A stretch of DNA of 64,000 nucleotides from an uncultured Verrucomicrobiota bacterium (lineage in GTDB: Bacteria > Verrucomicrobiota > Kiritimatiellia > CAIVKH01). Positions 1 to 64,000 of the stretch are shown here, piece after piece. Within the stretch, counting starts at the first letter, position 1, and each line of letters begins with the position of its first letter. The translations under genes and the position numbers were made by a program. The notes beneath the pieces are model-generated. The model saw only the letters and a program-made list of their open reading frames with translations. It was not told the origin of the DNA and searched no databases. The stretch covers positions 1 to 64,000 of the forward strand of contig CALMUP010000051.1 of assembly GCA_937872895.1 (NCBI GenBank). Reading direction: 5' to 3'.

Positions 1-217
1 TCCAACACACCCTAACCGCCTGCCCCGTGATGGAGGGGCAACCTCCGCGTTGCCCTCACCGCGTCGGGAACACACCCCGCCTCCACCGCCCGCACTTCAC
101 CCTCCGGCACGAGGGCAAACCGCACGCCTTTCGCCGAACCGGTCTCGCGGGAGCTCGACCCTCCAACACACCCTAACCGCCTGCCCCGTGATGGAGGGGC
201 AACCTCCGCGTTGCCCC
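1..217. repeat. Direct repeat pair of about 56 bases
   Basis: A stretch beginning TCCAACACACCC at position 1 recurs almost unchanged at about 162-217, with roughly 105 bases of different GC-rich sequence between the copies. Each copy contains a small inverted repeat (GGGGCAACC / GGTTGCCC-like). No convincing gene covers the region; the short open frames here are low-complexity Pro/Arg-rich. Confidence 0.7.
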
Positions 218-308
218 TTTTGCGAGGAGATAGAACCGTCGATGCACGCCGAGATCACGTCGGTCTGTGGGCTAAACGCGTTGGCACATCGCCAACGGAA
301 CGGATAGC

Positions 309-1325
309 CTACAACAATTCGCCCTGCCGGGCCGACGGCTTGAGGCCGAACTTCGCGTAGCAGCGTTCGGTGGCTACGCGGCCCTGGGGGGTGCGCTTGA
401 GGTAACCTTCCTGGATCAGGAACGGCTCGTAGACTTCCTCGAGCGTGCCGGACTCCTCGCCGACCGAGACGGCCAGCGAGTTGATGCCGACCGGACCGCC
501 CGAGAACTTGTGCAGGATCGTCTCGAGGATACGCTTGTCCATCTCGTCGAGCCCGTGTTCGTCAATATCCAGCATCGACAACGCCTTGTCCGCGACCGCC
601 CGATCAATCTTGTTCCCCGCCTTGACCTGCGCGTAGTCGCGCACCCAGCGCAACAGGTTGTTGGTTATGCGCGGCGTACCGCGCGACCGGCGCGCCACCT
701 CGGCCGCCCCCTCCTCGTCGATGTCCACGTTGAGGATGCGCGACGAACGGTGCACGATCTTCTTCAGGTCCTCGGCATCGTAGTAGTCCAGCCGGTTGGT
801 CAATCCGAACCGCGACCGCAGCGGGGCCGACAGCAGGCCGCTGCGCGTGGTCGCGCCGATCAGCGTGAACTTCGGGATGTTCAGCCGGACCGACCGAGCG
901 TTCGCCCCCTGGTCGATCATGATGTCGATCACGTAGTCCTCCATCGCCGAGTACATGTACTCCTCAACCGTGCGCGGAAGCCGGTGGATCTCGTCGATGA
1001 ACAGGATGTCGCCCCGCTCCATGTTGGTCAGCATGCCGGCGAGATCGCCCGGCTTGTCGATGACCGGACCGGAGGTCGACTTGATGTTCACCCCCATCGC
1101 CTCGGCGACGATGTAGGCCAAGGTGGTCTTGCCTAGGCCGGGCGGACCGACCAGCAGCAGGTGGTCGAGCACATCGTTGCGGCCCTTGGCGGCCTGCACG
1201 AACAACTCCAGCCGCTCGCGGATCTTCGCCTGCCCCACGAAATCGGTAAACCGCCCCGGCCGCAGGCTGATGTCGAACTCCGTGTCGGCCTTGTTCAACG
1301 TGTCGGTGATGAAACGATCGGTCAT
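309..1325 (-). CDS. ruvB: Holliday junction branch-migration helicase RuvB
   Basis: RuvB is the hexameric AAA+ motor that, with RuvA, drives Holliday junction branch migration in recombination repair. The 338-residue product has the full family layout: Walker [10 protein letters not shown] near residues 60-68, Walker B with DEIH near 111-114, the sensor-1 GATTRSG motif, and the C-terminal winged-helix domain ending in GELL. I start at ATG 1325 because MTDRF fits the family N-terminus; the frame stays open upstream into repeat DNA and that extension looks spurious. RuvA lies upstream on the same strand, about 850 bases away behind repeats, which is unusual for a pair that is normally adjacent. 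Confidence 0.97.
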
Positions 1326-1413
1326 GACGCCACTATGCGGAACCCCCCGCCAAGATTCAACCGCCAACATAACCCCGCCAGCCAAGAAACGTGGTTCATG
1401 TCCATCCAGAAGA

Positions 1414-1838
1414 GTTAACCACGGATAGACACGGATGAACACGGATTCGGCGGATGCTATGGCGAATACGTCGATGGTTTGATTTTTCTGTCCTGAATGA
1501 GACGGTATCACCCAAACACCCCACATCCGTGTTCATCCGTGGTTTCGTCTATTTCTAAAGAGTTAACCACGGATAGACACGGATGAACACGGATTCATTT
1601 GATTCTTTTCGTCCTGAACGGGACAGCATCATCCATAAACACACCATATTCGTGTCTATTCGTGTCCATTCGTGGTTCACACCCATGCAGAGGGGACAAC
1701 CACGAATGAACACCAATCAACACGAATTCAACGGATCTTAAGGTGAAACATCGATGCCTGGATTTCCCCGACCTTGAACGGGATGGCATCACCCAACCCA
1801 TCCCCATCCGTGTTCATCGGTGTCCATCCGTGGTTCAC
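1414..1838. repeat. Three tandem ~130-base elements with terminal inverted repeats
   Basis: Three head-to-tail units (about 1414-1547, 1557-1680 and 1695-1838) each begin with a form of AACCACGGATAGACACGGAT and end with its complement (CATCCGTGTTCATCCGTGGT type). Between the ends, the units share a core in which a CCTGAAYGGGA-like stretch is followed by GGCATCACCCAA-like sequence. The third unit is more diverged (CACGAATGAACACC). Each unit can fold into a hairpin. No gene is visible. The ACCACGGAT phrase is, to my recollection, common between genes in PVC-type genomes; I cannot check that here. Confidence 0.75.
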
Positions 1839-1917
1839 CCTTTTCATGTTTCGGGGTGAATACGACCATCTCCGCTGCCTTGCGACCATGTGGCAGACCA
1901 TCATACGACCGGGTAGG

Positions 1918-2142
1918 GATGATGCCCCGGCTTTATCGGCGAGCGAAGCGAGACGATGCGTGACCACCTGGAGGCTTCGGGTAATCCCGCTGAAAGCGGG
2001 ATTAGCGGATTGGTGGTCGGATGTGCCCTGATTTCAAGGCGGAGCAGCGGGGGCTGGACTCAAGTCCGCCCCCGTTGCTCCAACGCAGAAAGCGGGGTAC
2101 ATCCGGCCGCCGATCCGCGGCCCGAAGCATCCAGGTATCATC
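1918..2142. repeat. Long hairpin-forming element, copy 1
   Basis: An imperfect palindrome of about 170 bases spans 1964-2137. CACCTGGAGGCTTCGGG pairs with CCCGAAGCATCCAGGT, and the centre GGAGCAGCGGGGGC pairs with GCCCCCGTTGCTCC. Nested in one arm is a perfect small hairpin at 1982-2004 (TAATCCCGCT / AGCGGGATTA). A conserved 45-base lead (1918-1963) precedes it, and the ends GGATGAT / ATCATCC are themselves inverted. A second copy lies at 13112-13338. The structure resembles a MITE or REPIN-like element; no protein is encoded. Confidence 0.75.
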
Positions 2143-2176
2143 CAACACCGCCGCAACCCGCGCGTCGCCGCGATGC

Positions 2177-2776
2177 CTAGCGCTGGGCGAGGGAGCGGCG
2201 GATGAGGTCCTCGACAGGGGCGTCGGGCCCCGCCTTCTCGGCCGCCTTGCGGGCCATGGCGAGCGCGTCCTGCTGCTTGTAGCCGAGGGCAATGAGGGCC
2301 ATGACGGTGTCGCGCAGACGCACCTCCGACGGCATGGCCTCGTCGGCCCCGGCGACCGCCTCCAGCGCCTCGCCGGCGCTGATCTTGTCCTTGAGCTCGA
2401 CCACGATCCGCTCCGCCGTCTTTTTGCCGATGCCGGAAATGCCGCTGAGTCGTTTGATATCCGCCCCGACGATGCTCGCCTTGAGCTCGCGCACCGACAT
2501 GCCGCTCAACGCGGCGAGGGCGATCTTCGGACCGATGCCGCTGACCGCGAGCAACCGGTTGAACAAATCACGTTCGTCCCCGGTGGCGAAGCCGTACAGC
2601 AGGTGCGCATCCTCGCGCACATGGTGGTAGGTCAGTACCTTGACCGGTTCATCGACCATCGGCAGCCGGTCGTAGGTGCTCAACGGGATGAACACCTCGT
2701 AGCCGATGCCGCCGACGTTCACCACCGCGCGCTCGGGCTCCTTCTCGACCAACACGCCATGGACGAAGGTGATCAT
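2177..2776 (-). CDS. ruvA: Holliday junction DNA-binding protein RuvA
   Basis: RuvA forms the tetramer that clamps the four-way junction and loads RuvB. The 199-residue product has the N-terminal OB-fold (MITFVHGVLVEK...GGIGYEVFIP), a central pair of helix-hairpin-helix motifs (VSGIGPKIALAAL and ISGIGKKTAERIVVEL) and a C-terminal three-helix domain (LIALGYKQQDA) that contacts RuvB. Length matches the family. The cupin gene ends 7 bases upstream, so ruvA is probably the last tight member of the receiver-thioredoxin-cupin-ruvA run. Confidence 0.97.
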   Translation of the reverse strand: MITFVHGVLVEKEPERAVVNVGGIGYEVFIPLSTYDRLPMVDEPVKVLTYHHVREDAHLLYGFATGDERDLFNRLLAVSGIGPKIALAALSGMSVRELKASIVGADIKRLSGISGIGKKTAERIVVELKDKISAGEALEAVAGADEAMPSEVRLRDTVMALIALGYKQQDALAMARKAAEKAGPDAPVEDLIRRSLAQR

Positions 2777-2783
2777 GCGCGGA

Positions 2784-3050
2784 TCAGGCCACCTGGTAGC
2801 GCTTGCGGATCGGCTTGAGCACCCGCCAGGTGCAGGTCATGCCGACCGGGAAGGTCACGAAGTCGCCCTTGCCGAACCGGTAGGTCTCGCCGTAGGCCTC
2901 GACTTCCGCCTCGCCGTCGAGGATGTAGCACTGCTCCTCGCCGTCGTAGGACCAGTCGAAGGTCGAGACCTCCTTGGTCCACACCGGCCACGAGAACACC
3001 CCCATCGCGATCAACTGGTCATCGGTCTTCTTTTCCACCAAAACGTCCAT
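2784..3050 (-). CDS. Small single-domain cupin protein
   Basis: An 88-residue protein that is almost entirely one cupin barrel of the Cupin_3 (DUF861) type. Visible hallmarks are WSYDGEEQCYILDGEAEV (cupin motif 1) and GDFVTFPVGMTCTWRVL (motif 2). Members of this group are often annotated as 'ethanolamine utilization EutQ-like' or simply cupin, and the substrate cannot be inferred. It sits between the thioredoxin gene (19 bases upstream) and ruvA (7 bases downstream), suggesting one transcript without implying a shared function. Confidence 0.85.
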   Translation of the reverse strand: MDVLVEKKTDDQLIAMGVFSWPVWTKEVSTFDWSYDGEEQCYILDGEAEVEAYGETYRFGKGDFVTFPVGMTCTWRVLKPIRKRYQVA

Positions 3051-3069
3051 GGCTATCTCCCGCCGCGCG

Positions 3070-3534
3070 TCAGGGCGCAGCCTTCCCGAGTTGTTGTTCG
3101 ATCCATTGCACCAGCGATTCCTTGCGCATCGCCCCTTCGTGCACCCCCACCGCCTGTCCGCCGCGAAACAGCATCAGCGTCGGCAAGGCGCGCACCTGGA
3201 ACCGCTGGGCCAGCCCTTGGGCGTCGTCGGTATTGACCTTGACCACGCGCAGGGTGTCGGCCTGTTGGGTGGCGACCTCCGTGAGGATCGGTTCCATGAA
3301 CCGGCAGGGCGGGCACCAGGAGGCCCAGAAATCGACCAGCACCGGCGTCTCCGCGGCGAGCACGAGCTGGTTGAACTCGGCATCGGTCACGGCATGGCGG
3401 ATCGGCGACGCGGCGGCGTCACCGGTTGCGGCGGCGGCCGGTGCGGCCGGCGGTTCCTGGCGCGAGCAGGCGGCGATCGCCAACGCGGCGATCGTCGTGC
3501 AGAAAAGACGGATGGATAACAGGGATTTCGTCAT
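3070..3534 (-). CDS. Lipoprotein thioredoxin
   Basis: A 154-residue thioredoxin-fold protein with a lipoprotein signal: positively charged MTKSLLSIR, a hydrophobic stretch and a lipobox-like LAIAAC followed by SRQE. A Pro/Ala-rich linker follows, then the thioredoxin domain with LVDFWASWCPPCRFMEPIL (redox centre WCPPC, compared with WCGPC in classical thioredoxin) and the cis-proline region VRALPTLMLFRGG. It is expected to act as a membrane-anchored oxidoreductase outside the cytoplasm. The CPPC centre is more usual in TlpA/ResA-like thiol-disulfide proteins than in cytosolic TrxA. Confidence 0.9.
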   Translation of the reverse strand: MTKSLLSIRLFCTTIAALAIAACSRQEPPAAPAAAATGDAAASPIRHAVTDAEFNQLVLAAETPVLVDFWASWCPPCRFMEPILTEVATQQADTLRVVKVNTDDAQGLAQRFQVRALPTLMLFRGGQAVGVHEGAMRKESLVQWIEQQLGKAAP

Positions 3535-3559
3535 GGATCGGACTCCGGCTGGTCCCGGT

Positions 3560-3922
3560 TCAACGGGACGGTTTGGGCATGTGCCGTCGCACCAGGTCGA
3601 GGATTTCCTCGGGATAAAACGGCTTCTTCATCACACCGACGACATTCGGGAACTCCGCCAGCTCCTCCGCGGAGAAGTCCGGCGCACCGGCCATGATGAT
3701 CACCGGCAGGCGGATCCCGTCCGCCGCCATCAGCATCAGCAGGCCCGCTCCGTTGATCCCCGGCATCAGCAGGTCGAGCAACATGCCGCGGCAGGTCTGG
3801 CCCTTCAGGATTCCGTAGGCCTCCTCGCCGTTCGCAGCGATGCGGACGCCGTACCCTTCCCGGGTCAGCACATCCTTCATCACCTGCGTGATGGCATGGT
3901 CATCGTCGACAATCAGGATCAT
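3560..3922 (-). CDS. Single-domain response regulator (receiver only)
   Basis: A 120-residue CheY-like receiver with no output domain. The acidic pocket is present (VDDDH at residues 5-9), the phospho-acceptor is D50 in MLLDLLMPG, and the conserved lysine is K100 in MKKPFYP. The position normally holding Ser/Thr on strand 4 is alanine (A78 in VIIMAGA), so the usual phosphorylation-driven Thr/Tyr switch may be altered. No histidine kinase is nearby. It could be a phospho-relay intermediate or act by protein contact. It precedes the thioredoxin gene by about 25 bases. Confidence 0.9.
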   Translation of the reverse strand: MILIVDDDHAITQVMKDVLTREGYGVRIAANGEEAYGILKGQTCRGMLLDLLMPGINGAGLLMLMAADGIRLPVIIMAGAPDFSAEELAEFPNVVGVMKKPFYPEEILDLVRRHMPKPSR

Positions 3923-3982
3923 GGCTGCAGTTCCATGGAATCAGCTTACGGTGGTCGGCGCGCTTTGTCACGCCCCGAGGGG

Positions 3983-4024
3983 AAAAACGAAAAGCAGCCG
4001 CGTTCCGAACGGAACGCCGGCTGC
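3983..4024 (-). terminator. Rho-independent terminator of the small basic gene
   Basis: On the minus strand, GCAGCCGGCGTTCCG loops back onto CGGAACGCGGCTGC (positions 4024-3994), followed by a T-rich run (the A-rich stretch 3983-3993 on the plus strand). This is a textbook intrinsic terminator placed about 35 bases after the stop of the 38-residue basic protein at 4059-4175, and it supports that gene being a separate transcription unit. Confidence 0.9.
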
Positions 4025-4058
4025 CTTGTGTACCGAACGAAGCCTGGGTCAGGCGGTC

Positions 4059-4175
4059 TTAGGCGCTCTTGGCCGGGGCCTTGGTTTTCTTGGCCTCGTT
4101 CCGACGCTGTTTCAGACGCTTGACGCGGCGCAGACGCGCAGCACGCTTAACACGAACTCGAAGATTTTGTCCCAT
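4059..4175 (-). CDS. Very small, highly basic protein (38 residues)
   Basis: A 38-codon frame from ATG 4175 to TAA 4059 encodes MGQNLRVRVKRAARLRRVKR at its start and ends KKTKAPAKSA. About half of the residues are Arg or Lys, and a helical leucine/valine spacing is visible. It is followed by a strong terminator and stands alone between repeat DNA and the receiver gene, so it looks like a real expressed gene rather than a chance frame. The composition resembles small ribosomal proteins (bL34, bS21, Thx types) or a nucleic-acid chaperone, but I do not recognise the family. It is short enough for automatic gene callers to miss. Confidence 0.7.
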   Translation of the reverse strand: MGQNLRVRVKRAARLRRVKRLKQRRNEAKKTKAPAKSA

Positions 4176-4259
4176 AGTGGCGCGGAGATTAGTCACACCC
4201 CACCCGCTCGTCAATCCCACAATTTACCCCCCTGCCCCCCTTCCCCGGTCACCCTGACC

Positions 4260-4925
4260 CGCCACCTCCCCTCTTCCTTGAACGTTGAATGTTGGAAGTT
4301 GAAAGTTGAAAGTTGGAAGTTCGCCCGCCAACGCCGCCCCCGCCTCCCATCCGCGGTTCAATCTCTCTGCGTCATCAGCGAACTCGGCGGTTCCTCCACT
4401 CCGCTCGCCCCCTCGCCCTTGAAAGTTGGAAGTTGAACGTTGGAAGTTGGAAGTTGGAAGTTGGAAGTTGAAAATTCGCCCGCCAACGCCGCCCCCGCCT
4501 CCCATCCGCGTTCATCCGCGCCATCCGCGGTTCAATCTCTCTGCGTCCTCAGCGAACTCAGCGGTTCCTCCACCCCACTCGCCCACCTAACCGCCCGCTT
4601 CACCGGAACCCCCGACCCGACCCGCCCCCCACACGCCCCGGCTCTCAACGCAAAGCCGCCAAGGCGCAAAGGCGAAGAACCGAAAAAGCATCAGCCGCTT
4701 CCATGATTGAATGTTGGCTGTTGCATGTTGCATGTTGTCCGCCAAAGGCGGATCCACCTCTCCTCCCCATCTGCGCATTCAGCGGTTCCTACACCCCGCT
4801 TGTCCACTTAACCGCCCCCCTTCACCGGACACCCTTACCGCCACCTCCCCTCTTCCTTGAACGTTGGAAGTTGGAAGTTGAATGTTGGAAGTTGAACGTT
4901 GTCCGCCAAAGGCGGATCTGTCACG
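4260..4925. repeat. Mosaic of short interspersed repeats (no gene)
   Basis: Two phrase types alternate. One is a near-tandem run of GTTGGAAGTTGAA-like 7-mers and 13-mers (4278-4321, 4420-4475, 4700-4740, 4858-4905). The other is the ATCCGCGGTTCAATCTCTCT phrase followed by GCGTCCTCAGCG and CGGTTCCTCCAC (4340-4410, 4497-4580, 4765-4800). A third phrase, AACGCAAAGCCGCCAAGGCG, lies near 4648. About 250 bases (4497-4745) recur nearly unchanged at 6793-7040. No coding sequence is supported. Confidence 0.75.
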
Positions 4926-4929
4926 GCCG

Positions 4930-5181
4930 TTACTTCGGATTTCGCAGCGCTTCGTTGATGCGGATCAGGTTGTTGTTGATCTCCAGCACAAGAAACGCCA
5001 GGCCGCAGGTGACGACCATGAAGAGAAAGCCGAGCACCAGTCCGACGACCGCTCCGAGGAAGGCACTGCCCCCTTCCTGGGATGCCATGACGCCGCCACC
5101 GATGGTCGCACCCAGCACGACCAAGACCCCGACAACATTCAGAATGACGCTCATGAACCGAACGACGAGATGTCCCAACAT
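4930..5181 (-). CDS. Small two-helix membrane protein
   Basis: An 83-residue protein starting at ATG 5181, chosen because a strong ribosome site GGGGAGGAA lies just upstream; the frame is open further upstream but without such a site. It has two clear hydrophobic helices (about residues 10-32 and 40-66, the second GAVVGLVLGFLFMVVTCGLAFLVLE) and a short polar tail NNNLIRINEALRNPK. I do not recognise the family. It sits at the edge of the accessory region, flanked by repeat phrases on both sides. Confidence 0.75.
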   Translation of the reverse strand: MLGHLVVRFMSVILNVVGVLVVLGATIGGGVMASQEGGSAFLGAVVGLVLGFLFMVVTCGLAFLVLEINNNLIRINEALRNPK

Positions 5182-5301
5182 GTGTATTCCTCCCCGGGAT
5201 GTTTGTGTGATCGGCCCCTTGATCCCCGGATCATCATCAGGACCGACGTTCAACGCAGCACGAACAGCAAACCGCACGCAGAAACCTCACCCTCAAGCTC
5301 C

Positions 5302-5354
5302 GCCTCCCCACCCACCTTAAAACCCCGTTTCAGCCACGAAAAGCGCCGCCAAGG
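5302..5354. repeat. Repeat phrase shared with 7442-7498
   Basis: CCTCCCCACCCACC, then about 10 variable bases, then CCCGTTTCAGCCACGAAAAG and CGCCGCCAAGG. The same order and wording occur at 7442-7498. In both places the phrase lies about 30 bases before a copy of the GGCGATGGTGACCGTCG element on the plus strand. Confidence 0.8.
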
Positions 5355-5383
5355 ACGATTATTGGCGCTGGCTGAACGATAAG

Positions 5384-5447
5384 GCGCTGGAGGTCATGAG
5401 GTTGGCGATGGTGACCGTCGATTGCCCATTTCGATTACCCGTTAAAG
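5384..5447 (-). repeat. Post-gene recurrent element, copy 1
   Basis: The plus strand reads GCGCTGGAGGTCATGAGG then TTGGCGATGGTGACCGTCG, ending ATTACCCGTT. It is one of five related copies in 5.3-9.4 kb. Here it lies about 80-100 bases after the stop of the minus-strand gene at 5526. GGTCA and TGACC within it can pair. Confidence 0.75.
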
Positions 5448-5525
5448 GTCACCAATTCATGGATAGTTATTCGTCATGTACTTCATCAGGCCGTCACCAT
5501 AAAGCATGTCAGATATAGGCCGTGA

Positions 5526-5996
5526 TTACTCTTTTAAAGGGCTAACCCTGTCGCCCCCAGTTACCCTCGACGCGCGTGTTCGGTGAAATTCATGCCATTC
5601 CTTCAGACCGATCCGGTGAAAAGCCCCACCCAGTTTCTTCATCTCGCCTTCGTATTCACGCAACCACATCAGTTCCGCCTCGGGGATAATATCGGTTGGG
5701 ATGACGAATTCGCATCGGACAAAGTTTGCATTCCGCATCAGATTCGGACTCGGTATCAGCGGCCTGCCATCTTTCGTGCTATGAATGATAATGGACGCTG
5801 GCAGTGCGTTGGTCAAATCGGATGATACCGTGAAAATGAAATGAATGCCATTGGTGACATCAGCCGAGACGAGGTCAATCGAAAAGGTGTATTTGTTGGT
5901 CTCGCCTGGATTGAAGCGTAACTCAGCATATCTTGCCTGGGCCTGTAACGAGACGCTCAAGATCACCACCGTTATGACGAGTGCTTGCTTCATCAT
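5526..5996 (-). CDS. Secreted protein of unknown function
   Basis: A 156-residue protein starting at the double methionine MMKQALVITVVILSVSLQAQA, a typical cleavable signal peptide ending near AQA-RYAEL. The start at 5996 is preferred over 6029 because the signal peptide and a GGTGAGA ribosome site follow from it. The mature part is beta-rich with no recognisable motif (YTFSIDLVSADVTNGIHFIF, FVRCEFVIPTDIIPEAEL). It is AT-richer than the flanking housekeeping genes and is followed by a copy of the recurrent post-gene element. Function unknown. Confidence 0.7.
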   Translation of the reverse strand: MMKQALVITVVILSVSLQAQARYAELRFNPGETNKYTFSIDLVSADVTNGIHFIFTVSSDLTNALPASIIIHSTKDGRPLIPSPNLMRNANFVRCEFVIPTDIIPEAELMWLREYEGEMKKLGGAFHRIGLKEWHEFHRTRASRVTGGDRVSPLKE

Positions 5997-6061
5997 CTTC
6001 TCACCGAACAACAAGGCTGTGGTGTACAACGTGTCATTATTAGCCGCATGTTAACCCCGCG

Positions 6062-6355
6062 TCACTTGGCTTGCAGTGCTTCCAAGACTGCATCAGGCCT
6101 TTTTTCCGCAATACGCAAAAGTGCCTGTGCCGGTCCTTCGGGCTTTCTTCGTCCTTGTTCCCAATTTTGTAGAGTTGCCCGACTCACTCCGATCATCATG
6201 GCAAATTGGCTTTGAGACGTATGAAGACGGGTACGAATCCGTTTTATGTCGATTGGATCGTAGGTGAATACCCGGGATGGCTTGCTCTTTTTTAAACGAA
6301 TGTCTTTTGCTTGAGCCAGGCTTTCGAGTAATTCGTTGAATCGTTCTTTTTTCAT
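6062..6355 (-). CDS. HTH antitoxin, HigA-like (XRE family)
   Basis: A 97-residue DNA-binding antitoxin. The XRE-type helix-turn-helix lies in the second half (RTRLHTSQSQFAMMIGVSRA, then TLQNWEQGRRKPEGPA), and the N-terminal part would contact the toxin. It overlaps the upstream toxin gene by four bases (ATGA type), so the two are translationally coupled. The toxin-first order is that of HigBA systems. The antitoxin should neutralise the toxin and repress its own promoter. Confidence 0.88.
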   Translation of the reverse strand: MKKERFNELLESLAQAKDIRLKKSKPSRVFTYDPIDIKRIRTRLHTSQSQFAMMIGVSRATLQNWEQGRRKPEGPAQALLRIAEKRPDAVLEALQAK

Positions 6356-6669
6356 GTGAGTTCCCCTTCCACAATCGAGCGCAAAACGCTCAGTTCCCGC
6401 GCCGACAAGTCATCTTTTTCGTTCTTTCCGTATGCCAGCAGCATGAAAAGTTCATCATCACGGACAAACCAGTAGTAGATGACACGAATTCCGCCGCGTT
6501 TTCCTCGCGACGCTGTCCGCCATCGAATCTTTCGTAGTCCGCCACTGCCGATGATAACGTCTCCTGCAGCCGGATTGAGGCATAATGCCTGTTGAAGCTC
6601 CTTGAACTCGGAATCTGGCAGCAGCGCCATGATCTGCCTGGTGAATACGGACGTTTCAACGAACTTCAT
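6352..6669 (-). CDS. RelE/HigB-2-type mRNA interferase toxin
   Basis: A 105-residue toxin of the RelE fold. I start at the methionine of MKFVETSVFT (6669), because the upstream codons do not look like this family. The core beta-sheet GGLRKIRWRTASRGKRGGIR followed by VIYYWF, and the strand LFMLLAYGKNEKDDLS, are the family hallmarks; basic residues in the first are the likely RNA-contact and catalytic set. Expected action is ribosome-dependent mRNA cleavage when the partner antitoxin at 6062-6355 is lost. Such pairs often stabilise cassettes and islands. Confidence 0.88.
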   Translation of the reverse strand: MKFVETSVFTRQIMALLPDSEFKELQQALCLNPAAGDVIIGSGGLRKIRWRTASRGKRGGIRVIYYWFVRDDELFMLLAYGKNEKDDLSARELSVLRSIVEGELT

Positions 6670-6792
6670 GCCGAAAATATACGCCATTGGCGTACTGCGT
6701 CAAGGGCTCTTAAAGGCTACCATCGTATTCAACGTCATGCATAGCAGGACCGAAACGCTGTGCTGTGCATGGACGGCGAACGGGCCACGGCC

Positions 6793-7126
6793 CCCCTCCC
6801 ATCCGCGTTCACCCGCGCCATCCGCGGTTCAATCTCTCTGCGTACTCAGCGCATTCAGCGGTTCCTCCACCCCGCTCGCCCACCTAACCGCCCGCTTCAC
6901 CGGAACCCCCGACCCGACCCGCCCCCCACACGCCCCGGCCCTCAACGCAAAGCCGCCAAGGCGCAAAGGCGAAGAACCGAAAAGACATCCGCCCCTGCAT
7001 GATTGCATGTTGAATGTTGGATGTTGAACGTTGGAAGTTGTCCGCCAAAGGCGGATCCGCCTCCCATCCGCGTTCATCCGCGCCATCCGCGGTTCAATCC
7101 TTCTGCGTCCTCAGCGAACGCAGCGG
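6793..7126. repeat. Second copy of the mosaic repeat block
   Basis: Positions 6793-7040 repeat 4497-4745 with few differences, including the same order of phrases (ATCCGCGGTTCAATCTCTCT, CCCGACCCGACCCGCCCC, GCCGCCAAGGCGCAAAGGCG, GTTGAATGTTGGATGTTG, GTCCGCCAAAGGCGGATCC). A further ATCCGCGGTTC phrase runs to about 7126. The two copies are direct repeats that enclose the genes from 4930 to 6669. Confidence 0.85.
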
Positions 7127-7127
7127 T

Positions 7128-7421
7128 TCATGCCTGGGTCTGGAAATGATCCACCCAGCAATCGGCCACGAACGACTCCATGCCGGGGGGAATCACCGCG
7201 CGTTTCCAGTCGTCGCCCGCAAACCGGACCAGGGCGTCCTCCCCCGTCCAGTTCGTCAGCAGCAGGTAATCATCCGGCGTCCATTTCGTCGGATACCCGA
7301 CGACGTGGGAAAGATACCCCTCCTTCCCTTTCACCAACGGAACCGACACCTCCCGAAACGCCCGCTCAAACTCCGCCCGAAACGCCGGAACAATCCGCAC
7401 CCGAAAAATCCGTGTAATCAT
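7128..7421 (-). CDS. Antibiotic-biosynthesis-monooxygenase-fold (ABM) protein
   Basis: A 97-residue ferredoxin-like alpha/beta-barrel domain protein of the ABM type: ITRIFRVRIVPAFRAEFERA opens the first strand-helix unit, and YLLLTNWTGEDALVRFAGDD is the typical 'W' strand and helix. Start 7421 is set by the strong GGAGGAGG ribosome site; the longer frame to 7541 only reads through repeat DNA. Relatives include small heme- or quinol-processing monooxygenases and stress proteins that work as dimers. The substrate is unknown. Confidence 0.8.
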   Translation of the reverse strand: MITRIFRVRIVPAFRAEFERAFREVSVPLVKGKEGYLSHVVGYPTKWTPDDYLLLTNWTGEDALVRFAGDDWKRAVIPPGMESFVADCWVDHFQTQA

Positions 7422-7441
7422 GAAAACCTCCTCCGCCCCCC

Positions 7442-7498
7442 GCCTCCCCACCCACCCGCCGTAAACCCCCGTTTCAGCCACGAAAAGCGCCGCCAAGG
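7442..7498. repeat. Repeat phrase shared with 5302-5354
   Basis: CCTCCCCACCCACC, a short variable stretch, then CCCGTTTCAGCCACGAAAAG and CGCCGCCAAGGGCGG. Same architecture as the copy at 5302, again just before a recurrent GATGGTGACCGTCG element. Confidence 0.8.
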
Positions 7499-7523
7499 GC
7501 GGAAATCGACCTTGTTTCAAAGG

Positions 7524-7565
7524 TAATACGTTGGAGGTCAAAATGATGGCGATGGTGACCGTCGC
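7524..7565 (-). repeat. Post-gene recurrent element, copy 2
   Basis: The plus strand reads TAATACGTTGGAGGTCAAAA then TGATGGCGATGGTGACCGTCG. It ends about 20 bases before the stop codon of the minus-strand DUF2971 gene (7587). Confidence 0.8.
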
Positions 7566-7586
7566 TAGTCCTTCGCACTCCTCTAA

Positions 7587-8444
7587 TCATCTCCTGCGAA
7601 ACAATCTGATGCCATACTTCTGTTCATCCATTCTCGCATCGTAAACTTCTACATGTGATAACGACCGCAATTTCAGCAATTTTCCTAATTTCAGATGGTC
7701 ATCGAAAGACATCTGCATTCCGCAAATGACTTTGCATACACTGCCAGGACGAAAACGAAACAGGTGCGCAGCAGTGCCATTCTCAAGTCTTTTCCTTTTG
7801 TGGTTACGGATTGCAAATAAGCATCTCCATTCTTTTTCATATTTCCACGAATGTGCTTTTGTCAGGACCGCTTCACTATGATTCTGCGGAGTAAATCCCC
7901 ACGGCTGAGTGACGGACCATTTTACTGCTGGCCGATCCTTCGTGTAATCGACGCGGTATGGGCCTGATAATCTTTTTGTATAAAATACTGGTCGACGAAA
8001 ATCGAAGCCGATCACCATTCCTGTGTGTGATGCTGCATAGTGTGACCACATCAGGATGTTTTTCGGGTCTGTTGAGAAGCAGCATACTGCATAATGTTGG
8101 GCCGTGCCTCTTTGAACGATCCTACCTGGTTGATGATTCGTAAAAGTAGATAAAACCTGCCGGAGTGGTCCTCCCATTCCAAACACGACGAGTTCGATTG
8201 AATTGCGGATTGAGTCAATCGTGACGTCGGGTCCGATTTCACCGAGTTCCTTTTGGGTTCGATAATACGACTTAAGCTTCTTGGGGTCTTCATGCAATGA
8301 CTTAATAAAAATGTAATGCTCCTCCGTATTTGACCGAGGGCAGTATTCAAAGGGGTCATTCAGCTCTGAGAATGGCGACGCTTTTAGGCAATTGTTTGCA
8401 AGTGCACTTATGCCGAAAGGACCACAGTATTTGTAAAGTATCAT
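7587..8444 (-). CDS. DUF2971 family protein
   Basis: A 285-residue protein with the DUF2971 signature. It opens with LYKYCGPFGISALANNCLKA and continues to NDPFEY near residue 30. The centre is CCFSTDPKNILMWSHYAAS, then HTGMVIGFDF, with a later KYEKEWRCLF. The family is widespread in islands and near defence genes, but I know of no established biochemical activity. The gene is clearly AT-richer than its surroundings and both flanks carry recurrent elements, which suggests horizontal acquisition. Confidence 0.85.
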   Translation of the reverse strand: MILYKYCGPFGISALANNCLKASPFSELNDPFEYCPRSNTEEHYIFIKSLHEDPKKLKSYYRTQKELGEIGPDVTIDSIRNSIELVVFGMGGPLRQVLSTFTNHQPGRIVQRGTAQHYAVCCFSTDPKNILMWSHYAASHTGMVIGFDFRRPVFYTKRLSGPYRVDYTKDRPAVKWSVTQPWGFTPQNHSEAVLTKAHSWKYEKEWRCLFAIRNHKRKRLENGTAAHLFRFRPGSVCKVICGMQMSFDDHLKLGKLLKLRSLSHVEVYDARMDEQKYGIRLFRRR

Positions 8445-8510
8445 AAAATATCTGTCAGACGCATTTCATGTATTCTCGATTTCGCAGCAACATTTCATGT
8501 TGTTTGGAAC

Positions 8511-8538
8511 TTGCCGATGGTGATCATCGTTTACTGCC
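8511..8538 (-). repeat. Post-gene recurrent element, diverged copy
   Basis: The plus strand reads TTGCCGATGGTGATCATCG then TTTACTGCC, matching the core GGCGATGGTGACCGTCGTTT with several changes. It is not next to a stop codon; the 80 bases between it and copy 3 hold no gene, as if a gene had been lost. Confidence 0.5.
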
Positions 8539-8620
8539 GACTTTCCAATAATCATTCGCCGCATACCTGATTAGCTATAGAAATTGCAGCTAAGAGTGAA
8601 AATTGACCACGGCTTGAAGA

Positions 8621-8669
8621 TAATACGCTGGAGGTCATGAGGATGGCGATGGTGACCGTCGTTTACCCG
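8621..8669 (-). repeat. Post-gene recurrent element, copy 3
   Basis: The plus strand reads TAATACGCTGGAGGTCATGA then GGATGGCGATGGTGACCGTC, then GTTTACCCG. It abuts the stop codon of the lipoprotein gene at 8672. On the minus strand GGTCA pairs with TGACC, and TAA..CG with CG..TTA outside it. Confidence 0.8.
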
Positions 8670-8671
8670 TT

Positions 8672-9235
8672 TCATTGGACGTACTCCATTGATAAAATAT
8701 CGGCGTTTTCGAACGCATCATGTATTATAGTATTATCCAGAAATGGGTAATAAGATCGCATTTCCTTGGTTGATTCCATAAAATTATTTTTTTTGGAAAC
8801 AAGACTCCACTTGTAATTAACAAATGTTCCGTCAACTTCACTGCTAGTTTCGCCAAGATAATCTCCAACGTAGTATGCGTGACCGGGCATAACAGTAAAA
8901 CACAAACTTGCGGATGTTGCAATATAATGAGACTTAAAACCTTCACCAGTAGCACAAATCAACTTATTGATGCTATAATTTCCCGGCGGCACAGAAATTG
9001 CAACAAGTGGTCTATGCTTGCTGAACTTAATTATATAATCTTTTCCGGTATTTTCACTTTTCAATACTAAGCCAAGTTGAAGCGAATTAAATGCTGGCAG
9101 TTGTTTGAAACGACCGTAAACAACCCCCTCGCCGGCCTGAAGCGGTTTAGCATCTCGAATCGCTGGTGCATAACTAACACAACCAGAAACTAGTAATGAA
9201 AAAGAAAGTACTAGACTAAAGGATTTGCCGATCAT
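8672..9235 (-). CDS. Lipoprotein of unknown function
   Basis: A 187-residue predicted lipoprotein: MIGKSFSLVLSFSLLVSGCV, with lipobox LVSGC and acylated Cys at residue 19. The mature domain has short beta-strand blocks (GEGVVYGRFKQL, RPLVAISVPPGNYSI, HAYYVGDYLG) reminiscent of DUF2846/carboxypeptidase-regulatory-like sandwich lipoproteins, but I cannot assign a family firmly. Strongly AT-rich compared with the chromosome, single gene, followed directly by a recurrent element. Confidence 0.75.
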   Translation of the reverse strand: MIGKSFSLVLSFSLLVSGCVSYAPAIRDAKPLQAGEGVVYGRFKQLPAFNSLQLGLVLKSENTGKDYIIKFSKHRPLVAISVPPGNYSINKLICATGEGFKSHYIATSASLCFTVMPGHAYYVGDYLGETSSEVDGTFVNYKWSLVSKKNNFMESTKEMRSYYPFLDNTIIHDAFENADILSMEYVQ

Positions 9236-9306
9236 CGCATATTACCTTTTTTGAGTTTGGATACACTTGCAACATAATCAAGATATGAACTGGTAGTATA
9301 TGCATT

Positions 9307-9339
9307 ATAAAGGAGGGCGAAGCTGACCGTCTATTACCC
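9307..9339 (-). repeat. Post-gene recurrent element, diverged copy
   Basis: The plus strand reads ATAAAGGAGGGCGAAGCTGA then CCGTCTATTACCC, matching the core in GGCGA..NTGACCGTC..TTACCC. It lies 15 bases before the stop of the AIPR gene (9354). Confidence 0.55.
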
Positions 9340-9353
9340 TGAGCATTCTGTGG

Positions 9354-11126
9354 CTACCGCATCCCCAATCCCCGCAAGTAGCTTGCGACGTTCTCAAAGA
9401 ATGGTTGGCTCTTGAGCAGGGTCGGCCAACTCTTTGCGGCGGACCCCGGGTTTGCTTTGGCGTAGTCGAGCATGTGGCACAGCAGCTCGCCCAGTATTTC
9501 AACGCGACCAGACTCCAGATCGCTCACGAGTTCGTCGACGACACGCCCCCTGATGCGGTGACAGAACTCAAATACGGCAGCAGTCAAGAACACGGAACAC
9601 TGCGGAATGACCTGGTCAATCACATCCCCGTAGGACGACACGAGTCGATTACCCAACAGACGCGCATAGTCCTCACGCCAGTCTGCGAGTCGGAGTTTGC
9701 GCCGCTTCAGCGATGCGAACTGCTGCACATACGTTTCCACGACGGACTTTATTCGGTAGGATGCAACAAAGTCGCGCGACGTCAGTTCGTCGTTAAAGAT
9801 GCGATCAAAGAAGCCTCCATCGTCGGGACCTTGAAACATTCTCTGAGGGTTCTTCTTCGCGAGCTCCGGCAGTCTTCTGAACGTAGTTACGTATGCCTGG
9901 GTGCCTTCCTTGAGTGGTATCACACGGTCCTTGAGAAGACCAGGGCCACCGAGTTTCTGTTCGATCACGGTCCTCTCTCGATCAGACAGCGACAGAACCT
10001 CGTCCTGCCTTCTCTCAAGAAACCATCCGAGAGTGAGCAAGGAGTGAGCAAGCTGGACGACCCTCGGGTTGTTCGACCGAAGAAAACTGCTTTCCACTCG
10101 ATTCTGGTTGTTCAGGTTTACGGCAACGTTGCTTGCGAACTCCTTGTCTCCCTGCGACGTAATGACCCGCACAGGGACAATTGTCTCGGGACGCAAGACA
10201 CCGTCCCCCTGCGCCCTTGCCAACACCCTTAACGTCTGGCCGCCGTTGACAACCTGAGCGTGCTCAAGTGTGAGTCGCCCGACAAACTGGTCCCACTTAG
10301 CATCTACACAAAGAAACGTGACGCCATTGTTGAAATGAAAGAAGTTGGGTGAGTCGTCCCCGGTACACGTCTGCCGGATGCTGGCATTTGTCGTCTTGTC
10401 ACCCTGATAGACACGGATGTTCTGCTGTAGAAGTTGCTCGCCGTGTTGACGATAGAGATCGGCCAAAGCCGTGCCCTTTGCATGAAGAATGTAGCTGTCA
10501 TGGTTTGCTGACCGGATCTGATATGGCGGCTGCCGATCAAGGACGAAAACAATCGACCCATCAATCGTCGGCAGGTTCTTCTGGTAGAACTCGTCCTGCA
10601 GCGCCTTTAGGTCTACGACAGACCACGTGATGAAGTCCTCGGTCGGCCCGCCAAGCCCCTTCACGAATGCATTCAACTTCTGGACAGGCTCATCGGCAAG
10701 AGCGGCCCCGCTCGTGACAAGGTGTATACGGTACCCTGACGGTACGATTTGGTAGATCTGCTCTATCATCTCGTTAAGCGCTCCATTTGCCACCGCCTTA
10801 TGCTCACGCCTCAAGATTAGGTGAAGTCCGGATATGATCTTGTCGACATCTCCCCCTGGGAAGCCCGCTTCCGCGTTGGCGGGGTTCTTAAACTGGTAGA
10901 AGTGTACATAGTTATCGGGGTCGATCCGCAAAGCATCGATGCCGAGGTCGCCGCCATCGTCGCACACAATCTCCTCGATCTCCGCCGGACCCATGTTCTT
11001 CAGTTTCGAGAAGTACCAGTAGATGAGGTAGTCTCCGCGCTTCTCTAGCCCACAGGACTTGGCAAGAAGCGAGGACTCGTTCTCCAGTTGCTCCTTGAAG
11101 AGATTAAGTAATGCCGTCAATGCCAT
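9354..11126 (-). CDS. AIPR family (abortive phage infection) protein with nuclease-like N-terminus
   Basis: A 590-residue protein. The central part carries AIPR hallmarks: DLYRQHGEQLLQQNIRVYQG, then FFHFNNGVTFLCVDA and HAQVVNGGQTLRVLARAQ, with AVNLNNQNRVESSFLRSNNP after it. The N-terminal 100 residues look like a PD-(D/E)xK nuclease core: GGDLGIDAL around D64, then HFYQFK with Q78 and K80. AIPR proteins take their name from abortive infection systems (AbiR-like) and are commonly found in defence islands. A clean GAGGAG site precedes ATG 11126. A hairpin and the cassette-type box GCCCAAC separate it from the J-domain gene upstream. Confidence 0.88.
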   Translation of the reverse strand: MALTALLNLFKEQLENESSLLAKSCGLEKRGDYLIYWYFSKLKNMGPAEIEEIVCDDGGDLGIDALRIDPDNYVHFYQFKNPANAEAGFPGGDVDKIISGLHLILRREHKAVANGALNEMIEQIYQIVPSGYRIHLVTSGAALADEPVQKLNAFVKGLGGPTEDFITWSVVDLKALQDEFYQKNLPTIDGSIVFVLDRQPPYQIRSANHDSYILHAKGTALADLYRQHGEQLLQQNIRVYQGDKTTNASIRQTCTGDDSPNFFHFNNGVTFLCVDAKWDQFVGRLTLEHAQVVNGGQTLRVLARAQGDGVLRPETIVPVRVITSQGDKEFASNVAVNLNNQNRVESSFLRSNNPRVVQLAHSLLTLGWFLERRQDEVLSLSDRERTVIEQKLGGPGLLKDRVIPLKEGTQAYVTTFRRLPELAKKNPQRMFQGPDDGGFFDRIFNDELTSRDFVASYRIKSVVETYVQQFASLKRRKLRLADWREDYARLLGNRLVSSYGDVIDQVIPQCSVFLTAAVFEFCHRIRGRVVDELVSDLESGRVEILGELLCHMLDYAKANPGSAAKSWPTLLKSQPFFENVASYLRGLGMR

Positions 11127-11149
11127 GCGATACTCCTCTCATATGCGCT

Positions 11150-11215
11150 CCAGCGACCACCCTGAGTGGCGGGGGACCGCTGCGGTACCCCGTCCACTCT
11201 AGGGACATGTTGGGC
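11150..11215 (-). other. attC-like site (hairpin plus GCCCAAC box) after the J-domain gene
   Basis: On the minus strand the stop codon runs into TAGCCCAAC, an exact RYYYAAC box. A 45-base hairpin follows (11204-11160 on the plus strand): CCCTAGAGTGG pairs with CCACTCAGGG leaving one extrahelical A, then CGGGG with CCCCG, then ACCGC with GCGGT around a single base. The far box is degenerate (GCTGGAGC where GTTGGGC would be expected). The exact complement GTTGGGC lies at the other end of the block, at 12715-12721. Confidence 0.5.
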
Positions 11216-11748
11216 TATTCTACTTTTCCGTATTTGCTTTTGAAGTGCTGATACGCGGCATTTATTTCTTTCATTTCCTGTTCTGCCACTAATCGCAGCT
11301 TCGGGCCGAGATGGCTTACTCGATCGGGGTGATATTGGAGTACTAGCTGTTTGTAGATCCTCTGTACGTCCGAGAACGTTACGGTTCCTTTAAGCCCTAG
11401 GATAGTCCCATAATACTTATCGTCTTTGGGAGCTGCGGTGCTTTGCCGATATTCGCTATCATTGTCTTTGCTGCGACTGTCGGATTTACCGGACTCAGAG
11501 CTGCTCCCCGAGCGACCGTAATCTTGAGATGAGTTGGAATCTGAATCTGAACGGCTATCTGATTGTCTGCTCTTTCGATACGCATCGCGTTTCTTTTCTT
11601 GGTCACGAGTGTATGGGATTGAACTGGGTGGCACTTGCGTTGAGTTGCCGCAGCAAGAGCACCATATGCTGCGCCCAATGAAATTGTGATTGGCGAACAT
11701 TTCATGACAACAATTTGGGCAGGGAAATGTGATAAATGTAGAATTCAT
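11215..11748 (-). CDS. Zinc-ribbon / Ser-rich linker / J-domain protein
   Basis: A 177-residue co-chaperone-like protein. Residues 10-33 form a zinc ribbon (CPNC at 10-13, CSCC at 30-33). Residues about 45-108 are a Ser/Asp/Arg-rich disordered linker. Residues 110-175 are a J domain with helix II QRIYKQLVLQYHPDRV, the essential HPD at 140-142, and helix III EMKEINAAYQHFKSKYG. J domains stimulate an Hsp70 ATPase; the ribbon may choose the client. It lies downstream of the Myb-like and TIR-like genes in what looks like one cassette, and its stop overlaps the GCCCAAC box. Confidence 0.9.
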   Translation of the reverse strand: MNSTFITFPCPNCCHEMFANHNFIGRSIWCSCCGNSTQVPPSSIPYTRDQEKKRDAYRKSRQSDSRSDSDSNSSQDYGRSGSSSESGKSDSRSKDNDSEYRQSTAAPKDDKYYGTILGLKGTVTFSDVQRIYKQLVLQYHPDRVSHLGPKLRLVAEQEMKEINAAYQHFKSKYGKVE

Positions 11749-11829
11749 CTGTTGTCAGGTCGCTGTCGATTGAGTTTAGATCAAGTCGATTGGCGAACGA
11801 CCGACCCATCGAGGACTATGTCGAGCACT

Positions 11830-12033
11830 CTATTTCTTCTTTCCGTATGGACTCTGATTTGTTGGCTTCAGCGAGATGTTGTTGTCAGAGGCTTTGCTCC
11901 TCACGGAATCCTCCGTTCTTCCGAGCTTAAGACCAATCACTCTTGTCGGTGTGTTCTCTTTGGCAAGTTTGCGGAGTTGCAACACATCGGACTTCGTCCA
12001 TTCCTTACCACTGTTTCGATTGTACTTCGCCAT
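11830..12033 (-). CDS. Small Myb/SANT-like HTH protein
   Basis: A 67-residue protein starting at ATG 12033 behind the ribosome site AAGGAG. The sequence WTKSDVLQLRKLAKENTPTR, then VIGLKLGRTEDSVRSKA, is a three-helix Myb/SANT- or GcrA-like DNA-binding unit: a Trp at the first helix and an 'LGRT..SVRSKA' recognition helix. The basic tail ends SPYGKKK. Very similar small proteins occur in many bacteria as I recall, without an assigned function. It lies 32 bases after the TIR-like gene and about 80 bases before the J-domain gene on the same strand. Confidence 0.75.
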   Translation of the reverse strand: MAKYNRNSGKEWTKSDVLQLRKLAKENTPTRVIGLKLGRTEDSVRSKASDNNISLKPTNQSPYGKKK

Positions 12034-12065
12034 GATATTTCTCCTTGCTGTGACTGGTCCTGGCA

Positions 12066-12683
12066 TCAGGACCGTGATTCTATCCATTCGTAGATCAGAT
12101 TAATGTAGTCTCCGAAAATAAGGGTGGACAATGTCAGCCGTTTCTTGCGGCACTGTTTTGGTAGCCAAGTGCTGAACAAGCCGTAATCCCGCCATACTGC
12201 ATTCCCGCCAATAATTGTTGCTTTTGGCGAACATGTGGCTAGCCAGTCTCGGATCATCTTCACAATCTTTTCTGGACTGTTATTATGAGCGCTAATGTCC
12301 TGTCCCTTGATATCTGATATAAATTTCTCATAGGTATGTGCTTTGGCCTCAAAAATGATGCATCGCTTGCGGTCGTGTTCTTCACGGCCATAATACTTTG
12401 CTGCCAAAAAGATACCGAGTTCAAGGGGCATGTTGAATCGTGGCAGGCGACTCTTGCGATCGAGCTGTGTGCGTGAGAGATCGTGAATGCCATATCTGCA
12501 TTCCGTTATGATTCGGAATATCTTGTTTAGACGTATCTCGCTAGAATCGCTTTCTTCAAGTGCAGAGCGTGCCGTAAAGCCACAGCGAAGTATCGAGAAT
12601 ATCATGGCGCGGAGTCGCGGCGTGTAGCTGTCATCGATCGGACAGTTTATAAACACGCTGTAGTTGTAACTGTTTTTGGCCAT
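12066..12683 (-). CDS. TIR-like / nucleoside-deoxyribosyltransferase-like protein
   Basis: A 205-residue protein with a Rossmann-like layout. Strand 1 is YSVFINCPIDD (residues 8-18). A helix and strand follow with CGFTARSALEESDSSEIRL, then the strand-turn YGIHDLSRT (64-72). The segment PRFNMPLELGIFLAAKYYG (81-99) contains a conserved-looking Glu (E88) at the position of the catalytic Glu of TIR NADases and nucleoside 2-deoxyribosyltransferases. The resemblance is by motif order only. Such proteins are frequent NAD- or nucleotide-degrading effectors in phage defence. It is the first gene of the block, 30 bases inside a GTTGGGC box. Confidence 0.6.
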   Translation of the reverse strand: MAKNSYNYSVFINCPIDDSYTPRLRAMIFSILRCGFTARSALEESDSSEIRLNKIFRIITECRYGIHDLSRTQLDRKSRLPRFNMPLELGIFLAAKYYGREEHDRKRCIIFEAKAHTYEKFISDIKGQDISAHNNSPEKIVKMIRDWLATCSPKATIIGGNAVWRDYGLFSTWLPKQCRKKRLTLSTLIFGDYINLIYEWIESRS

Positions 12684-12714
12684 GTTGTGTCTGTGTGCCT
12701 CTGTGTCGTCTTAT

Positions 12715-12786
12715 GCCCAACATCGAAATAGCCGTCACGCACAGCAAAGCACCGGGCGGTGACATGCGTTTGTGGCTTTGTTGATA
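12715..12786 (-). other. attC-like site before the TIR-like gene
   Basis: On the minus strand this 72-base stretch runs from TATCAAC to GTTGGGC. GTTGGGC fits the GTTRRRY consensus exactly; TATCAAC fits RYYYAAC in five of seven places. AAGCC pairs with GGCT and GTCAC with GTGAC inside, leaving unpaired spacers, as in folded integron attC sites. The TTGGGC end is complementary to the GCCCAAC box found after the J-domain gene, which is what a cassette inserted next to an older attC would show. Confidence 0.45.
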
Positions 12787-13111
12787 ATCAAGCAGTTGCA
12801 GGAAAATACTGACGCATAGCGCGGAAATGGGAGTCTGGATCGTACGTCAACACGCGTGATGGATGGGGCGGGTTGGTCTTGCGGCGTGGCTGGATGGTAC
12901 GGGTACTCGGCCGCTTGGGGCGGAAGGGTTCGCGACCTTGGGTTTTGCGTTGGCATCCTCGACCTCCTTGTCAGGCACACCCGGATGCTCGTCACGCTAG
13001 GGCGAAGTAGTTTCCGGGTCAAGCCGGTTCGGCCTACACTGCAAGAAGGATGCCCAAACCCGAATCCTGATAACGGAGCCGTCCTCCGATGTCGAAACCG
13101 TACAAACGAAA
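12787..13111. other. Gene-free stretch, nothing recognised
   Basis: GC-rich sequence between the attC-like site and the hairpin element. Open frames crossing it are low-complexity and run into the repeat, so I do not call them. No tRNA, clear terminator or known RNA structure was seen. Confidence 0.5.
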
Positions 13112-13338
13112 GATGATGATCCCCGCCTTTATCGGCGAGCGCAGCGATGCCGATGCGTAAACACCTGGATTCTTCGGGTATTTTTGCGGAGCAAACATAG
13201 CGAAACGACCGCCGGATTTGCCGTGATTTCAAGGCGGAGTAGCGGGGGCTGGACTCATGTCCGCCCCCGCTGCTCCAACGCCGAAAGCGCGGTGAATCCG
13301 GCGGTCGTTTCGCGGCCCGAAGAATCCAGGTATCATCC
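13112..13338. repeat. Long hairpin-forming element, copy 2
   Basis: The same element as 1918-2142. ACCTGGATTCTTCGGG (13162 on) pairs exactly with CCCGAAGAATCCAGGT. GCGAAACGACCGCCGGATT pairs with AATCCGGCGGTCGTTTCGC. The centre AGCGGGGGC pairs with GCCCCCGCT around a 13-base loop. This gives a nearly perfect palindrome of about 170 bases. The 5' lead CTTTATCGGCGAGCG and the bounding GATGAT / ATCATC are also shared. The arms differ between copies but complement each other within each copy, so pairing has been conserved. Confidence 0.8.
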
Positions 13339-13555
13339 GCAGGGAATCATCTCATTCCGCAGCCAAACCTGTGGGATGACTCTGATCTGATCAGGTGTTG
13401 CGATTACGCGCGCTCTCCCGTGCGGGCTTACGGCATGACCGCGCGACAGACGACTCTTCACCGACCCGCTTCGTCGCCTCCTGCTCCCCCCGCCAGGCGC
13501 CGATCCGATATCCGGTGGTGACAAGCGGGGGCGGGTGTGGCTACAACTAGCGGCC

Positions 13556-14416
13556 ATGAGCCGAACACGACCGACGTCCCGACGCCCCGCCCCGCCCCTC
13601 TGCCGCGACAAGCACCTGCTCTACGAAGCAGCCGTGCAGGAGGTGGATGACGACATCCGGTTCATGCGGCGCATCTATGCCCGCCACCGCGGCCGACCCC
13701 TCGCCTTCCTGCGCGAGGACTTCTGCGGCACCGCGAAACTGGCCGCCCGCTTCGTGTCGATGAACCCCTCCCACCACGCCCTCGGCGTGGACATCGATCC
13801 GGAACCGCTGGACTGGGGCCTGCGCCACCATGTCCACCGCACCGGCGAAGCCGGACTGCGGCTGAAACTCCTCCGCGACGACGTCCTGGCCGTGCACCGT
13901 CCGGCCGCCGACGCGGTCTGCGCCTTCAACTTCTCCTATTTCCTGTTCCGCACCCGCGAATCCCTCCGCGCCTACTTCACCTCGGCCCGGCGCTCCCTGA
14001 AATCCGACGGCCTGCTCTTCCTCGACGCCTTCGGCGGCCTGGCCTCGATGACCACCACCAAGGATACCCGGAGCATCCCGGACGGCCATGATCCCGACGG
14101 CCACCCGCTGCCGCCCTACATCTACGAATGGGAACACGCCCACTTCGACGTGCTGACCCACCACCTGACCTGCCACATCCACTTCGAACTGAAGGACGGC
14201 TCGCGCCTCGACCGCGCCTTCACCTACCACTGGCGGTTGTGGAGCCTGCCCGAACTGCGCGAACTGCTGCTCGAAGCCGGCTTCGACCGGGTCGAGATCT
14301 ATACCCACGGCTTCGACGACATGGGCGAGTCCGACAGCCGCTGGCGCCAGCGGAAACACTACGAGAACGAGGACGGCTGGCTGGCCTACCTCGTGGCGAT
14401 CAAGGATCCGCGCTGA
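13556..14416 (+). CDS. Class I SAM-dependent methyltransferase
   Basis: A 286-residue methyltransferase. The SAM-binding region is AFLREDFCGTAKLAARFV, with the motif II acid in ALGVDIDPEPLDWGLRHH. A later strand pair ends in GLLFLDAFGG, and FNFSYFLFRTRESLRAYF lies between. The C-terminal YEWEHAHFDVL...RAFTYHWRLWSLPELRELL is typical of this Rossmann methyltransferase group. The substrate is unknown. ATG 13556 is chosen because the seven upstream codons add nothing family-like. It converges on the ureide operon, with 36 bases between the stop codons. Confidence 0.85.
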   Translation: MSRTRPTSRRPAPPLCRDKHLLYEAAVQEVDDDIRFMRRIYARHRGRPLAFLREDFCGTAKLAARFVSMNPSHHALGVDIDPEPLDWGLRHHVHRTGEAGLRLKLLRDDVLAVHRPAADAVCAFNFSYFLFRTRESLRAYFTSARRSLKSDGLLFLDAFGGLASMTTTKDTRSIPDGHDPDGHPLPPYIYEWEHAHFDVLTHHLTCHIHFELKDGSRLDRAFTYHWRLWSLPELRELLLEAGFDRVEIYTHGFDDMGESDSRWRQRKHYENEDGWLAYLVAIKDPR

Positions 14417-14452
14417 TCCATCCGGGCCGCGTACCGCCGGCACTGCGACCGG

Positions 14453-14803
14453 TCAACTGCCGCGGTAGGTCGAGTAGCCGTAGGGACTGAGCAGCAGCGG
14501 GATGTGGTAATGCGGGGCCGGGTCGGTGATCTGGAAGACCACATCGACGTAGGGATAAAATCCACTGGTGTCGTGCTGGGCGAAGTAGTCGCCGGTGTTG
14601 AACCGCATCCGGTACCGGCCGGGCTTCACGGCATGATCGATCGGCAGCAGGTCGGCGACGCGTCCGTCGTCGTTGGTGATCCCGGTGGCGAGGATGATCC
14701 AGCGGTCGGTCGCCTCCTCGACATAGAGCCGCACCGGCACACCCGAGGCGGGCTGGCCGAGGGCGGTGTCGAGGACGTGGGTGGTGATGGGTGACCGTTT
14801 CAT
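14453..14803 (-). CDS. uraH: 5-hydroxyisourate hydrolase (transthyretin-like)
   Basis: A 116-residue HIU hydrolase that opens the 5-hydroxyisourate ring to OHCU, the step after urate oxidation. Signature features: ITTHVLDTALGQPASGVPVR with its catalytic His near the N-terminus, GRYRMRFNTGDYF, FYPYVDVVFQI, HYHIPLLLSPYGYSTYRGS, and the diagnostic C-terminal YRGS. Its ATG overlaps the stop of the DUF6986 gene by one base (TGATG), so it is translationally coupled as the last gene of the operon. Confidence 0.96.
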   Translation of the reverse strand: MKRSPITTHVLDTALGQPASGVPVRLYVEEATDRWIILATGITNDDGRVADLLPIDHAVKPGRYRMRFNTGDYFAQHDTSGFYPYVDVVFQITDPAPHYHIPLLLSPYGYSTYRGS

Positions 14804-16248
14804 CAACGCATCCTCCGGGTTTCCAGGATCTTCACGAACGAGCGGGCGTGCAGTTCGTCGAGGGTCAGGCCGGTCTGTTGCGCCTCCTCCTCGGTGATCG
14901 CGCCGCAGTTGATGCCGCGCAGGAAGTAGTTGAGCAGGCCCTGGCCGGTCGCCGCGTCGTCGAACACATCGCCGATCAGCGTGGCTTGCGCGGCCTTCTC
15001 GATGAAGGTCTTGAGGCGCAGCGAGGCGGCATCGAGGCCCTGCAGGAAGAAGAAGTACACGGCGGCATACCGGATGGGGAACTGCGCGGGATGCAGGTCC
15101 CAGCCCTGGTAGTAGGCCTGCTCGAGCGAGTGGTTGACATGCTCGAGCATGATGCGCCAGGCGCGGTGGACGACCTCGCGGTTCTCGTCGCGCTGCTTTT
15201 TCGTGAGGGCCTTGCCGGGGGCGGCGCGGTGCGGGCCGACCGGCATGATGTTGGTCGCGCCATCGGAGATCCAGATGCCGGTGCCGGCCAACGACACCTT
15301 CATCATGTGCCGCGCGAAGTCGCAGGCGAGGTGGTTCATCCGCTGGTGGTTGGCGGTGATGCTGCACGAGGCGGTGTAGTCGTACACGCCGAAGTGCGCG
15401 CCGGTGCAGCGGCCCTCGGCGGCCTTGACCAGTTGCGAGACGTTGCATTCACCCTCGTGGTTGATGATCGATTGGGTGGTCTCGATCATCAGCTCGCACT
15501 TGAGCGAACCGGCGGGGAGCTTGAGCTTCTTCTCCAGTGCCTCGAACAACCGCACCGCCGCGGTGATGTGTTCGGGCATGGTGACCTTGGGCAGGGTGAT
15601 GACGAAGTTCTCCGGGAGCTTGCCGCCGGTTTGGGCGACCAGTTCGGTGATGAAGATGTCGAGGGTGGCGATGGCCCGCTTCTTCAGCTCCTGGGTGAAG
15701 GGCTTGATGCGGATGCCGATGAACGGGGGCAGCGTGCCGGCCTTCATGCCCTTGGCGACTTCCTGCGCGGCGATGGCGGCCTGGCGGTCCTCCTCGGCAT
15801 CGGGCCGGTTGCCGTAGCCGTCCTCGAAATCGATGCGGAAGTCCTCGACCGCCTCGTGCTTCAACTTGGCCACCACGCGCTGGTACACGGTATGCAGCAG
15901 CCAGACCTCGGGCTGCGCGGCCTTGACCCGGGCCGGCGAACGGGCCAGGGCGGCAGCAAGCTTCTTTGCCGCAGCGGCACTGCGGGGCAGTTTCTCGTGG
16001 CCGGGCAACTGCAGGGCCTTCGCAAAGGTGATGAAGTCGGGGGCGTTTTCGTCGAGGCAGCGCAGGGCGACTTCACCCAGACGGGCCGCGCCTTCGGCCT
16101 TGAACAGGTGGGCACCGCCGTAGACGGTCTGCACCGGTTGGCGTGCCGGTGATTCGCCGGGATACCAGGCGGCAAACCGGTCGTTCGCTTGCTGGAGGTT
16201 CTTCATGACCTGTTTCAGGGTGGCTTCGGGTACGGATCGTTTACTCAT
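14803..16248 (-). CDS. DUF6986 protein, malate-synthase/CitE-like TIM barrel in the ureide operon
   Basis: A 481-residue protein of the HpcH/CitE/malate-synthase superfamily. Visible active-site candidates are the acidic strand FRIDFEDGYGNRP, the basic strand GIRIKPF, the lysine-bearing VITLPKVT and the glutamate strand LKCELMIETTQSI. A long C-terminal helical part follows. From memory, DUF6986 genes recur beside allantoicase and uricase genes in other bacteria; no reaction is established. Because ureide breakdown yields glyoxylate, condensation or cleavage involving glyoxylate is a reasonable guess. Eighteen bases separate it from uraD. Confidence 0.8.
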   Translation of the reverse strand: MSKRSVPEATLKQVMKNLQQANDRFAAWYPGESPARQPVQTVYGGAHLFKAEGAARLGEVALRCLDENAPDFITFAKALQLPGHEKLPRSAAAAKKLAAALARSPARVKAAQPEVWLLHTVYQRVVAKLKHEAVEDFRIDFEDGYGNRPDAEEDRQAAIAAQEVAKGMKAGTLPPFIGIRIKPFTQELKKRAIATLDIFITELVAQTGGKLPENFVITLPKVTMPEHITAAVRLFEALEKKLKLPAGSLKCELMIETTQSIINHEGECNVSQLVKAAEGRCTGAHFGVYDYTASCSITANHQRMNHLACDFARHMMKVSLAGTGIWISDGATNIMPVGPHRAAPGKALTKKQRDENREVVHRAWRIMLEHVNHSLEQAYYQGWDLHPAQFPIRYAAVYFFFLQGLDAASLRLKTFIEKAAQATLIGDVFDDAATGQGLLNYFLRGINCGAITEEEAQQTGLTLDELHARSFVKILETRRMR

Positions 16249-16266
16249 GGTGGTTCCTCGGATACG

Positions 16267-16773
16267 TCAGGCGGTAAGCCATTTATCGATACGGATGGCG
16301 GTGATCTTCTCCTGTTCGCGCGCGGCGTTGGTGATTTCCCGGGCACGGTCGTTGGGCAACCGCGCCTCGAGCAGTGCAAGCATCTCGGCGGCGGTTTTTC
16401 CGGTGGCGCAGACAATGAAGATGAAGCCGAACTTCTGCTCGTAGGCGGTATTGCCGCGGGCGAGGCCCTGGATGACCGCCTCTTGGGCGCCCTGCACGCC
16501 GGATTGTTCGCCGGAGGCCCAGGCCTTGGTGTCGGCGTACTTGCGGCGCAGGCTTTCGACATCGCCGATGCGCGGGTGCGCGGCGAAGGCTTCGAGCCAT
16601 CCCGCCTCGTCGAGCGCGGCGAAGGCGGTCAGGGCATTCGCGTGCACGGCGGCGAGGTCGCGGTATGGCCGTGCCGCGGCCATGGCCTTCGCCCAGCCGG
16701 GACAGCCGCAGCAGCGGAGGAACAGGACCTCGGCTTCGTCGGCGGACAAGCGGTTGAGTTCGTCGATGGTCAT
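16267..16773 (-). CDS. uraD: OHCU decarboxylase
   Basis: A 168-residue 2-oxo-4-hydroxy-4-carboxy-5-ureidoimidazoline decarboxylase, which converts OHCU to (S)-allantoin. The family motifs are clear: AHPRIGD (catalytic His region), SGEQSGVQGAQEAVIQGLAR and YEQKFGFIFIVCATGKTAAE. I start at MTIDELNRL (16773); the longer frame reads into the allantoicase tail. Nineteen bases follow the allantoicase stop. Confidence 0.94.
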   Translation of the reverse strand: MTIDELNRLSADEAEVLFLRCCGCPGWAKAMAAARPYRDLAAVHANALTAFAALDEAGWLEAFAAHPRIGDVESLRRKYADTKAWASGEQSGVQGAQEAVIQGLARGNTAYEQKFGFIFIVCATGKTAAEMLALLEARLPNDRAREITNAAREQEKITAIRIDKWLTA

Positions 16774-16792
16774 GCGCGCAAACGTCCCGGCA

Positions 16793-17779
16793 TCACGGCG
16801 CGATGGTGCCGCGCACCCGCAGGCGGCTGACGCCGCCATCGGGGAAGATGTTCAGTTTCAGGTGCGAGTACGGACCGTGCCCGGTCAGCTCGGCGGCGAA
16901 GAGGTGCTGGTGGCTGGCCTGCAGTTTCTGGCGCGGCAGGACCTCGCTCCAGGTGATGCTGTTCCAGGTGAGCAGGTCGATGTTCGTATCGGGGGCGAGG
17001 CAGCCCTCGATGGTGCAGGTGTCGGGGTAGTTGCCCTTGAAGTGGTTGGTGTCGACCTCGATCTCGCGGAGCAGGCCGGGGCGGCCGAGCTTGACGATGA
17101 CCCAGTCATAGCCGGGACCGCGGCGGCGTTTGGTCTCCCAGCCATCGCCCATGTTCGCGGCGCGGCCGGGCATGATCAGGTTGTGCATCGAGCTGAAGAA
17201 CATGTCGCTGCAGGCGACCGAGCGGCCGCCGTTGGCGATGGCGGCGAGGTCGATCACCTCGCCGGGTTTCACCGCCGACCAGTCCTTGTGGGCCTGGCCA
17301 TAGACGCGGAAGCGCGCGACGCCGCCGTCGGGATAGATGTTCAGGCGCAGGTGGGTCCAGGGTTGGCGGTTGGCCACGGCGAAGAGGTTCTGCGCGCCGG
17401 GGTTCAGCGGCGAACGGGGCAGGATTTCCGTCCACGGCCCGTCCGCGCCCAGCGCGGCCTCGACCGAAGCAAAGGCGGGGTTGTTGCCGAGGAAGTGGTT
17501 GGTGTCGATGTCGAGCCCGTGGATCACCCCGGGCAGGCCGAGCTGGAGGATGCACCAGTCGTAGCCGGGCGTGCGCTTGCGGCGGGTCTCCCACCCGTCC
17601 ATCCACTTGCCGCGCTCGGTGAACTTGTCGGCGATGAACACGCCGCGTCCGTCCTTGAGCAGGTTTTCCTTCTCGGCAAAAAATTCGTCGCTGCACGACA
17701 GGGCGCGGCCGCCGATCTTCTCGGAGGCGAGGTCGATGAAACCGGCAAACGCGGCGGCGGATGAAGGGGTATGGCTCAT
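16793..17779 (-). CDS. alc: Allantoicase
   Basis: A 328-residue allantoicase (allantoate amidinohydrolase), hydrolysing allantoate to ureidoglycolate and urea. The characteristic internal duplication is plain. Repeat 1 has GGRALSCSDEFFAEKENLL, GWETRRKRTPGYDWCILQLG and IDTNHFLGNNP. Repeat 2 has GGRSVACSDMFFSSMHNLI, GWETKRRRGPGYDWVIVKLG and VDTNHFKGNYPDTCTIEG. Each repeat is a beta-jellyroll. No ureidoglycolate lyase or urease gene lies in this window. Confidence 0.97.
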   Translation of the reverse strand: MSHTPSSAAAFAGFIDLASEKIGGRALSCSDEFFAEKENLLKDGRGVFIADKFTERGKWMDGWETRRKRTPGYDWCILQLGLPGVIHGLDIDTNHFLGNNPAFASVEAALGADGPWTEILPRSPLNPGAQNLFAVANRQPWTHLRLNIYPDGGVARFRVYGQAHKDWSAVKPGEVIDLAAIANGGRSVACSDMFFSSMHNLIMPGRAANMGDGWETKRRRGPGYDWVIVKLGRPGLLREIEVDTNHFKGNYPDTCTIEGCLAPDTNIDLLTWNSITWSEVLPRQKLQASHQHLFAAELTGHGPYSHLKLNIFPDGGVSRLRVRGTIAP

Positions 17780-17812
17780 GGGATGCTCCGGGAAATGAGG
17801 CGAGGCCTCGGC

Positions 17813-19153
17813 TCAGGCGCGGGCCAGCAGACGGCCGGCGCGCAACACGTCTTGGTGATGCTGGTCGTACACAACACGACCGCGAAGATACGTCGTTTGC
17901 ATCACGCCGACAAGCGTTTCGTTGTCGTAAGGGGTGACCTTGTGGCGGTGGCGCAGGTCCTGTCCGTGCACGGTGAAGGATTGCTCCGGATGCACGACCA
18001 CGAGGTCGGCGTCGGCGCCGGGGGCGATCACGCCCTTGCGCGGATAGAGGCCGGCGAGGCGGGCGGGCGCCTCGGCCATCCAGCGGGCGATGCGCGCGGG
18101 GGGAAGGCCGCGGTTCCGGCATTCGGTGAGGATGACTGGGAGGCCGAGCTGGAGGGAGGAGATGCCACCCCACGCCTTGAAGAAATCGCCGCCTTCGGGG
18201 TCCTTCATGCCGGGCGGACACGGGGAGTGGTCGGACGCGATCAGGTCGATCGCCCCGGAGGCGAGCGCGGCCCAGAGGGCTTCGCGGTGGGCGGCCTCGC
18301 GGATCGGCGGGGCGCATTTATAGCGCGTATCGGCATCGGGAATGGTCTCGGCGGTGAAGTGCAGGTAGTGCGGACAGGTCTCGACGGTGACCGGCAGGCC
18401 CTCGGCGCGGGCGGCGGCGAGCACCGGCAACGCATCGGCGGTGGCGAGGTGGACGACATGGACCGGACAACCGGTGGCGCGGCAGAGGTCGATCAACACC
18501 TCGATGGCGTGGACCTCCCAGGCCGACGGGCGCGAGGCGAGGTAACGGCGGTACGAGGTGCCGGGTCCGGGCGGGAGGTCCACCGGGCCGTCAAGTTCGG
18601 CATGGGCGAGCAACGGGATGCCGCGGGCGGCGAGCAGCGGCATCGCGACGGCGAGGTCGCGGGCCGCGGCGGCGGGAAATTCGGGAATGCCCGAATACAC
18701 CAAAAACGCCTTCGCGCCGAGCACCCCGGCATCGAGCAGCGCCGGGAGGTCGTGGTCATTGCCGGGCACCACGCCGGCGTGGAAGCCGACATCGACGGCC
18801 AGCTTGCCGGCGGCGGCCGCCTGCTTGGCGCGCAGGGCCACGACGGTGGTGGTGACCGGATCGCTGTTCAGCGGCATGTCCACGAGGGTGGTGATGCCTC
18901 CGGCGGCGGCGGCAGCGGTGGCGGTGGCGAAGCCTTCCCACTCGGTGCGGCCCGGTTCGTTGATGTGGACGTGGGTGTCGACCAGGCCGGGGAAGATCCA
19001 GGCATCACCGACATCGGTGACCGGTACGGGAGGCATCGCCTCGCCCCGGGGAATCACCGCCGCGATGGTTTCGCCACGCACCAGGATCGCGCCATCGATG
19101 ACCGCCTCACCGGCGACGATGGTCCGGCTGCGCAACAGAAATTCGTTTTCCAT
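17813..19153 (-). CDS. allB: Allantoinase
   Basis: A 446-residue cyclic amidohydrolase that opens allantoin to allantoate. Metal-site features: DTHVHINEPGRTEWEGF (H61 and H63), the carbamylated-lysine segment GAKAFLVYSG, LLAHAELDG, HVVHLATADAL and the catalytic-Asp segment LIASDHSPCPPGMK. EPGRTEWEGF favours allantoinase over dihydropyrimidinase or dihydroorotase. The start at ATG 19153 follows an AGGGGAC ribosome site. The gene is 49 bases after eboE and 33 before alc. Confidence 0.95.
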   Translation of the reverse strand: MENEFLLRSRTIVAGEAVIDGAILVRGETIAAVIPRGEAMPPVPVTDVGDAWIFPGLVDTHVHINEPGRTEWEGFATATAAAAAGGITTLVDMPLNSDPVTTTVVALRAKQAAAAGKLAVDVGFHAGVVPGNDHDLPALLDAGVLGAKAFLVYSGIPEFPAAAARDLAVAMPLLAARGIPLLAHAELDGPVDLPPGPGTSYRRYLASRPSAWEVHAIEVLIDLCRATGCPVHVVHLATADALPVLAAARAEGLPVTVETCPHYLHFTAETIPDADTRYKCAPPIREAAHREALWAALASGAIDLIASDHSPCPPGMKDPEGGDFFKAWGGISSLQLGLPVILTECRNRGLPPARIARWMAEAPARLAGLYPRKGVIAPGADADLVVVHPEQSFTVHGQDLRHRHKVTPYDNETLVGVMQTTYLRGRVVYDQHHQDVLRAGRLLARA

Positions 19154-19202
19154 GTCGTTGTCCCCTGCCCTGCCGCCACGGTACGGCAAGAACGAAAGCG
19201 GG

Positions 19203-20363
19203 TCAATGGGCACCGGCGCTCAACCGGTCGAGTACCCACGCGAGTTCGCGGTTCATCATGGTTTCGCGGTCAGGTGCGGCGAGACCGGGAGGAAGCACCT
19301 CGTAGGTGTAGGTCTCGACTTCGAGGTGCGGGCAAGCACCGTCCGCGAGGGCGCGCCAGAACGCGGGGGTCATCGTGTCGCGGGTGGACCCGAGGTGCGC
19401 GTCACCGGGCCAGTCGAGCGGCACGTGGTAATGGATACGCCATGCATCGCAGGAGGCTGCCGCGGGATCGGCCAGCGCGACGCCGAGGTCGGGCCACCGC
19501 AGCACGCGGTCCCCGCGGCGGGCTGCCGTCTGGTGGAAATACACGGGTTCATCGAACGGGGCGAGGCGCAGGCGCACGGCGGCATCCGCGGGCGATGGCG
19601 CGACCAGCGCGGCGCTGAGCTGGATCTTGGCCACGCGCACCCCGGCGGCCCGGTAGGCGGTCAGGGCATCGAGCGGATCCTCGAACGCCAGGGCGGCATG
19701 GCAGGTGTCGAGGCACACCCCGATGCGCCGCTGCACGCGGTCGCGTGCAGCACCGGACACGGAGGCGAACAATTGCTCGAAAAAGTGCAGGGCTTGCTCG
19801 GTCGTTTCCAACGCGCACCACGGTTCCGGTTCGAGGGCGAGGACCAGGTCTGCACCGGTGGTGTCGGCGAGTTCCTCGAGGTGCGTCGCGCAGGCGATCA
19901 GGTTCTGCATCGACCGGAGGGTGGCCTGTTCCACCGAGGATGCGTCGGAAACATCCGGCGCATACCACAGTGGCACGGTGGAGATGCTGCCGATCCGGCC
20001 GGGAGGCATCCAGCGGGCGAGCAGGTCGGCGAGCTGCCGGGTGTAGGCGAGGCGCTCCGGTTGCGTCCAGTCGGGCCGGTACACCGAGGCCTTGACCGGG
20101 GTGCCGTGGAACGGACCGTAGGGAAATCCGTTGATCGTGAACACATACCGATCGTGTTCGGCACACCACCGGGCAAAGGAGGCGGCGGTTTCGCCGCAGG
20201 CGGCCTCGGCCGCGGCCTGCGCACCCAGACGCAGGCCGAGACCGGCGGGAAGCCGGGGCGGTTGCCACGCGGTGACCGCGCGGACCTGGTCGGCGAAGGA
20301 TTCGCCGGCGGCGATGTTGAGGCAGTAGGTCAGGTGGACCGGCGGCTGGCGGCGGAGCTGCAT
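19203..20363 (-). CDS. eboE: EboE-like TIM-barrel protein
   Basis: A 386-residue xylose-isomerase-like TIM-barrel protein matching the 'metabolite traffic protein EboE' pattern: HLTYCLNIAAGESFADQVRA at the N-terminus, YVFTINGFPYGPFHGTPVKA, VLALEPEPWCALETT, IGVCLDTCHAALAFEDP, RVAKIQLSAAL, and HVPLDWP late. The ebo genes are linked to export of specialised metabolites in cyanobacteria and algae (scytonemin being the known case), but the EboE reaction is not established. It sits four bases after eboD and leads into allB on the same strand. Confidence 0.85.
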   Translation of the reverse strand: MQLRRQPPVHLTYCLNIAAGESFADQVRAVTAWQPPRLPAGLGLRLGAQAAAEAACGETAASFARWCAEHDRYVFTINGFPYGPFHGTPVKASVYRPDWTQPERLAYTRQLADLLARWMPPGRIGSISTVPLWYAPDVSDASSVEQATLRSMQNLIACATHLEELADTTGADLVLALEPEPWCALETTEQALHFFEQLFASVSGAARDRVQRRIGVCLDTCHAALAFEDPLDALTAYRAAGVRVAKIQLSAALVAPSPADAAVRLRLAPFDEPVYFHQTAARRGDRVLRWPDLGVALADPAAASCDAWRIHYHVPLDWPGDAHLGSTRDTMTPAFWRALADGACPHLEVETYTYEVLPPGLAAPDRETMMNRELAWVLDRLSAGAH

Positions 20364-20367
20364 GGAC

Positions 20368-21546
20368 TCAGGAGGCGCGGGCCAGGGCGCGCTGCTGCAG
20401 GGAGGCCACGGCGGCGGTGAGGTGGGCCTCGTCCATGTCGGCGACATCGGCGCAGGCCCCGATCGCGGTGGGCAGGGTGATCGAGAGGGCGCCCCCGAGA
20501 TGCTCGCGGAAGGCGGCGAGGCCGAGCAGGACCTCGAGGCGTCCGTCGGGCAGGCGGCGGGCCAGGGCGGCATCCCACAAGGCAAACCCGGCGGCGGCGA
20601 GTGCGTCGTGCAGGGCGTTGGCGGCGGTCGCGGGCAGGCGGCCGATCCGGACGGCATACTCGGTGTCGAGTTGGATGCCGATGGCCACCGCGGCTCCGTG
20701 GCCGAGGCGGTATCCGGTCATCCGTTCCAGTTGATGGGCGGACCAGTGGCCGAAATCGAGGGGACGGGCCCGGCCGAACTCGAACGGATCGCCGCTTTCC
20801 CGGATATGCTGGAGGTGCAGCGCGGCGCAGCGGTAGATCAGGCTATCCATCGCATCGGCATCGCGGGCCGCGAGGTCGGCGGCGTGATCGACGAGCCAGT
20901 GGAAGAACGCGGCATCCTTGATCATCGCCACCTTGAACGCCTCGGCGATCCCGGAGCGCCACTCGGTATCGGGGAGCGTGGCGAGGAAGTGGCGGTCGTT
21001 GATCACGGCGAAGGGCGGAGCGAAGGTGCCGAGGTAGTTCTTGCCGGCGGGATCGTTGATCGCGGTCTTAACCCCCACCCCGCCATCGTTCTGCGCCAAC
21101 ACGGTGGTGGGCACGCGAACCAGCCGTACACCGCGATGGACCAGCGAGGCGGCATAACCCACCGCATCCAGGACCGCGCCGCCCCCGATGGCCAGCACGA
21201 AGGCGTGGCGGTCGAGGCGCGCTTCGGCGAACCGGCGGATCAACGCCTCCACGGCCGGGCGGTTCGATTTCAAGGCCTCGCCACCGGGAACAACCACGGG
21301 TTCGTGGTTGAATTCAGCATCGGCCAGGTGATGATGAAGGTAGGCCCCGAGGCGCGCACCCAGCGAGGGAAAGGCGGCGGCGACGGCGGCATCGATCACC
21401 GCGACCAGCCGGACCGGCTCCGGACCGGTCGTGCCACGACGGAGCACATCGCGCAACGAGGGATTCGCCGGATCGGTCAGATCGCGGGTGAACACCACGG
21501 GGTAATGGTAGTTCACCTGGAACTGCTGTTCGATGATCCGGTTCAT
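20368..21546 (-). CDS. eboD: EboD-like 3-dehydroquinate-synthase homologue
   Basis: A 392-residue member of the dehydroquinate synthase superfamily: FVLAIGGGAVLDAVGYAASL, then RGVRLVRVPTTVLAQNDGGV with GVKTAINDPAGKNYLGTF, and metal ligands around EWRSGIAEAFKVAMI and FGHWSAHQLE. Pairing with an eboE gene four bases downstream makes EboD more likely than the shikimate enzyme AroB. I start at MNRIIEQQF (21546); the upstream codons overlap the divergent promoter region. It is the first gene of the seven-gene run ending with uraH. Confidence 0.87.
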   Translation of the reverse strand: MNRIIEQQFQVNYHYPVVFTRDLTDPANPSLRDVLRRGTTGPEPVRLVAVIDAAVAAAFPSLGARLGAYLHHHLADAEFNHEPVVVPGGEALKSNRPAVEALIRRFAEARLDRHAFVLAIGGGAVLDAVGYAASLVHRGVRLVRVPTTVLAQNDGGVGVKTAINDPAGKNYLGTFAPPFAVINDRHFLATLPDTEWRSGIAEAFKVAMIKDAAFFHWLVDHAADLAARDADAMDSLIYRCAALHLQHIRESGDPFEFGRARPLDFGHWSAHQLERMTGYRLGHGAAVAIGIQLDTEYAVRIGRLPATAANALHDALAAAGFALWDAALARRLPDGRLEVLLGLAAFREHLGGALSITLPTAIGACADVADMDEAHLTAAVASLQQRALARAS

Positions 21547-21649
21547 GGGGGGTGAGCATACCGTACCTGTCCGGGAAAAACAAACGGTCTGCATCGACCG
21601 TGCGGTTGCCCCGTTGACCCGCGCGCCGGATGTCCCTATACATCGCAGG

Positions 21650-22315
21650 ATGCAACGTGAACCGGAACCCGAATTGATGGACGAGGCCGAGCAGGCGATG
21701 GCCTATGCGCGCGCCGATTTCGAGGCGCCCCACGCCCGGTTCATCGAGCTGTTCCGCACATCGTTTCCCGGCTGGTCCGGCGAGGGCCATGTGCTCGACC
21801 TCGGATGCGGGCCCGGTGACATCGCGGTGCGGTTCGCGCGGGCCTACCCGAGGGTGTCGATCGACGGGATCGACGGCGCGGAGGCGATGCTCGCCGCGGG
21901 CCGGTGCGTGTTCGCCCGCGACCCGCACTTCCTCGCCAACGTGCGCCTGCACAAGGTCCTGTTGCCGCAGGAGCAGCCGCCGCGCCGCGACTACGACGCG
22001 ACGATCAGCAACAGCCTGCTGCACCACCTGCACGACCCGATGGTCTTGTGGAACGCGGTGGCCGCATGCACACGGCCGGGGGCCCCGGTGTTTGTGATCG
22101 ACCTGATGCGGCCGGACAGCCGCGAGCAGGCGGCGGCGCTGCAACGGCTTCACGTGGGCAGCGAGCCGGCCGTGCTGCAGCGCGACTTCTTCAACTCCCT
22201 GCTCGCCGCGTTTACCGTCGAGGAAATCGCCGCGCAACTCGGCGCGGCCGGCCTCGGCCACCTGTCGGTCGGGGCGATCAGCGACCGGCACGTGATGGTG
22301 AAAGGATGGCGGTAA
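21650..22315 (+). CDS. Class I SAM-dependent methyltransferase
   Basis: A 221-residue methyltransferase with motif I VLDLGCGPGDIAVRFA, motif II region IDGIDGAEAMLAAG, and motif IV-like DYDATISNSLLHHLHDP. The C-terminal half has FVIDLMRPDS and VEEIAAQLGAAGL. The substrate is not predictable. ATG 21650 lies just before MQREPEPELMDEAEQ. The stop overlaps the next gene's start (TAATG), so it begins a four-gene coupled run. The divergent eboD start is about 100 bases away. Confidence 0.88.
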   Translation: MQREPEPELMDEAEQAMAYARADFEAPHARFIELFRTSFPGWSGEGHVLDLGCGPGDIAVRFARAYPRVSIDGIDGAEAMLAAGRCVFARDPHFLANVRLHKVLLPQEQPPRRDYDATISNSLLHHLHDPMVLWNAVAACTRPGAPVFVIDLMRPDSREQAAALQRLHVGSEPAVLQRDFFNSLLAAFTVEEIAAQLGAAGLGHLSVGAISDRHVMVKGWR

Positions 22316-22977
22316 TGAGGTACCAGGCGGCGATCTTTGATCTGGACGGGACGTTGATCGATTCGTTGCGCGACATCGGCGAGGCGATGAACCGCACGCT
22401 GGAGGCCATGGGGTGCCCGGGCCATGCGCTGGAGAAGTACAATTACTTCGTCGGCGATGGCGTCAGGCAGCTGGTCCAGCGGGCCCTGCCGCCGGACCGC
22501 CAGGATGAGCGCATGGTGGCGGAGTTCCTGGCCGCCTACCGGGCGGATTACGGGAAAAGCTGGCGGGTACACACGCGGCCGTATCCGGGCATTCCCGCCC
22601 TGTTGCAGGCCCTGGTGGCTCGGGGCATTCCGCTCGGCGTGTTGTCGAACAAGCCGGATGCGGTGACCTGCCGGTGCGTGGAATATTTCTTTCCCGACAT
22701 CCCGTTCATCGCCGTGGCCGGGCAGAAGGAGGATGTCCCGAAGAAGCCGGACCCGACGGCCGCGCTGGCCATGGCGGCCGGCATGTTGCGCACGCCGGAG
22801 CAGTGTGTGTTTGTTGGCGACACGGCGACGGACATGCAGACGGCGAACGCGGCCGGCATGTTTCCCGCCGGGGTGACCTGGGGGTTCCGGCCGCGTGCGG
22901 AGCTGCTCGAACACGGGGCGCGGTTGCTGGCGGACCGGGCCGAGGCGCTGCTCGGGCTGTTCGGGGAGGCGGCGTGA
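22315..22977 (+). CDS. gph: HAD hydrolase, phosphoglycolate-phosphatase-like
   Basis: A 220-residue HAD hydrolase. Motif I is AIFDLDGTLIDSL, motif II LGVLSNKPD, motif III KKPDPTAAL and motif IV CVFVGDTATDMQTANAAG. Overall it is Gph-like, expected to remove phosphate from 2-phosphoglycolate, which arises in DNA 3'-end repair. ATG 22315 overlaps the upstream stop; an in-frame ATG at 22306 is possible. It overlaps the reductase gene by four bases (GTGA). Confidence 0.88.
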   Translation: MRYQAAIFDLDGTLIDSLRDIGEAMNRTLEAMGCPGHALEKYNYFVGDGVRQLVQRALPPDRQDERMVAEFLAAYRADYGKSWRVHTRPYPGIPALLQALVARGIPLGVLSNKPDAVTCRCVEYFFPDIPFIAVAGQKEDVPKKPDPTAALAMAAGMLRTPEQCVFVGDTATDMQTANAAGMFPAGVTWGFRPRAELLEHGARLLADRAEALLGLFGEAA

Positions 22978-23648
22978 CCACGCCGCGCCGCTGGGAGGCC
23001 CGGGTGGTGGCGCTGAAGCAGCTATCCTCCACCGGGTATGCGTTGGTGCTGGAGCGGGAGGGCCTTGATTTCGTCCCCGGCCAGTTGGTGGTCTTGCACG
23101 GCCGGAACCATTTCGAGGACCGCAGCTACACGGTCTGCTCGGGCATCCACGACGAACACCTGACCGTGTTGTTCCGGCTCATTCCCAGCGGATTGCTGAC
23201 ACCGCAGCTCGCCGCGTTGCGGCCGGGTGACCGGATCGGGGTATCGGGGCCGTACGGTGAATTCGTGCTGCGTGATCCGGCGCGGCCGGTGATTTTCTTC
23301 GCCACCGGGACCGGGGTCGCACCGTTCCGGGCCTATGCGCGCTCCTTCCCGGGGATACGCATGACCCTCGTGCACGGCGTCCGCCGCACCGAGGACCTGT
23401 TCTACCGCGAGGAGTTCACGGTTCACGACTACCAGCCGTGCATCACGCTCGAGCCGGAGGCGGCGGAGGTCTTTCACGGACGGGTTACCGAATGGGCTAG
23501 GCGGGAGAGGTTCCCGGCCAACAGCCACTTTTACTTGTGCGGAGCCAACGAGATGATTTACGAGATGCAGGAGATTCTGGCTGAACGCCAGGTGCCGAGG
23601 GACCATGTATTCACCGAAGCGTATTATTACCGGGCTGACGATGCGTAA
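22974..23648 (+). CDS. Ferredoxin/flavodoxin-NADP reductase-like flavoprotein
   Basis: A 224-residue FNR-type oxidoreductase starting at GTG 22974, which overlaps the gph stop and follows a GGGAGG site. FAD-binding motif DRSYTVCSG, then LRPGDRIGVSGPYGEFVL, and the pyridine-nucleotide motif FFATGTGVAPFRAYARS, then LVHGVRRTEDLFYREEF and FYLCGANEMIYEMQEIL. No iron-sulfur domain is present, so the partner is a separate carrier. The next gene, ApbE-like, also belongs to flavin biology. Confidence 0.88.
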   Translation: MTTPRRWEARVVALKQLSSTGYALVLEREGLDFVPGQLVVLHGRNHFEDRSYTVCSGIHDEHLTVLFRLIPSGLLTPQLAALRPGDRIGVSGPYGEFVLRDPARPVIFFATGTGVAPFRAYARSFPGIRMTLVHGVRRTEDLFYREEFTVHDYQPCITLEPEAAEVFHGRVTEWARRERFPANSHFYLCGANEMIYEMQEILAERQVPRDHVFTEAYYYRADDA

Positions 23649-24687
23649 CGCAGGGACATTCCTGTGGCGCACATCGCTTCTGTTGTCCCTGCTGGTTGCT
23701 GCGGTCGGTTGCCGTGGTCCGGTCACGACCAGCGCTCCGCTGGTGGTTGCCGGGTACACGGGAACGGTGCAGGTGGCGCGGAGCGATAGCGATGCCCTCG
23801 GCAACGCGGTAACGGTGATCGGGCGCACCATGAGCGATGTGACCGCCCTGCTCGACCCGCAGAACGCCGAGGGGGAGCTGGCCAAATTCAACCGCGTCGG
23901 CGGCTCGGTTCGGCTTCCGGTTTCCCGGACCTTGTTCAGGGCCCTTGATCTGGCCCGCCACTACCACGAGTTGACCGGCGGCATCTTCGATATCACCACC
24001 GGGCAACTGGCCACCTTATGGGAGGTAGGCATTCCGACCGAGCAGGTGCGGTTGCGCGCGCTGGAAAAGTCGGGCATGAAACACATCGAGATCTCTGAAA
24101 ATGGCGGGGTGGCACTAACCCTGGCCGGTGTCGCGGTTTCTCCGGGTCATTACGCCCTCGCCTACGCCCTGGACATGGCCATGGTCGAGCGACGCAAGCA
24201 CGGTGAAGCTGCCGTACTGGCCACCTTGCCCTATTTCGCCCGGCGCGACGGGCGGTTCCCGATCGAGCAGCCCCCCGTCGTTCCGATCATGGCCCGCGGT
24301 CTTTCGGCGCATCCGCTGGTCGGGGTCGTGGACCTCAGCCATGTGGCCAGCCTGGCCATGGTGCACAGCGCGGCGAGCAATCCCGGCGCACCGATCGTGA
24401 TGGATCCGCGCAATGGTTTGCCGGCAACGGACAACCGGTTGGCGGTGGTGATTGGTCCACTCACGATCAAGGCGTATGCCCTGGCCCAGGCCTTGTACAT
24501 CGCCGGACCGGACAAGGGACGCGAGCTGCTTGATGCGTTTCCCGACTACGAGGCCATGCTGATTCCGGAAGGACAGCCGTTGGTGTTATGGATGACCCGC
24601 GGATTTGAAGCCGCCTTTACGCCCGAGCCGTTCTACCGCGGAAAGTCCGAGCGCTGGGAGGCGCGGGCGGCCACGCCAACGCGCTGA
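23641..24687 (+). CDS. Degenerate ApbE-like (FMN transferase family) lipoprotein
   Basis: A 348-residue lipoprotein (SLLLSLLVAAVGC lipobox region) with the ApbE fold: GRTMSDVTALLDPQNAEGEL, then LAKFNRVGG and YHELTGGIFDITTG. In active enzymes a 'DLGGIGKGYA' type loop follows; here the place is taken by AVSPGHYALAYALDMAMV. The metal-binding Asp segment (ADALATA type) is IKAYALAQAL, and IVMDPRNGLPATDN stands in for the usual DPRTG. Several flavin/metal contacts are therefore missing. It may be inactive, or a carrier with a changed role. It overlaps the reductase gene by eight bases. Confidence 0.82.
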   Translation: MRNAGTFLWRTSLLLSLLVAAVGCRGPVTTSAPLVVAGYTGTVQVARSDSDALGNAVTVIGRTMSDVTALLDPQNAEGELAKFNRVGGSVRLPVSRTLFRALDLARHYHELTGGIFDITTGQLATLWEVGIPTEQVRLRALEKSGMKHIEISENGGVALTLAGVAVSPGHYALAYALDMAMVERRKHGEAAVLATLPYFARRDGRFPIEQPPVVPIMARGLSAHPLVGVVDLSHVASLAMVHSAASNPGAPIVMDPRNGLPATDNRLAVVIGPLTIKAYALAQALYIAGPDKGRELLDAFPDYEAMLIPEGQPLVLWMTRGFEAAFTPEPFYRGKSERWEARAATPTR

Positions 24688-24698
24688 TCCGGGTGTAC

Positions 24699-25427
24699 TC
24701 AGGCCCCGGCGGCTTGCAGGGCACGCAACGTGGCGTGTCCTTCATAGAGGGATTTTCCGACGATCGCGCCGATCATATTCGGATGGCCGAGGCCAACCAG
24801 TGCCTTCACATCCTCGGCGGTGGTCACGCCACCGGAGGCGATCACCTCGGCATTGACGGCGCGGCAGACGTCGTTCAGCGCCTTGAGGTTCGGTCCCTGC
24901 AGCATGCCGTCGGTCGCGGTATCGGTGATGATCAGGGTCTTGATGCCGAGGGCGTCGGCCTTGCGGGCGAGGTCGAGCGTGGTCAGATCGGTCGTCTCGG
25001 TCCAGCCCTTGATCTGCACCTTGCCGTCGCGGCTGTCGATGCCAACGGCCAGTTGATCGACAAACCGGTCGGTCAGGGCGGAAAGCCCGTTCGGATCGGC
25101 CCAGGCGCGGGTGCCGAGGATGACGCGGGAGGCACCGAGATCGACCAGGCGCTGGATGTCCTCATCGGTGCGGATGCCGCCGCCGACCTGCACCGGAATG
25201 GACAGGGCGGCGATGATCCGGCCGATGATCGCATGCTGGACAGAGTGACCGGCGAATGCGCCATCGAGGTCGACGACATGGAGGTGGGTTGCGCCCTCCT
25301 CCACCCAGCGGCGGGCCATCTCGACCGGGTCGTGGCCATAGACGGTTTCGGCGTCGGCGCGGCCCTGGAGCAGGCGTACGCAGCGGCCACCCTTCAGGTC
25401 AATGGCGGGAAAAATCGTGAAGGACAT
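24699..25427 (-). CDS. hisA: HisA, ProFAR isomerase
   Basis: A 242-residue (beta/alpha)8 barrel isomerising ProFAR to PRFAR in histidine synthesis. Catalytic Asp in FTIFPAIDLKGGRCVRL and catalytic Asp/Thr in LIITDTATDGMLQGPN. The phosphate sites are IPVQVGGGIRT and VIASGGVTT. ATG 25427 overlaps the hisH stop by one base (TGATG). It converges on the ApbE-like gene with about 10 bases between. Confidence 0.97.
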   Translation of the reverse strand: MSFTIFPAIDLKGGRCVRLLQGRADAETVYGHDPVEMARRWVEEGATHLHVVDLDGAFAGHSVQHAIIGRIIAALSIPVQVGGGIRTDEDIQRLVDLGASRVILGTRAWADPNGLSALTDRFVDQLAVGIDSRDGKVQIKGWTETTDLTTLDLARKADALGIKTLIITDTATDGMLQGPNLKALNDVCRAVNAEVIASGGVTTAEDVKALVGLGHPNMIGAIVGKSLYEGHATLRALQAAGA

Positions 25428-26062
25428 CACGCCACCGCCTTCCGGGTTTCGAGCTGTTCGCCGAAGTTGCGCAACAGGGCCAGGCCGGCCTGCTGGCTTT
25501 TCTCCGGGTGGAACTGCACGGCGGAGAGCCGTCCGCGGGTGACGGCCGAGGTATAGACCGCCCCGTAATCGGTCGTGCCCGACACCAGCGCGGCCTCATC
25601 GCACGCCACGTAATACGAGTGCACGAAATAGAAGTGCGTGCCGTCGGCCACGCCGGCGAACAGCGGGTTGCCGGGTCGGGTCTGGGTCACGCGGTTCCAG
25701 CCGATCTGCGGAACCTTGAAGGCGGCGGGCAGGTTGAACTTCCGCACGGTGCCGGGAAGGATACCGAGGCCGGGCACGCCGGGCGATTCCTCGCTCGACG
25801 CGAACAGGACCTGGAGGCCGAGGCAGATGCCGAGGAACGGGCGGTCGGCGGCGATCCACGCCTTCACCGGGTCGATGAAGCCGTGGGCGGCGAGGTGCTT
25901 CATGCAGTCCCCGAAGGCGCCGACACCGGGCAGGATCAGGCCGTCGCACCCGTCGATCTGGCCGGGTGCGGTGATGATGCGCGACGGCAATTGCAGGAAG
26001 CGGCAGGCGTTCGAGACGCTGCCGAGGTTTCCCATGCCGTAATCAATGATTCCAATCGTCAT
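25427..26062 (-). CDS. hisH: HisH, glutaminase subunit of imidazole glycerol phosphate synthase
   Basis: A 211-residue class I glutamine amidotransferase. [13 protein letters not shown] at the N-terminus, oxyanion segment [12 protein letters not shown], nucleophile Cys in [12 protein letters not shown], and His/Glu of the triad in [11 protein letters not shown]. It supplies ammonia to HisF, which is not in this window. Starts at ATG 26062, overlapping hisB by four bases. Confidence 0.97.
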
Positions 26063-26649
26063 ACCAATCCCTTGCTCGAGGGCACCCCGCTCACGCGCGG
26101 GTCGCGGGCGCAGGCCATGTAGAGGGCCCGGGCCGTTCCCTTGAACATCGCCTCGTACACGTGGTGGACATCCTCGCCGTACGGTTGGTCGATGTGCAGG
26201 TTCATCCGCGCCGTACGGGCCAGCGACTCGAAGAAATGCTTCAGCAGGAACACGTCGAAATCGCGGATCTTCTTTTTCTTGTTGGCGAGCCGGTACACGA
26301 AGTACGGACGGCCGCCGAGGTCGATCGCGACCTGGCACAGGGCCTCGTCCATGGGCAGCAGGCTGAACCCGTAGCGGGCAATGCCCTTTCGGTCGCCCAG
26401 CGCCTTGTCCAGCGCCTCGCCCAGCACCAGGCCGACGTCCTCGACGGTGTGGTGGTAATCCACGTCGAGGTCGCCGGTCGCCTTCACGGTCAGGTCGAGC
26501 AGGCCGTGTTTGGCCAGCAGCTCCAGCATGTGGTTGAAGAACGGGATGCCGGTCTCGATCGAGGACCGGCCGGAGCCGTCGAGGTTCACGGTGAGGGCGA
26601 TCTGCGTCTCACGGGTCGTGCGGGTGATGCTGGCGGTGCGTTGTTGCAT
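26059..26649 (-). CDS. hisB: HisB, imidazoleglycerol-phosphate dehydratase
   Basis: A 196-residue IGP dehydratase without a fused phosphatase. Metal-binding segments are [17 protein letters not shown] and [17 protein letters not shown] in the first half, and [15 protein letters not shown] late; TGIPFFNHM is characteristic. It is the first gene of hisB-hisH-hisA, all overlapping. A perfect 10-base palindrome GTGTGCACAC lies in the 100-base gap to the divergent c-di-GMP regulator. Confidence 0.97.
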
Positions 26650-26758
26650 CCGGCTAATCTACCGTGAGCGCGGGGGTCGTCAATGGCGAATCCGCAGGAT
26701 CCGCCGTGTGCACACATTTTCCTGTGCAATTCGACGCCGTCGGCTACAGTGGATGGCC

Positions 26759-29335
26759 ATGAGCCAAGGCTCTATAACCGCCTCGCCCCCGGTCCAACCG
26801 GGTGCTCCGACCAGCCCGATCCGGGTCCTGGTCATTGACGACGAGGAGCCGGTACGGCGCATCATCAAACTCGCCCTGACCAAGCAGGGTTGCGTCGTGG
26901 AGACGGCGGCAAACGGACGGCAGGGGTTGCACCTGCTGTTGCGCACGACATTTGATGCGGCGGTGGTGGATATCCGCATGCAGGAAATGGACGGCCTGGC
27001 CTTCGTGCAGGAGGCCCGCAAGATCTGGCCCTGGCTTGGCGTGGTGCTGTACAGCGGGTTCGTGGACGAGCAGATCGAGGCCATCGCCGCCAAGGTGGGA
27101 GTGCGCCGGGTGCTGACCAAGCCGGTGGACATGAAGTTGCTGGGCGAGGCGGTGACCGAGGCGGCGACGCGGCGCGACGGGGCCGCGCAGGGGGTTCCCC
27201 AGCAGCTGATCCGCTACCAGTTGGCGATGATGCGCCACATCACGTCCGACACGCTGCATGCCCGGAGCTTGTCCGGCGCGCTGGCCAGCCTCGGCCAGAC
27301 CATCACCCAGATGTTGCCCTGCCACATGCTCGGCATCCTCGCCATCGAAGAGGACGAAAACGTCCTGCTCCTGAAAGCCACGGCGCCACTGCCCCCGGCG
27401 GCGGGCGACCAGTTGCGCGACCACATGGTCGAGCGCTACCGGGTGCTTTCCGGGAATCCGCTGGAAAGCGGGAACCTGCGCATCGAGCGCATCGGACCGG
27501 ATCCCGAGGTATCCGGTCGCGGCCTCGACAGCATCGTCGCGGTACCGGTCATGATGGGCGAGGAAGTGCATGGGTTGCTCACCCTCGCCTCGTGTGAAGC
27601 GGACGCGTTTGATGAAACGCAGGTGACGCTGCTGTACCATGCTGCCGGTCACCTCTCCACCCTGCTGGGCGCCTTCGCGGAGATCCGCCGCCTGGCCACC
27701 CGCGATCCGCTCACCGGGCTCTACAACCGGTTGCAACTGGAGGAGGAGCTGACCAAGTTCTGGAGCCTGGCCGCGCGCCACCGCAAGCCGATGGCGGTAC
27801 TGATGCTCGATATCGACCAGTTCAAGTCCATCAACGACCTATGGGGCCACCAGAGTGGCGATGCGATCATCCGCGAGTTCGGGGAGTTCCTGCGCGCCAC
27901 GGTGCGCACGTCCGACATCGTCGCCCGCTACGGCGGCGACGAGTTCGTGCTGATCCTCCCCCACGCCGACACGCAGGAGGCGGTCAACCTGGCCAGCCGC
28001 CTGCTGGGTCTGGTGCGCGGCCGCACGTTCCTGAACGACAAGGAGCCGCTGACCCTGAGCACGTCGATCGGCATCGCCGTGCACGACCCGGAACGCCATC
28101 CGATCGAGAAGTCGGCCCTGATCGACCTGGCCGACCAGGCGCTCTACCGGGCCAAGAAGGACGGCCGCGACCGGTTCCACCTGTGGAACGCCGCCGTCTC
28201 CCGCACCGCCGAGACCGCCGGCAGCGTGCTCGAACCCGATGCCGCGCCACCGGCCACCGAGCGCAAGGGCCGCATCCTCGCGGTGGATGATGAACCGTAC
28301 ATCCAGATCATGTTGCAACGCATGCTCGAGGAAGAGGGGTACGAAGTGCTCACCGCCGGGACCATCCACGAGGCGCAACAACTCCTCGAGCGCGAGGCGG
28401 GCAAGATCGACCTGACCCTGTGCGACATCTCGCTGCCCGATGGCGACGGCCACGAACTGCTGCTGTGGTGCCGCAGCCACGACCGGCTGATGGTGACCCT
28501 GGTCATCAGCGGGAATGTCACTGCCGACAACGCCATCCTCGCCCTGCGCAACGGCGCCTTTGATTTCATCCAGAAACCGATGACCCCGCGCACCCTCGCG
28601 GTGCAGATCGAACGGGCCTTCCGCTACCGCGCCCTGCAGAAAGAGAATGCGCGCTACCACCTCTACCTGGAGGAGATGGTGCGGGCCAAGAACTCCGAAC
28701 TGAGCAAGGCGCTCGACGAGATCAAGGTCGCCTACGAATTCACGCTGGAGACGATGGTGGCGATGCTCGACGCGCGCGAGTTCGAGACCGGACAGCACAG
28801 CGTGCGGGTGCGCGACCTGACCCTGGTGCTCGCGCGCACGATGGGCATCGAGGGCCGCCAGCTGGAGGAGATCGGCCGCGGCGCGCTGCTCCACGACATC
28901 GGCAAGATCGGCATTCCCGACAGCATCCTGCTCAAGCCCGGCAAGCTCACCGAGGACGAGTGGGAGGTCATGCGCCGCCACCCGGTGATCGGTCACCGGT
29001 TCCTCACCAACAGTACCTACCTGAAAACGGCCGCCGCGCTGGTGCTCTCGCACCACGAACGCTGGGACGGACGCGGGTATCCCCAGGGGCTGTCCGGCGA
29101 GGAGATCAGCCTGGGCGCCCGCATCTTCGCGGTGATCGATGCCTACGACGCGATGCGTTCCTCGCGCGTCTACAAGCACTCGGTGAGCATGGAGAAGGCC
29201 GTCGCGGAAATCCGCGACAAGTCTGGATCACAGTTCGACCCGGCTATCGTCGAGGCCTTCCTGCAATGCGTGCCGGAAATGGAGAAGATCGGCCGCTGGT
29301 CGGCCTCCTTCACGCCGGACGTCGGGTTACCCTGA
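26759..29335 (+). CDS. Five-domain c-di-GMP regulator: REC-GAF-GGDEF-REC-HD-GYP
   Basis: About 858 residues. Receiver 1 runs from IRVLVIDDEE to VLTKPVD, phospho-acceptor D71 in VVDIRM. A GAF-like domain follows (PCHMLGILAIEEDE...GEEVHGLLTLAS). The GGDEF domain has RDPLTGLYNR, an intact inhibitory RxxD (RTSD) five residues before YGGDEF, and STSIGIAV. Receiver 2 runs from ILAVDDEPYI, acceptor in LCDISLPDGDG, to FIQKPM. The HD-GYP domain has LLHDIGKIGIPDSIL and HHERWDGRGYP. Both synthase and phosphodiesterase signatures are intact, so it could make and degrade c-di-GMP under two phosphorylation inputs. An in-frame ATG at 26753 is an alternative start. Confidence 0.93.
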   Translation: MSQGSITASPPVQPGAPTSPIRVLVIDDEEPVRRIIKLALTKQGCVVETAANGRQGLHLLLRTTFDAAVVDIRMQEMDGLAFVQEARKIWPWLGVVLYSGFVDEQIEAIAAKVGVRRVLTKPVDMKLLGEAVTEAATRRDGAAQGVPQQLIRYQLAMMRHITSDTLHARSLSGALASLGQTITQMLPCHMLGILAIEEDENVLLLKATAPLPPAAGDQLRDHMVERYRVLSGNPLESGNLRIERIGPDPEVSGRGLDSIVAVPVMMGEEVHGLLTLASCEADAFDETQVTLLYHAAGHLSTLLGAFAEIRRLATRDPLTGLYNRLQLEEELTKFWSLAARHRKPMAVLMLDIDQFKSINDLWGHQSGDAIIREFGEFLRATVRTSDIVARYGGDEFVLILPHADTQEAVNLASRLLGLVRGRTFLNDKEPLTLSTSIGIAVHDPERHPIEKSALIDLADQALYRAKKDGRDRFHLWNAAVSRTAETAGSVLEPDAAPPATERKGRILAVDDEPYIQIMLQRMLEEEGYEVLTAGTIHEAQQLLEREAGKIDLTLCDISLPDGDGHELLLWCRSHDRLMVTLVISGNVTADNAILALRNGAFDFIQKPMTPRTLAVQIERAFRYRALQKENARYHLYLEEMVRAKNSELSKALDEIKVAYEFTLETMVAMLDAREFETGQHSVRVRDLTLVLARTMGIEGRQLEEIGRGALLHDIGKIGIPDSILLKPGKLTEDEWEVMRRHPVIGHRFLTNSTYLKTAAALVLSHHERWDGRGYPQGLSGEEISLGARIFAVIDAYDAMRSSRVYKHSVSMEKAVAEIRDKSGSQFDPAIVEAFLQCVPEMEKIGRWSASFTPDVGLP

Positions 29336-29356
29336 CCGAGCGACATCGCCGCCTGA

Positions 29357-30739
29357 TCACGTCGTGCGCCACGGCAGCAGGTTGCAGGTGCGCATCCACA
29401 GCCAGCGCAGGATCTCGCGGGCCGGGATGGATTTCGCCTCCTGCACGGGCGCGAGCAGCCACCACGCCTGCATGCGCAGGAAGCCCGACAGGGCGAACAA
29501 GCTGTGGTAGCCGGTCCAGTGGAACGAGCCGATCCAGGTTTCGTGCTGCAGCAACCAGTCGAGCAGCACACCCGAAAACAGGCCCGCGCAAAAACCGGCC
29601 ACCCCGGTGACCGCGCCGATGACCGACAGGTAGATCATGCGCTTCGCGCGCGGCGCGGTGACCACGCTGAGGTTGAACATCGCGGCGTTGATGCCGCCCC
29701 ACGACAAGGCATCCATCAGGCCGCTGAGCCAGATGAACCCGAGATGACCCGGCGTGGCGAGGATCCAGCAGGCCGGATGCGCGGAACCGGCGAGAAAGGT
29801 CGTCACCTTCAGGACCTGCTTGTGGCCGACCCGGTCGGCCACCCGCCCCCACCAGGAACCGATGATCAACGTCGCCACCGAGGCGATCGCCGTCCAGATC
29901 GCCAACTGGGTGAAACTCATCTTCAGGTGGGAAATGAAGTACGGGATGACAAAGGGTGCGGCCAGCATGACCGAGGCGTTCCAGTATACCGCGAAGAGCA
30001 GGAACCGCCGGAAATTGCGGTCGCGGAAGGGCTCGGCGATCGTGGCCAGCAGGGCGTTTTCCGGCCGGGCCAGCTTCGGTTCGTAATGGAAGCTGTAGAG
30101 GCGGATCCCGATCAGGGCGAACACCACCGCGATCAGCAGGACCATCTGGAAACTGGCCGGCGCGGGGGTGTGGTCGAGGAACCAGCCCGCGGCGAAACCG
30201 GAGGCCATGCCGACCATGCCCATCCATCCGTTGCGCAGCCCGAAGTAGCGGCCCCGCGAGGCATCCGGCACCACATCGGCCATCAACGAGGCCCAGGCCG
30301 GACCGAGTCCGCTCTGGAAAAAGGAGGAGAAGCACACGACGGCGATCAGGATCGCCGGCACCCGCGCCGGGTCCACCGCGAACAACGGCAGCAGGACCGG
30401 CACCAGCCAGACCAGGCGGCCGAGCAGGCCGGCCACGATCATGAACTGCTTGCGCGAACTCAGGCTGGCCACCAGCCACGAGGTCACCGGATTCAACACC
30501 TGCATCAGCATCGGAATGCTCACCACGGCGGCGAGTTGCTGCGGGGTCGCGCCGGCATGGAGCATCAAGCCGGCCAGCACGCTGCCCGAGGTCCAGACGA
30601 GGAACACCTGGGTGAAACTGCCCTCGATGAGCGACAGGCCGAGGGTGCGGCGGACCCGCTGCTCGGCGAGCAGGTCGGGCTTCAGGTGGTCCGGCACGCC
30701 GTCGGGCGCCGGTGTCGAACTGACCGTGACCTCCGGCAT
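29357..30739 (-). CDS. MFS transporter, 12 helices
   Basis: A 460-residue major facilitator with about 12 hydrophobic segments. The loop 2-3 region has SWLVASLSSRKQFMIVAG and the second half has WWGRVADRVGHKQVL, a recognisable MFS loop motif. LMADVVPDASRGRYFGLRNG is typical of the group without a clear substrate. It begins two bases after the stop of the peptidase gene at 30742, so the two are co-transcribed. Confidence 0.85.
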   Translation of the reverse strand: MPEVTVSSTPAPDGVPDHLKPDLLAEQRVRRTLGLSLIEGSFTQVFLVWTSGSVLAGLMLHAGATPQQLAAVVSIPMLMQVLNPVTSWLVASLSSRKQFMIVAGLLGRLVWLVPVLLPLFAVDPARVPAILIAVVCFSSFFQSGLGPAWASLMADVVPDASRGRYFGLRNGWMGMVGMASGFAAGWFLDHTPAPASFQMVLLIAVVFALIGIRLYSFHYEPKLARPENALLATIAEPFRDRNFRRFLLFAVYWNASVMLAAPFVIPYFISHLKMSFTQLAIWTAIASVATLIIGSWWGRVADRVGHKQVLKVTTFLAGSAHPACWILATPGHLGFIWLSGLMDALSWGGINAAMFNLSVVTAPRAKRMIYLSVIGAVTGVAGFCAGLFSGVLLDWLLQHETWIGSFHWTGYHSLFALSGFLRMQAWWLLAPVQEAKSIPAREILRWLWMRTCNLLPWRTT

Positions 30740-30741
30740 GG

Positions 30742-31602
30742 TCAGCGCACGAACTTTTCAAATGCCTTGGCAAACTCGGACAGCGAGGCCACTCCGTAGT
30801 GCTGGGCCAATGCGGGCTCGACCGGCATGCCCTTCGACATGTCGGCGAGGAACGGCTCGAACTTCTCGGGCGGGTAATTCAACTGCAGGAAACCAACGAG
30901 GAATTTCGAGGTGTCGTAGAACGCCCGCACGGCGCGCGGATCGGCCGGATAGGTGGTCATACCGAGCAGCGACTCGACGGGATAGACGGTCGGGATGCGG
31001 CGGAAGACCTGCCGCTTGCTCTTCTTGATCCCCTTGAACGCCGAGTAGGCGAATTCGCCGTACCACTCGGCCGTGCCTTCGTTCAGCCACACCGGAATGC
31101 GGCCGGGATAGAACCGGTTGAAGACCAGGTGGGTCATCTCATGGCCGAGCACCGACGCGCTATCACCGGTCGAGTCGGCCTGCTGCAGGTACATGACCAT
31201 GCCGTTGACCATCGAGAACGCCCACTCGATGCTCACCTCGTAGGTCTGGATGAAATGCTTCCAATCCTTCTCGTCACGGAAGATGAAAATATGGCTGCGC
31301 CCGTTCATCTGATCGGTCGCCGAGGTCAGGTCCTTGGCGATAAAGCCATAAAAGAACTCGGCCTGCCGCGCGACCTTCGCGGCAAACATCTTCCGCTCGT
31401 AGTGGATTACGAAATGCTCGGTGTGGGCATGAAGCCACTTGAACCTCGGGTCATCCAGCAAACGGTGCCCCATCGGACTCAACAAGGCCGTGTCCACCTC
31501 GTCGCGCGTCACATCGGTCCAGTCATCCTGCGGCGTCTGCGCCTGCGCCACACCCACGCCCACGAAAACCGCCATCGCCCAGACAAACCGTACCATGTTC
31601 AT
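30742..31602 (-). CDS. Secreted gluzincin peptidase (Peptidase MA-like)
   Basis: A 286-residue protein with a signal peptide (VRFVWAMAVFVGVGVAQAQ). Zinc motif GHEMTHLVFNRF supplies HExxH, and the third ligand is the Glu of VWLNEGTAEWYGE 20-odd residues later: the gluzincin arrangement of Peptidase MA-like/DUF1570 proteins. The N-terminal HFVIHYERKMFAAKVARQAE matches the usual opening of this family. Likely periplasmic or secreted, substrate unknown. A terminator-like hairpin lies about 65-95 bases upstream of its start. Confidence 0.85.
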   Translation of the reverse strand: MNMVRFVWAMAVFVGVGVAQAQTPQDDWTDVTRDEVDTALLSPMGHRLLDDPRFKWLHAHTEHFVIHYERKMFAAKVARQAEFFYGFIAKDLTSATDQMNGRSHIFIFRDEKDWKHFIQTYEVSIEWAFSMVNGMVMYLQQADSTGDSASVLGHEMTHLVFNRFYPGRIPVWLNEGTAEWYGEFAYSAFKGIKKSKRQVFRRIPTVYPVESLLGMTTYPADPRAVRAFYDTSKFLVGFLQLNYPPEKFEPFLADMSKGMPVEPALAQHYGVASLSEFAKAFEKFVR

Positions 31603-31645
31603 GGATTCAGCCTAGGCAAGTTCCCGTTTGTCCGAAAGCACGAAC

Positions 31646-31860
31646 CCCGGCTTCCGGATAAAAAGAAGCCGGGCGGGAGCTTGCGCTCCCGCCCGGCGTG
31701 GGGTGTTGCCGTGGATCGGGGGGGATCGGCACGGCGGACCGGGAGGGGGGCCCGGTCATGTTCGGTTCGAACAAATTGGTCATCAAAGAACAACTCGATG
31801 TTCAATCAATCAAGATCAAAGATCGATTTAGTTAAGCGATTTAATAGATAGCTCTATAGA
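31646..31860 (-). ncRNA. Candidate small RNA with two C6-loop hairpins and a GCAA-capped terminator
   Basis: Read on the minus strand. An AT-rich start region (about 31860-31765, with CTCTATAGAG) is followed by three hairpins. Hairpin 1 (31757-31737): GACCGGG, loop CCCCCCT, CCCGGTC. Hairpin 2 (31735-31708): GCCGTG and GATC arms around a run of six C, then GATC and CACGGC. Hairpin 3 (31697-31668): GCCGGGCGGGAGC, loop GCAA, GCTCCCGCCCGGC, then TTCTTTTTA. Loops of pure C can pair with GGAGG ribosome sites, as in known regulatory RNAs. It could instead be a leader of the peptidase gene: the terminator's 3' arm can also pair with GAAGCCGGG just downstream. Confidence 0.5.
31658..31697 (-). terminator. 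Strong rho-independent terminator
   Basis: A perfect 13-base-pair stem (31668-31680 with 31685-31697) capped by a four-base loop, followed on the minus strand by a T-rich run (the ATAAAAAGAA stretch 31658-31667 of the plus strand). No protein gene on the minus strand ends nearby, which is why an RNA gene is proposed upstream of it. Confidence 0.88.
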
Positions 31861-32004
31861 GTCCGCTTGTCGAGCAGTTTTTTACAGATTCTTTCAAAAT
31901 CGTGGAACACAGTACGGGACAAGCAGTTGCCATGATCGGTCGGCCTCGAACGGGATCGGGAAGCAGGCTGTTGCAGGGTATGGTGGCCGTGGTAGCGTAC
32001 GGAT

Positions 32005-33537
32005 GTGAGCGACGAGGAACCCAAAGCCGGAGGCATCCGGGAGAAACTGGCGGGCTTGCCGGACAAGCCGGGCGTGTATTTCATGCGTGACGGCAACGGG
32101 CGGATCATCTACGTCGGCAAGGCGGCGTCGCTGCGCAACCGGGTCCGCACCTACTTCCAGCCGTCGACCCTGCACAAGGCGGAGCCGAAGTTGCGCGGAT
32201 TGATCAAGAGCATCGCCGACTTCGAGTACCTGGTGGTGCGCAGCGAGGCGGAAGCGCTGGTGACGGAAAACCGGATGATCAAGGAGTTCCGGCCGCACTA
32301 CAACAAGGCGCTGAAGGACGACAAGCGGTTCCTCTTGCTGCGGGTGCATCCGGAGGATCCGTTCCCCCGTTTCGAGACCTGCCGCATCAAGAAGAACGAC
32401 GGGGCGATCTACCTCGGTCCGTTTGTGCGGCCCGGTTCGGCGCGTTGCGTGGTGGAATACCTCGAGAAGGAATTCGGCCTGCGCTCGTGTCCGCCGCGCG
32501 TGCCCGGCGAGGAGCATTACCGTCATTGCCACAACGACGTTATCCGGTTTTGCTCCGCGCCCTGCATGGGCCGGATCAGCGCGGAGGCGTACCGCACCCG
32601 GGTGATGGAGGCGGTGGCGCTGGTGAAAGGCGAGCGGCGCGACCACCTGGAGCGGCTGAAGCGCGAGATGGAGGAGGCCTCTGCGGCGATGGAGTTCGAG
32701 CGGGCGGCGGTGTTGCGCGATGTGAGCTCGGCCTTGTGGTCGGCGATCCGCGAATTCAGCAAGGGCATGAAGGATCTGGAGATCCGCACCGAGGAGGCGC
32801 GGCGCGGCACGGTGGAGCTGCAGCGGATCCTCGGACTCCCCGGCCCGGCGGCGCTGATCGAGTGCTTCGACAATTCGAACATTTCCGGAACCCATGCGGT
32901 GTCGGCGATGGTGGCGGCGGTGAACGGGGTCCCCCACCCCCAGCGGTACCGGCACTACCGGATCAAGTCGGTCGAGGGCATCGACGACCCGGCGATGATG
33001 GCCGAGGCGGTGGGCCGCCGGTACCGGCGGTTGCTGGACGAACACAAGCCGTTGCCCGACCTCGTGTTGATCGATGGCGGCGTGACCCAGCTCAAGGCGG
33101 CGCGCGAGGCGCTGGCGTCGCTGGGCATCACCAGCTTGCCGACGGCGGGACTGGCCAAGCGGTTCGAGGAGATCCATGTCGCGACCGATTTCGCCACGCC
33201 ACCGATCCGGTTGCCGATGGACTCCGATGCGTTGAAGGTGCTGCAGCGCCTCCGCGACGAGGCGCACCGGTTCTCCCTGGCCTACCACCGCACGCTGCGG
33301 GCGCGGAAGATCCGCGAGTCGGTGCTCGATGAGATCGAGGGCATCGGCGCCAAGCGCAAGGAGGTCCTGATCAAGCACTTTGGCTCGGTGTTGCGGCTGG
33401 CCCGCGCCCCGGTCGAGGCGATCGCCGCCGCACCAGGCATCGGCCCGGTCATGGCTGCGTTGATCAAGGAGCAGCTGGGGGCACGGCTGAAGCGGACGGC
33501 CGCGCGGTATCCGTTGGATTCATCGACCACCGAGTGA
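32005..33537 (+). CDS. uvrC: Excinuclease ABC subunit C
   Basis: A 510-residue UvrC, the dual-incision nuclease of nucleotide excision repair. Domains in order: GIY-YIG endonuclease (PGVYFMRDGNGRIIYVGKAA), a UVR/UvrB-contact helix pair (LKREMEEASAAMEFERAAVL), the RNase-H-like nuclease (LIECFDNSNISGTHAVSAMV, then LVLIDGGVTQLKAA), and C-terminal helix-hairpin-helix motifs (EIEGIGAKRKEVLIKHFGS, AAAPGIGPVMAALI). Somewhat shorter than common 600-residue homologues but complete. GTG start at 32005, because the neighbouring ATG is followed at once by a stop. Confidence 0.95.
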   Translation: MSDEEPKAGGIREKLAGLPDKPGVYFMRDGNGRIIYVGKAASLRNRVRTYFQPSTLHKAEPKLRGLIKSIADFEYLVVRSEAEALVTENRMIKEFRPHYNKALKDDKRFLLLRVHPEDPFPRFETCRIKKNDGAIYLGPFVRPGSARCVVEYLEKEFGLRSCPPRVPGEEHYRHCHNDVIRFCSAPCMGRISAEAYRTRVMEAVALVKGERRDHLERLKREMEEASAAMEFERAAVLRDVSSALWSAIREFSKGMKDLEIRTEEARRGTVELQRILGLPGPAALIECFDNSNISGTHAVSAMVAAVNGVPHPQRYRHYRIKSVEGIDDPAMMAEAVGRRYRRLLDEHKPLPDLVLIDGGVTQLKAAREALASLGITSLPTAGLAKRFEEIHVATDFATPPIRLPMDSDALKVLQRLRDEAHRFSLAYHRTLRARKIRESVLDEIEGIGAKRKEVLIKHFGSVLRLARAPVEAIAAAPGIGPVMAALIKEQLGARLKRTAARYPLDSSTTE

Positions 33538-33560
33538 TGCGCGACCCACGCGGTACACGC

Positions 33561-36086
33561 TCAGGGCAGCCGGGTCATGGTTATGCGCTCGATGCGCACA
33601 TCAGCCGTGCTGTCATAGATGAATACGACCTGGAAGGGCAACCCATCGCGACGTTCCACGACACCTTGCGCCGGCCTTCCGGCCAGCACCTCAACGGCCA
33701 CACCGCGACCGGTGAAATCATCCTCCTCGAGGTTGATCACACCGAGCCGGGTACCTTCCGGTGCGTTGGAGGAAACATCGATGACAACCTGGTAGCGACC
33801 GGGCGGCAGCGGCAACTTCGGGCCGTACAAACTGATAGCGGCCGGGTCGGTGCCAGCTTCCAGCGTAACCGACTCATCGTCAAAATCGAGGAATCCGGCG
33901 TGGAAAAATCGTGCGGCGGTCCAGACGACCGGAACATCCGGCGTCCATGCCGGCATGGTTCCGGCCACCAGCAGGAACAGGTCGACATCGATGGTTCCCT
34001 CAACCACCTCGATGCGCGGTTGCGACTCCACGAGCGGCGCGGTCGCGGCAATGGGCAGATCAAACCATTCCCACGCATCAACCCCGATGGCGCGGGTGAA
34101 GACCGAACCACCCGGCTGCTCCGACATCCGCACGGTACCATGGCCGCGCATCCGGACCTTCCACACGGCATCCAGGGACAGGGCAATCCGTTCTGCTTGC
34201 CCGGTCACAACCTGTCCGGCTTCCAGGGCAACATACCCGCGAGCTCCGGCATCCTGTTCAATTCGAACCGCCTTCGGATCGGGAGCGAATCGTTCAGCCT
34301 CCAACCGTCGCCCCGAGAAGTCGAGGTTCCAATCCGGCTTGAATGGCTCGCGCGGCTCGGGTTGCGCCAACAAGCGGAAGGCCCAGACCCGCTCATCGCG
34401 CCCGAGAAATTCCATGCGAGGATGTTCCATCAGTCGGACCAGGGTTCGGCCCACCGGGGCGGCGCTGACCATTTCCGGATAGATGTTCTGGTGGACGAGG
34501 ATATAGGGGATGCCGCGCGCGAGCAGGTCATCGATCTGCGCGTCGGTCAGCACGCCCTGATTGACCGAGGAGAACGGGGCGTAGAACTCGCGCTGGTACT
34601 GCGAGGCCGACATCGGCTTGTAGCCGTTGGCCATCCTGATCCGATAGTGCACGGCGTGCATCTGGTACACCGAACTGTAGTGCGAGTCCCCCGGCCAGAG
34701 CGGCACCATGATCGCGCCGGGCCGGCGCTGGTGGGCGGTGGCATCGTCGACGACGGCCTGGTAGGCACCCTGCTCGAGATCAAGCCAGGTCATGGCGATG
34801 GCGACGTGCTGGTAGCAGGCCACCCCGAGCCACGCAGCCAGGCCGAACCAGGCCATCCGGAGCCAACGACCGGGCCAGGCGGCGGCGAAGTTCCAGGCCA
34901 GCACCATCATCACCGCGATGAACGGAGGCACAAGGCAGAAGATCTTCGCGGACTGCCGGATGTTCGAGTAGAACGGCATGTGGGCGCGGGCGAGATCGAA
35001 GAGCTTGCCGCCCATCGGCCCGAAGGTGCCGGCGGCGAGCAGGATCATTCCGATCAGGCCGACAAACAGGAGTGTGTAGACCCGGGCCTCGCGTTGCGCT
35101 TCAACCGGACCCTCGCGAAAGATCAACCGCATCAGGGCGAGGGCGAGGCCGGCGATCAGCAGCAGGATCAAGCCGTAGCCGAGGAAGATGTGGCCGGTCA
35201 CGCCGCCGTCGAGCTTGAACAACCCGTGCAGGTACGGGGAGAACAGGGCGGCCTCGTCCCAGGTGCGGGTTTTCTCGGCCACGAGGTGGACGGTGTGGAG
35301 GTGGCGCAGCCCGATGCCACCGGCGAGGAACAACGGGACCGGGATCAGGGCCTTGACCAGGCGCAGGTAGGCGGATGGTTCGCGCCACGGGAACGAGCTT
35401 CGCTTGAGCAAGGCGACCAGGCACCAGCCGGGCACGACCAACGCTCCGAAGAAGAACGCATGCATGTCGGTCCACAGCGCCATGAGCAGGGACATGCCGG
35501 CGAGCAGGCCACCGCGCAACCGTTCCTCGCGCACCGCCCGGTCGAGGCCGAGCAGGATCAGCGGGATCCACATCAGGGCGGGGCCGATGGTGCTGCCGCC
35601 AAGCAGGCTGGCCCAGCGGAACGGGAGGGCGAGCGACAGGGTCGCGGCGAGCGCGGCGATGCTTTCGCGGTCGGTGTAGCGGCGGGCCAACGCCCAGGTC
35701 GCCCACAGGGACCACCACGTGGTCAGCAGGTGCAGCATGTTCCACCCGAGCGCATCGCGCGCCCCCGGTGAAAACAGCGAGAAGACCAGCACGAAGGGGA
35801 TGTAGTACGGATCGGGCTCGTACCGGGCCGTGTCGTCGCCGGTGTTGAACTCGTAGAGGTTGTAGAACAGCGGGGTCTCGCCGAACACCATGTCCTTCAC
35901 CAGGACCAGGTAGTAGAGGTACTGGAGGTGGTCGCCGGGGGTCATCGAGCAGATCGGTGGCGCATGATAATGCTGGGACGAATAGGCGATGGCCCGGTGC
36001 ATATGGCGCGGCAACGGCCAGGTGAACAGAACCCACACAACGAGGGCAAGGGCGAACGAAATCAAGGCTCTACGGGCGGTGGTCAT
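33561..36086 (-). CDS. Large multi-pass membrane protein of the YfhO / GT-C type
   Basis: An 841-residue protein. The N-terminal two-thirds has about ten to twelve membrane helices with a first periplasmic loop holding YNLYEFNTGDD; the C-terminal 300 residues form a soluble beta-rich region. The layout matches YfhO-like/GT-C proteins that transfer sugars from lipid carriers or modify cell-surface polymers. The loop RQSAKIFCLVPPF and the motif SSVNQGVLTDAQIDDLLARG support membership without giving a substrate. Last gene of the split-GT/dehydrogenase run; converges on uvrC with 23 bases between. Confidence 0.75.
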   Translation of the reverse strand: MTTARRALISFALALVVWVLFTWPLPRHMHRAIAYSSQHYHAPPICSMTPGDHLQYLYYLVLVKDMVFGETPLFYNLYEFNTGDDTARYEPDPYYIPFVLVFSLFSPGARDALGWNMLHLLTTWWSLWATWALARRYTDRESIAALAATLSLALPFRWASLLGGSTIGPALMWIPLILLGLDRAVREERLRGGLLAGMSLLMALWTDMHAFFFGALVVPGWCLVALLKRSSFPWREPSAYLRLVKALIPVPLFLAGGIGLRHLHTVHLVAEKTRTWDEAALFSPYLHGLFKLDGGVTGHIFLGYGLILLLIAGLALALMRLIFREGPVEAQREARVYTLLFVGLIGMILLAAGTFGPMGGKLFDLARAHMPFYSNIRQSAKIFCLVPPFIAVMMVLAWNFAAAWPGRWLRMAWFGLAAWLGVACYQHVAIAMTWLDLEQGAYQAVVDDATAHQRRPGAIMVPLWPGDSHYSSVYQMHAVHYRIRMANGYKPMSASQYQREFYAPFSSVNQGVLTDAQIDDLLARGIPYILVHQNIYPEMVSAAPVGRTLVRLMEHPRMEFLGRDERVWAFRLLAQPEPREPFKPDWNLDFSGRRLEAERFAPDPKAVRIEQDAGARGYVALEAGQVVTGQAERIALSLDAVWKVRMRGHGTVRMSEQPGGSVFTRAIGVDAWEWFDLPIAATAPLVESQPRIEVVEGTIDVDLFLLVAGTMPAWTPDVPVVWTAARFFHAGFLDFDDESVTLEAGTDPAAISLYGPKLPLPPGRYQVVIDVSSNAPEGTRLGVINLEEDDFTGRGVAVEVLAGRPAQGVVERRDGLPFQVVFIYDSTADVRIERITMTRLP

Positions 36087-36126
36087 GCGAGCGTCCTAGC
36101 CAAATTTTCCCGGGGTGTCGATGGGA

Positions 36127-37611
36127 TTATCGCCCCGTTTCGGCGCTTCCGCGAAGGCATGCCTCCACGGCGCGGCCGGTTGCAGCGGCATCCCACCCGA
36201 ACAACGGCGCAGCGATCGCGGCGATGGCTTCCACCTCCGAACGGGCCGGGCTCCGGAACGCCCCGCTACCGATGCGCCGGAATACAATATCCTCCAGATT
36301 CCGCGCCTCCTCGTTCTCGATGGCATGGCGGATCGAAGCAGGGGTCCACGGCTCCGCAGCTCTGGTAGCATCGCGCAGCGGCTCGTTCCACCAGGCGACC
36401 GGTTCCGGGGCATCGAGCGCGGCAGCGATGCGCACGAGGGCCCGCCGGGCCACCATCGGCGCGGTGGTGTACTTGACCGTTTGCACCAAGGTGAATCCCG
36501 AGGGCCATGCGTGCTCCCCGGCACTCTGCAGGACCACCTCGCGGGATGGCTCGCCGGGTCGCGAACGGGAAGCGGGCAGCAACCCGGCGTGAACGGTCAC
36601 GACATCGGAACGGGTGAGTGTACCGCCTCCGAAGGCACCCTGAACATCCTCGAGCCATGCCTCGATCTCGGATTCCGCCACGGCGGGTCGCGCAAGACCG
36701 GACGTTGCGGGATCGTACCAGGTCCCGACCATCACCCCGGACCGCCACGGCACGAAGAAGAGGTTCCGCCATCCGCCATCGCGGCGTCGCACCGGCACGG
36801 CGAGTCCGACGGGTCCGGGCCATGGCCGGTCGATCACCAGATTGACCGCGCGGACCCAGCGGGCCGGGGCGGCCGCGGCAACGGAGGGCCATTGCTCGGC
36901 CCCGGCCGACGGTGCACCCGCAGCCCACGCAACATGGCGCGCCGTCACCTCGCCCTGCTCACCCGTACATGGATCCACGAGGGCTATCCCGCGGCAGCCT
37001 GTGGCATTCGTCAACAGCCGTGTCACGTTGGTATGGGTGGCCAGGAACGCACCATGGCGGCGGGCATCGAGGGCGAAGGCAAGGGTCAATCGTTCGGTAT
37101 CCTCGGCCACGGCGTCGTACCACACCGCACCACCACGCTGGCCGGAGGGAAGGATGACTTCAGGAAACAGGTGGGCCATATCCACTCGATCAATCAAGCG
37201 CGCGGCAGGGAGTTGCCGATCAGCCCGCACATCGCGGTTCCGGTCGGCACTGATCCATTCATTCAGGGCGAGGGCCAGGGTAAGGGCCGGCCGCGAGCGG
37301 GTACCGAAACGGGTCAATGGCATGGCGAAAGCGCGTGGCACGACCAGGTCGGGCGCGATCCGAAGCAGCAGCGAGCGCGCCGCGATGGATTCACGCATGC
37401 GCCGGATATCGAGGTGCTGCAGGTAGCGCAGCCCACCGTGGATCACCTTCAGGCTGTTTGCGGAAACTCCGCCGCCGATATCGCCGCGATCCACCAGCAA
37501 TACGGACAACCCGTTGCGCGCGGCCAGGGAAGCCAGGGAAGACCCGGCGATGCCGCCCCCGACCACCACCAGATCAACCGCGACAGGCCAGCGTGATGCA
37601 GCGCCACTCAT
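36127..37611 (-). CDS. GlpD-like FAD-dependent dehydrogenase
   Basis: A 494-residue flavoprotein of the glycerol-3-phosphate dehydrogenase / DAO group. FAD-binding VDLVVVGGGIAGSSLASLAA followed by ANSLKVIHGGLRYLQHLD, the hallmark GlpD segment, then GGAVWYDAVAEDTERLTLAF, and TLVQTVKYTTAPMVARRAL late. It lies among glycosyltransferase genes, one base after the GT4 C-terminal half, so it may act on a glycerol-phosphate- or polyol-containing precursor rather than in central glycerol metabolism. That role is inferred from context only. Confidence 0.8.
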   Translation of the reverse strand: MSGAASRWPVAVDLVVVGGGIAGSSLASLAARNGLSVLLVDRGDIGGGVSANSLKVIHGGLRYLQHLDIRRMRESIAARSLLLRIAPDLVVPRAFAMPLTRFGTRSRPALTLALALNEWISADRNRDVRADRQLPAARLIDRVDMAHLFPEVILPSGQRGGAVWYDAVAEDTERLTLAFALDARRHGAFLATHTNVTRLLTNATGCRGIALVDPCTGEQGEVTARHVAWAAGAPSAGAEQWPSVAAAAPARWVRAVNLVIDRPWPGPVGLAVPVRRRDGGWRNLFFVPWRSGVMVGTWYDPATSGLARPAVAESEIEAWLEDVQGAFGGGTLTRSDVVTVHAGLLPASRSRPGEPSREVVLQSAGEHAWPSGFTLVQTVKYTTAPMVARRALVRIAAALDAPEPVAWWNEPLRDATRAAEPWTPASIRHAIENEEARNLEDIVFRRIGSGAFRSPARSEVEAIAAIAAPLFGWDAAATGRAVEACLRGSAETGR

Positions 37612-37612
37612 G

Positions 37613-38206
37613 TCAACGCTTTTGGGACTTCGTCGCGCCCGACTTCACGGCTGACTCCACATAGGTGTACATTTCATCAAGCGAGCGCTTGAAGGCGTCC
37701 AGCGAGTACCGTTCGCTCATCAGCTGCTTGCCTAATCTGGCCAGTTGGGCACGCAGCTCCGCCGAATCGGCCAGGCGGCGCATGCCCGCGGCCATGGCCG
37801 TCGGCTCCGGCTTCACCAGCACCGACACCTCCGGGGTCAACACCTGGGTATGGGTGAACAGATCGGTCGCCAGCACCGGTTTCTCCGCATCAAGGTACGA
37901 ATAGATCTTCATCGGGGTATTGGTACCCTTGATGCGGGGAGAGACCAACACATCAGCCTCGGCAAAGAATTCGCCCATGCGGTCCACCGGTTGATGGCCG
38001 CGCAATTCAACCCAAGCCGTCAAACCAAGATCTCCGACCTTTTCCCGGTACCTGGCCACATCCGCCGGGATTCCTCCAACGATAACCAGACGATCGGCAG
38101 GACGGATACAATGGTGCAGGGCAAAGGCCTGCAGCAGGAGATCGATGCCTTGATAGGCCTCAAGATTCCCGATGTACATGAAAACGATGCCGCCCGGGTC
38201 ACTCAT
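37613..38206 (-). CDS. Glycosyltransferase GT4, C-terminal (donor-binding) half as a separate gene
   Basis: A 197-residue protein that is only the C-terminal Rossmann domain of a GT-B/GT4 enzyme: FMYIGNLEAYQGIDLLLQAF at its start, LVIVGGIPADVARYREK, FFAEADVLVSPRIKGTNTPM, then KIYSYLDAEKPVLAT, and the C-terminal helix SLDAFKRSLDEMYTYVES. The nucleotide-sugar site is here. The N-terminal domain is encoded by the preceding gene, with a four-base ATGA overlap. In most bacteria both halves are one chain. Confidence 0.85.
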   Translation of the reverse strand: MSDPGGIVFMYIGNLEAYQGIDLLLQAFALHHCIRPADRLVIVGGIPADVARYREKVGDLGLTAWVELRGHQPVDRMGEFFAEADVLVSPRIKGTNTPMKIYSYLDAEKPVLATDLFTHTQVLTPEVSVLVKPEPTAMAAGMRRLADSAELRAQLARLGKQLMSERYSLDAFKRSLDEMYTYVESAVKSGATKSQKR

Positions 38207-38790
38207 GCCGATGTGTTTTTCTTGCGTTGATCCTCAAGCAGGGAGACATCACGCAGCACCACCACGCGGGCCGGCTCGCATGGCGCGATGGAGGATGCCA
38301 AGGCTTCACACACCGGGGCCACCAGCAGCGCGTGGTACACCACTGGACGGATCAAGGCACGCATAATCCATTGCATGGGCTTGAACCAGGGGAATTTTTC
38401 GACGATCTGGTCGGGCAACGAGGAATCCATGTCGTAGATGTACGGAATACCAAACAATTTCCGCACCACGAGCGCCATGAAACCCGCCTCCTCCACGGCA
38501 TGAATCACATCTGGACGATGGCGGCGCACCAACCGAATAGCCTTGAAAAACATCAACAGGTCGCAGCCCACTTTTCTCAAGGAAAGCCCGGGCCGCACCC
38601 CATTCAACATCCGCCATGCCGGAATGCGGTGAAGGGTCAGGCCCGGATACGCCACATCACGCCCCTCATGAAACACCAGCAGGTGGACGTCGTGACCCCG
38701 TTCGCACAAGGAACGGACCATCAGGTCCACCGCAATCGGCGTACCGCGCTCCTGATAGAAAGGTTGGGGGGCTAAAACCAGAATCTTCAT
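38203..38790 (-). CDS. Glycosyltransferase GT4, N-terminal (acceptor-binding) half as a separate gene
   Basis: A 195-residue N-terminal GT-B domain: MKILVLAPQPFYQERGTPIA (the usual GT4 start), VRSLCERGHDVHLLVFHEG, then DVIHAVEEAGFMALVVRKLF, IPYIYDMDSSLPDQI, and VAPVCEALASSIAP. It ends at KKNTSA where the inter-domain linker should begin. ATG 38790 is preferred to the TTG further upstream. Together with 37613-38206 it makes a full-length GT4; the overlap suggests the halves are made together and assemble, unless a base change in assembly split one gene. Confidence 0.85.
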   Translation of the reverse strand: MKILVLAPQPFYQERGTPIAVDLMVRSLCERGHDVHLLVFHEGRDVAYPGLTLHRIPAWRMLNGVRPGLSLRKVGCDLLMFFKAIRLVRRHRPDVIHAVEEAGFMALVVRKLFGIPYIYDMDSSLPDQIVEKFPWFKPMQWIMRALIRPVVYHALLVAPVCEALASSIAPCEPARVVVLRDVSLLEDQRKKNTSA

Positions 38791-38976
38791 GATATCTTTC
38801 GACAACCAACAAGTCGATCCGTCCTTGCCACAAAACTAGGAGCTTTCCCGATGTATGCAAGCAGTATTTACTAGTATCTCGCCAGCAACGACATACGCAA
38901 TAAGTAATCCCGCAGAAACGGGGGCGCGCGCGCATACAACGCCATATTTTACAGCTTTTTGTTTGATATCGCTAAT

Positions 38977-38990
38977 TTATTACGTAATAA
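38977..38990. promoter_or_regulatory. Perfect palindrome TTATTACGTAATAA upstream of the RHH-like regulator
   Basis: A 14-base perfect inverted repeat in an AT-rich 220-base gap between the divergent GT4 N-half (38790) and the regulator gene (39011). It ends 20 bases before the regulator's ATG, where an autoregulatory operator would lie. The surrounding AATTTATTACGTAAT could also hold promoter elements. Confidence 0.5.
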
Positions 38991-39010
38991 AAGAAACCAC
39001 GCACACGTTT

Positions 39011-39529
39011 ATGCATAGTAACAACAGTTCATCGCCCAAGAATCATCGTCGCACCCGATCCAAGGGGGGGCGACCAAGAAAGTTTTCCGAGCCCAGTCGG
39101 CCGGTAACCGTCACCTTGCCCGATTCCACCATCGAACAACTGGCCTTGATCGACCAGGACCGTGCGCGGGCGATTGCGAAGGCCGCACAACTGGCGTGTG
39201 GTGTGGCCAAGCCTGAGGCTCCGGATGTGGAGATTTGTGATGCGGGTGGCAACCGGGCATTGATCGTGGTGAAACCCAACCGTTATTTGCGGCAATTGGA
39301 ATGTATTCGTCTATTGGAGTTGATGCCTGGCCGTTCGTTGATCTCCATTCCGCCGGGAACCCCCTCCTCCATCATCGAGGTCGGCTTGCGCGACCTGCTG
39401 GACTCGGTTCCCAAAACCGAGGTCAGGGAACGGGCCTTGCTGGAAAAACTGACGGCCATTTTTCGGAGGTCCCGCCACGCGAATGCCATGTCCAAGGAAG
39501 AAATCCTGATCGTTCCGCATGAATCCTGA
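39011..39529 (+). CDS. AT-hook plus ribbon-helix-helix-like DNA-binding protein
   Basis: A 172-residue protein. The basic N-terminus RRTRSKGGRPRKFSE contains a GRPRK AT-hook. Next comes PVTVTLPDSTIEQLALIDQD, then RARAIAKAAQLA, with the strand-helix-helix order of RHH regulators. The C-terminal half (ALIVVKPNRYLRQLECIRLL, LISIPPGTPSSIIEVGLRDL) looks like an output or dimer domain. No family name comes to mind. Position suggests it controls the polysaccharide locus. ATG 39011 is used because upstream residues are not conserved-looking. Its end overlaps the next gene by 11 bases. Confidence 0.7.
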   Translation: MHSNNSSSPKNHRRTRSKGGRPRKFSEPSRPVTVTLPDSTIEQLALIDQDRARAIAKAAQLACGVAKPEAPDVEICDAGGNRALIVVKPNRYLRQLECIRLLELMPGRSLISIPPGTPSSIIEVGLRDLLDSVPKTEVRERALLEKLTAIFRRSRHANAMSKEEILIVPHES

Positions 39530-40814
39530 AGCCTCATTCACACCCCCTCTTGTTGTCCGCCTGACCGACCTCGCCCATCGCAGGTGGGGCGGATTTCCCG
39601 CCCGTATTCTCCGCGCAGGCTTGTTGTTCGCAGCGCTGGCTTGCTTCTTCCTCGCCGCCGCAGTGATCGTGCGCGGTGAGCCGTGGGCGTTCATTATCTA
39701 TGCCGAGGATCCGTATGCCCATGCGGCCGGCGGGTTCCTTTTCCTGGCCGCCTGGCATTGGTTTGGCCGTGGATACCGGGAGGGCTGGCCGGCCTGGCGG
39801 GCACGGCTGGGTAAAGCCATGCTGGCCTTGTTCGGCTTCGCGTTTTCTTTTGCGGCAGCCGAGGTCTGTTTGCGCATGGTGATGCATGCTCGGCAGCAGG
39901 GCAATTCCCTGCAAACGCTCAACAACCTTGACCGACAACAACCCAAGGATATTCGAACCACGCATCCGCTCGGCCTGATCGTTGAACCGAGCCCGTATCC
40001 GTCCATCGTGTACCAATTGCGCCCGGATCTGGACCTGCCGTTTGGCAACCGGGCCTTGCGCACCAACCGGATCGGCCTGCGTGATTCGGTTGACTACCCG
40101 GTGGGGCGGCTCCCCCACTCCGTCCGGATTGTCGGCTTGGGCGACTCCGGCATGTTCGGGTGGGATGTTGACCAGGACGGTGACTACCTGGCCGTCATGG
40201 AGCGGACGCTGCAGGCCCGCCAGGACGGGGTGACCTACGAAGCCATGAACTTCGCGGTGCCCGGCTACAATTCCCAGCTTGAGGTGGAAACCCTCAAGCA
40301 TCGCGCACTGGCCTACGACCCGGATATTGTCGTGGTGGGCTGGTGCGAAAACGATGGTCAACTTCCGTTCTTCCTGCTGGAAAAGGAGGATTTCGCCCGC
40401 CGCGACGTGTCATTCCTGAACATGCTGCTGACCCGCCGCGACGACTTCCGCCAGATCGCCAGCGGCACCCGGATCAAGGATCTCCGCACCATGGACCGGA
40501 GCAACGTCAGCGCGGACATTCTAAGCGGAACGGAAGCGGAGGGACTTCGCCGGGTCTTCACCGAACTGAAGACCTTGAGCGACCAGCACGGATTCCATGT
40601 GCTGGTCTTCGGGCCCCTCGGCGATGGCATTCACCGCCTGATCACCGAGATCGGATTGCCGACCTACAACACCCGGCAACGAATCAAGATCGACGACTAT
40701 CCCCTGGAGTGGGCCATCCACTTCATGCACCCCCGCCCCGAAGGTCACCAGGTCCTCGGCGAACGACTCGCTGCGGAGTTGCACGACCGAGGCTGGTTGA
40801 TCCCGCGTCCGTGA
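39519..40814 (+). CDS. Membrane-anchored SGNH/GDSL-like hydrolase
   Basis: A 431-residue protein with N-terminal hydrophobic segments (LLFAALACFFLAAAVIV, and LALFGFAFSFAAAEV) and a C-terminal SGNH domain: block I VRIVGLGDSGMFGWDVDQDG with nucleophile Ser, block II MNFAVPGYNSQLEVETL, block III VVVGWCENDGQLPF, and final HPRPEGHQVLGERLA with the catalytic His. Such proteins often remove or move acyl groups on surface glycans. It starts inside the regulator gene's end, so the two are coupled. Confidence 0.82.
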   Translation: MNPEASFTPPLVVRLTDLAHRRWGGFPARILRAGLLFAALACFFLAAAVIVRGEPWAFIIYAEDPYAHAAGGFLFLAAWHWFGRGYREGWPAWRARLGKAMLALFGFAFSFAAAEVCLRMVMHARQQGNSLQTLNNLDRQQPKDIRTTHPLGLIVEPSPYPSIVYQLRPDLDLPFGNRALRTNRIGLRDSVDYPVGRLPHSVRIVGLGDSGMFGWDVDQDGDYLAVMERTLQARQDGVTYEAMNFAVPGYNSQLEVETLKHRALAYDPDIVVVGWCENDGQLPFFLLEKEDFARRDVSFLNMLLTRRDDFRQIASGTRIKDLRTMDRSNVSADILSGTEAEGLRRVFTELKTLSDQHGFHVLVFGPLGDGIHRLITEIGLPTYNTRQRIKIDDYPLEWAIHFMHPRPEGHQVLGERLAAELHDRGWLIPRP

Positions 40815-40867
40815 CCTGATCAGCAATGTTTTATTGATGCACCCGGCCAAACCGGTAAGGTTGGATC

Positions 40868-41905
40868 ATGTTTTTGCCCGACTATAGAAATCGTCCGGTG
40901 CTGGTGACCGGAGCCACCGGATTTGCCGGGCAGGCTTTGTGTCGCGCCCTGGTTGCTGAAGGCGCCGACGTCCGGGCGATTGCCCGACCGCAATCCGACC
41001 GGAGCGCCTTGGCCGATCTGCCCATCACCTGGTTCACCGGACAGATCTACGATGCGGACACGGTCAACGCCGCCACCGAGGGCGTCGCCTACGTATTCCA
41101 CATGGCCACGACCTACCGGCATGCCGGACTCACCCTGAAGATGAACCAGCTCGTGCACATCACCGGCACGCAACTCCTGGCCGAGGCCGCCCTTGCCCAA
41201 CCCGCCTTCCAACGGTTTGTCCACGTATCAACCTGCGGGGTACACGGCCATATTCCGCTCGGGGTACGCGCCGACGAGAACGCGCCAATCCAGCCGGAGG
41301 ATGATTACCAGGTCACGAAAAACGAGGCGGAAATCTGGGTGCGCGGATTCGCGGCTTCGCGCGGGCTCCCCCTGACCGTGTTGCGCCCCTGTGCGCTCTA
41401 CGGCGCGGGCGAAAAACGATTCCTGAAGTTCTTCCGCATGGCCGCCAAACCGGTACTTCCCCTGCTCGGCCCGGCCGGGTATGGCATTCACCTGATCCAT
41501 GTGGACGACTTCACCGGCATGGCACGCCACGCGGGACAACACCCGAACGCCCTCGGTGAAATTTTCCTCTGCGGCAGCCCGGAGCCGATCGCGCTGGAGC
41601 GGATGGCCCGCCTGATCGCCTCCGCCTATGGCCAATCGATCCGCGTTTTCCGTGTCCCGGCCTGGCCGGTGTATGAGGCCGGCCGGGTCTGTGAATGGCT
41701 GTGCAAACCGTTCGGCATCGATCCCCCGCTGCACCGCCGCCGGGTCGCCTTCTTTACCAAGAACCGCAGCTTCGACACCCGCAAGGTCTATGCGATGCTG
41801 GATTATACCTGCCAGGTCCCCGACGCGATCGGCATTCCCACGCTGGCCCGCTGGTACGTGGACCATGGCTGGGTGACCCTGCGCGGCCACTCCGCTCCGG
41901 CATGA
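40868..41905 (+). CDS. NAD-dependent sugar epimerase/dehydratase (extended SDR)
   Basis: A 345-residue extended SDR. Glycine motif VLVTGATGFAGQALCRAL, VAYVFHMATTYRHAG, active-site strand FVHVSTCGVHG, catalytic DDYQVTKNEAE (Tyr and Lys of YxxxK), and VLRPCALYGAGEKRFLKF. It probably changes a nucleotide sugar for the surface polymer made by the neighbouring genes; the exact sugar cannot be told. Its stop overlaps the deacetylase start (ATGA). Confidence 0.9.
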   Translation: MFLPDYRNRPVLVTGATGFAGQALCRALVAEGADVRAIARPQSDRSALADLPITWFTGQIYDADTVNAATEGVAYVFHMATTYRHAGLTLKMNQLVHITGTQLLAEAALAQPAFQRFVHVSTCGVHGHIPLGVRADENAPIQPEDDYQVTKNEAEIWVRGFAASRGLPLTVLRPCALYGAGEKRFLKFFRMAAKPVLPLLGPAGYGIHLIHVDDFTGMARHAGQHPNALGEIFLCGSPEPIALERMARLIASAYGQSIRVFRVPAWPVYEAGRVCEWLCKPFGIDPPLHRRRVAFFTKNRSFDTRKVYAMLDYTCQVPDAIGIPTLARWYVDHGWVTLRGHSAPA

Positions 41906-43038
41906 ACCTTCACCGCCACCTGCAGGCGATCCGCATGGAGGCACGGCAGTACCGTGGCGACTGCTACCCGGACTTCGTGACCGCGCGGCGGACCGACCCC
42001 GCACGTCTCGATGGTGTGGTGGTGTTCATGCTGCACGCCGTGCAACCGGGACGCTTCGAGCGGCAGGTCCGCTTCCTCCGCGACAATGGTTACCGGACCA
42101 TCGACTGCGACACCCTGCTGCGCTTCCTGCGCGGAGAAGCCGATCTTGAAGGCCCTTCGGTCATGCTCACCTTTGATGATGGTGAACGAAGCTTGTACGA
42201 GGTTGCCTTCCCGATCCTCCAGCGCTACGGATTGCGGGCGGTGAACTTCATCGTGCCGGGCATGATTCACGCCAGTCCCGCCGAACGGCCGGCCATCGGC
42301 AAGGCATGGTGCACCTGGGAGGAAGTGCGCGCGATGCACCACAGCGGCGTGATCGACTTCCAGTCGCACACCCTCTGGCACGAGCGCATGTTCACCGGCG
42401 AGACCCCGCTTGATTTCTGGCGCGAGGACCTGTTCACCGACGGCCTGCTGGTCGACCGTCCCCGCGTGTGCACGAACGGCCAGGACACCCTCCTGGCGGA
42501 ATGGGGTGCGCCGCTGTACCCGATGGCCCCGCGCATGATGGATGCACTGAAGTTCATCGACCGTGACGATATCCGCCGCGCCTGCATCGAACATGTGGCG
42601 CGGCAGGGTGGAGCAGCGTTTTTCCACAAAGACGGCTGGCGTGCGGAACTGGAGTCGGTCTGGCGCACGGCAAAAGGCGCGCAACCGGCCGGAGGCTTCG
42701 AGACTGCCGAGGAACAGCGGGTGGCGATCCTGGACAGCCTGATCCGCTCGCGTTCGATGCTGGAGGGTCAATTACAGCGGGAGGTCCGCCATCTCGCCTA
42801 CCCGTGGGCGATGGGCGGCACGTTGGCCCGTCGGCTCAGCGAAGAGGCTGGCTACCGGACCAACTTCCACGGCCCGATCACCGGCACACCGCTCAACCGA
42901 CCCGGCACGGATCCGTACCGCATCGCCCGGATCAAGGATGACTTCATTGAACGGCTACCGGGACGCGGTCGCCGCGCGTTGTGGTCAATCCTCGCGGAAA
43001 AGGCAGTCCGACGCCTGCGCCATCGCGATATCTACTGA
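41902..43038 (+). CDS. Polysaccharide deacetylase family protein (NodB-like)
   Basis: A 378-residue carbohydrate esterase 4-type protein. LDGVVVFMLHAVQPGRFERQ opens the domain; PSVMLTFDDGERSLYEVAFP gives the TFDDG motif with catalytic/metal Asp; VIDFQSHTLWHERMF gives the H(S/T)xxH metal site; EVRHLAYPWAMGGTLARRLS is motif 3. A 60-residue insertion lies between motifs 2 and 3. No signal peptide is seen, so it may act in the cytoplasm on a lipid-linked precursor. Coupled to the upstream epimerase; converges on the GT2 gene. Confidence 0.88.
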   Translation: MNLHRHLQAIRMEARQYRGDCYPDFVTARRTDPARLDGVVVFMLHAVQPGRFERQVRFLRDNGYRTIDCDTLLRFLRGEADLEGPSVMLTFDDGERSLYEVAFPILQRYGLRAVNFIVPGMIHASPAERPAIGKAWCTWEEVRAMHHSGVIDFQSHTLWHERMFTGETPLDFWREDLFTDGLLVDRPRVCTNGQDTLLAEWGAPLYPMAPRMMDALKFIDRDDIRRACIEHVARQGGAAFFHKDGWRAELESVWRTAKGAQPAGGFETAEEQRVAILDSLIRSRSMLEGQLQREVRHLAYPWAMGGTLARRLSEEAGYRTNFHGPITGTPLNRPGTDPYRIARIKDDFIERLPGRGRRALWSILAEKAVRRLRHRDIY

Positions 43039-43052
43039 GCCCCTTGCACGCA

Positions 43053-44123
43053 TCAGGCAACAAGCGTGAACAATTCGAACTGGACGCGGATGAGCAGTCG
43101 AATGGCCAGCCAATAGATCGAAAAGACGGCAAACAATAGACTGGCAAGTCCGCGGGCCAGCAGATTGCGGTTCACTTCTTGCGGTACATAAAACCGGTCA
43201 CCACACAGCAGGTCCCGGTCCGAGACACGCCGCCAACGCTGCACCGATTGCCGCTTTTGCGCCAACGTGCGACCGTTACGCCACCCTTCCCACGTGCCCG
43301 CCAGGAATTCCCGGCCGTGACCTTTGATCACGAGCAGGATACCCACAGCGACCTGGAACAGCAGAATGGCCGGCAGCGCGAGCCAGAAAGTCCGGGCATG
43401 GTAGTTTTTGCGCAGAAACCACCAGCGATTCCGCACCTGAAGCTTCACCCACTTCAATCCGCGGACCTTGCTCTGGTGAAACGCATTGGCTTCGGATACA
43501 ATCCAGCAGGGATTCCCGGCAAGGGACATCCGGTAGGCCAGGTCTCCATCCTCCCAGCCGAACACGTAATCGGGATCAAAGCCACCGAGCCTCTGGACCA
43601 CCTCGCGGCTGACCAGCATCGCCCCGGCAGACACGGTGGTGCAACGCCTCGTTCCCCGCGCCGCCGGATCATGCAGGCGGATCTCGCCGATGTAATGGAT
43701 GTCCACCCCGTTGTACTGGACCTGATCCGGCTGGTGGTAGTAGCGGATCTTGCCGCTGACCGCGCCGCTTTCCGGATGCAGCTCAAACACGTTCGCCAAC
43801 TTGCTGATGTACTCCGGAGACAACACGAGGTCATTGTCCATGACCAGCACCAACGGGGAATTCACCTGGTCGATTCCCAACTGGCGCGCGACATTCGGAC
43901 CGCGGTTTGATCCGGTCGATACAATCCGTACGGAAGGAAACGCCTGGCTTACCCGCGCGATGGAGTCATCGGTGGACTGGTTATCCACCAGCAGGATTTC
44001 CTGCACATGGACGCCAATCTGGTTCATCAGGGATGGGATGGTCAACATCAGCGCATCCGCGCCGTTGTGGTTGGCGATGACAATCGATACATCCGGAACG
44101 ATTACCGGCTTATCTGGTGACAT
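43053..44123 (-). CDS. Family 2 glycosyltransferase with C-terminal membrane helices
   Basis: A 356-residue GT-A enzyme. VSIVIANHNGADALMLTIPS at the start, EILLVDNQSTDDSIARV, then SPLVLVMDNDLVLSP with the metal-binding DxD, and GFDPDYVFGWEDGDLAYRMS as the acceptor/base region. Two hydrophobic stretches follow (FWLALPAILLFQVAVGILLV and LASLLFAVFSIYWLAIRLLI). ATG 44123 is chosen behind AGAGGATGG; it overlaps the flippase-like gene by 14 bases. Rhamnosyltransferase-like, exact sugar unknown. Confidence 0.88.
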   Translation of the reverse strand: MSPDKPVIVPDVSIVIANHNGADALMLTIPSLMNQIGVHVQEILLVDNQSTDDSIARVSQAFPSVRIVSTGSNRGPNVARQLGIDQVNSPLVLVMDNDLVLSPEYISKLANVFELHPESGAVSGKIRYYHQPDQVQYNGVDIHYIGEIRLHDPAARGTRRCTTVSAGAMLVSREVVQRLGGFDPDYVFGWEDGDLAYRMSLAGNPCWIVSEANAFHQSKVRGLKWVKLQVRNRWWFLRKNYHARTFWLALPAILLFQVAVGILLVIKGHGREFLAGTWEGWRNGRTLAQKRQSVQRWRRVSDRDLLCGDRFYVPQEVNRNLLARGLASLLFAVFSIYWLAIRLLIRVQFELFTLVA

Positions 44124-45084
44124 GGTTATTCCATCCTCTAACAGCATAAAGCATCCCACCGGCTACCGCCACCCACAAGCTCAAACTGAACGAAAGCAAC
44201 GACACCGCGACACCAAGCGATGGATCAGCGCCGGCCAGGGCAAAAAGCCCACCGTACGATGCCTCCCTCAAACCGATCCCCGCGATGGAAACCGGCAGCA
44301 GGGTGATGAGGGACACCGCTGTGGAAAAGACAACGTACCAGGCGAATGGCAATTCCACCCCGAAGGACCGGGCCATCAGGTAATCCATGCCTCCCCTGGC
44401 CAGAGCCATACCTACCAACCCGATCAGAGGAGCAGGAAGGGATCGAATCCGGCTGAATTGCCGCAGGGCGTCAAGCAGTCGCTCCATCACACCCACCAAC
44501 CGGGCATCGCGAAAGCGATCCGGCAAGGTCGAACGCGCCGTATCAATCACGCCCTTTTGGTTCAAGGCGACCAATGCGGCAAAACCCGCAACGATCGCGG
44601 CACACACCGGAACCACACCGCGGAAGGGCGTGTCAACGAACCAGGTAACCAGCAAGGTGACGGCAACCATGGCAACCAACCCGGCGATCCGGGCGAAGAG
44701 GATGGCAGCGACCACGCCGGCACGGTCCTGCGCGTTCCGACATAACCGCAGCCCCATGACGAGGTCCGCACCGGCTCCCCCTGGCAGGAAGATCCCGAAA
44801 AAACTACTGACCAGGCTGAAATGAACCAGGTCACCGAGCGACATCCCGGAACCGCGTGCGCGAAGCAACCGCCACAGGACCCACGCGGACAACACGACAT
44901 AACCGGTCATGGCGGTTATCCCGAGGGCATACAGACCGGGCCGGAATGATCCCCACGAATCCCGCAAGGGTTGCCAATCCATCGTGACCCCAAGATAAGC
45001 CAGCAGCGCCATACTCAAGCCCCACCGGAGCGGCATGATCCAGCGGCGGGGTGAAACGGCGGATGCTTGAACCGTAGCAATCAC
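44110..45084 (-). CDS. Flippase-like integral membrane protein (LPG synthase TM-region family)
   Basis: A 324-residue protein with about eight membrane helices of the UPF0104/'lysylphosphatidylglycerol synthase TM region' family. The hallmark is FFGIFLPGGAGADLVMGLRL, with SIAGIGLREASYGGLFALAG as the second family segment. Members are thought to move or help glycosylate lipid-linked substrates, and are often found beside GT2 and GT39 genes, as here. It overlaps both neighbours (four bases with the GT39 gene). Confidence 0.85.
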   Translation of the reverse strand: MIATVQASAVSPRRWIMPLRWGLSMALLAYLGVTMDWQPLRDSWGSFRPGLYALGITAMTGYVVLSAWVLWRLLRARGSGMSLGDLVHFSLVSSFFGIFLPGGAGADLVMGLRLCRNAQDRAGVVAAILFARIAGLVAMVAVTLLVTWFVDTPFRGVVPVCAAIVAGFAALVALNQKGVIDTARSTLPDRFRDARLVGVMERLLDALRQFSRIRSLPAPLIGLVGMALARGGMDYLMARSFGVELPFAWYVVFSTAVSLITLLPVSIAGIGLREASYGGLFALAGADPSLGVAVSLLSFSLSLWVAVAGGMLYAVRGWNNHVTR

Positions 45085-47981
45085 GGAGTAGCCACCACGT
45101 CGATGAAACCAATGACGACGTGGCGGCGGGAGGCCGACGGAACACCATCACCGGATTCGACTTTCAACCGTTTGCGCTGGGCGGGGATCCAGACACCCAT
45201 CCGAACCTCATAGCGACCGAAAGCCAGTTCATCCGGCACACGAACTTCCTCACGCCGCGCCGGTTCCCGTCGATCAGACCCGGCCCGTTCAAGGTGGTAC
45301 CACAAGCCGCGATCCTGCTGCGCGACGACCGACCCATCCGCCGCGACCACATGGATCCACACGGAATACCGGTCCGGGCGGACAAGCGCATCGTCAACCC
45401 ACCATTGGATATCCATCGATACCGTACCGCCCGGCACAGTCCGCATGGTTTCCACTGCCGCGCGCATCAAGGATATCCCGTGGTCAAACCGGGCGATGGG
45501 CAAGGCCGGGGATAAGTCGGTCGCCATTCGCTCCCCGAATGGCAAGCCCAACGCATCGCGCCACCCGGTCACCATGCCGCGGGGATCGGGAAACACCCGC
45601 ACCGCTTCAGGCGCTTTTTCACGATCAACCAGTCGAACGGTCATCGGTTCGCCCGGATATCCGCGCGGGAGCGCGAAATGGCCCTGTTCATCGATGATGC
45701 CGCGCTTGATCAAGCGACCGGCCTGGTCGGTGATCACCACCTCCGCTCCGGCAAACCCTCCAGCGGGCGTCACCTCAAGCGTCAGCGCACCACGCGGCAT
45801 CAGTGGCAGCGCCGCCAACCAGTCAACGGAGACCGCTTCCGGCGAGCGGATGGGTGACCAGACCGATCCGTCACCATCCCAGTAGGGCATCCGCGTCATC
45901 CATGTTTCGGACATGCCAAACGCGGCGAGCCATGCCGCATCATCCCCGAGGACGGCCGCCAGCTGATTGTCCAGCGCGGCACGTTCCTCCGAACCGACCG
46001 GCGACAACAGCGCACGGGACAGCGCGCCAGCCAACGTATCAGCCGCCACCGTCGGCGCGGCGCGTTCCAACCAACCTGCATCGCCCTGCTCCATGGCCCA
46101 CCACGCCAGCAGATCGGCACGATCCAACACCATCACCCGCGCCCACCCCCAGGTTACATCGCAGGACCATCGGTAGTAGAAATACGGGTCAGCGGGCAGG
46201 CGACGCGCCCGGGGTGTCTCCACCGGGATCACCCGGGCCGAACCGGGCGGAAGCATCAGCGTGGCGGATGCGTCACCAAACCGGACCCGCAGCGACACCG
46301 GTTCGTCTCCGGTTTGCACCACCAGCCACGCATGTTCCAACACATTCGTGCCGACCAACCAACTGCGGACCGGCTCGCGCGCGTTCACATCACGCACGCG
46401 CCCCGACCGTCCGAACCACGGCGCGTCCAGCGAGAGCATACGGTCCGACCGCCCACCCGGAAACGCCATCAGATAAGGAGCACGCGCCGGAAGGGTGAGG
46501 TGTTCACTGTCCACGGTGTGTATATGGATCGTCCGGTTGATGAATTTCGAGAACCGGTTGGGTGCATGGCCGATGCGGGTCCACTCCACCATGCCGGGCA
46601 GGATCCGCGGATCATCACCCGACTGCGCGATCGCGACCACCGGCCATACCGCGGCGTCCGTGCGCGGCGGCATGATCGTGTAACGTCCGGTCAGCCATTG
46701 CACCCCGGCCGGCACCGAATCCAGCATCCAGGATTCCGCCACCCGGCGCGTATCGCTGACATGGAACGATACGAGTTCCTTGAGCGTCAACATCGACAAC
46801 TGGCCTGCCGTCCATGCCAGCGCGATGATCATGGCAGGGCGAGCGAACCACCGGGCGCCCCGACCCACCGACCAGACCTTGAGCCAGACCAGCACCGCTG
46901 CCAGTAACAAGTAGGCGGTGATCGGGGTGTGGTGCGCCTGGTGCAGGAACGGCTTCCCGGACATGCCGACCACCACGTGCAACAGCGGCACGGTCACCAG
47001 CATAAGAACCCGTGGATCGCGACGGACCAGCGCCCATGCGGCCAACGCGGAAACCAGCACCGGCCAACCGACGGCATCGGCGATAACCGGACCATTTTCC
47101 TCCATCCCGATCCAGAACCGCTGGTAGGCGGGCAATTCCTTGAACGCGGCCGGCAGGGCGAAATTCGCCGTGTACTGGAAGAAATGCAGCACCGCAGCCA
47201 CCTGGGCATCGAGGTTGACGATCAGCGCGGGCGAGGTCAGGAAGATCGCCGCAAGTCCAACCAGCCCGGTGAACACCCACCGCAGGATCGCCGGCCGCGA
47301 CACGATGCCGCCGCGGTTCCGGCAATACAGGACATGGCCGATCAGCACCGGCAGGAAGGCCATGCCGCCATGGTACTTCGAGGAAAACGCGGCCGCCACG
47401 CAGAACGCCCCGCCGGCAAGGTCCCGCCACTGCCCGCGCTCGGCGATGCGCATTCCGAACCACAGCGCGGCCAGGCAAAAGAATGCCACCGCCGAATCGT
47501 TCGAGGCGAAATGGGCCGCGCTGATGTCGAGCGGCGACACCACCATCAACGCTGCGGCCAGCCAGCCCGCTGCGGGATGAAACCACCGGCCGATGGCCGC
47601 CAGGAGCGGGATCGACAGGGCGGACAGGAAGGCATTCCAGACGCGGGTGATCCAGTACAGGCTGACATACGAGGGAGGTTCAACCGGCCCCTCCCAGGAA
47701 CCGGTCCAGGTGCGCCACCCGGACTCCACCGCCATCGCCCCGCGCACGATCCACTCGACCAGGTGGCTGTTGAAGTAGGGATAGCCGTCGTAGTCGGAGT
47801 GGCCCTGGAATACGAGGTAGTCCCCGCGCAGGAACTGCTGCACCGCGCGCATCTGCTTCGGCGTGTCGGGATGGTAGACCGAATCAAGGTGCAGGTCGTG
47901 GGACAACCCGAACAGGCGCAACGCGAAGGCAACGACGAACAACGCCAGGATGATTCGCTTCTGTATGGACGAAAACGGCAT
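45081..47981 (-). CDS. GT39-like (PMT/ArnT-type) membrane glycosyltransferase
   Basis: A 966-residue protein. The first 450 residues have about ten membrane helices and the family's early acidic/basic loop (HLDSVYHPDTPKQMRAVQQF) followed by DYDGYPYFNSHLVEWIVRGA. AHFASNDSAVAFFCLAALWF is another GT39 signature. The C-terminal 500 residues are soluble, beta-rich and include carbohydrate-binding-like strands. It should move a sugar from polyprenyl phosphate to an acceptor outside the membrane. It heads the GT39-flippase-GT2 operon. Confidence 0.82.
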   Translation of the reverse strand: MPFSSIQKRIILALFVVAFALRLFGLSHDLHLDSVYHPDTPKQMRAVQQFLRGDYLVFQGHSDYDGYPYFNSHLVEWIVRGAMAVESGWRTWTGSWEGPVEPPSYVSLYWITRVWNAFLSALSIPLLAAIGRWFHPAAGWLAAALMVVSPLDISAAHFASNDSAVAFFCLAALWFGMRIAERGQWRDLAGGAFCVAAAFSSKYHGGMAFLPVLIGHVLYCRNRGGIVSRPAILRWVFTGLVGLAAIFLTSPALIVNLDAQVAAVLHFFQYTANFALPAAFKELPAYQRFWIGMEENGPVIADAVGWPVLVSALAAWALVRRDPRVLMLVTVPLLHVVVGMSGKPFLHQAHHTPITAYLLLAAVLVWLKVWSVGRGARWFARPAMIIALAWTAGQLSMLTLKELVSFHVSDTRRVAESWMLDSVPAGVQWLTGRYTIMPPRTDAAVWPVVAIAQSGDDPRILPGMVEWTRIGHAPNRFSKFINRTIHIHTVDSEHLTLPARAPYLMAFPGGRSDRMLSLDAPWFGRSGRVRDVNAREPVRSWLVGTNVLEHAWLVVQTGDEPVSLRVRFGDASATLMLPPGSARVIPVETPRARRLPADPYFYYRWSCDVTWGWARVMVLDRADLLAWWAMEQGDAGWLERAAPTVAADTLAGALSRALLSPVGSEERAALDNQLAAVLGDDAAWLAAFGMSETWMTRMPYWDGDGSVWSPIRSPEAVSVDWLAALPLMPRGALTLEVTPAGGFAGAEVVITDQAGRLIKRGIIDEQGHFALPRGYPGEPMTVRLVDREKAPEAVRVFPDPRGMVTGWRDALGLPFGERMATDLSPALPIARFDHGISLMRAAVETMRTVPGGTVSMDIQWWVDDALVRPDRYSVWIHVVAADGSVVAQQDRGLWYHLERAGSDRREPARREEVRVPDELAFGRYEVRMGVWIPAQRKRLKVESGDGVPSASRRHVVIGFIDVVATP

Positions 47982-48032
47982 CGGCGCATCCTAGCAACCA
48001 CCGGACGCCGATGCCACGGAGAAATGGACGGA

Positions 48033-48665
48033 TCAACAACGGCAGGTCGCCGCCTCGCGCCACGCCCCGACCACGCGTGCCACCGCGGCCCGGCCCGCGT
48101 CCAGACGTTCCGGCGCTCCGGCCGGATCCGCGTTCACACCCTCGACCAACACCGTCTCGCACGAGGCGAACCCCATGAAGGAAAACGCATGGCGAAGCAG
48201 CGGAGTGGCGTGGTCCCACATCGCGCGTTCGCCACGGTACCACCCGCCTGCGCTTACAATCACCAGCGCCTCCCGGCCCTGCATCAAGCCCCGATAGCCG
48301 GATGCATCGGTCGTCCAGGTCCGCCCCTTCTGCATCACTGCATCCAGCCAGGCCTTCACCGCCGCCGGCAGCGAAAAGTTGTACATCGGGAAGGCCAGCA
48401 CGATCCGGTCGGCCACCTCGACCTGCCCGGCATAGCGGTCGAACGGGGCAAGCAAGGCCGCCTCCTCCGCGGACAAGGCCTGCCCGAGGTAGTTGCGCCG
48501 CTCGTACAGCGGGACGGTGCGGGCATCGAGCAACGGCGGCGTGTGGCGCGCCAGGTCCGTCTCGCTGGTCCAACCGCCGGGCAACGCCTCCCGTGCCGCC
48601 TCGAGCAGAAGCCGGGTGCGGGACCGTTCACCGCGGGGCAGGTAATGGACCAGCGCGACGTGCAT
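48033..48665 (-). CDS. azoR: FMN-dependent NADH-azoreductase (flavodoxin-like fold)
   Basis: A 210-residue quinone/azo reductase. The family motif FPMYNFSLPAAVKAWLDAVM, then QKGRTW, binds FMN, and LVIVSAGGWYRGE is the second loop. Two-electron reduction of quinones or azo compounds with NAD(P)H is expected, as protection from electrophiles. It is last in the pirin-DoxX-azoreductase run and shares the likely LysR control. Confidence 0.9.
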   Translation of the reverse strand: MHVALVHYLPRGERSRTRLLLEAAREALPGGWTSETDLARHTPPLLDARTVPLYERRNYLGQALSAEEAALLAPFDRYAGQVEVADRIVLAFPMYNFSLPAAVKAWLDAVMQKGRTWTTDASGYRGLMQGREALVIVSAGGWYRGERAMWDHATPLLRHAFSFMGFASCETVLVEGVNADPAGAPERLDAGRAAVARVVGAWREAATCRC

Positions 48666-48678
48666 GGTTCGCTCCCGG

Positions 48679-49074
48679 TTATCCGCGATCGGCCAGCAGC
48701 GCGGCCACGCCGCGCCGATGGCTCCACACCAGGAAGGCGGCGAGCACGGTGATCAGCACCACCGGCGGATCAAACACGCCGGCTCCCGCCGTGATGAATA
48801 CGTGGAAGGCGATGATGTTCACGATGATCGGCACCAGGATCAGCAGGCCGAGCGGACGGGTGCGAGGCACCGCGACGAGGACACCGCCAAGGATCTCCAG
48901 CACCTTGACGAAGGCGAGGAAGCCGGTGGCGTACACCGCGCCGAAGAACATCGCCGGCGGCGACCCCTCCGGCGGCGGGGGCGGCATCGGGATGAAGCTC
49001 AGGAAGAAATTCAACCCGAACACCACGAACAACAGGCCGAGCAACGCGCCGGCCAGACCTTGTGCTTTTTTCAT
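48679..49074 (-). CDS. DoxX-family membrane protein
   Basis: A 131-residue protein with four hydrophobic helices (GALLGLLFVVFGLNFFLSF; MFFGAVYATGFLAFVKVLEI; RPLGLLILVPIIVNIIAFHV; PVVLITVLAAFLVWSHRRG). DoxX-type proteins often accompany redox stress genes such as pirin and azoreductase. I take the second ATG (49074) because the GAAGGAGC ribosome site would be too close to the first one. Confidence 0.82.
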   Translation of the reverse strand: MKKAQGLAGALLGLLFVVFGLNFFLSFIPMPPPPPEGSPPAMFFGAVYATGFLAFVKVLEILGGVLVAVPRTRPLGLLILVPIIVNIIAFHVFITAGAGVFDPPVVLITVLAAFLVWSHRRGVAALLADRG

Positions 49075-49100
49075 GATCATGCTCCTTCTTTGGTTTTCTG

Positions 49101-49817
49101 TTACGCCAGATCAAACAACAACGCCTCGGCATCGCCCTGCGCGACGATCCGGTGCACGCCCGCCGCCTCGGTCTGCGCACCATCGCCCGCGGACAAGGTT
49201 GTCCCGTCCAGCGTGACCGACCCGCGCATGACCTGCAGCCACAGGCCACGGCCTTCGCCCAGCGCATGCTCCACCGCCTGGCCGCCGGCGAGGCGGACGC
49301 GGAACACGTCGGCGTCCTGGTGGATCACCGCCGATCCGTCACGCCCGTCCGGCGAGATGACCAGCACCTTCCCCGCGTCCGCGTGCGCGGGCTGCGGATG
49401 CCACTCGGTGTAGCCCGGGACCAGACCGCGCTCGCGCGGCTGGATCCAGATCTGCAGGAAATGCGTGTCCTTTTCACTCGCGTTGTATTCGCTGTGGGTC
49501 ACGCCGCGGCCGGCGCTCATCAACTGGATCTGCCCCGGTTCGAGGACCCGCTGGTTGCCCATGCTGTCGCGGTGGGCCAGGGCCCCGTCAAGCACGTAGC
49601 TGAAGATCTCCATGTCGCGGTGCGGATGGGTGGGAAACCCCTCGCCGCCGCTCACCCGGTCCTCGTTGATCACGCGGAGGGAACGGAAGCCCATGAACTT
49701 CGGGTCGTAGTATTCCCCGAAGGAGAAGGTATGGCGGCTCTTCAGCCAGCCGAAGTCGGCCCGGCCCCGCTCGTCGGACCTGCGCACATGGATCGAATGA
49801 GACGTCGTTGTTTTCAT
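49101..49817 (-). CDS. Pirin family protein (YhhW-like bicupin)
   Basis: A 238-residue pirin. N-terminal cupin holds the metal ligands in FPTHPHRDMEIFSYVLDG and GRGVTHSEYN; FGEYYDPKFMGFRSLRVINE is the usual opening. Close relatives are quercetin 2,3-dioxygenase-like YhhW or redox-sensing regulators. First gene of the azoreductase operon, divergent from the LysR gene about 100 bases away. Confidence 0.93.
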   Translation of the reverse strand: MKTTTSHSIHVRRSDERGRADFGWLKSRHTFSFGEYYDPKFMGFRSLRVINEDRVSGGEGFPTHPHRDMEIFSYVLDGALAHRDSMGNQRVLEPGQIQLMSAGRGVTHSEYNASEKDTHFLQIWIQPRERGLVPGYTEWHPQPAHADAGKVLVISPDGRDGSAVIHQDADVFRVRLAGGQAVEHALGEGRGLWLQVMRGSVTLDGTTLSAGDGAQTEAAGVHRIVAQGDAEALLFDLA

Positions 49818-49861
49818 GGTCGGTTCCTTTCGTTACGGAACTACCCGTACCACGCCGCATG

Positions 49862-49892
49862 TGATATACAAATTATATCTTTTATATCATCG
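49862..49892. promoter_or_regulatory. AT-rich inverted repeats between pirin and LysR genes
   Basis: GATATACAAATTATATC (49863-49879) is a palindromic T-N11-A-type LysR box, and ATATCTTTTATATCA overlaps a second half-site. In a GC-rich chromosome this AT patch between divergent genes is likely where the LysR protein binds and where both promoters start. Confidence 0.6.
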
Positions 49893-49914
49893 TGATAGGT
49901 AGTAGATATGACGC

Positions 49915-50835
49915 ATGGAACTGCGCCATCTCCGCTACTTCGTCGCCGTGGCCGAGGAGCTTCATTTTGGACGCGCCGCGGCGCGCCTGCACATCGCCCA
50001 ACCGCCGTTGAGCCAGCAAATCCAGGCCTTCGAGCGCGAACTGGGGGTGGTCCTGTTCAACCGGTCGCGGCGGCACGTGGAGTTGACCGACGCGGGGCGC
50101 ATGCTGCTGCCGGAGGCGCGGGCGACGCTGGCGCAGGCGGGGCGGGCGGAGGAGATGGCACGGGCGGCGGCAGCGGGCACGCGCGGGCGGCTGGTCATCG
50201 GCTTCGTGACCTCGTCGGGCTACACGGTGCTGCCGCGCGCGGTGCGGCAGTTCCGCGCCGCGCACCCGGGCATTGAACTCGTGTTGCACGATATGATCCC
50301 CGCGCGTCAATTGGAGTCGCTGGAGCGGGGCGAGATCGACATCGGCCTGATGCGGCCACCGATCCTGCATCCCGACATGCACCATGCCCGGATCCTGGAG
50401 GAACCGATGGTGGCGGCCTTGCCGCACGACCACCGGCTGGCCCGCCGCCGCTGGATCCACCTGCGCGACCTGCAACCGGATCCGTTCATCCTGTTCCCGC
50501 GGCGGCACGGCCCGGGGTTGTACGATGTCATCACGGCGGCCTGCCGCGAAGCGGGGTTCACCTGTTCGCCGGCCTTCGAGCCGAACGACATGCCGTCGGT
50601 CCTCGCCCATGTGGCGGCCGGCCTGGGCGTCTCCATCGTGCCCGAGTCGATGGTTGCCTTTCACACCGAACTGATCGTGTACCGTCGGATCCGCACCCCC
50701 GCCATGCGGGTCGCGCTGGAGCTGGTCTGGGCGCGGCAGCGCCTATCCACCGCGGCGGCGGCGTTTCGCGACGTGGCGGGCTCGGTGGGCCGCGGCTGCC
50801 GGATCTTCCTGGAACAGCGCACCCGGCCTTCCTGA
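49915..50835 (+). CDS. LysR-type transcriptional regulator
   Basis: A 306-residue LTTR. The winged HTH is MELRHLRYFVAVAEELHFGR, then AAARLHIAQPPLSQQIQAFE and LGVVLFNRSRRHVELTDAGR. The effector domain begins GRLVIGFVTSSGYTVLPRAV. BenM/CatM-like in feel, which fits aromatic or electrophile sensing. It is divergent from pirin-DoxX-azoreductase and has the AT-rich palindromes between, the standard arrangement for regulating that operon. Confidence 0.92.
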   Translation: MELRHLRYFVAVAEELHFGRAAARLHIAQPPLSQQIQAFERELGVVLFNRSRRHVELTDAGRMLLPEARATLAQAGRAEEMARAAAAGTRGRLVIGFVTSSGYTVLPRAVRQFRAAHPGIELVLHDMIPARQLESLERGEIDIGLMRPPILHPDMHHARILEEPMVAALPHDHRLARRRWIHLRDLQPDPFILFPRRHGPGLYDVITAACREAGFTCSPAFEPNDMPSVLAHVAAGLGVSIVPESMVAFHTELIVYRRIRTPAMRVALELVWARQRLSTAAAAFRDVAGSVGRGCRIFLEQRTRPS

Positions 50836-50889
50836 ATCTTGCCAAGGCGACGGTGCCGGATCATACTGCCGTGACATGACGAGGTACCC

Positions 50890-52284
50890 ATGAGCAAGCC
50901 CACCGCCGGTCCGTCCCTTCCGTTCCTGCTGATGATCGCCGGCACTGCCGCGCTGGGCGGGTTCCTCTTCGGCTTCGACACGGCGGTGATCAACGGCGCG
51001 GTCATCGCGCTGGAGACGACCTTCAACGCCACCCCGTGGGTCATCGGCCTTTCGGTGTCGCTGGCCCTGCTCGGTTCGGCGGTCGGGGCCTTCGCGGCCG
51101 GACCGCTGGCCGACCGGTACGGACGGATCCGCTGCATGGTGACCGCCTCGGTGTTGTTCACCATCAGCGCCCTCGGGTCGGGATTGCCGGTGACGATCTG
51201 GGACTTCATCCTCTGGCGCATCGTCGGCGGCATGGCGGTCGGGGCGGCCAGCGTGATCGCCCCGGCCTACATCGCCGAGGTGTCGCCGGCGCACCTGCGC
51301 GGACGGCTCGGATCGCTGCAGCAACTGGCCATCGTGATCGGCATCTTCATCTCGTTGCTCAGCAATTTCGCGATTGCGCGGGCGGCCGGCTCGGCCGAGG
51401 CGCCGTTCTGGTTCGGGTTCACCGCGTGGAAGTGGATGTTCTGGATGGAGATGATCCCGGCGGTCGTGTACGGCCTCGCCGCGATGCGCATTCCGGAATC
51501 GCCGCGGTACCTGGTGGCCCGCGGCCGGATCGACGAGGCCCGGACCGTGCTGGTGCGGGTGCTGGGCGGGGATGTCGATCACAAGATCGAGGAGATCCGG
51601 CAGAGTTTGCGCAGCGACACCCCGCCGTCGTTCCGCGACCTGCGCGGCAAGCTGGGCCTATTGCCGGTGGTGTGGATCGGCATCGGCCTGTCCGCCTTCC
51701 AGCAGTTCGTTGGCATCAACGTCATCTTCTATTACGGCAGCGCATTGTGGCGGGCGGTCGGATTCTCCGAGCACCATGCCCTGGCCCTGAACGTGGTGAC
51801 CGGGTTGACCAACATCCTCACCACGCTGGTGGCGATCGCCACGGTGGACCGGTTTGGCCGGCGGCCACTGCTGCTCATCGGTTCACTCGGCATGGCGGTG
51901 ACCCTCGGCACGATGGCCACGGTGTTCGCCGGGGCACCGCTTGATGCCGCCGGCTCGCCGGTGCTGGAAGGAAACGCGGCGTGGGCGGCCCTGATCGCGG
52001 CCAACCTGTACATCTTCTTCTTCGGTGCGTCGTGGGGGCCGGTGGTCTGGGTCCTGCTCGGCGAGATGTTCAACAACCGGATCCGCGCCGCCGCGCTCGC
52101 CGTCGCCGCCTCGGCCCAGTGGGTGGCCAACTTCATCGTGTCCACGACCTTCCCGCCCCTCTCCAAGGGCCTCGGCCTCGGTGCAGCCTACGCCTTCTAT
52201 ACGGCCTGCGCGGCGCTCTCCTTCGTGTTCGTCCTGACCCTGGTCAAGGAAACCAAAGGCCGCGAACTCGAGCAGATGGAGTGA
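50890..52284 (+). CDS. Sugar porter family MFS transporter
   Basis: A 464-residue 12-helix symporter. Sugar-porter motifs: GGFLFGFDTAVINGAV in helix 1, AGPLADRYGRIR in loop 2-3, RIVGGMAVGAASVIAPAYIA then EVSPAHLRGRLGSLQQL, PESPRYLV in the central loop, FQQFVGINVIFYYGS in helix 7, and VDRFGRRPLLLIGS. Proton-linked uptake of a hexose or pentose is expected. It follows the LysR gene by about 55 bases. Confidence 0.93.
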   Translation: MSKPTAGPSLPFLLMIAGTAALGGFLFGFDTAVINGAVIALETTFNATPWVIGLSVSLALLGSAVGAFAAGPLADRYGRIRCMVTASVLFTISALGSGLPVTIWDFILWRIVGGMAVGAASVIAPAYIAEVSPAHLRGRLGSLQQLAIVIGIFISLLSNFAIARAAGSAEAPFWFGFTAWKWMFWMEMIPAVVYGLAAMRIPESPRYLVARGRIDEARTVLVRVLGGDVDHKIEEIRQSLRSDTPPSFRDLRGKLGLLPVVWIGIGLSAFQQFVGINVIFYYGSALWRAVGFSEHHALALNVVTGLTNILTTLVAIATVDRFGRRPLLLIGSLGMAVTLGTMATVFAGAPLDAAGSPVLEGNAAWAALIAANLYIFFFGASWGPVVWVLLGEMFNNRIRAAALAVAASAQWVANFIVSTTFPPLSKGLGLGAAYAFYTACAALSFVFVLTLVKETKGRELEQME

Positions 52285-52318
52285 GGGACGGAGGGTTGGA
52301 GCTGCGGAACGTATCGCC

Positions 52319-52340
52319 AGCGGCTTGAGGGCAAGCCGCT
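52319..52340. terminator. Hairpin between convergent genes
   Basis: AGCGGCTTG pairs with CAAGCCGCT around a four-base loop, between the stops of the sugar porter and the CsgG-like gene. There is no T-run on either side, so it would be a weak or factor-helped bidirectional terminator. Confidence 0.5.
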
Positions 52341-52372
52341 CCGAAGGCAATGCCTAGCCTTCCTTGCCACGT

Positions 52373-55300
52373 TCATTTCGCCGGCACAACCGGTGCAACC
52401 TCATACAACCCGTTTGCATAGCACCTGGTAATCCACAACGACCCATTCATCAAAACGGCATCATCAACGCCATCACTGGCAAACTGAAACGGCATTCCAT
52501 GATCGACACCAAACCGGATGTATGCGCCGGTTGCGCGGTCAAAGCGGTGTAACCCTCCGTCAACCATCTGAACGACCGGAGTGCCTCCAAACCAGACGTA
52601 CGAGCCATCCTCGACTACAAAACGCACCAAGTACGGATCTTCCGGCTCTTTTGTCCATACGGCAGCATAGTCCTGGGGATTCTCCTGATGGCGATCAGCC
52701 AAGGCAAACGGAGCGAGCTCCCGACGCCTGGCCGAGATCCATACACCGCTGGGCCCACCGAACAAGTTACCAACGGGTGCTTTATTAAAATACGTCCACT
52801 CCCCCGAAACCGAATGCAGCCGGTATGCTCCACGCGAAAGCTCCGTCTTGAACCATATATAGGGTTCATCAACAACGATGCTACGCATCACGTCCTTCGG
52901 GGCATTCATTGCATCCAAAATCCGGACATCTCCGCTTCGCGAAACTTCAACCACGCCGCACGCGCCGGGCTCGCCAACCAAGGCATACAGCCGTCCCTTG
53001 CTTGCCGCCATCACCATGATTCGATCGCTGGGCAGCCCATTGGACACGGACCAGTGCTTCCACTGGTCCAGCAACGGGTCATAGCTCCACAATCCACCAC
53101 TCTTCAGCCCGACCCACAGTGTTTTCTCATCGTATTCCAGATCCCATATCCAGTCGGTAAACGTCTTGTTGAACGTCCGCCATTCGTCGGTTGCAGGATC
53201 AAACATGCCAACCTGCTTTTTCCTGATGGTGCCCCAGATCACGCCATCACCGGCGACAAGCATGGTGGCTGGTATGGAAAGCCCATTTTTGTCGAGGATT
53301 TCGCGAACTCGAATAACGCCGGCATGCTCCGATCGGACTCCACCTAGTTCTTGAACATGGTCCATCAGGGTTGATTTGTAATTGGACGAGGCATGTCGCT
53401 TCAACCCATCCATATAGCTGGATACGGCGTCATCCTTTCGACCGACCTGTTCGAGGGCCTGACCCATTAACAGCGAGCGTTTGGCATAGTTGTTGTCCGA
53501 ATTTCGTGGCACTACCTGCATCGATTTCAGGATCGTGATGGCGCCGGCCGGATCACCCGATTCCAATTGGAGTTGGGCTGCCGATAACAGAACCCACTCC
53601 CTCCGCTGGACCTCACTGCCCCCATCCTGCCCCTCCAATGACCGGGCAGCTTTCACATACCACTCGGCGGCATCGGCCATGGCTCCCTTCGATTCGTGGT
53701 AAAAGGCCATCCCCAGTTGGCCAAAATGCACGGCATAAGGATCCGTCGAGGCCATACAAGCTTGCAAATCCGCCAGCATGTCACTGGCGTAGGCCTCCTG
53801 CATCATCGCAAACCGTATCATGGACTTGGCGACATTCCATGACGCCTCCATGCGAGCGCTGTTCCAGGCCGAACCCTTGGTGTTGATATCATGCGCCATC
53901 CCCCTCAGCAGCCTGCGGATGGAGGCAAGATCACCAACTTTCTCGTAGTACGTGATGGCGTACGTGGGATAGCGGCCCGCCTCCCGAAGATCAGGATTGT
54001 TCGCCAAATGTGCCCCGGCCATTTCATAGGCCCGAGCGGCTTGAGCTTCGCGGCCGGAAACAAGTTCCCCCGACGCATCAAAATTGACCCGGGCAAGGGC
54101 CTGTGCGGCCAGGGTGGCGAATGCCGATTCAGGATCCAATCGGATGACCTGCGTGAGCAACTCCATCGCCCGATCCTGCTGGCCGCGCTTGACATCCAGT
54201 CCCAGCACACACCCCAACAGATACATCGCTCCCGTGTGGTTCGGATTCACGAAGAGAATCTGCTCCAGCCGATTGACACTGACACGAACAACATGGTCAT
54301 TGAGCGCCCCGGGAGGGATGGCGGCCACGGCAACCGCCCGGTTAAACATGGTTTCTCCGGGGTATTCAAAACGATACCGCCCTCTTGTCACGGGATTGAC
54401 CATTTCGAGCCTGGCCAACGCATTCATCACCTCGTTCATCAAGCGGGCCTCTTCCCCCTGATCGCTCCTCCGTGCGACCTCATGTACATCGGCACCGACA
54501 AACTTCCTGGCCACCAACGAGATCTCCCGGGAGACCTGCCCGACGAGCGGAAACAGGTTGGTCATCGGACCCAGGTACAACCCTTCATGAACGACGCGTC
54601 CATCGGCATCGCGCAGCGTCGTTTGGACCTCGATCATCACCATGTTGTCCTGGTTCTTCTCGCGAAAATCACCGGCGAGGATCAAGGTTGACTGGCGCGA
54701 CGGCAACACCGCGGGGTCAATGCCGGCCATGAAACCGCCATACATCCATTCGATCTCCTCCAGCAGCTGCTGCATGGAGGAGCGCTGAAGCACGCGCAGA
54801 CCACCCAAGTTTATCAATTCGCTGGTCAACAGGCCCGGCAAGGCCTCCTCAAGGAAACGGGATCGCATGAATCCTGCTTGCGCATTAAATGGAGCAACCG
54901 CGATGGTTGCGGCCATGTTGCCACCGGTTCGAATCGATTGGTGCGTGATTTGCGCCAGCTCCTCCGCGACGGAATCAGCCGTGCGATCACGAATCCCTAC
55001 GGAGCCCACGCCCTTGATCACACCCGTCACCGACTCCACGACACGCACATGTATCAGGGTTTGCTGATGATGCTGCTCGATTCCAACAATCAGCACGTAG
55101 TCGGCCTTGATCAACCGGCCCATCGATAGGGTGTCCATGTCGCCGGACAAAGGAGACGCCGTGATGCCCTGCTCGGCCATCAGCGCATCCACCATTCGTC
55201 GCTCAACGATTGAATAGCCGCCAAAACACCCGAGCTCGACCTCCATAAGCTCCATGATCGCCAGAAGGGTCGATTCCGATTGACCGGAAACGGTTGTGCC

Positions 55301-55441
55301 TTGATCGCGAACGAGGGCGATCGTTGCGGCCAGGCCTGACGACATGGCAACACCAAACCACAGCAACAGCAGTAAACAGACACGGCAACTGGATTGTATC
55401 CAGCAGCAACAAGAAAAGCCGACCCGAGAATCAACGTTCAT
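52373..55441 (-). CDS. Large exported protein: CsgG-like domains, TPR and beta-propeller
   Basis: A 1022-residue protein with an N-terminal hydrophobic signal (CLLLLLWFGVAMSSGLAA). Residues about 38-320 hold two CsgG/FlgO-like domains (ATIALVRDQGTTVSGQSEST, with SIVERRMVDALMAEQGI; and a second starting ATIAVAPFNAQ with LRVLQRSSMQQLLEEIEWMY). The middle, about 330-720, is helical and TPR-like. The end, about 740-1010, has repeated propeller-blade strands such as DWIWDLEYDEKTLWVGLKSG and YVWFGGTPVVQMVDGGLHRF. Likely envelope-associated, perhaps scaffolding or sensing; no enzyme motif is seen. Confidence 0.78.
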   Translation of the reverse strand: MNVDSRVGFSCCCWIQSSCRVCLLLLLWFGVAMSSGLAATIALVRDQGTTVSGQSESTLLAIMELMEVELGCFGGYSIVERRMVDALMAEQGITASPLSGDMDTLSMGRLIKADYVLIVGIEQHHQQTLIHVRVVESVTGVIKGVGSVGIRDRTADSVAEELAQITHQSIRTGGNMAATIAVAPFNAQAGFMRSRFLEEALPGLLTSELINLGGLRVLQRSSMQQLLEEIEWMYGGFMAGIDPAVLPSRQSTLILAGDFREKNQDNMVMIEVQTTLRDADGRVVHEGLYLGPMTNLFPLVGQVSREISLVARKFVGADVHEVARRSDQGEEARLMNEVMNALARLEMVNPVTRGRYRFEYPGETMFNRAVAVAAIPPGALNDHVVRVSVNRLEQILFVNPNHTGAMYLLGCVLGLDVKRGQQDRAMELLTQVIRLDPESAFATLAAQALARVNFDASGELVSGREAQAARAYEMAGAHLANNPDLREAGRYPTYAITYYEKVGDLASIRRLLRGMAHDINTKGSAWNSARMEASWNVAKSMIRFAMMQEAYASDMLADLQACMASTDPYAVHFGQLGMAFYHESKGAMADAAEWYVKAARSLEGQDGGSEVQRREWVLLSAAQLQLESGDPAGAITILKSMQVVPRNSDNNYAKRSLLMGQALEQVGRKDDAVSSYMDGLKRHASSNYKSTLMDHVQELGGVRSEHAGVIRVREILDKNGLSIPATMLVAGDGVIWGTIRKKQVGMFDPATDEWRTFNKTFTDWIWDLEYDEKTLWVGLKSGGLWSYDPLLDQWKHWSVSNGLPSDRIMVMAASKGRLYALVGEPGACGVVEVSRSGDVRILDAMNAPKDVMRSIVVDEPYIWFKTELSRGAYRLHSVSGEWTYFNKAPVGNLFGGPSGVWISARRRELAPFALADRHQENPQDYAAVWTKEPEDPYLVRFVVEDGSYVWFGGTPVVQMVDGGLHRFDRATGAYIRFGVDHGMPFQFASDGVDDAVLMNGSLWITRCYANGLYEVAPVVPAK

Positions 55442-55680
55442 CCAACACCTCCCGTGTCAGGATACTGGATCGATCGTGTAAATCCAATACAGCAATCGGA
55501 ATGATCAAAACACGATGAAACGTCCCTTCGCGGACTCGTCAAGGATGTCCCCGTCGCATCTCGCGACGAGCCGATGGGGCCTCTACCGCTTGAGCGTCTG
55601 TGTACGGTGCGCCTGACCGGTCAAGGAAACCGTGCGCCCCTGTTTTTGGTGTTGAGCCCGCCCTTCGACTTCGCTCAGGG

Positions 55681-55737
55681 CATTCGACGCGGATGGCCCG
55701 CCATGAGCAAGCGGAACGGAGTGGAGCGCGTCGAATG
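55681..55737. repeat. Inverted repeat next to tRNA-Ser
   Basis: CATTCGACGCG (55681-55691) and CGCGTCGAATG (55727-55737) are exact complements around 35 bases, ending two bases before the tRNA gene. The lead CTTCGACTTCGCTCAGGGC upstream is a common bacterial intergenic repeat phrase by my recollection. From 55442 to 55680 I see no gene. Confidence 0.65.
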
Positions 55738-55738
55738 G

Positions 55739-55825
55739 CGGAGGGGGTGGGATTCGAACCCACGGTGGACTTGCGCCCACGACAGTTTTCAAGACTGTAG
55801 CCATAAACCACTCGGCCACCCCTCC
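55739..55825 (-). tRNA. tRNA-Ser (anticodon UGA)
   Basis: An 87-base tRNA on the minus strand. Acceptor GGAGGGG pairs with CCCCTCC. The anticodon arm ACAGT-CTTGAAA-ACTGT gives anticodon TGA, reading UCA. A long variable arm (CGTGGGCGCAAGTCCACC region) is typical of Ser, and the T-loop is GGGTTCGAATCCC. No CCA is encoded. Confidence 0.96.
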
Positions 55826-55933
55826 GTCAAAGACGTTCCGATCCTACGATAGTCCCGGCCGGAGCGACAAGAAAAGTCCTGCCGGGTCGAGTCGCCGGTT
55901 GCCCGTCCGGTTGGACTGGATTATCGTCCGGGC

Positions 55934-56779
55934 ATGAATGTGTTGATTGCCGGATGCGGATACGTCGGGGTGCGGGCCGCGGCCTTGCTGCACGCCCAGG
56001 GCCATGCGGTGTGGGCGCTGCGCCGCTCGCCGGGCGATCCCCTTCCCTTCCTGCGCTGGGTGCAGGGCGATCTGACCGCCGGCACCCGCCTTAACCTGCC
56101 CGATGCCATCGATGCGGTGATCCTGGCCGCCGGCTTGCGGCGCGATACGGACGACCGCTACCAGGCGCTGCTGGTGGATGGCTACGGGCGTTTGCTCCAC
56201 ACCCTGTATGGCCGTGCGTTACCGCCCGGTCGCTGCGTGATGGTGTCCACCACCGGGGTCTTTGCCGAAGCGGACGGCGGCCGGGTGACCGAGGCATCGC
56301 CGGTGGACGGCGACCGTTCCCCGGCACGGTACTACCTCGGCGGCGAAGCGCTGGTCGATGCCCTGACCGGCCGTCATGCCGTCGTGCGCCTCTCCGGCAT
56401 CTACGGCCCGGAGCGGCACCGTTTGATCCGCGAGGTGCGCGAAGGCCGCGCGGTGCGCATTCCACCACCGCCGCACTTCCTGAACCAGATCCACGCCGCG
56501 GATGCCGCGGGGGCGCTGGTGCACGTGCTGCACCTGGACACGCCCTCGGCGTGCTACATCGCGAGCGACACCGAACCGGCCGACCGGAACGACGTGCTGG
56601 CCTGGCTGGCCGACCAACTGGGCACCGGCCCGTTGCCGTTGAGCAAGGATCCAGCCGACCGCCCCGGCCGGCGCTCCGGCAACAAACGCTGCGACAGCGC
56701 GCAACTCGTCGCCAGCGGCTACACCTTCCGCTACCCGACCTACCGCGAAGGCTACCGCGCCCTGCTCCGCGAAGCCTGA
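55934..56779 (+). CDS. NAD-dependent epimerase-like protein (YeeZ type SDR)
   Basis: A 281-residue atypical extended SDR. MNVLIAGCGYVGVRAAALLH is the nucleotide motif; GRCVMVSTTGVFAEADGGRV holds the active-site strand; RYYLGGEALVDAL stands where YxxxK would be, but with no Lys four residues after the Tyr; VVRLSGIYGPERHRLI is the next family block. YeeZ-like proteins share this altered active site and have no assigned substrate. Confidence 0.82.
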   Translation: MNVLIAGCGYVGVRAAALLHAQGHAVWALRRSPGDPLPFLRWVQGDLTAGTRLNLPDAIDAVILAAGLRRDTDDRYQALLVDGYGRLLHTLYGRALPPGRCVMVSTTGVFAEADGGRVTEASPVDGDRSPARYYLGGEALVDALTGRHAVVRLSGIYGPERHRLIREVREGRAVRIPPPPHFLNQIHAADAAGALVHVLHLDTPSACYIASDTEPADRNDVLAWLADQLGTGPLPLSKDPADRPGRRSGNKRCDSAQLVASGYTFRYPTYREGYRALLREA

Positions 56780-56843
56780 ACATTCCGTTCCGCAAAACGG
56801 GATTGGCAGGTTCCGGCGAAAGGCGCATGATCACCCATAACGC

Positions 56844-58502
56844 GTGACGTTTGACTTCCAGATCCCCCTCGCCACCGCGGCAGGCGCTGGCCACGGGGGT
56901 GCGATGACCGCAGCGATGGCCACGTTCATCCTGCAACTGGCCATCGTCATGATTGCCGCCAAACTCGGCGGCTTGCTGGTCAGCCGCGTCCTGAAACTTC
57001 CCGATGTGATCGGCGAACTCGGTGCCGGCATGGTCATTGGCCCCTATGCCCTGGGCGGTTGGTCCCTGTTCGGCCTGCCCGCGCTGTTCCCGCCCACCGG
57101 CGAGATCATCAACATCAGCCCACCCCTTTACGGATTGTCCACGGTCGCATCGGTGCTGTTGCTGTTCATGGCCGGCCTCGAGACCAACCTGAAGCTGTTC
57201 CTGCGGTACTCCACCGCCGGCATCGTGGTCGGCGTGGGAGGCGTGGTGTTCTCCTTCGGCCTCGGCGCAGCGTGTGCGGTCTGGTTCGGAGTCGCGGAAC
57301 ACCTGATGGATCCCGGAGCGCTCTTCCTCGGCGTGATCTCGACGGCAACTTCGGTCGGCATCACCGCCCGCATTCTCGCCGAACGGCGCAAGACCGACAC
57401 GCCGGAAGGCGTAACCATCATGGCCGCAGCGGTGCTGGACGATGTGCTGGGCATCGTATTGCTCGCGGTGGTGGTCGGCATGGCACACCTCGATGGATCG
57501 GACAGCGGGACCATCGCCTGGGGTGAAATCGGCTGGGTCGCCATCAAGGCGTTCGGCTTCTGGCTGGTCTGCACCGCGTTGGGCATCCTGCTCGCCCGCC
57601 GCATTTCCGGGGTGCTGAAGACGTTCCGCTCGCCGGCGGCGATCACCACCATCGCCTTCGGTCTCGCCCTGCTGCTCGCCGCGCTGTCCGAAAAGTCCGG
57701 CCTGGCCATGATCATCGGGGCCTATATCATGGGGCTTTCGCTCTCGACCACCGACCTCGCGCAATTCCTCCAGGAGCAACTCAAGGGGTTCTACAACCTG
57801 GTGGTGCCGGTGTTCTTCTGCATCATGGGCATGCTGGTGGATGTCACCCTCCTACCCGCCGTGCTTGGCATCGGCTTGGCTTATACGGCCCTGGCTACGG
57901 CATCAAAGGTGTTCGGATGCGGCCTGCCTTCGCTCATGACGGGATTCAATCTGCGCGGTGCGGCGCGCATCGGCATCGGCATGCTGCCGCGCGGCGAGGT
58001 TTCACTGATCATCGCGGGCATGGGTCTTTCCGCCGGGGTCATTGACGCCGGCATCTTCAGCACGGCCATCATGATGACCGTGCTGACCACATTGATTGCG
58101 CCACCGTTGCTGGTGCGAGCCTTTCAGGGTTCATCCGGCGTGCGCGACGGAACAACACGGGATGATGCGGACGAGCGCACCTATCCGATGACCTTTCCCT
58201 CGCCGGATATCGCGGAGTTCGTGCATGCGCGGATCATCAAGGCCTTCCACCGCGAGGAGTTCTTCGTGCATACCCTGCACGAGGACCACCATCACCACCA
58301 GATTCGCAAGGACGACATTGCCGCGTCAATCCGACTCGAGGAGGACACCATCACGCTGGTGATGTCCGAACGCAGCGAACACGTGGTGCGCTTCATCGTG
58401 CTGGAGGAACTGCTCGCGATGGAGGATGTGTTCGAGGCCTGCAAACACGTGAATGGCATGCAGGCGATGGGCAACCAGTTGCTGTCCGACCTGTACCGTT
58501 GA
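56844..58502 (+). CDS. CPA2-type cation/proton antiporter
   Basis: A 552-residue membrane protein starting at GTG 56844. About 12-13 helices of the Na+/H+ exchanger domain: LPDVIGELGAGMVIGPYALG, VLLLFMAGLETNLKLFLRYS, FLGVISTATSVGITARILAE, and AAVLDDVLGIVLLAVVVGMA with the paired Asp of the ion site. A cytoplasmic tail follows, with ADERTYPMTFPSPDIAEF, a His-rich stretch (EDHHHHQIR) and a small regulatory-like domain. Exchange of Na+ or K+ for protons is expected. Confidence 0.9.
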   Translation: MTFDFQIPLATAAGAGHGGAMTAAMATFILQLAIVMIAAKLGGLLVSRVLKLPDVIGELGAGMVIGPYALGGWSLFGLPALFPPTGEIINISPPLYGLSTVASVLLLFMAGLETNLKLFLRYSTAGIVVGVGGVVFSFGLGAACAVWFGVAEHLMDPGALFLGVISTATSVGITARILAERRKTDTPEGVTIMAAAVLDDVLGIVLLAVVVGMAHLDGSDSGTIAWGEIGWVAIKAFGFWLVCTALGILLARRISGVLKTFRSPAAITTIAFGLALLLAALSEKSGLAMIIGAYIMGLSLSTTDLAQFLQEQLKGFYNLVVPVFFCIMGMLVDVTLLPAVLGIGLAYTALATASKVFGCGLPSLMTGFNLRGAARIGIGMLPRGEVSLIIAGMGLSAGVIDAGIFSTAIMMTVLTTLIAPPLLVRAFQGSSGVRDGTTRDDADERTYPMTFPSPDIAEFVHARIIKAFHREEFFVHTLHEDHHHHQIRKDDIAASIRLEEDTITLVMSERSEHVVRFIVLEELLAMEDVFEACKHVNGMQAMGNQLLSDLYR

Positions 58503-59024
58503 CGGCCGTTCAGCCGGCCTTCACCACCCCATCCGCGAAATCCGCGGTTCCATCTCCCCGCTCCCCTCTGCGTCCTCGGCGAACTCTGCGGTTCCATCCT
58601 TCCGGTTCCGCCTTCAGCGGTTTAACCGCAGAAATCGCAGAGATCGCAGAAGGGGAACGTTATCATCCTAAAACAACCAAACACCAAACGCTCACATCCC
58701 CATCCGCGTCCTCCGCGATATCCGCGGTTCCATCTCCCCTCTCCCCTCTGCGGCCTCCGCGAACTCTGCGGTTCCATCCTTCCGGTTCCGCCTTCAGCGG
58801 TTTAACCGCAGAAAACGCAGAGCTCGCAGAAGGGGGAATGTTTATCATCCAAAACGACCAAGCACCTAAAACGGGTACATCCACTGACCCATCCGCGCCA
58901 TTCGCGAAATCCGCGGTTCAATTTCCCCGACCCCTCTGCGTCCTCGGCAAAATCCGCGGTTCAATCTCCCCGCCCCCCTCTGCGGCACCCGCGATCTCCG
59001 CGGTTCCGACTTCTGAACCCGGGT
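58503..59024. repeat. Tandem repeat block of 'TCCGCGGTTCCATC' units
   Basis: Two long units of about 180 bases (58540-58720 and 58720-58900) share the same phrase order: CCGCGGTTCCATCTCCCC, CTCTGCGGTTCCATCCTTCC, GGTTCCGCCTTCAGCGG, then TTTAACCGCAGAAA with GCAGAGNTCGCAGAAGG, then ATCATCC. Shorter phrases run on to 59015. CTTCAGCGGTTTAACCGC is partly self-complementary. The wording is related to the 4.3-7.1 kb repeats. No gene. Confidence 0.8.
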
Positions 59025-59789
59025 TCAATCCAGGCTCGCCGACCGCCACCACAGGTGGTGCCGGTCCTCGAGGTCGTCCTTCGACGGGAACGGGTAGAAA
59101 ACGACGCCCGTCGGATCGCCGAGGAAAAAGCCGCGGCCGATCGTCCGGTAGAACGCGATCAGCGCGGGATTGCGTTCGACGGTCTTGGTGATCTTCCCCT
59201 TCCCGCGACCGAGCGACTCGATGCAGTCCACGATATGGGCGGGGTTGGCATACGGCAGGTAGCCGGCGAGCGAACCATCCGCCTCGCGTTCGATCAGCGA
59301 GTCGGCGAAGAGGATGCGCGGCACATTCACCGGATTGGCGGGATTGGTGATGAAGCGAACGAATTCCTGCGGATCCAGCGAGGACACCACGCGCGGGGAG
59401 ACCGGGGCCAGTTCGGTGTAGAGGTGGACGGGCGCGGCCGTCGCCGGTGCGGCATACGGTTGCGGAGCCAGGGCGAGCACGCGGCCGTCGCGGGTGACCA
59501 GGTGCAGGTTGCGGTACGCGGTGAGCGGCAGGTGTTCCAGCACGCGGTAGATGCTCGCGTACTTGCTGCGGCGGGGGGAACCGTCGTGGTGCGGCTGGCA
59601 TTGCGCCTTCACCGCGTCGATCTTCAGGAAGTCCGATTTCACGTCAGGATCCAGTTCGAAGAACATCAGGTTGCCGGAGGTGTGTTTCTGCGTTCCGGTC
59701 GCCATGTAGGCGCCGAAGGCCTCGGGTTCGAGGTGGGAAGCGACGAGCGCTTCGCCCTGGTAGCACAGCAGGTACAGGTGGATCTTCAT
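59025..59789 (-). CDS. Protein of unknown function coupled to the pyrophosphatase
   Basis: A 254-residue soluble protein beginning MKIHLYLLCYQGEALVASHL. Notable stretches are FFELDPDVKSDFLKIDAVKA, VLEHLPLTAYRNLHLVTRDG, FVRFITNPANPVNVPRILFA, CIESLGRGKGKITKTVERNP and FFLGDPTGVVFYPFPSKDDL. I do not recognise a family or a catalytic signature. It starts 14 bases after the stop of the large membrane pyrophosphatase, so the two are almost surely one transcript, and a regulatory or assembly role for the pump is possible. Confidence 0.75.
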   Translation of the reverse strand: MKIHLYLLCYQGEALVASHLEPEAFGAYMATGTQKHTSGNLMFFELDPDVKSDFLKIDAVKAQCQPHHDGSPRRSKYASIYRVLEHLPLTAYRNLHLVTRDGRVLALAPQPYAAPATAAPVHLYTELAPVSPRVVSSLDPQEFVRFITNPANPVNVPRILFADSLIEREADGSLAGYLPYANPAHIVDCIESLGRGKGKITKTVERNPALIAFYRTIGRGFFLGDPTGVVFYPFPSKDDLEDRHHLWWRSASLD

Positions 59790-59803
59790 GGTGCGGCTCC
59801 TTG

Positions 59804-62365
59804 TCAGTTCCCGAGGTTCAACCAGTGGCCGATGGCCGGGGCGTATTTCACGATCAGGCCGGCAAAGACGATGCTGACCATGGTCATCAGCTTGATCAGG
59901 ATGTTCAGCGACGGACCGCAGGTGTCCTTGAACGGATCGCCCACGGTGTCGCCGACCACGGCGGCCTTGTGGGCCATCGAGCCCTTGCCGCCGAGGTGAC
60001 CGGCCTCGATGAACTTCTTGGCATTATCCCACGCGCCGCCGGAATTGGCCATGAACACCGCCACCGAGAAGCCGGCGCACAGGCCGCCGACCAGCAGGCC
60101 GAGCACACCGGCCACATTCAGGACGAGGCCGGTGACCACCGGAAGGGCGATGGCGAGGATCGAGGGCAGCAGCATCTCGCGCTGGGCGCCGGCGGTGGAG
60201 ATGGCCACGCAGCGGGCGTAATCGGGACGTTCGGTGCCGGCCATGATGCCGGGCTTCTCCTTGAACTGGCGGCGCACCTCCTGGACCATGGCGAACGCGG
60301 CACGGCCGACCGCCTTCATGGTCATCGCGCTGAACACGAACACGGCGAGCACGCCGATGAACACCCCGACGAGGACCTTCGGATTCATCAAGGTGGCATC
60401 GTAGAGGGTCATGTAATCCTTCAGGCTGGCCTTGCGCGGAATGATGCTCGCACCGTCGGCGGCGAGGATCGTGCGTTCCTTCACCTTCTCGCCAATTTCG
60501 TTGATGATCAGACTCACCGTCACGCCATCGGGCGTGACCACCCGCACCGCGTTCTCGCCCGAACCCTCGAAGGCGCTGAGGGTGTGGAACTGCTCCTCTT
60601 CGCGGTCGCCCATGGCTGCACCGGGCAGGAAGATCGCCCACTTCTTGTTGTAGTCGGCACCGATGCTGGCGACCAGTTGGGCCTCGCCCGCCGCCGGGGC
60701 GACGTACTCGATGGCGGCTTCGCGGTGGATGCCGATGCGGACCTCCTCGATGTAGCTGGCGAGCAGCGCCAACGCGGTGAGGGCGGCCGAGCCGATGGCG
60801 AATCCTTTTCCGATCGCCGCGGTGGTGTTGCCCAGCGAATCAAGGGCATCGGTGCGCTGGCGCACCTCCTTCGGCAATTCGCTCATTTCGGCATTGCCGC
60901 CGGCATTGTCGGCGATCGGGCCGTAGGCATCGGTGGCGAGGGTCAGGCCGAGGGTGGAGAGCATGCCGACGGCGGCGATGCCGACCCCGTAGAGGCCGGC
61001 GAGCAAGTCCTGGAATCCGTCCATCACCGCGAAACTCAACAACGTGCCGAGGCAGACCGCGAGCACCGGGATCCAGGTCGACATCATGCCTTCGGCGATG
61101 CCGCCGATGATCACCGTGGCCGGACCGGTCGCAGCCTGGTCGGCGATGAACCGGGTCGGGGCATACTCCGAGGCGGTCGCCCATTCCGTGCCCTTGCCGA
61201 TGACCACGCCGAGCACGACGCCGATGGTGATCGACCAGAACACGCCGACCGGCATGGCGAGGAATTGCACGAGGAACCAGGCCCCGACCACGATGAGCAC
61301 GCTCGACACGTAGATGCCGCGGTTCAGGGCGGCCAGCAGGGCCTTCATCGTCGCATCCTCCCGGGTACGCACGAGAAAGATCCCGAACACGGAGAGCACA
61401 ATACCCATCGCGGCGAGCAGCATCGGGGCGGACAGGAAGGCGAACGTCTTCGCCGCATCCCACCCGGCCACGGTCGCCGCGGCCACACCGAGGGCGGCGG
61501 TAGCGAGGATCGAGCCGGCATAACTCTCGTAGAGATCCGCACCCATGCCGGCCACGTCACCGACGTTATCGCCCACGTTGTCGGCGATGGTCGCGGGGTT
61601 GCGCGGATCATCCTCCGGAATGCCCGCCTCCACCTTGCCGACCAGGTCGGCCCCGACATCGGCCGCTTTCGTGTAGATGCCGCCGCCAACGCGGGCGAAC
61701 AGCGCCTGGGTGGATGCCCCCATACCGAAGCACAGCATGACCACGGTGATCGTCTCGAGGTTCATCGGGTGCCCATCGGTCACGAGGTGGTGGTACTTGT
61801 AGAGGTACAGGAACCAGGCGGTGATATCGATCAGGGCGAGGCCGACCACGGTGAGGCCCATCACCGCACCGGCGCGGAAGGCGATGGTCAGGCCGCGGTT
61901 GAGCGATTCACTCGCGCCCTGAGCGGTACGTGACGAGGCAAGGGTGGCCGTCTTCATGCCGATGAACCCGGCGAGACCGGAGAACAGGCCCCCGGTCAGG
62001 AACGCGAATGGCACCAGCCGGTGCTGCACCCCGAGCACGAAGGCCATATAGGAGAGCAGGCCAACCAGCACAAGAAACACGACACCGACCACCTTGTATT
62101 GGCGGCGCAGGTAGGCGTAGGCGCCTTCGCGCACGTAACCGGCGATCTCCTGCATGCGCGCGTTACCGGGATTTGCCGCGGCGATGCTGCGGTAGAACAC
62201 GTACGCCATGACCAAGGCCACAAACCCGGCCAGCGGCGCCAGCCACCACCACCCCGGCAACAACCGTTCCGCCTCGACCAGGCCGTCATCCGCCCTTGCC
62301 AGTGCCGGAACAAACAAAACGCCCGCGGCCACCATCCATCGCTGCATCCAGGTTCGTGTATTCAT
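59804..62365 (-). CDS. hppA: Membrane pyrophosphatase with ~115-residue insertion
   Basis: An 853-residue ion-pumping membrane pyrophosphatase, longer than the usual 670-770. Substrate motif YTKAADVGADLVGKVEAGIP (near 231-250) and [20 protein letters not shown] follow the family; [20 protein letters not shown] is the C-terminal acidic motif. [10 protein letters not shown] (512-521) has Ala and Gly at the positions that mark K+-dependent enzymes. Between about 540 and 655, just after that helix, sits an extra beta-rich domain (LSAFEGSGENAVRVVTPDGV type) absent from the neighbouring paralogue; by topology it faces the outside. Whether H+ or Na+ is pumped cannot be read safely. Confidence 0.93.
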   Translation of the reverse strand: MNTRTWMQRWMVAAGVLFVPALARADDGLVEAERLLPGWWWLAPLAGFVALVMAYVFYRSIAAANPGNARMQEIAGYVREGAYAYLRRQYKVVGVVFLVLVGLLSYMAFVLGVQHRLVPFAFLTGGLFSGLAGFIGMKTATLASSRTAQGASESLNRGLTIAFRAGAVMGLTVVGLALIDITAWFLYLYKYHHLVTDGHPMNLETITVVMLCFGMGASTQALFARVGGGIYTKAADVGADLVGKVEAGIPEDDPRNPATIADNVGDNVGDVAGMGADLYESYAGSILATAALGVAAATVAGWDAAKTFAFLSAPMLLAAMGIVLSVFGIFLVRTREDATMKALLAALNRGIYVSSVLIVVGAWFLVQFLAMPVGVFWSITIGVVLGVVIGKGTEWATASEYAPTRFIADQAATGPATVIIGGIAEGMMSTWIPVLAVCLGTLLSFAVMDGFQDLLAGLYGVGIAAVGMLSTLGLTLATDAYGPIADNAGGNAEMSELPKEVRQRTDALDSLGNTTAAIGKGFAIGSAALTALALLASYIEEVRIGIHREAAIEYVAPAAGEAQLVASIGADYNKKWAIFLPGAAMGDREEEQFHTLSAFEGSGENAVRVVTPDGVTVSLIINEIGEKVKERTILAADGASIIPRKASLKDYMTLYDATLMNPKVLVGVFIGVLAVFVFSAMTMKAVGRAAFAMVQEVRRQFKEKPGIMAGTERPDYARCVAISTAGAQREMLLPSILAIALPVVTGLVLNVAGVLGLLVGGLCAGFSVAVFMANSGGAWDNAKKFIEAGHLGGKGSMAHKAAVVGDTVGDPFKDTCGPSLNILIKLMTMVSIVFAGLIVKYAPAIGHWLNLGN

Positions 62366-62546
62366 AAGGTCTCGCGTGTCGGGTTGACCGGCTTGTCACT
62401 ACCGGTTGACTGAACATAAAAACAACCGAAACAACACACGAAGCGAAAAGACCGGGCGAGGCGACAAACCATGAATCGCGCATAGCGGTTGCGGGAATTC
62501 CCCGATGTGCGCGTAGTCCGGCGCGATGTCCAGGCGTTGGACCATG

Positions 62547-62582
62547 AAAAAGGGCGGTTGTCCAGTGACTGGACAACCGCCC
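62547..62582 (-). terminator. Terminator of the second pyrophosphatase gene
   Basis: On the minus strand GGGCGGTTGTCCA pairs with TGGACAACCGCCC around a short loop (62582-62552), then TTTTT. It lies about 30 bases after the stop at 62613, so the two pyrophosphatase genes are separate transcription units; the 180 bases from 62366 to 62546 should then hold the promoter of the insertion-bearing one. Confidence 0.9.
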
Positions 62583-62612
62583 ATCCCCACTACCCCACGC
62601 GCGGCGATGCGG

Positions 62613-64000
<1,388 letters not shown>

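Follow-up and report, generated by a model that had tools for sequence, protein, structure and literature searches.

The window (the whole stretch of 64,000 nucleotides analysed) carries on its minus strand a gene of 38 codons (4059..4175), with the ATG at 4175 and the stop codon at 4061-4059. Its product, MGQNLRVRVKRAARLRRVKRLKQRRNEAKKTKAPAKSA, is small and strongly basic (pI 12), with 16 lysine or arginine residues and one acidic residue among 38. A GTG at 4220 offers a longer in-frame start, but the alignments of relatives begin at the product of the ATG at 4175 and not at the extension. A -35 element, TTGACG (4209..4214), and a -10 element, TAATCT (4186..4191), lie upstream on the same strand with a spacer of 17 nt, the -10 element ending 10 nt before the ATG. 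This leaves a 5' leader predicted to be only a few nt long, in which there is no Shine-Dalgarno sequence. The pair was assigned from a promoter-pair scan and from the recurrence of TTGAC in the class, and was not listed by a stricter consensus promoter scan of the window. The class of the gene was taken as Kiritimatiellae from record titles.

Downstream of the stop codon, terminator scanning and folding located an intrinsic terminator at about 3983..4027 (minus strand), consisting of a hairpin with one bulge and a U-rich tail. The inner 7 bp of the stem are at 4017-4000, and the whole hairpin has one bulged G and is followed by TTTTCGTTTTT. The fold had a z of -2.5, and 3 of 200 shuffles were equally stable. 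The earlier note had described this terminator as perfect; a strong terminator does follow the gene, but its stem contains the bulged G.

The next gene downstream encodes a stand-alone receiver-domain protein (PF00072; 3560..3922), identified by Pfam and a homologue survey. It is followed on the same minus strand by genes which family matches assign to a thioredoxin-family protein (3070..3534), a cupin (2784..3050) and RuvA (2177..2776); a thioredoxin and RuvA were also found beyond the receiver gene in some other Kiritimatiellae loci. On the upstream side, a small predicted protein (4933-5193, minus strand) showed weak similarity to DUF4282 (E 0.00098, below the cut-off). Dispersed imperfect intergenic repeats occupy 4278-4934 and 6791-7099, two copies of a 206-nt unit (4494-4699 and 6791-6996) being 95% identical; in these repeats, runs of the GTTGGAAGTTGAA type adjoin CCGCCAAAGGCGGA.

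The earlier note had proposed a basic protein gene of 38 codons without giving its strand, and had named loss of the frame in relatives that keep the terminator as the result that would speak against it. The gene proved to be real and on the minus strand, and codon comparison together with the terminator survey found the frame kept. When the window gene was compared with the 28 other class loci, 319 synonymous and 181 non-synonymous codon changes were counted in its own frame, whereas non-synonymous changes dominated in the other five frames (172 synonymous versus 346 not in the next best one); the compared pairs share ancestry, and the counts are thus of non-independent events. Against a genus-mate, dN was 0.20 and dS 1.04. 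Selection on the amino acids spans the core, MGQQ included. The 38-codon ORF is under in-frame purifying selection and is a genuine protein gene. A chance ORF was ruled out by selection and conservation, and the alternative that the ORF merely happens to lie in an antisense or non-coding element was rejected because mostly synonymous change was confined to the gene's own frame.

A tblastn-type search, the kind of check suggested earlier, matched 52 of 97 relatives at E <=0.1, nearly all alignments starting from residue 1, and the 30 loci examined at full length had an ATG start and an MGQ[QN] N-terminus. Among 387 genomes of the phylum Verrucomicrobiota, 177 were matched by a profile of 28 rows (A1, which left out L030 and L021, a near copy of L020) and 306 by a profile of 46 rows (A2, which left out L013, L021, L030 and L067). 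The A2 matches included 246 of 310 good-quality genomes and 158 of 198 genera, and all but one of the 306 genomes held a single copy. No A2 match was found in 81 of the 387 genomes. Seventy of these missed genomes, all holding PF08213, were rechecked and yielded three divergent members of the MGKQ or MGRQ form, of which one starts at TTG. They scored 34 to 40 bits with a further profile, A5, whose 30 chosen rows include all three; row L099 of A5 starts at TTG. The remaining 67 gave either no match or a background signal not above about 15 bits. In both A2 and A5, L071 and L082 were trimmed to 33 residues. All of the 20 out-of-class loci, picked manually from the A1 match list, start with MGQQ. 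A scan of GTDB genomes with the class-form pattern MGQ[QN]LRxR[VI]K gave 12 confirmed loci with the labels Kiritimatiellae, Verrucomicrobia, Lentisphaerae and Spartobacteria, the named ones all being of Verrucomicrobiota type. The gene is kept across most of the phylum Verrucomicrobiota, nearly always in single copy. The earlier designation as lineage-specific is therefore apt at the scale of the phylum but not for anything narrower.

The members share an N-terminal MGQQ followed by an Arg/Lys-rich helix. K/R content averages 44% over residues 1-34 in 49 loci, and an AlphaFold2 model obtained with nine sequences as input consists of a single helix over residues 3-32 (mean pLDDT 84.5). With 16 of 38 residues basic, one acidic and this helix, the window protein combines small size and a very basic character with the kind of helix or extension that could bind rRNA. 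In some members the conserved core is followed by a long Ala/Pro/Lys-rich C-terminal tail (L071, 2956-3258, with a product of 101 residues; L058, 3001-3318; L061, 3001-3339).

Tails of this composition would be in line with a nucleoid-associated protein or a general binder of nucleic acids, similar to histone H1 and located outside the ribosome, and Lagkouvardos et al. in 2014 are said to have found that a different small basic PVC protein binds DNA/RNA non-specifically. On the other hand, conservation of the core is far above that of the tails, and the median length of 34 residues across the 49 loci leaves most members without room for a tail. This is the main rival to a ribosomal role, and we consider it rather unlikely.

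No credible match to the family was found in Pfam, NCBIfam or PDB sequences. Isolated weak matches of single members in Pfam/NCBIfam (Cecropin, 0.0064; Occludin_ELL, 0.041; SUIM_assoc, 0.12; MmDecMmdC, 0.034) were taken as composition artefacts, the profiles retrieved nothing from PDB chains beyond one designed peptide (E 2.6), and no homologue was found by sequence in solved ribosomes. The proposed protein would resemble bL38, bL37 and bTHX, which are small, basic, lineage-restricted ribosomal proteins, but the family matches no PDB chain apart from the designed peptide. The TIGR04137 protein of Chlamydiae/Verrucomicrobia, which we take to be the PVC signature protein CT421.2, is likewise small, basic and common to PVC bacteria. 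It has another sequence, however, and is separately encoded in the same genome (L142, contig C8, 81.8 bits), and identity with it was ruled out; the window protein has no NCBIfam match, hence none to TIGR04137 above the cut-off, and neither it nor the aligned members match TIGR04137 or PF08213. CT421.2 is described in the available part of PMC3444138.

The closest comparison is with bS22 / mS38 (PF08213 COX24_C, NF047430), which shares with the family a length of about 30 residues, an MG start, a highly basic helix and the tendency to be missed in annotation, but has another sequence motif. Identity with bS22 was ruled out, the same genome holding a separate bS22-like gene (L032, contig C28, PF08213 25.2 bits). 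This short gene (1501-1590) comes straight after a long coding sequence, presumably hisG; it scored 17.2 bits against NF047430, where the cut-off is 34, and would therefore be missed by that model. The bS22 homologue L092, from another genome, retrieves bS22 relatives in the PDB. According to the available part of PMC10618245, bS22 (61% K/R) and bL38 were non-annotated ribosomal proteins revealed in the Borrelia ribosome by cryo-EM density.

A paralogue of bS22 (mS38/AURKAIP1 family) could explain the short, basic, MG-starting sequence, and in an hhalign comparison with the bS22 profile the score was 14.6, as against 9.3 (sd 2.1) for column-shuffled profiles, 3 of 200 of which reached it. The hhalign probability was nevertheless only 11.5%, the shared Met-Gly start probably supplies part of the score, and none of 28 A1 members or 46 A2 members matched PF08213 at E up to 1. 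The profile similarity to bS22 is suggestive only. Across the 387 genomes, 206 held both the family and PF08213, 100 only the family, 70 only PF08213 and 11 neither (odds ratio 0.32). This apparent exclusion was traced largely to weak sensitivity of PF08213, since a bS22 profile for Verrucomicrobiota recovered bS22 from 34 of 40 tested genomes among the 100 where only the family had been detected. With a genuine bS22 encoded separately in the same genome, descent as a bS22 paralogue appears improbable.

The expression signals were compared in a class set of 29 loci (with the window gene, without L021) and in the 20 out-of-class loci. Of the 29 class loci, 23 had TTGAC 36-40 nt ahead of the ATG, and 18 had a -35/-10 pair with the -10 element ending 8-14 nt before the ATG (mean 0.6, maximum 3, in 200 mononucleotide shuffles). 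An extended -10, TGNTA, at -25 to -14 was present in 20 of 29, the window's own promoter not being among them. In 28 of 29, a test for short motifs detected nothing resembling a Shine-Dalgarno sequence. Outside the class, the promoter spacing was found in 0 of 20 loci and an SD-like motif in 9 of 20. Since the class promoter sits at a fixed distance from the ATG, the Kiritimatiellae mRNA should be almost leaderless, its 5' leader being predicted at just a few nt. Akkermansia muciniphila, of the same phylum, is counted among SD-scarce organisms in the available part of PMC10783764, and missing SD sequences are therefore not odd in the phylum.

In the class, 15 of 29 genes were followed by hairpin-plus-T-tract signals, a modest excess over the 6-10 in five sets of dinucleotide shuffles; outside the class, 18 of 20 genes were, with 4-7 in the shuffles. 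A stricter scan for perfect stems detected such signals at 21 of 49 loci, versus 3.0 in shuffles, and missed the bulged stem of the window. Together, the fixed class promoter and the terminator-like hairpins point to a separate transcription unit.

The genes upstream differ between loci, and the neighbours are not ribosomal-protein operons. A tRNA-Cys gene lies directly downstream in 2 of the 49 loci scanned, an adjacency that looks incidental. A receiver homologue on the same strand, 10-517 nt past the stop, was present at 16 of 29 class loci and at 0 of 20 loci outside the class, and the link may stem from co-transcription in some species. This arrangement, with the window's terminator between the two genes, would suit a leader peptide that uses the terminator to control the receiver gene by attenuation. 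In contrast, 13 of 29 class loci and all of the 20 others lacked a receiver homologue, and the selection described above bears on the amino acids of the core, MGQQ included. Attenuation of this kind is very improbable.

A single-copy, phylum-wide, Arg/Lys-rich lone helix most resembles, by analogy, the small lineage-restricted ribosomal proteins. Purifying selection, the promoter-like site of its own and, often, a terminator of its own also speak for such a role. Against it, no homologue in a solved ribosome is recognisable by sequence, the gene does not neighbour ribosomal-protein operons, 81 of 387 genomes are without an A2 match (although 3 of the 70 rechecked held divergent members), an unusual pattern for a core component of the ribosome, and low-complexity basic sequence suits other nucleic-acid roles equally. 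We put the chances at about even that the protein is a ribosomal or ribosome-assembly (rRNA-binding) protein of Verrucomicrobiota. The earlier suggestion of a ribosome- or nucleoid-associated protein fits the evidence in so far as the protein is probably RNA-binding or ribosome-associated. Some other small RNA-binding function, as an RNA chaperone, assembly or hibernation factor, draws on the same physico-chemical evidence, and a stoichiometric ribosomal protein and a transient binder would look alike in these data; the strong, constitutive-looking class promoter, however, suggests high steady expression, and we assign this function a low probability.

If the protein is ribosomal, a strong housekeeping promoter would in Kiritimatiellae give a short, nearly leaderless mRNA, from which the peptide would be produced in ribosome-like amounts. 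Its basic helix might then occupy a groove of the rRNA, as that of bS22 does in other phyla, presumably at a different rRNA site because bS22 is encoded in the same genome as well. It is conceivable, although we advance this only tentatively, that besides bS22 and the TIGR04137 protein the ribosomes of Verrucomicrobiota contain one more protein, of about 30-38 residues and hitherto undescribed; in Kiritimatiellae its mRNA would be near-leaderless, and the state of the ribosome itself might influence how that mRNA is translated.

A literature search, outside which most subscription journals lay, returned no description of the family and no ribosome structure for the phylum Verrucomicrobiota, and a search with four of its N-terminal peptides returned no paper. 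The gene encodes a small basic protein that is lineage-restricted and probably ribosomal, without a family in Pfam-A or NCBIfam. It represents a phylum-wide family missed by the profile libraries and directly checkable in cultured Verrucomicrobiota. Should it be ribosomal, the ribosome parts list of a major bacterial phylum would change, and the gene would offer a clean example of a conserved near-leaderless housekeeping gene.

Follow-up and report, generated by a model that had tools for sequence, protein, structure and literature searches.

Our analysis points to a candidate small RNA with two C-rich loops on the minus strand of a Kiritimatiellia genome, in the 402-bp gap between uvrC (32005..33537, plus strand) and a divergently oriented gene for a secreted peptidase-like protein (30742..31602, minus strand; weak Peptidase_MA_2 match). 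The 64-kb stretch of DNA that was analysed, referred to here as the window, is contained in a 3.87-Mb, 51-contig genome that is 95% complete. Among named sequences, the nearest relatives of its UvrC come from Kiritimatiellia/Kiritimatiellae MAGs. We consider it plausible, with a likelihood a little short of even, that the element is a trans-acting, stand-alone and intrinsically terminated C-loop sRNA; its transcription, its action in trans and its targets are the parts of this reading that we infer. According to this model, an sRNA of ~100-180 nt would be transcribed leftwards from the uvrC/peptidase gap and end at an intrinsic terminator, and either of its C6 loops would start pairing with G-runs in or near the ribosome-binding sites of a few mRNAs. 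Such pairing would block translation in trans and without Hfq, as in the actinobacterial 6C/B11 RNAs. In favor of this reading are the two C6 loops, which are exposed at the ends of stable stems and, together with a strong terminator, go far beyond shuffled sequence, as well as the absence of a coding signal and the fact that the terminator serves no protein gene. Against it stand the lack of a homologue, the lack of a convincing promoter and the small number of obvious targets.

Two hairpins and a terminator follow one another in close succession on the minus strand. The first hairpin, HP1 (31737..31757; GACCGGG-CCCCCCT-CCCGGTC), has a 7-bp GC-rich stem and a 7-nt loop of six C and one T (CCCCCCT, 31750-31744). 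The second, HP2 (31708..31735; GCCGTG-CC-GATC-CCCCCC-GATC-CACGGC), has 10 bp with a 2-nt bulge, and its arms GCCGTGCCGATC and GATCCACGGC enclose a loop of exactly six C (CCCCCC, 31723-31718). The intrinsic terminator (31660..31697; GCCGGGCGGGAGC-GCAA-GCTCCCGCCCGGC-TTCTTTTT) combines a perfect 13-bp stem and a GCAA loop with a TTCTTTTT tail; it was also recovered by a consensus terminator scan and is likely to mark the 3' end of the RNA. The initial annotation had described this arrangement of twin C6-loop hairpins followed by a 13-bp GCAA-capped terminator and a T-run, and direct reading and folding both bear it out. It was also correct that no protein gene ends there, the neighbor on that side being uvrC on the plus strand. 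Long poly-C/poly-G tracts occur elsewhere (G000 contigs C1:1-97, C13:1-49 and C20 near 93920-93953, and the contig of L033 in G001), several of them at contig ends, and have the look of artefacts of sequencing or assembly. The element's own C6 runs differ from these tracts, because they are located in the interior of a 100-kb contig and are enclosed by complementary stems.

The 106-nt segment at 31760-31655 has a minimum free energy of -60.0 kcal/mol, compared with -34.1 +/- 3.1 for its shuffles (z -8.4), and a single structure makes up 88% of the ensemble. When the terminator is left out, the twin hairpins fold at -25.9 versus -14.7 +/- 2.2 kcal/mol (z -5.0), a result equalled by none of 200 shuffles; taken one at a time, the hairpins stand out less (z -1.3 and -2.4, for pieces each one outer base pair short). 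Order-3 Markov sequence modelled on the window (20 Mb) contained only two twin C6 stem-loops, giving an expectation of ~0.013 per 128 kb of strand even before a terminator is required. This null was set up once the feature had been seen, and it thus serves as a guide rather than as a formal test. The element is the sole twin C6 stem-loop in the window. A stricter scan for twin C5+ pairs with contiguous stems of at least 5 bp, which skips the element itself because the inner stem of HP2 is 4 bp, found none in the window and a further 400 kb of the genome.

The A+T-rich 5' part of the element (31758..31870, minus strand) probably represents a promoter and/or the 5' end of the RNA. GC content across ~31750-31900 is 33-37%, as opposed to 63% for the window, and the fold is weak (z -2.0). 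The 5' part contains a weak AU-rich hairpin and an inverted repeat, TGTTCGAACCGAACA (31773-31759). Such A+T richness fits a promoter region; no convincing sigma-70 promoter was found on the minus strand, where the best candidates did not reach the 95th percentile for blocks of equal length. Open reading frames crossing the element have coding scores that are negative or near zero, and it does not look coding. A small proline-rich leader peptide was rejected on its negative coding score.

What such loops might bind depends on the leaders that the genome has to offer. The organism had been credited with strong GGAGG-type Shine-Dalgarno sites; GGAGG does occur, but in only 47 of the 337 Shine-Dalgarno zones of predicted genes considered (~464 kb), and GGGGGG occurs in none. 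Because of these frequencies, the C6 loops are not generic Shine-Dalgarno blockers, and rare G-run leaders would be needed; obvious targets are few because G6 is missing from all 337 zones. In a target search with the C6 loops, as the initial annotation had proposed, two leaders with G6 ranked best within the window. Among its 47 leaders, whose median is -5.3 kcal/mol, the strongest loop duplexes were those of ruvB (-14.4) and the gene starting at 7421 (-14.2). These values rest on a naive duplex model in which accessibility plays no part, and any G-run will pair with a short stretch of C. In the candidate ruvB leader (1326..1350, minus strand), G6 precedes the start codon (ATG at 1325) by ~17 nt; in that of the second gene, which encodes an ABM domain (7422..7451, minus strand), it precedes the start codon (ATG at 7421) by ~15 nt and is accompanied by a GGAGG site. 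With its extreme richness in G (GGGTGGGTGGGGAGGCGGGGGGCGGAGGAGG), the latter leader could fold into a G-quadruplex that covers the ribosome-binding site. No Hfq homologue was found in the 95% complete genome, which is compatible with the chaperone-independent mode of action that Mai et al. (2019) announce in their title.

The element is an orphan without a detectable relative. A DNA search of 97 relatives returned short chance matches only, and a full model (R1) run on 58 genomes gave two weak, terminator-driven matches without C-loops. With a hairpin-only model (R2) and 346 genomes of the class, none of the best 20 matches, which were inspected, had twin C-loops followed by a terminator. The hairpin-only model, run with laxer filters on the seven other family members, yielded nothing convincing, no homologue was detected in the one other genome of the genus (92% complete), and plasmid and phage collections gave no match. 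Within the same genome, no convincing paralogue was present among the matches listed, and the count of the twin-C6 pattern was dominated by poly-C tracts, several of them at contig ends. Since the genome search scores only so many preliminary candidates in each genome, and since the same-genus genome is 92% complete, we regard the absence of homologues in relatives as likely rather than certain. Because there is no homologue in genus, family or class, there is neither covariation nor loop conservation to draw on. Conservation of the C-loops in relatives, by which the initial annotation would have had itself judged, was therefore not borne out. Its proposal of a trans-acting translational repressor agrees very well with the anatomy of the element, but no relative with conserved loops stands behind it.

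The surroundings of the element bear on the alternatives. In two related genera (G004 and G005), the peptidase gene directly follows uvrC, adjacent and colinear, and in the same-genus genome the two genes are on different contigs. The intergenic region that holds the element is thus probably lineage-specific. More broadly, the divergent order at 29357-33537 of the window has the appearance of a broken ancestral cluster. These observations lend some weight to the idea that the element is mainly a terminator or insulator halting leftward transcription, whether uvrC-antisense or spurious, before the peptidase gene, with the C-loop hairpins as incidental GC-rich structure in a rearranged region. 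No other single part is as strong as the terminator, the broken uvrC-peptidase order of G004/G005 makes it probable that the region is new to this lineage, and the hairpins are kept in no relative. We nevertheless think this account fairly unlikely, as the twin hairpins by themselves are well beyond their shuffles and twin C6 loops are rare. A cis-acting leader of the peptidase gene, either an attenuator or a riboswitch, is improbable. The element does share the strand of that gene and lies 58 nt upstream of its ATG, and a 50-codon frame (31759-31607), in which the C-runs are Pro-Pro codons, ends just before this ATG; its coding likelihood, however, is -9.6. The initial annotation had also suggested attenuation, since GAAGCCGGG downstream can pair with the 3' arm of the terminator (9 bp, -15.6 kcal/mol). 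This pairing is much weaker than the local fold of the terminator (-39.3 kcal/mol), and GAAGCCGGG lies downstream of the T-run. The pairing fails as an antiterminator because GAAGCCGGG is made too late to influence termination, and this order, wrong for co-transcriptional attenuation, led us to reject it. The suggestion is further weakened by the same-genus peptidase orthologue, which lacks such a leader and is instead preceded by a gene resembling a polyprenyl synthase (assigned by eye), by the two class-level orthologues examined (L065 and L067), upstream of which no leader was seen, and by G004 and G005, in which the peptidase gene comes directly after uvrC. No Rfam riboswitch matched at the element. 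The sequence from the terminator tail to the region before the peptidase gene also forms an exact 9-bp inverted repeat, CCCGGCTTC-N10-GAAGCCGGG (31645-31673, minus strand), which could serve the peptidase promoter as a DNA operator.

Membership of a C-loop sRNA in the SOS regulon is suggested by the facts that a role in the SOS response has been reported for the 6C RNA of Corynebacterium glutamicum (PMC6582537, with reference to Pahlke 2016), that uvrC adjoins the element, that the ruvB leader carries G6 and that the inverted repeat TGTTCGAACCGAACA sits just upstream of HP1. We consider it highly improbable. The palindromes upstream of two LexA homologues (CTATACATCTGTATAG and GTGAACGATCGTTCAC) differ from the TGTTCGAACCGAACA repeat and neither is found upstream of the RNA, so that SOS control is unsupported, and on this disagreement LexA control was rejected. 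The genome has further copies of the TGTTC-N5-GAACA form, and in the contexts inspected most of them lie in what seems to be coding sequence. As a separate observation, CTATACATCTGTATAG belongs to the main LexA (L210), and the second LexA-like regulator (L211; G000:C9:367892-368440) has the Gram-positive-type GAAC-N4-GTTC palindrome GTGAACGATCGTTCAC in front of it, possibly reflecting two LexA circuits with different boxes.

Returning to the stand-alone C-loop sRNA, two known RNAs invite comparison. BjrC68 (RF02353), an sRNA of Bradyrhizobiaceae, matches the GCAA-capped terminator hairpin below threshold, with 27.1 bits against a cut-off of 39; the similarity is owed to the terminator, and the twin C-loops of the element lie outside it. 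The closer parallel is 6C RNA (RF01066), which is defined by a pair of stem-loops that typically carry six C each (PMC4046766), and is an actinobacterial RNA conserved close to Ms1 RNA (PMC6582537). In B11 of Mycobacterium abscessus, either C-loop alone is enough for repression of a reporter whose 5' UTR contains G6, and repression is lost only in the double loop mutant (PMC10470900). By sequence and structure model, the element is not a member of this family. RF01066 gave nothing at E <= 10 on the 351 nt around it, no match at the gathering score in the window, and no match among the 150 of 893 candidates scored for the whole genome, a search of limited sensitivity in that the C. glutamicum 6C itself came out only below the cut-off. 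The element, without a covariance-model match or a homologue in any relative, belongs to Kiritimatiellia and lies beside uvrC and the peptidase gene, outside the Actinobacteria and the Ms1 region that are home to 6C. It may even be a convergent, non-homologous counterpart of 6C in Kiritimatiellota: a twin C-loop repressor that works without Hfq, that arose recently in one lineage where a rearrangement left a breakpoint next to uvrC, and that has ruvB among its targets. This fuller scenario is quite unlikely. What we describe is a well-formed orphan prediction and a modest finding. A full-text search of a literature collection for small RNA in Kiritimatiellota found nothing, and the element, if transcribed, would provide a lead for sRNA regulation in that phylum. 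It shares with 6C/B11 two neighboring stem-loops that expose about six C each, an intergenic, stand-alone layout and the same size range, and its transcription would mean that bacteria other than Actinobacteria can evolve the twin C6-loop design on their own.
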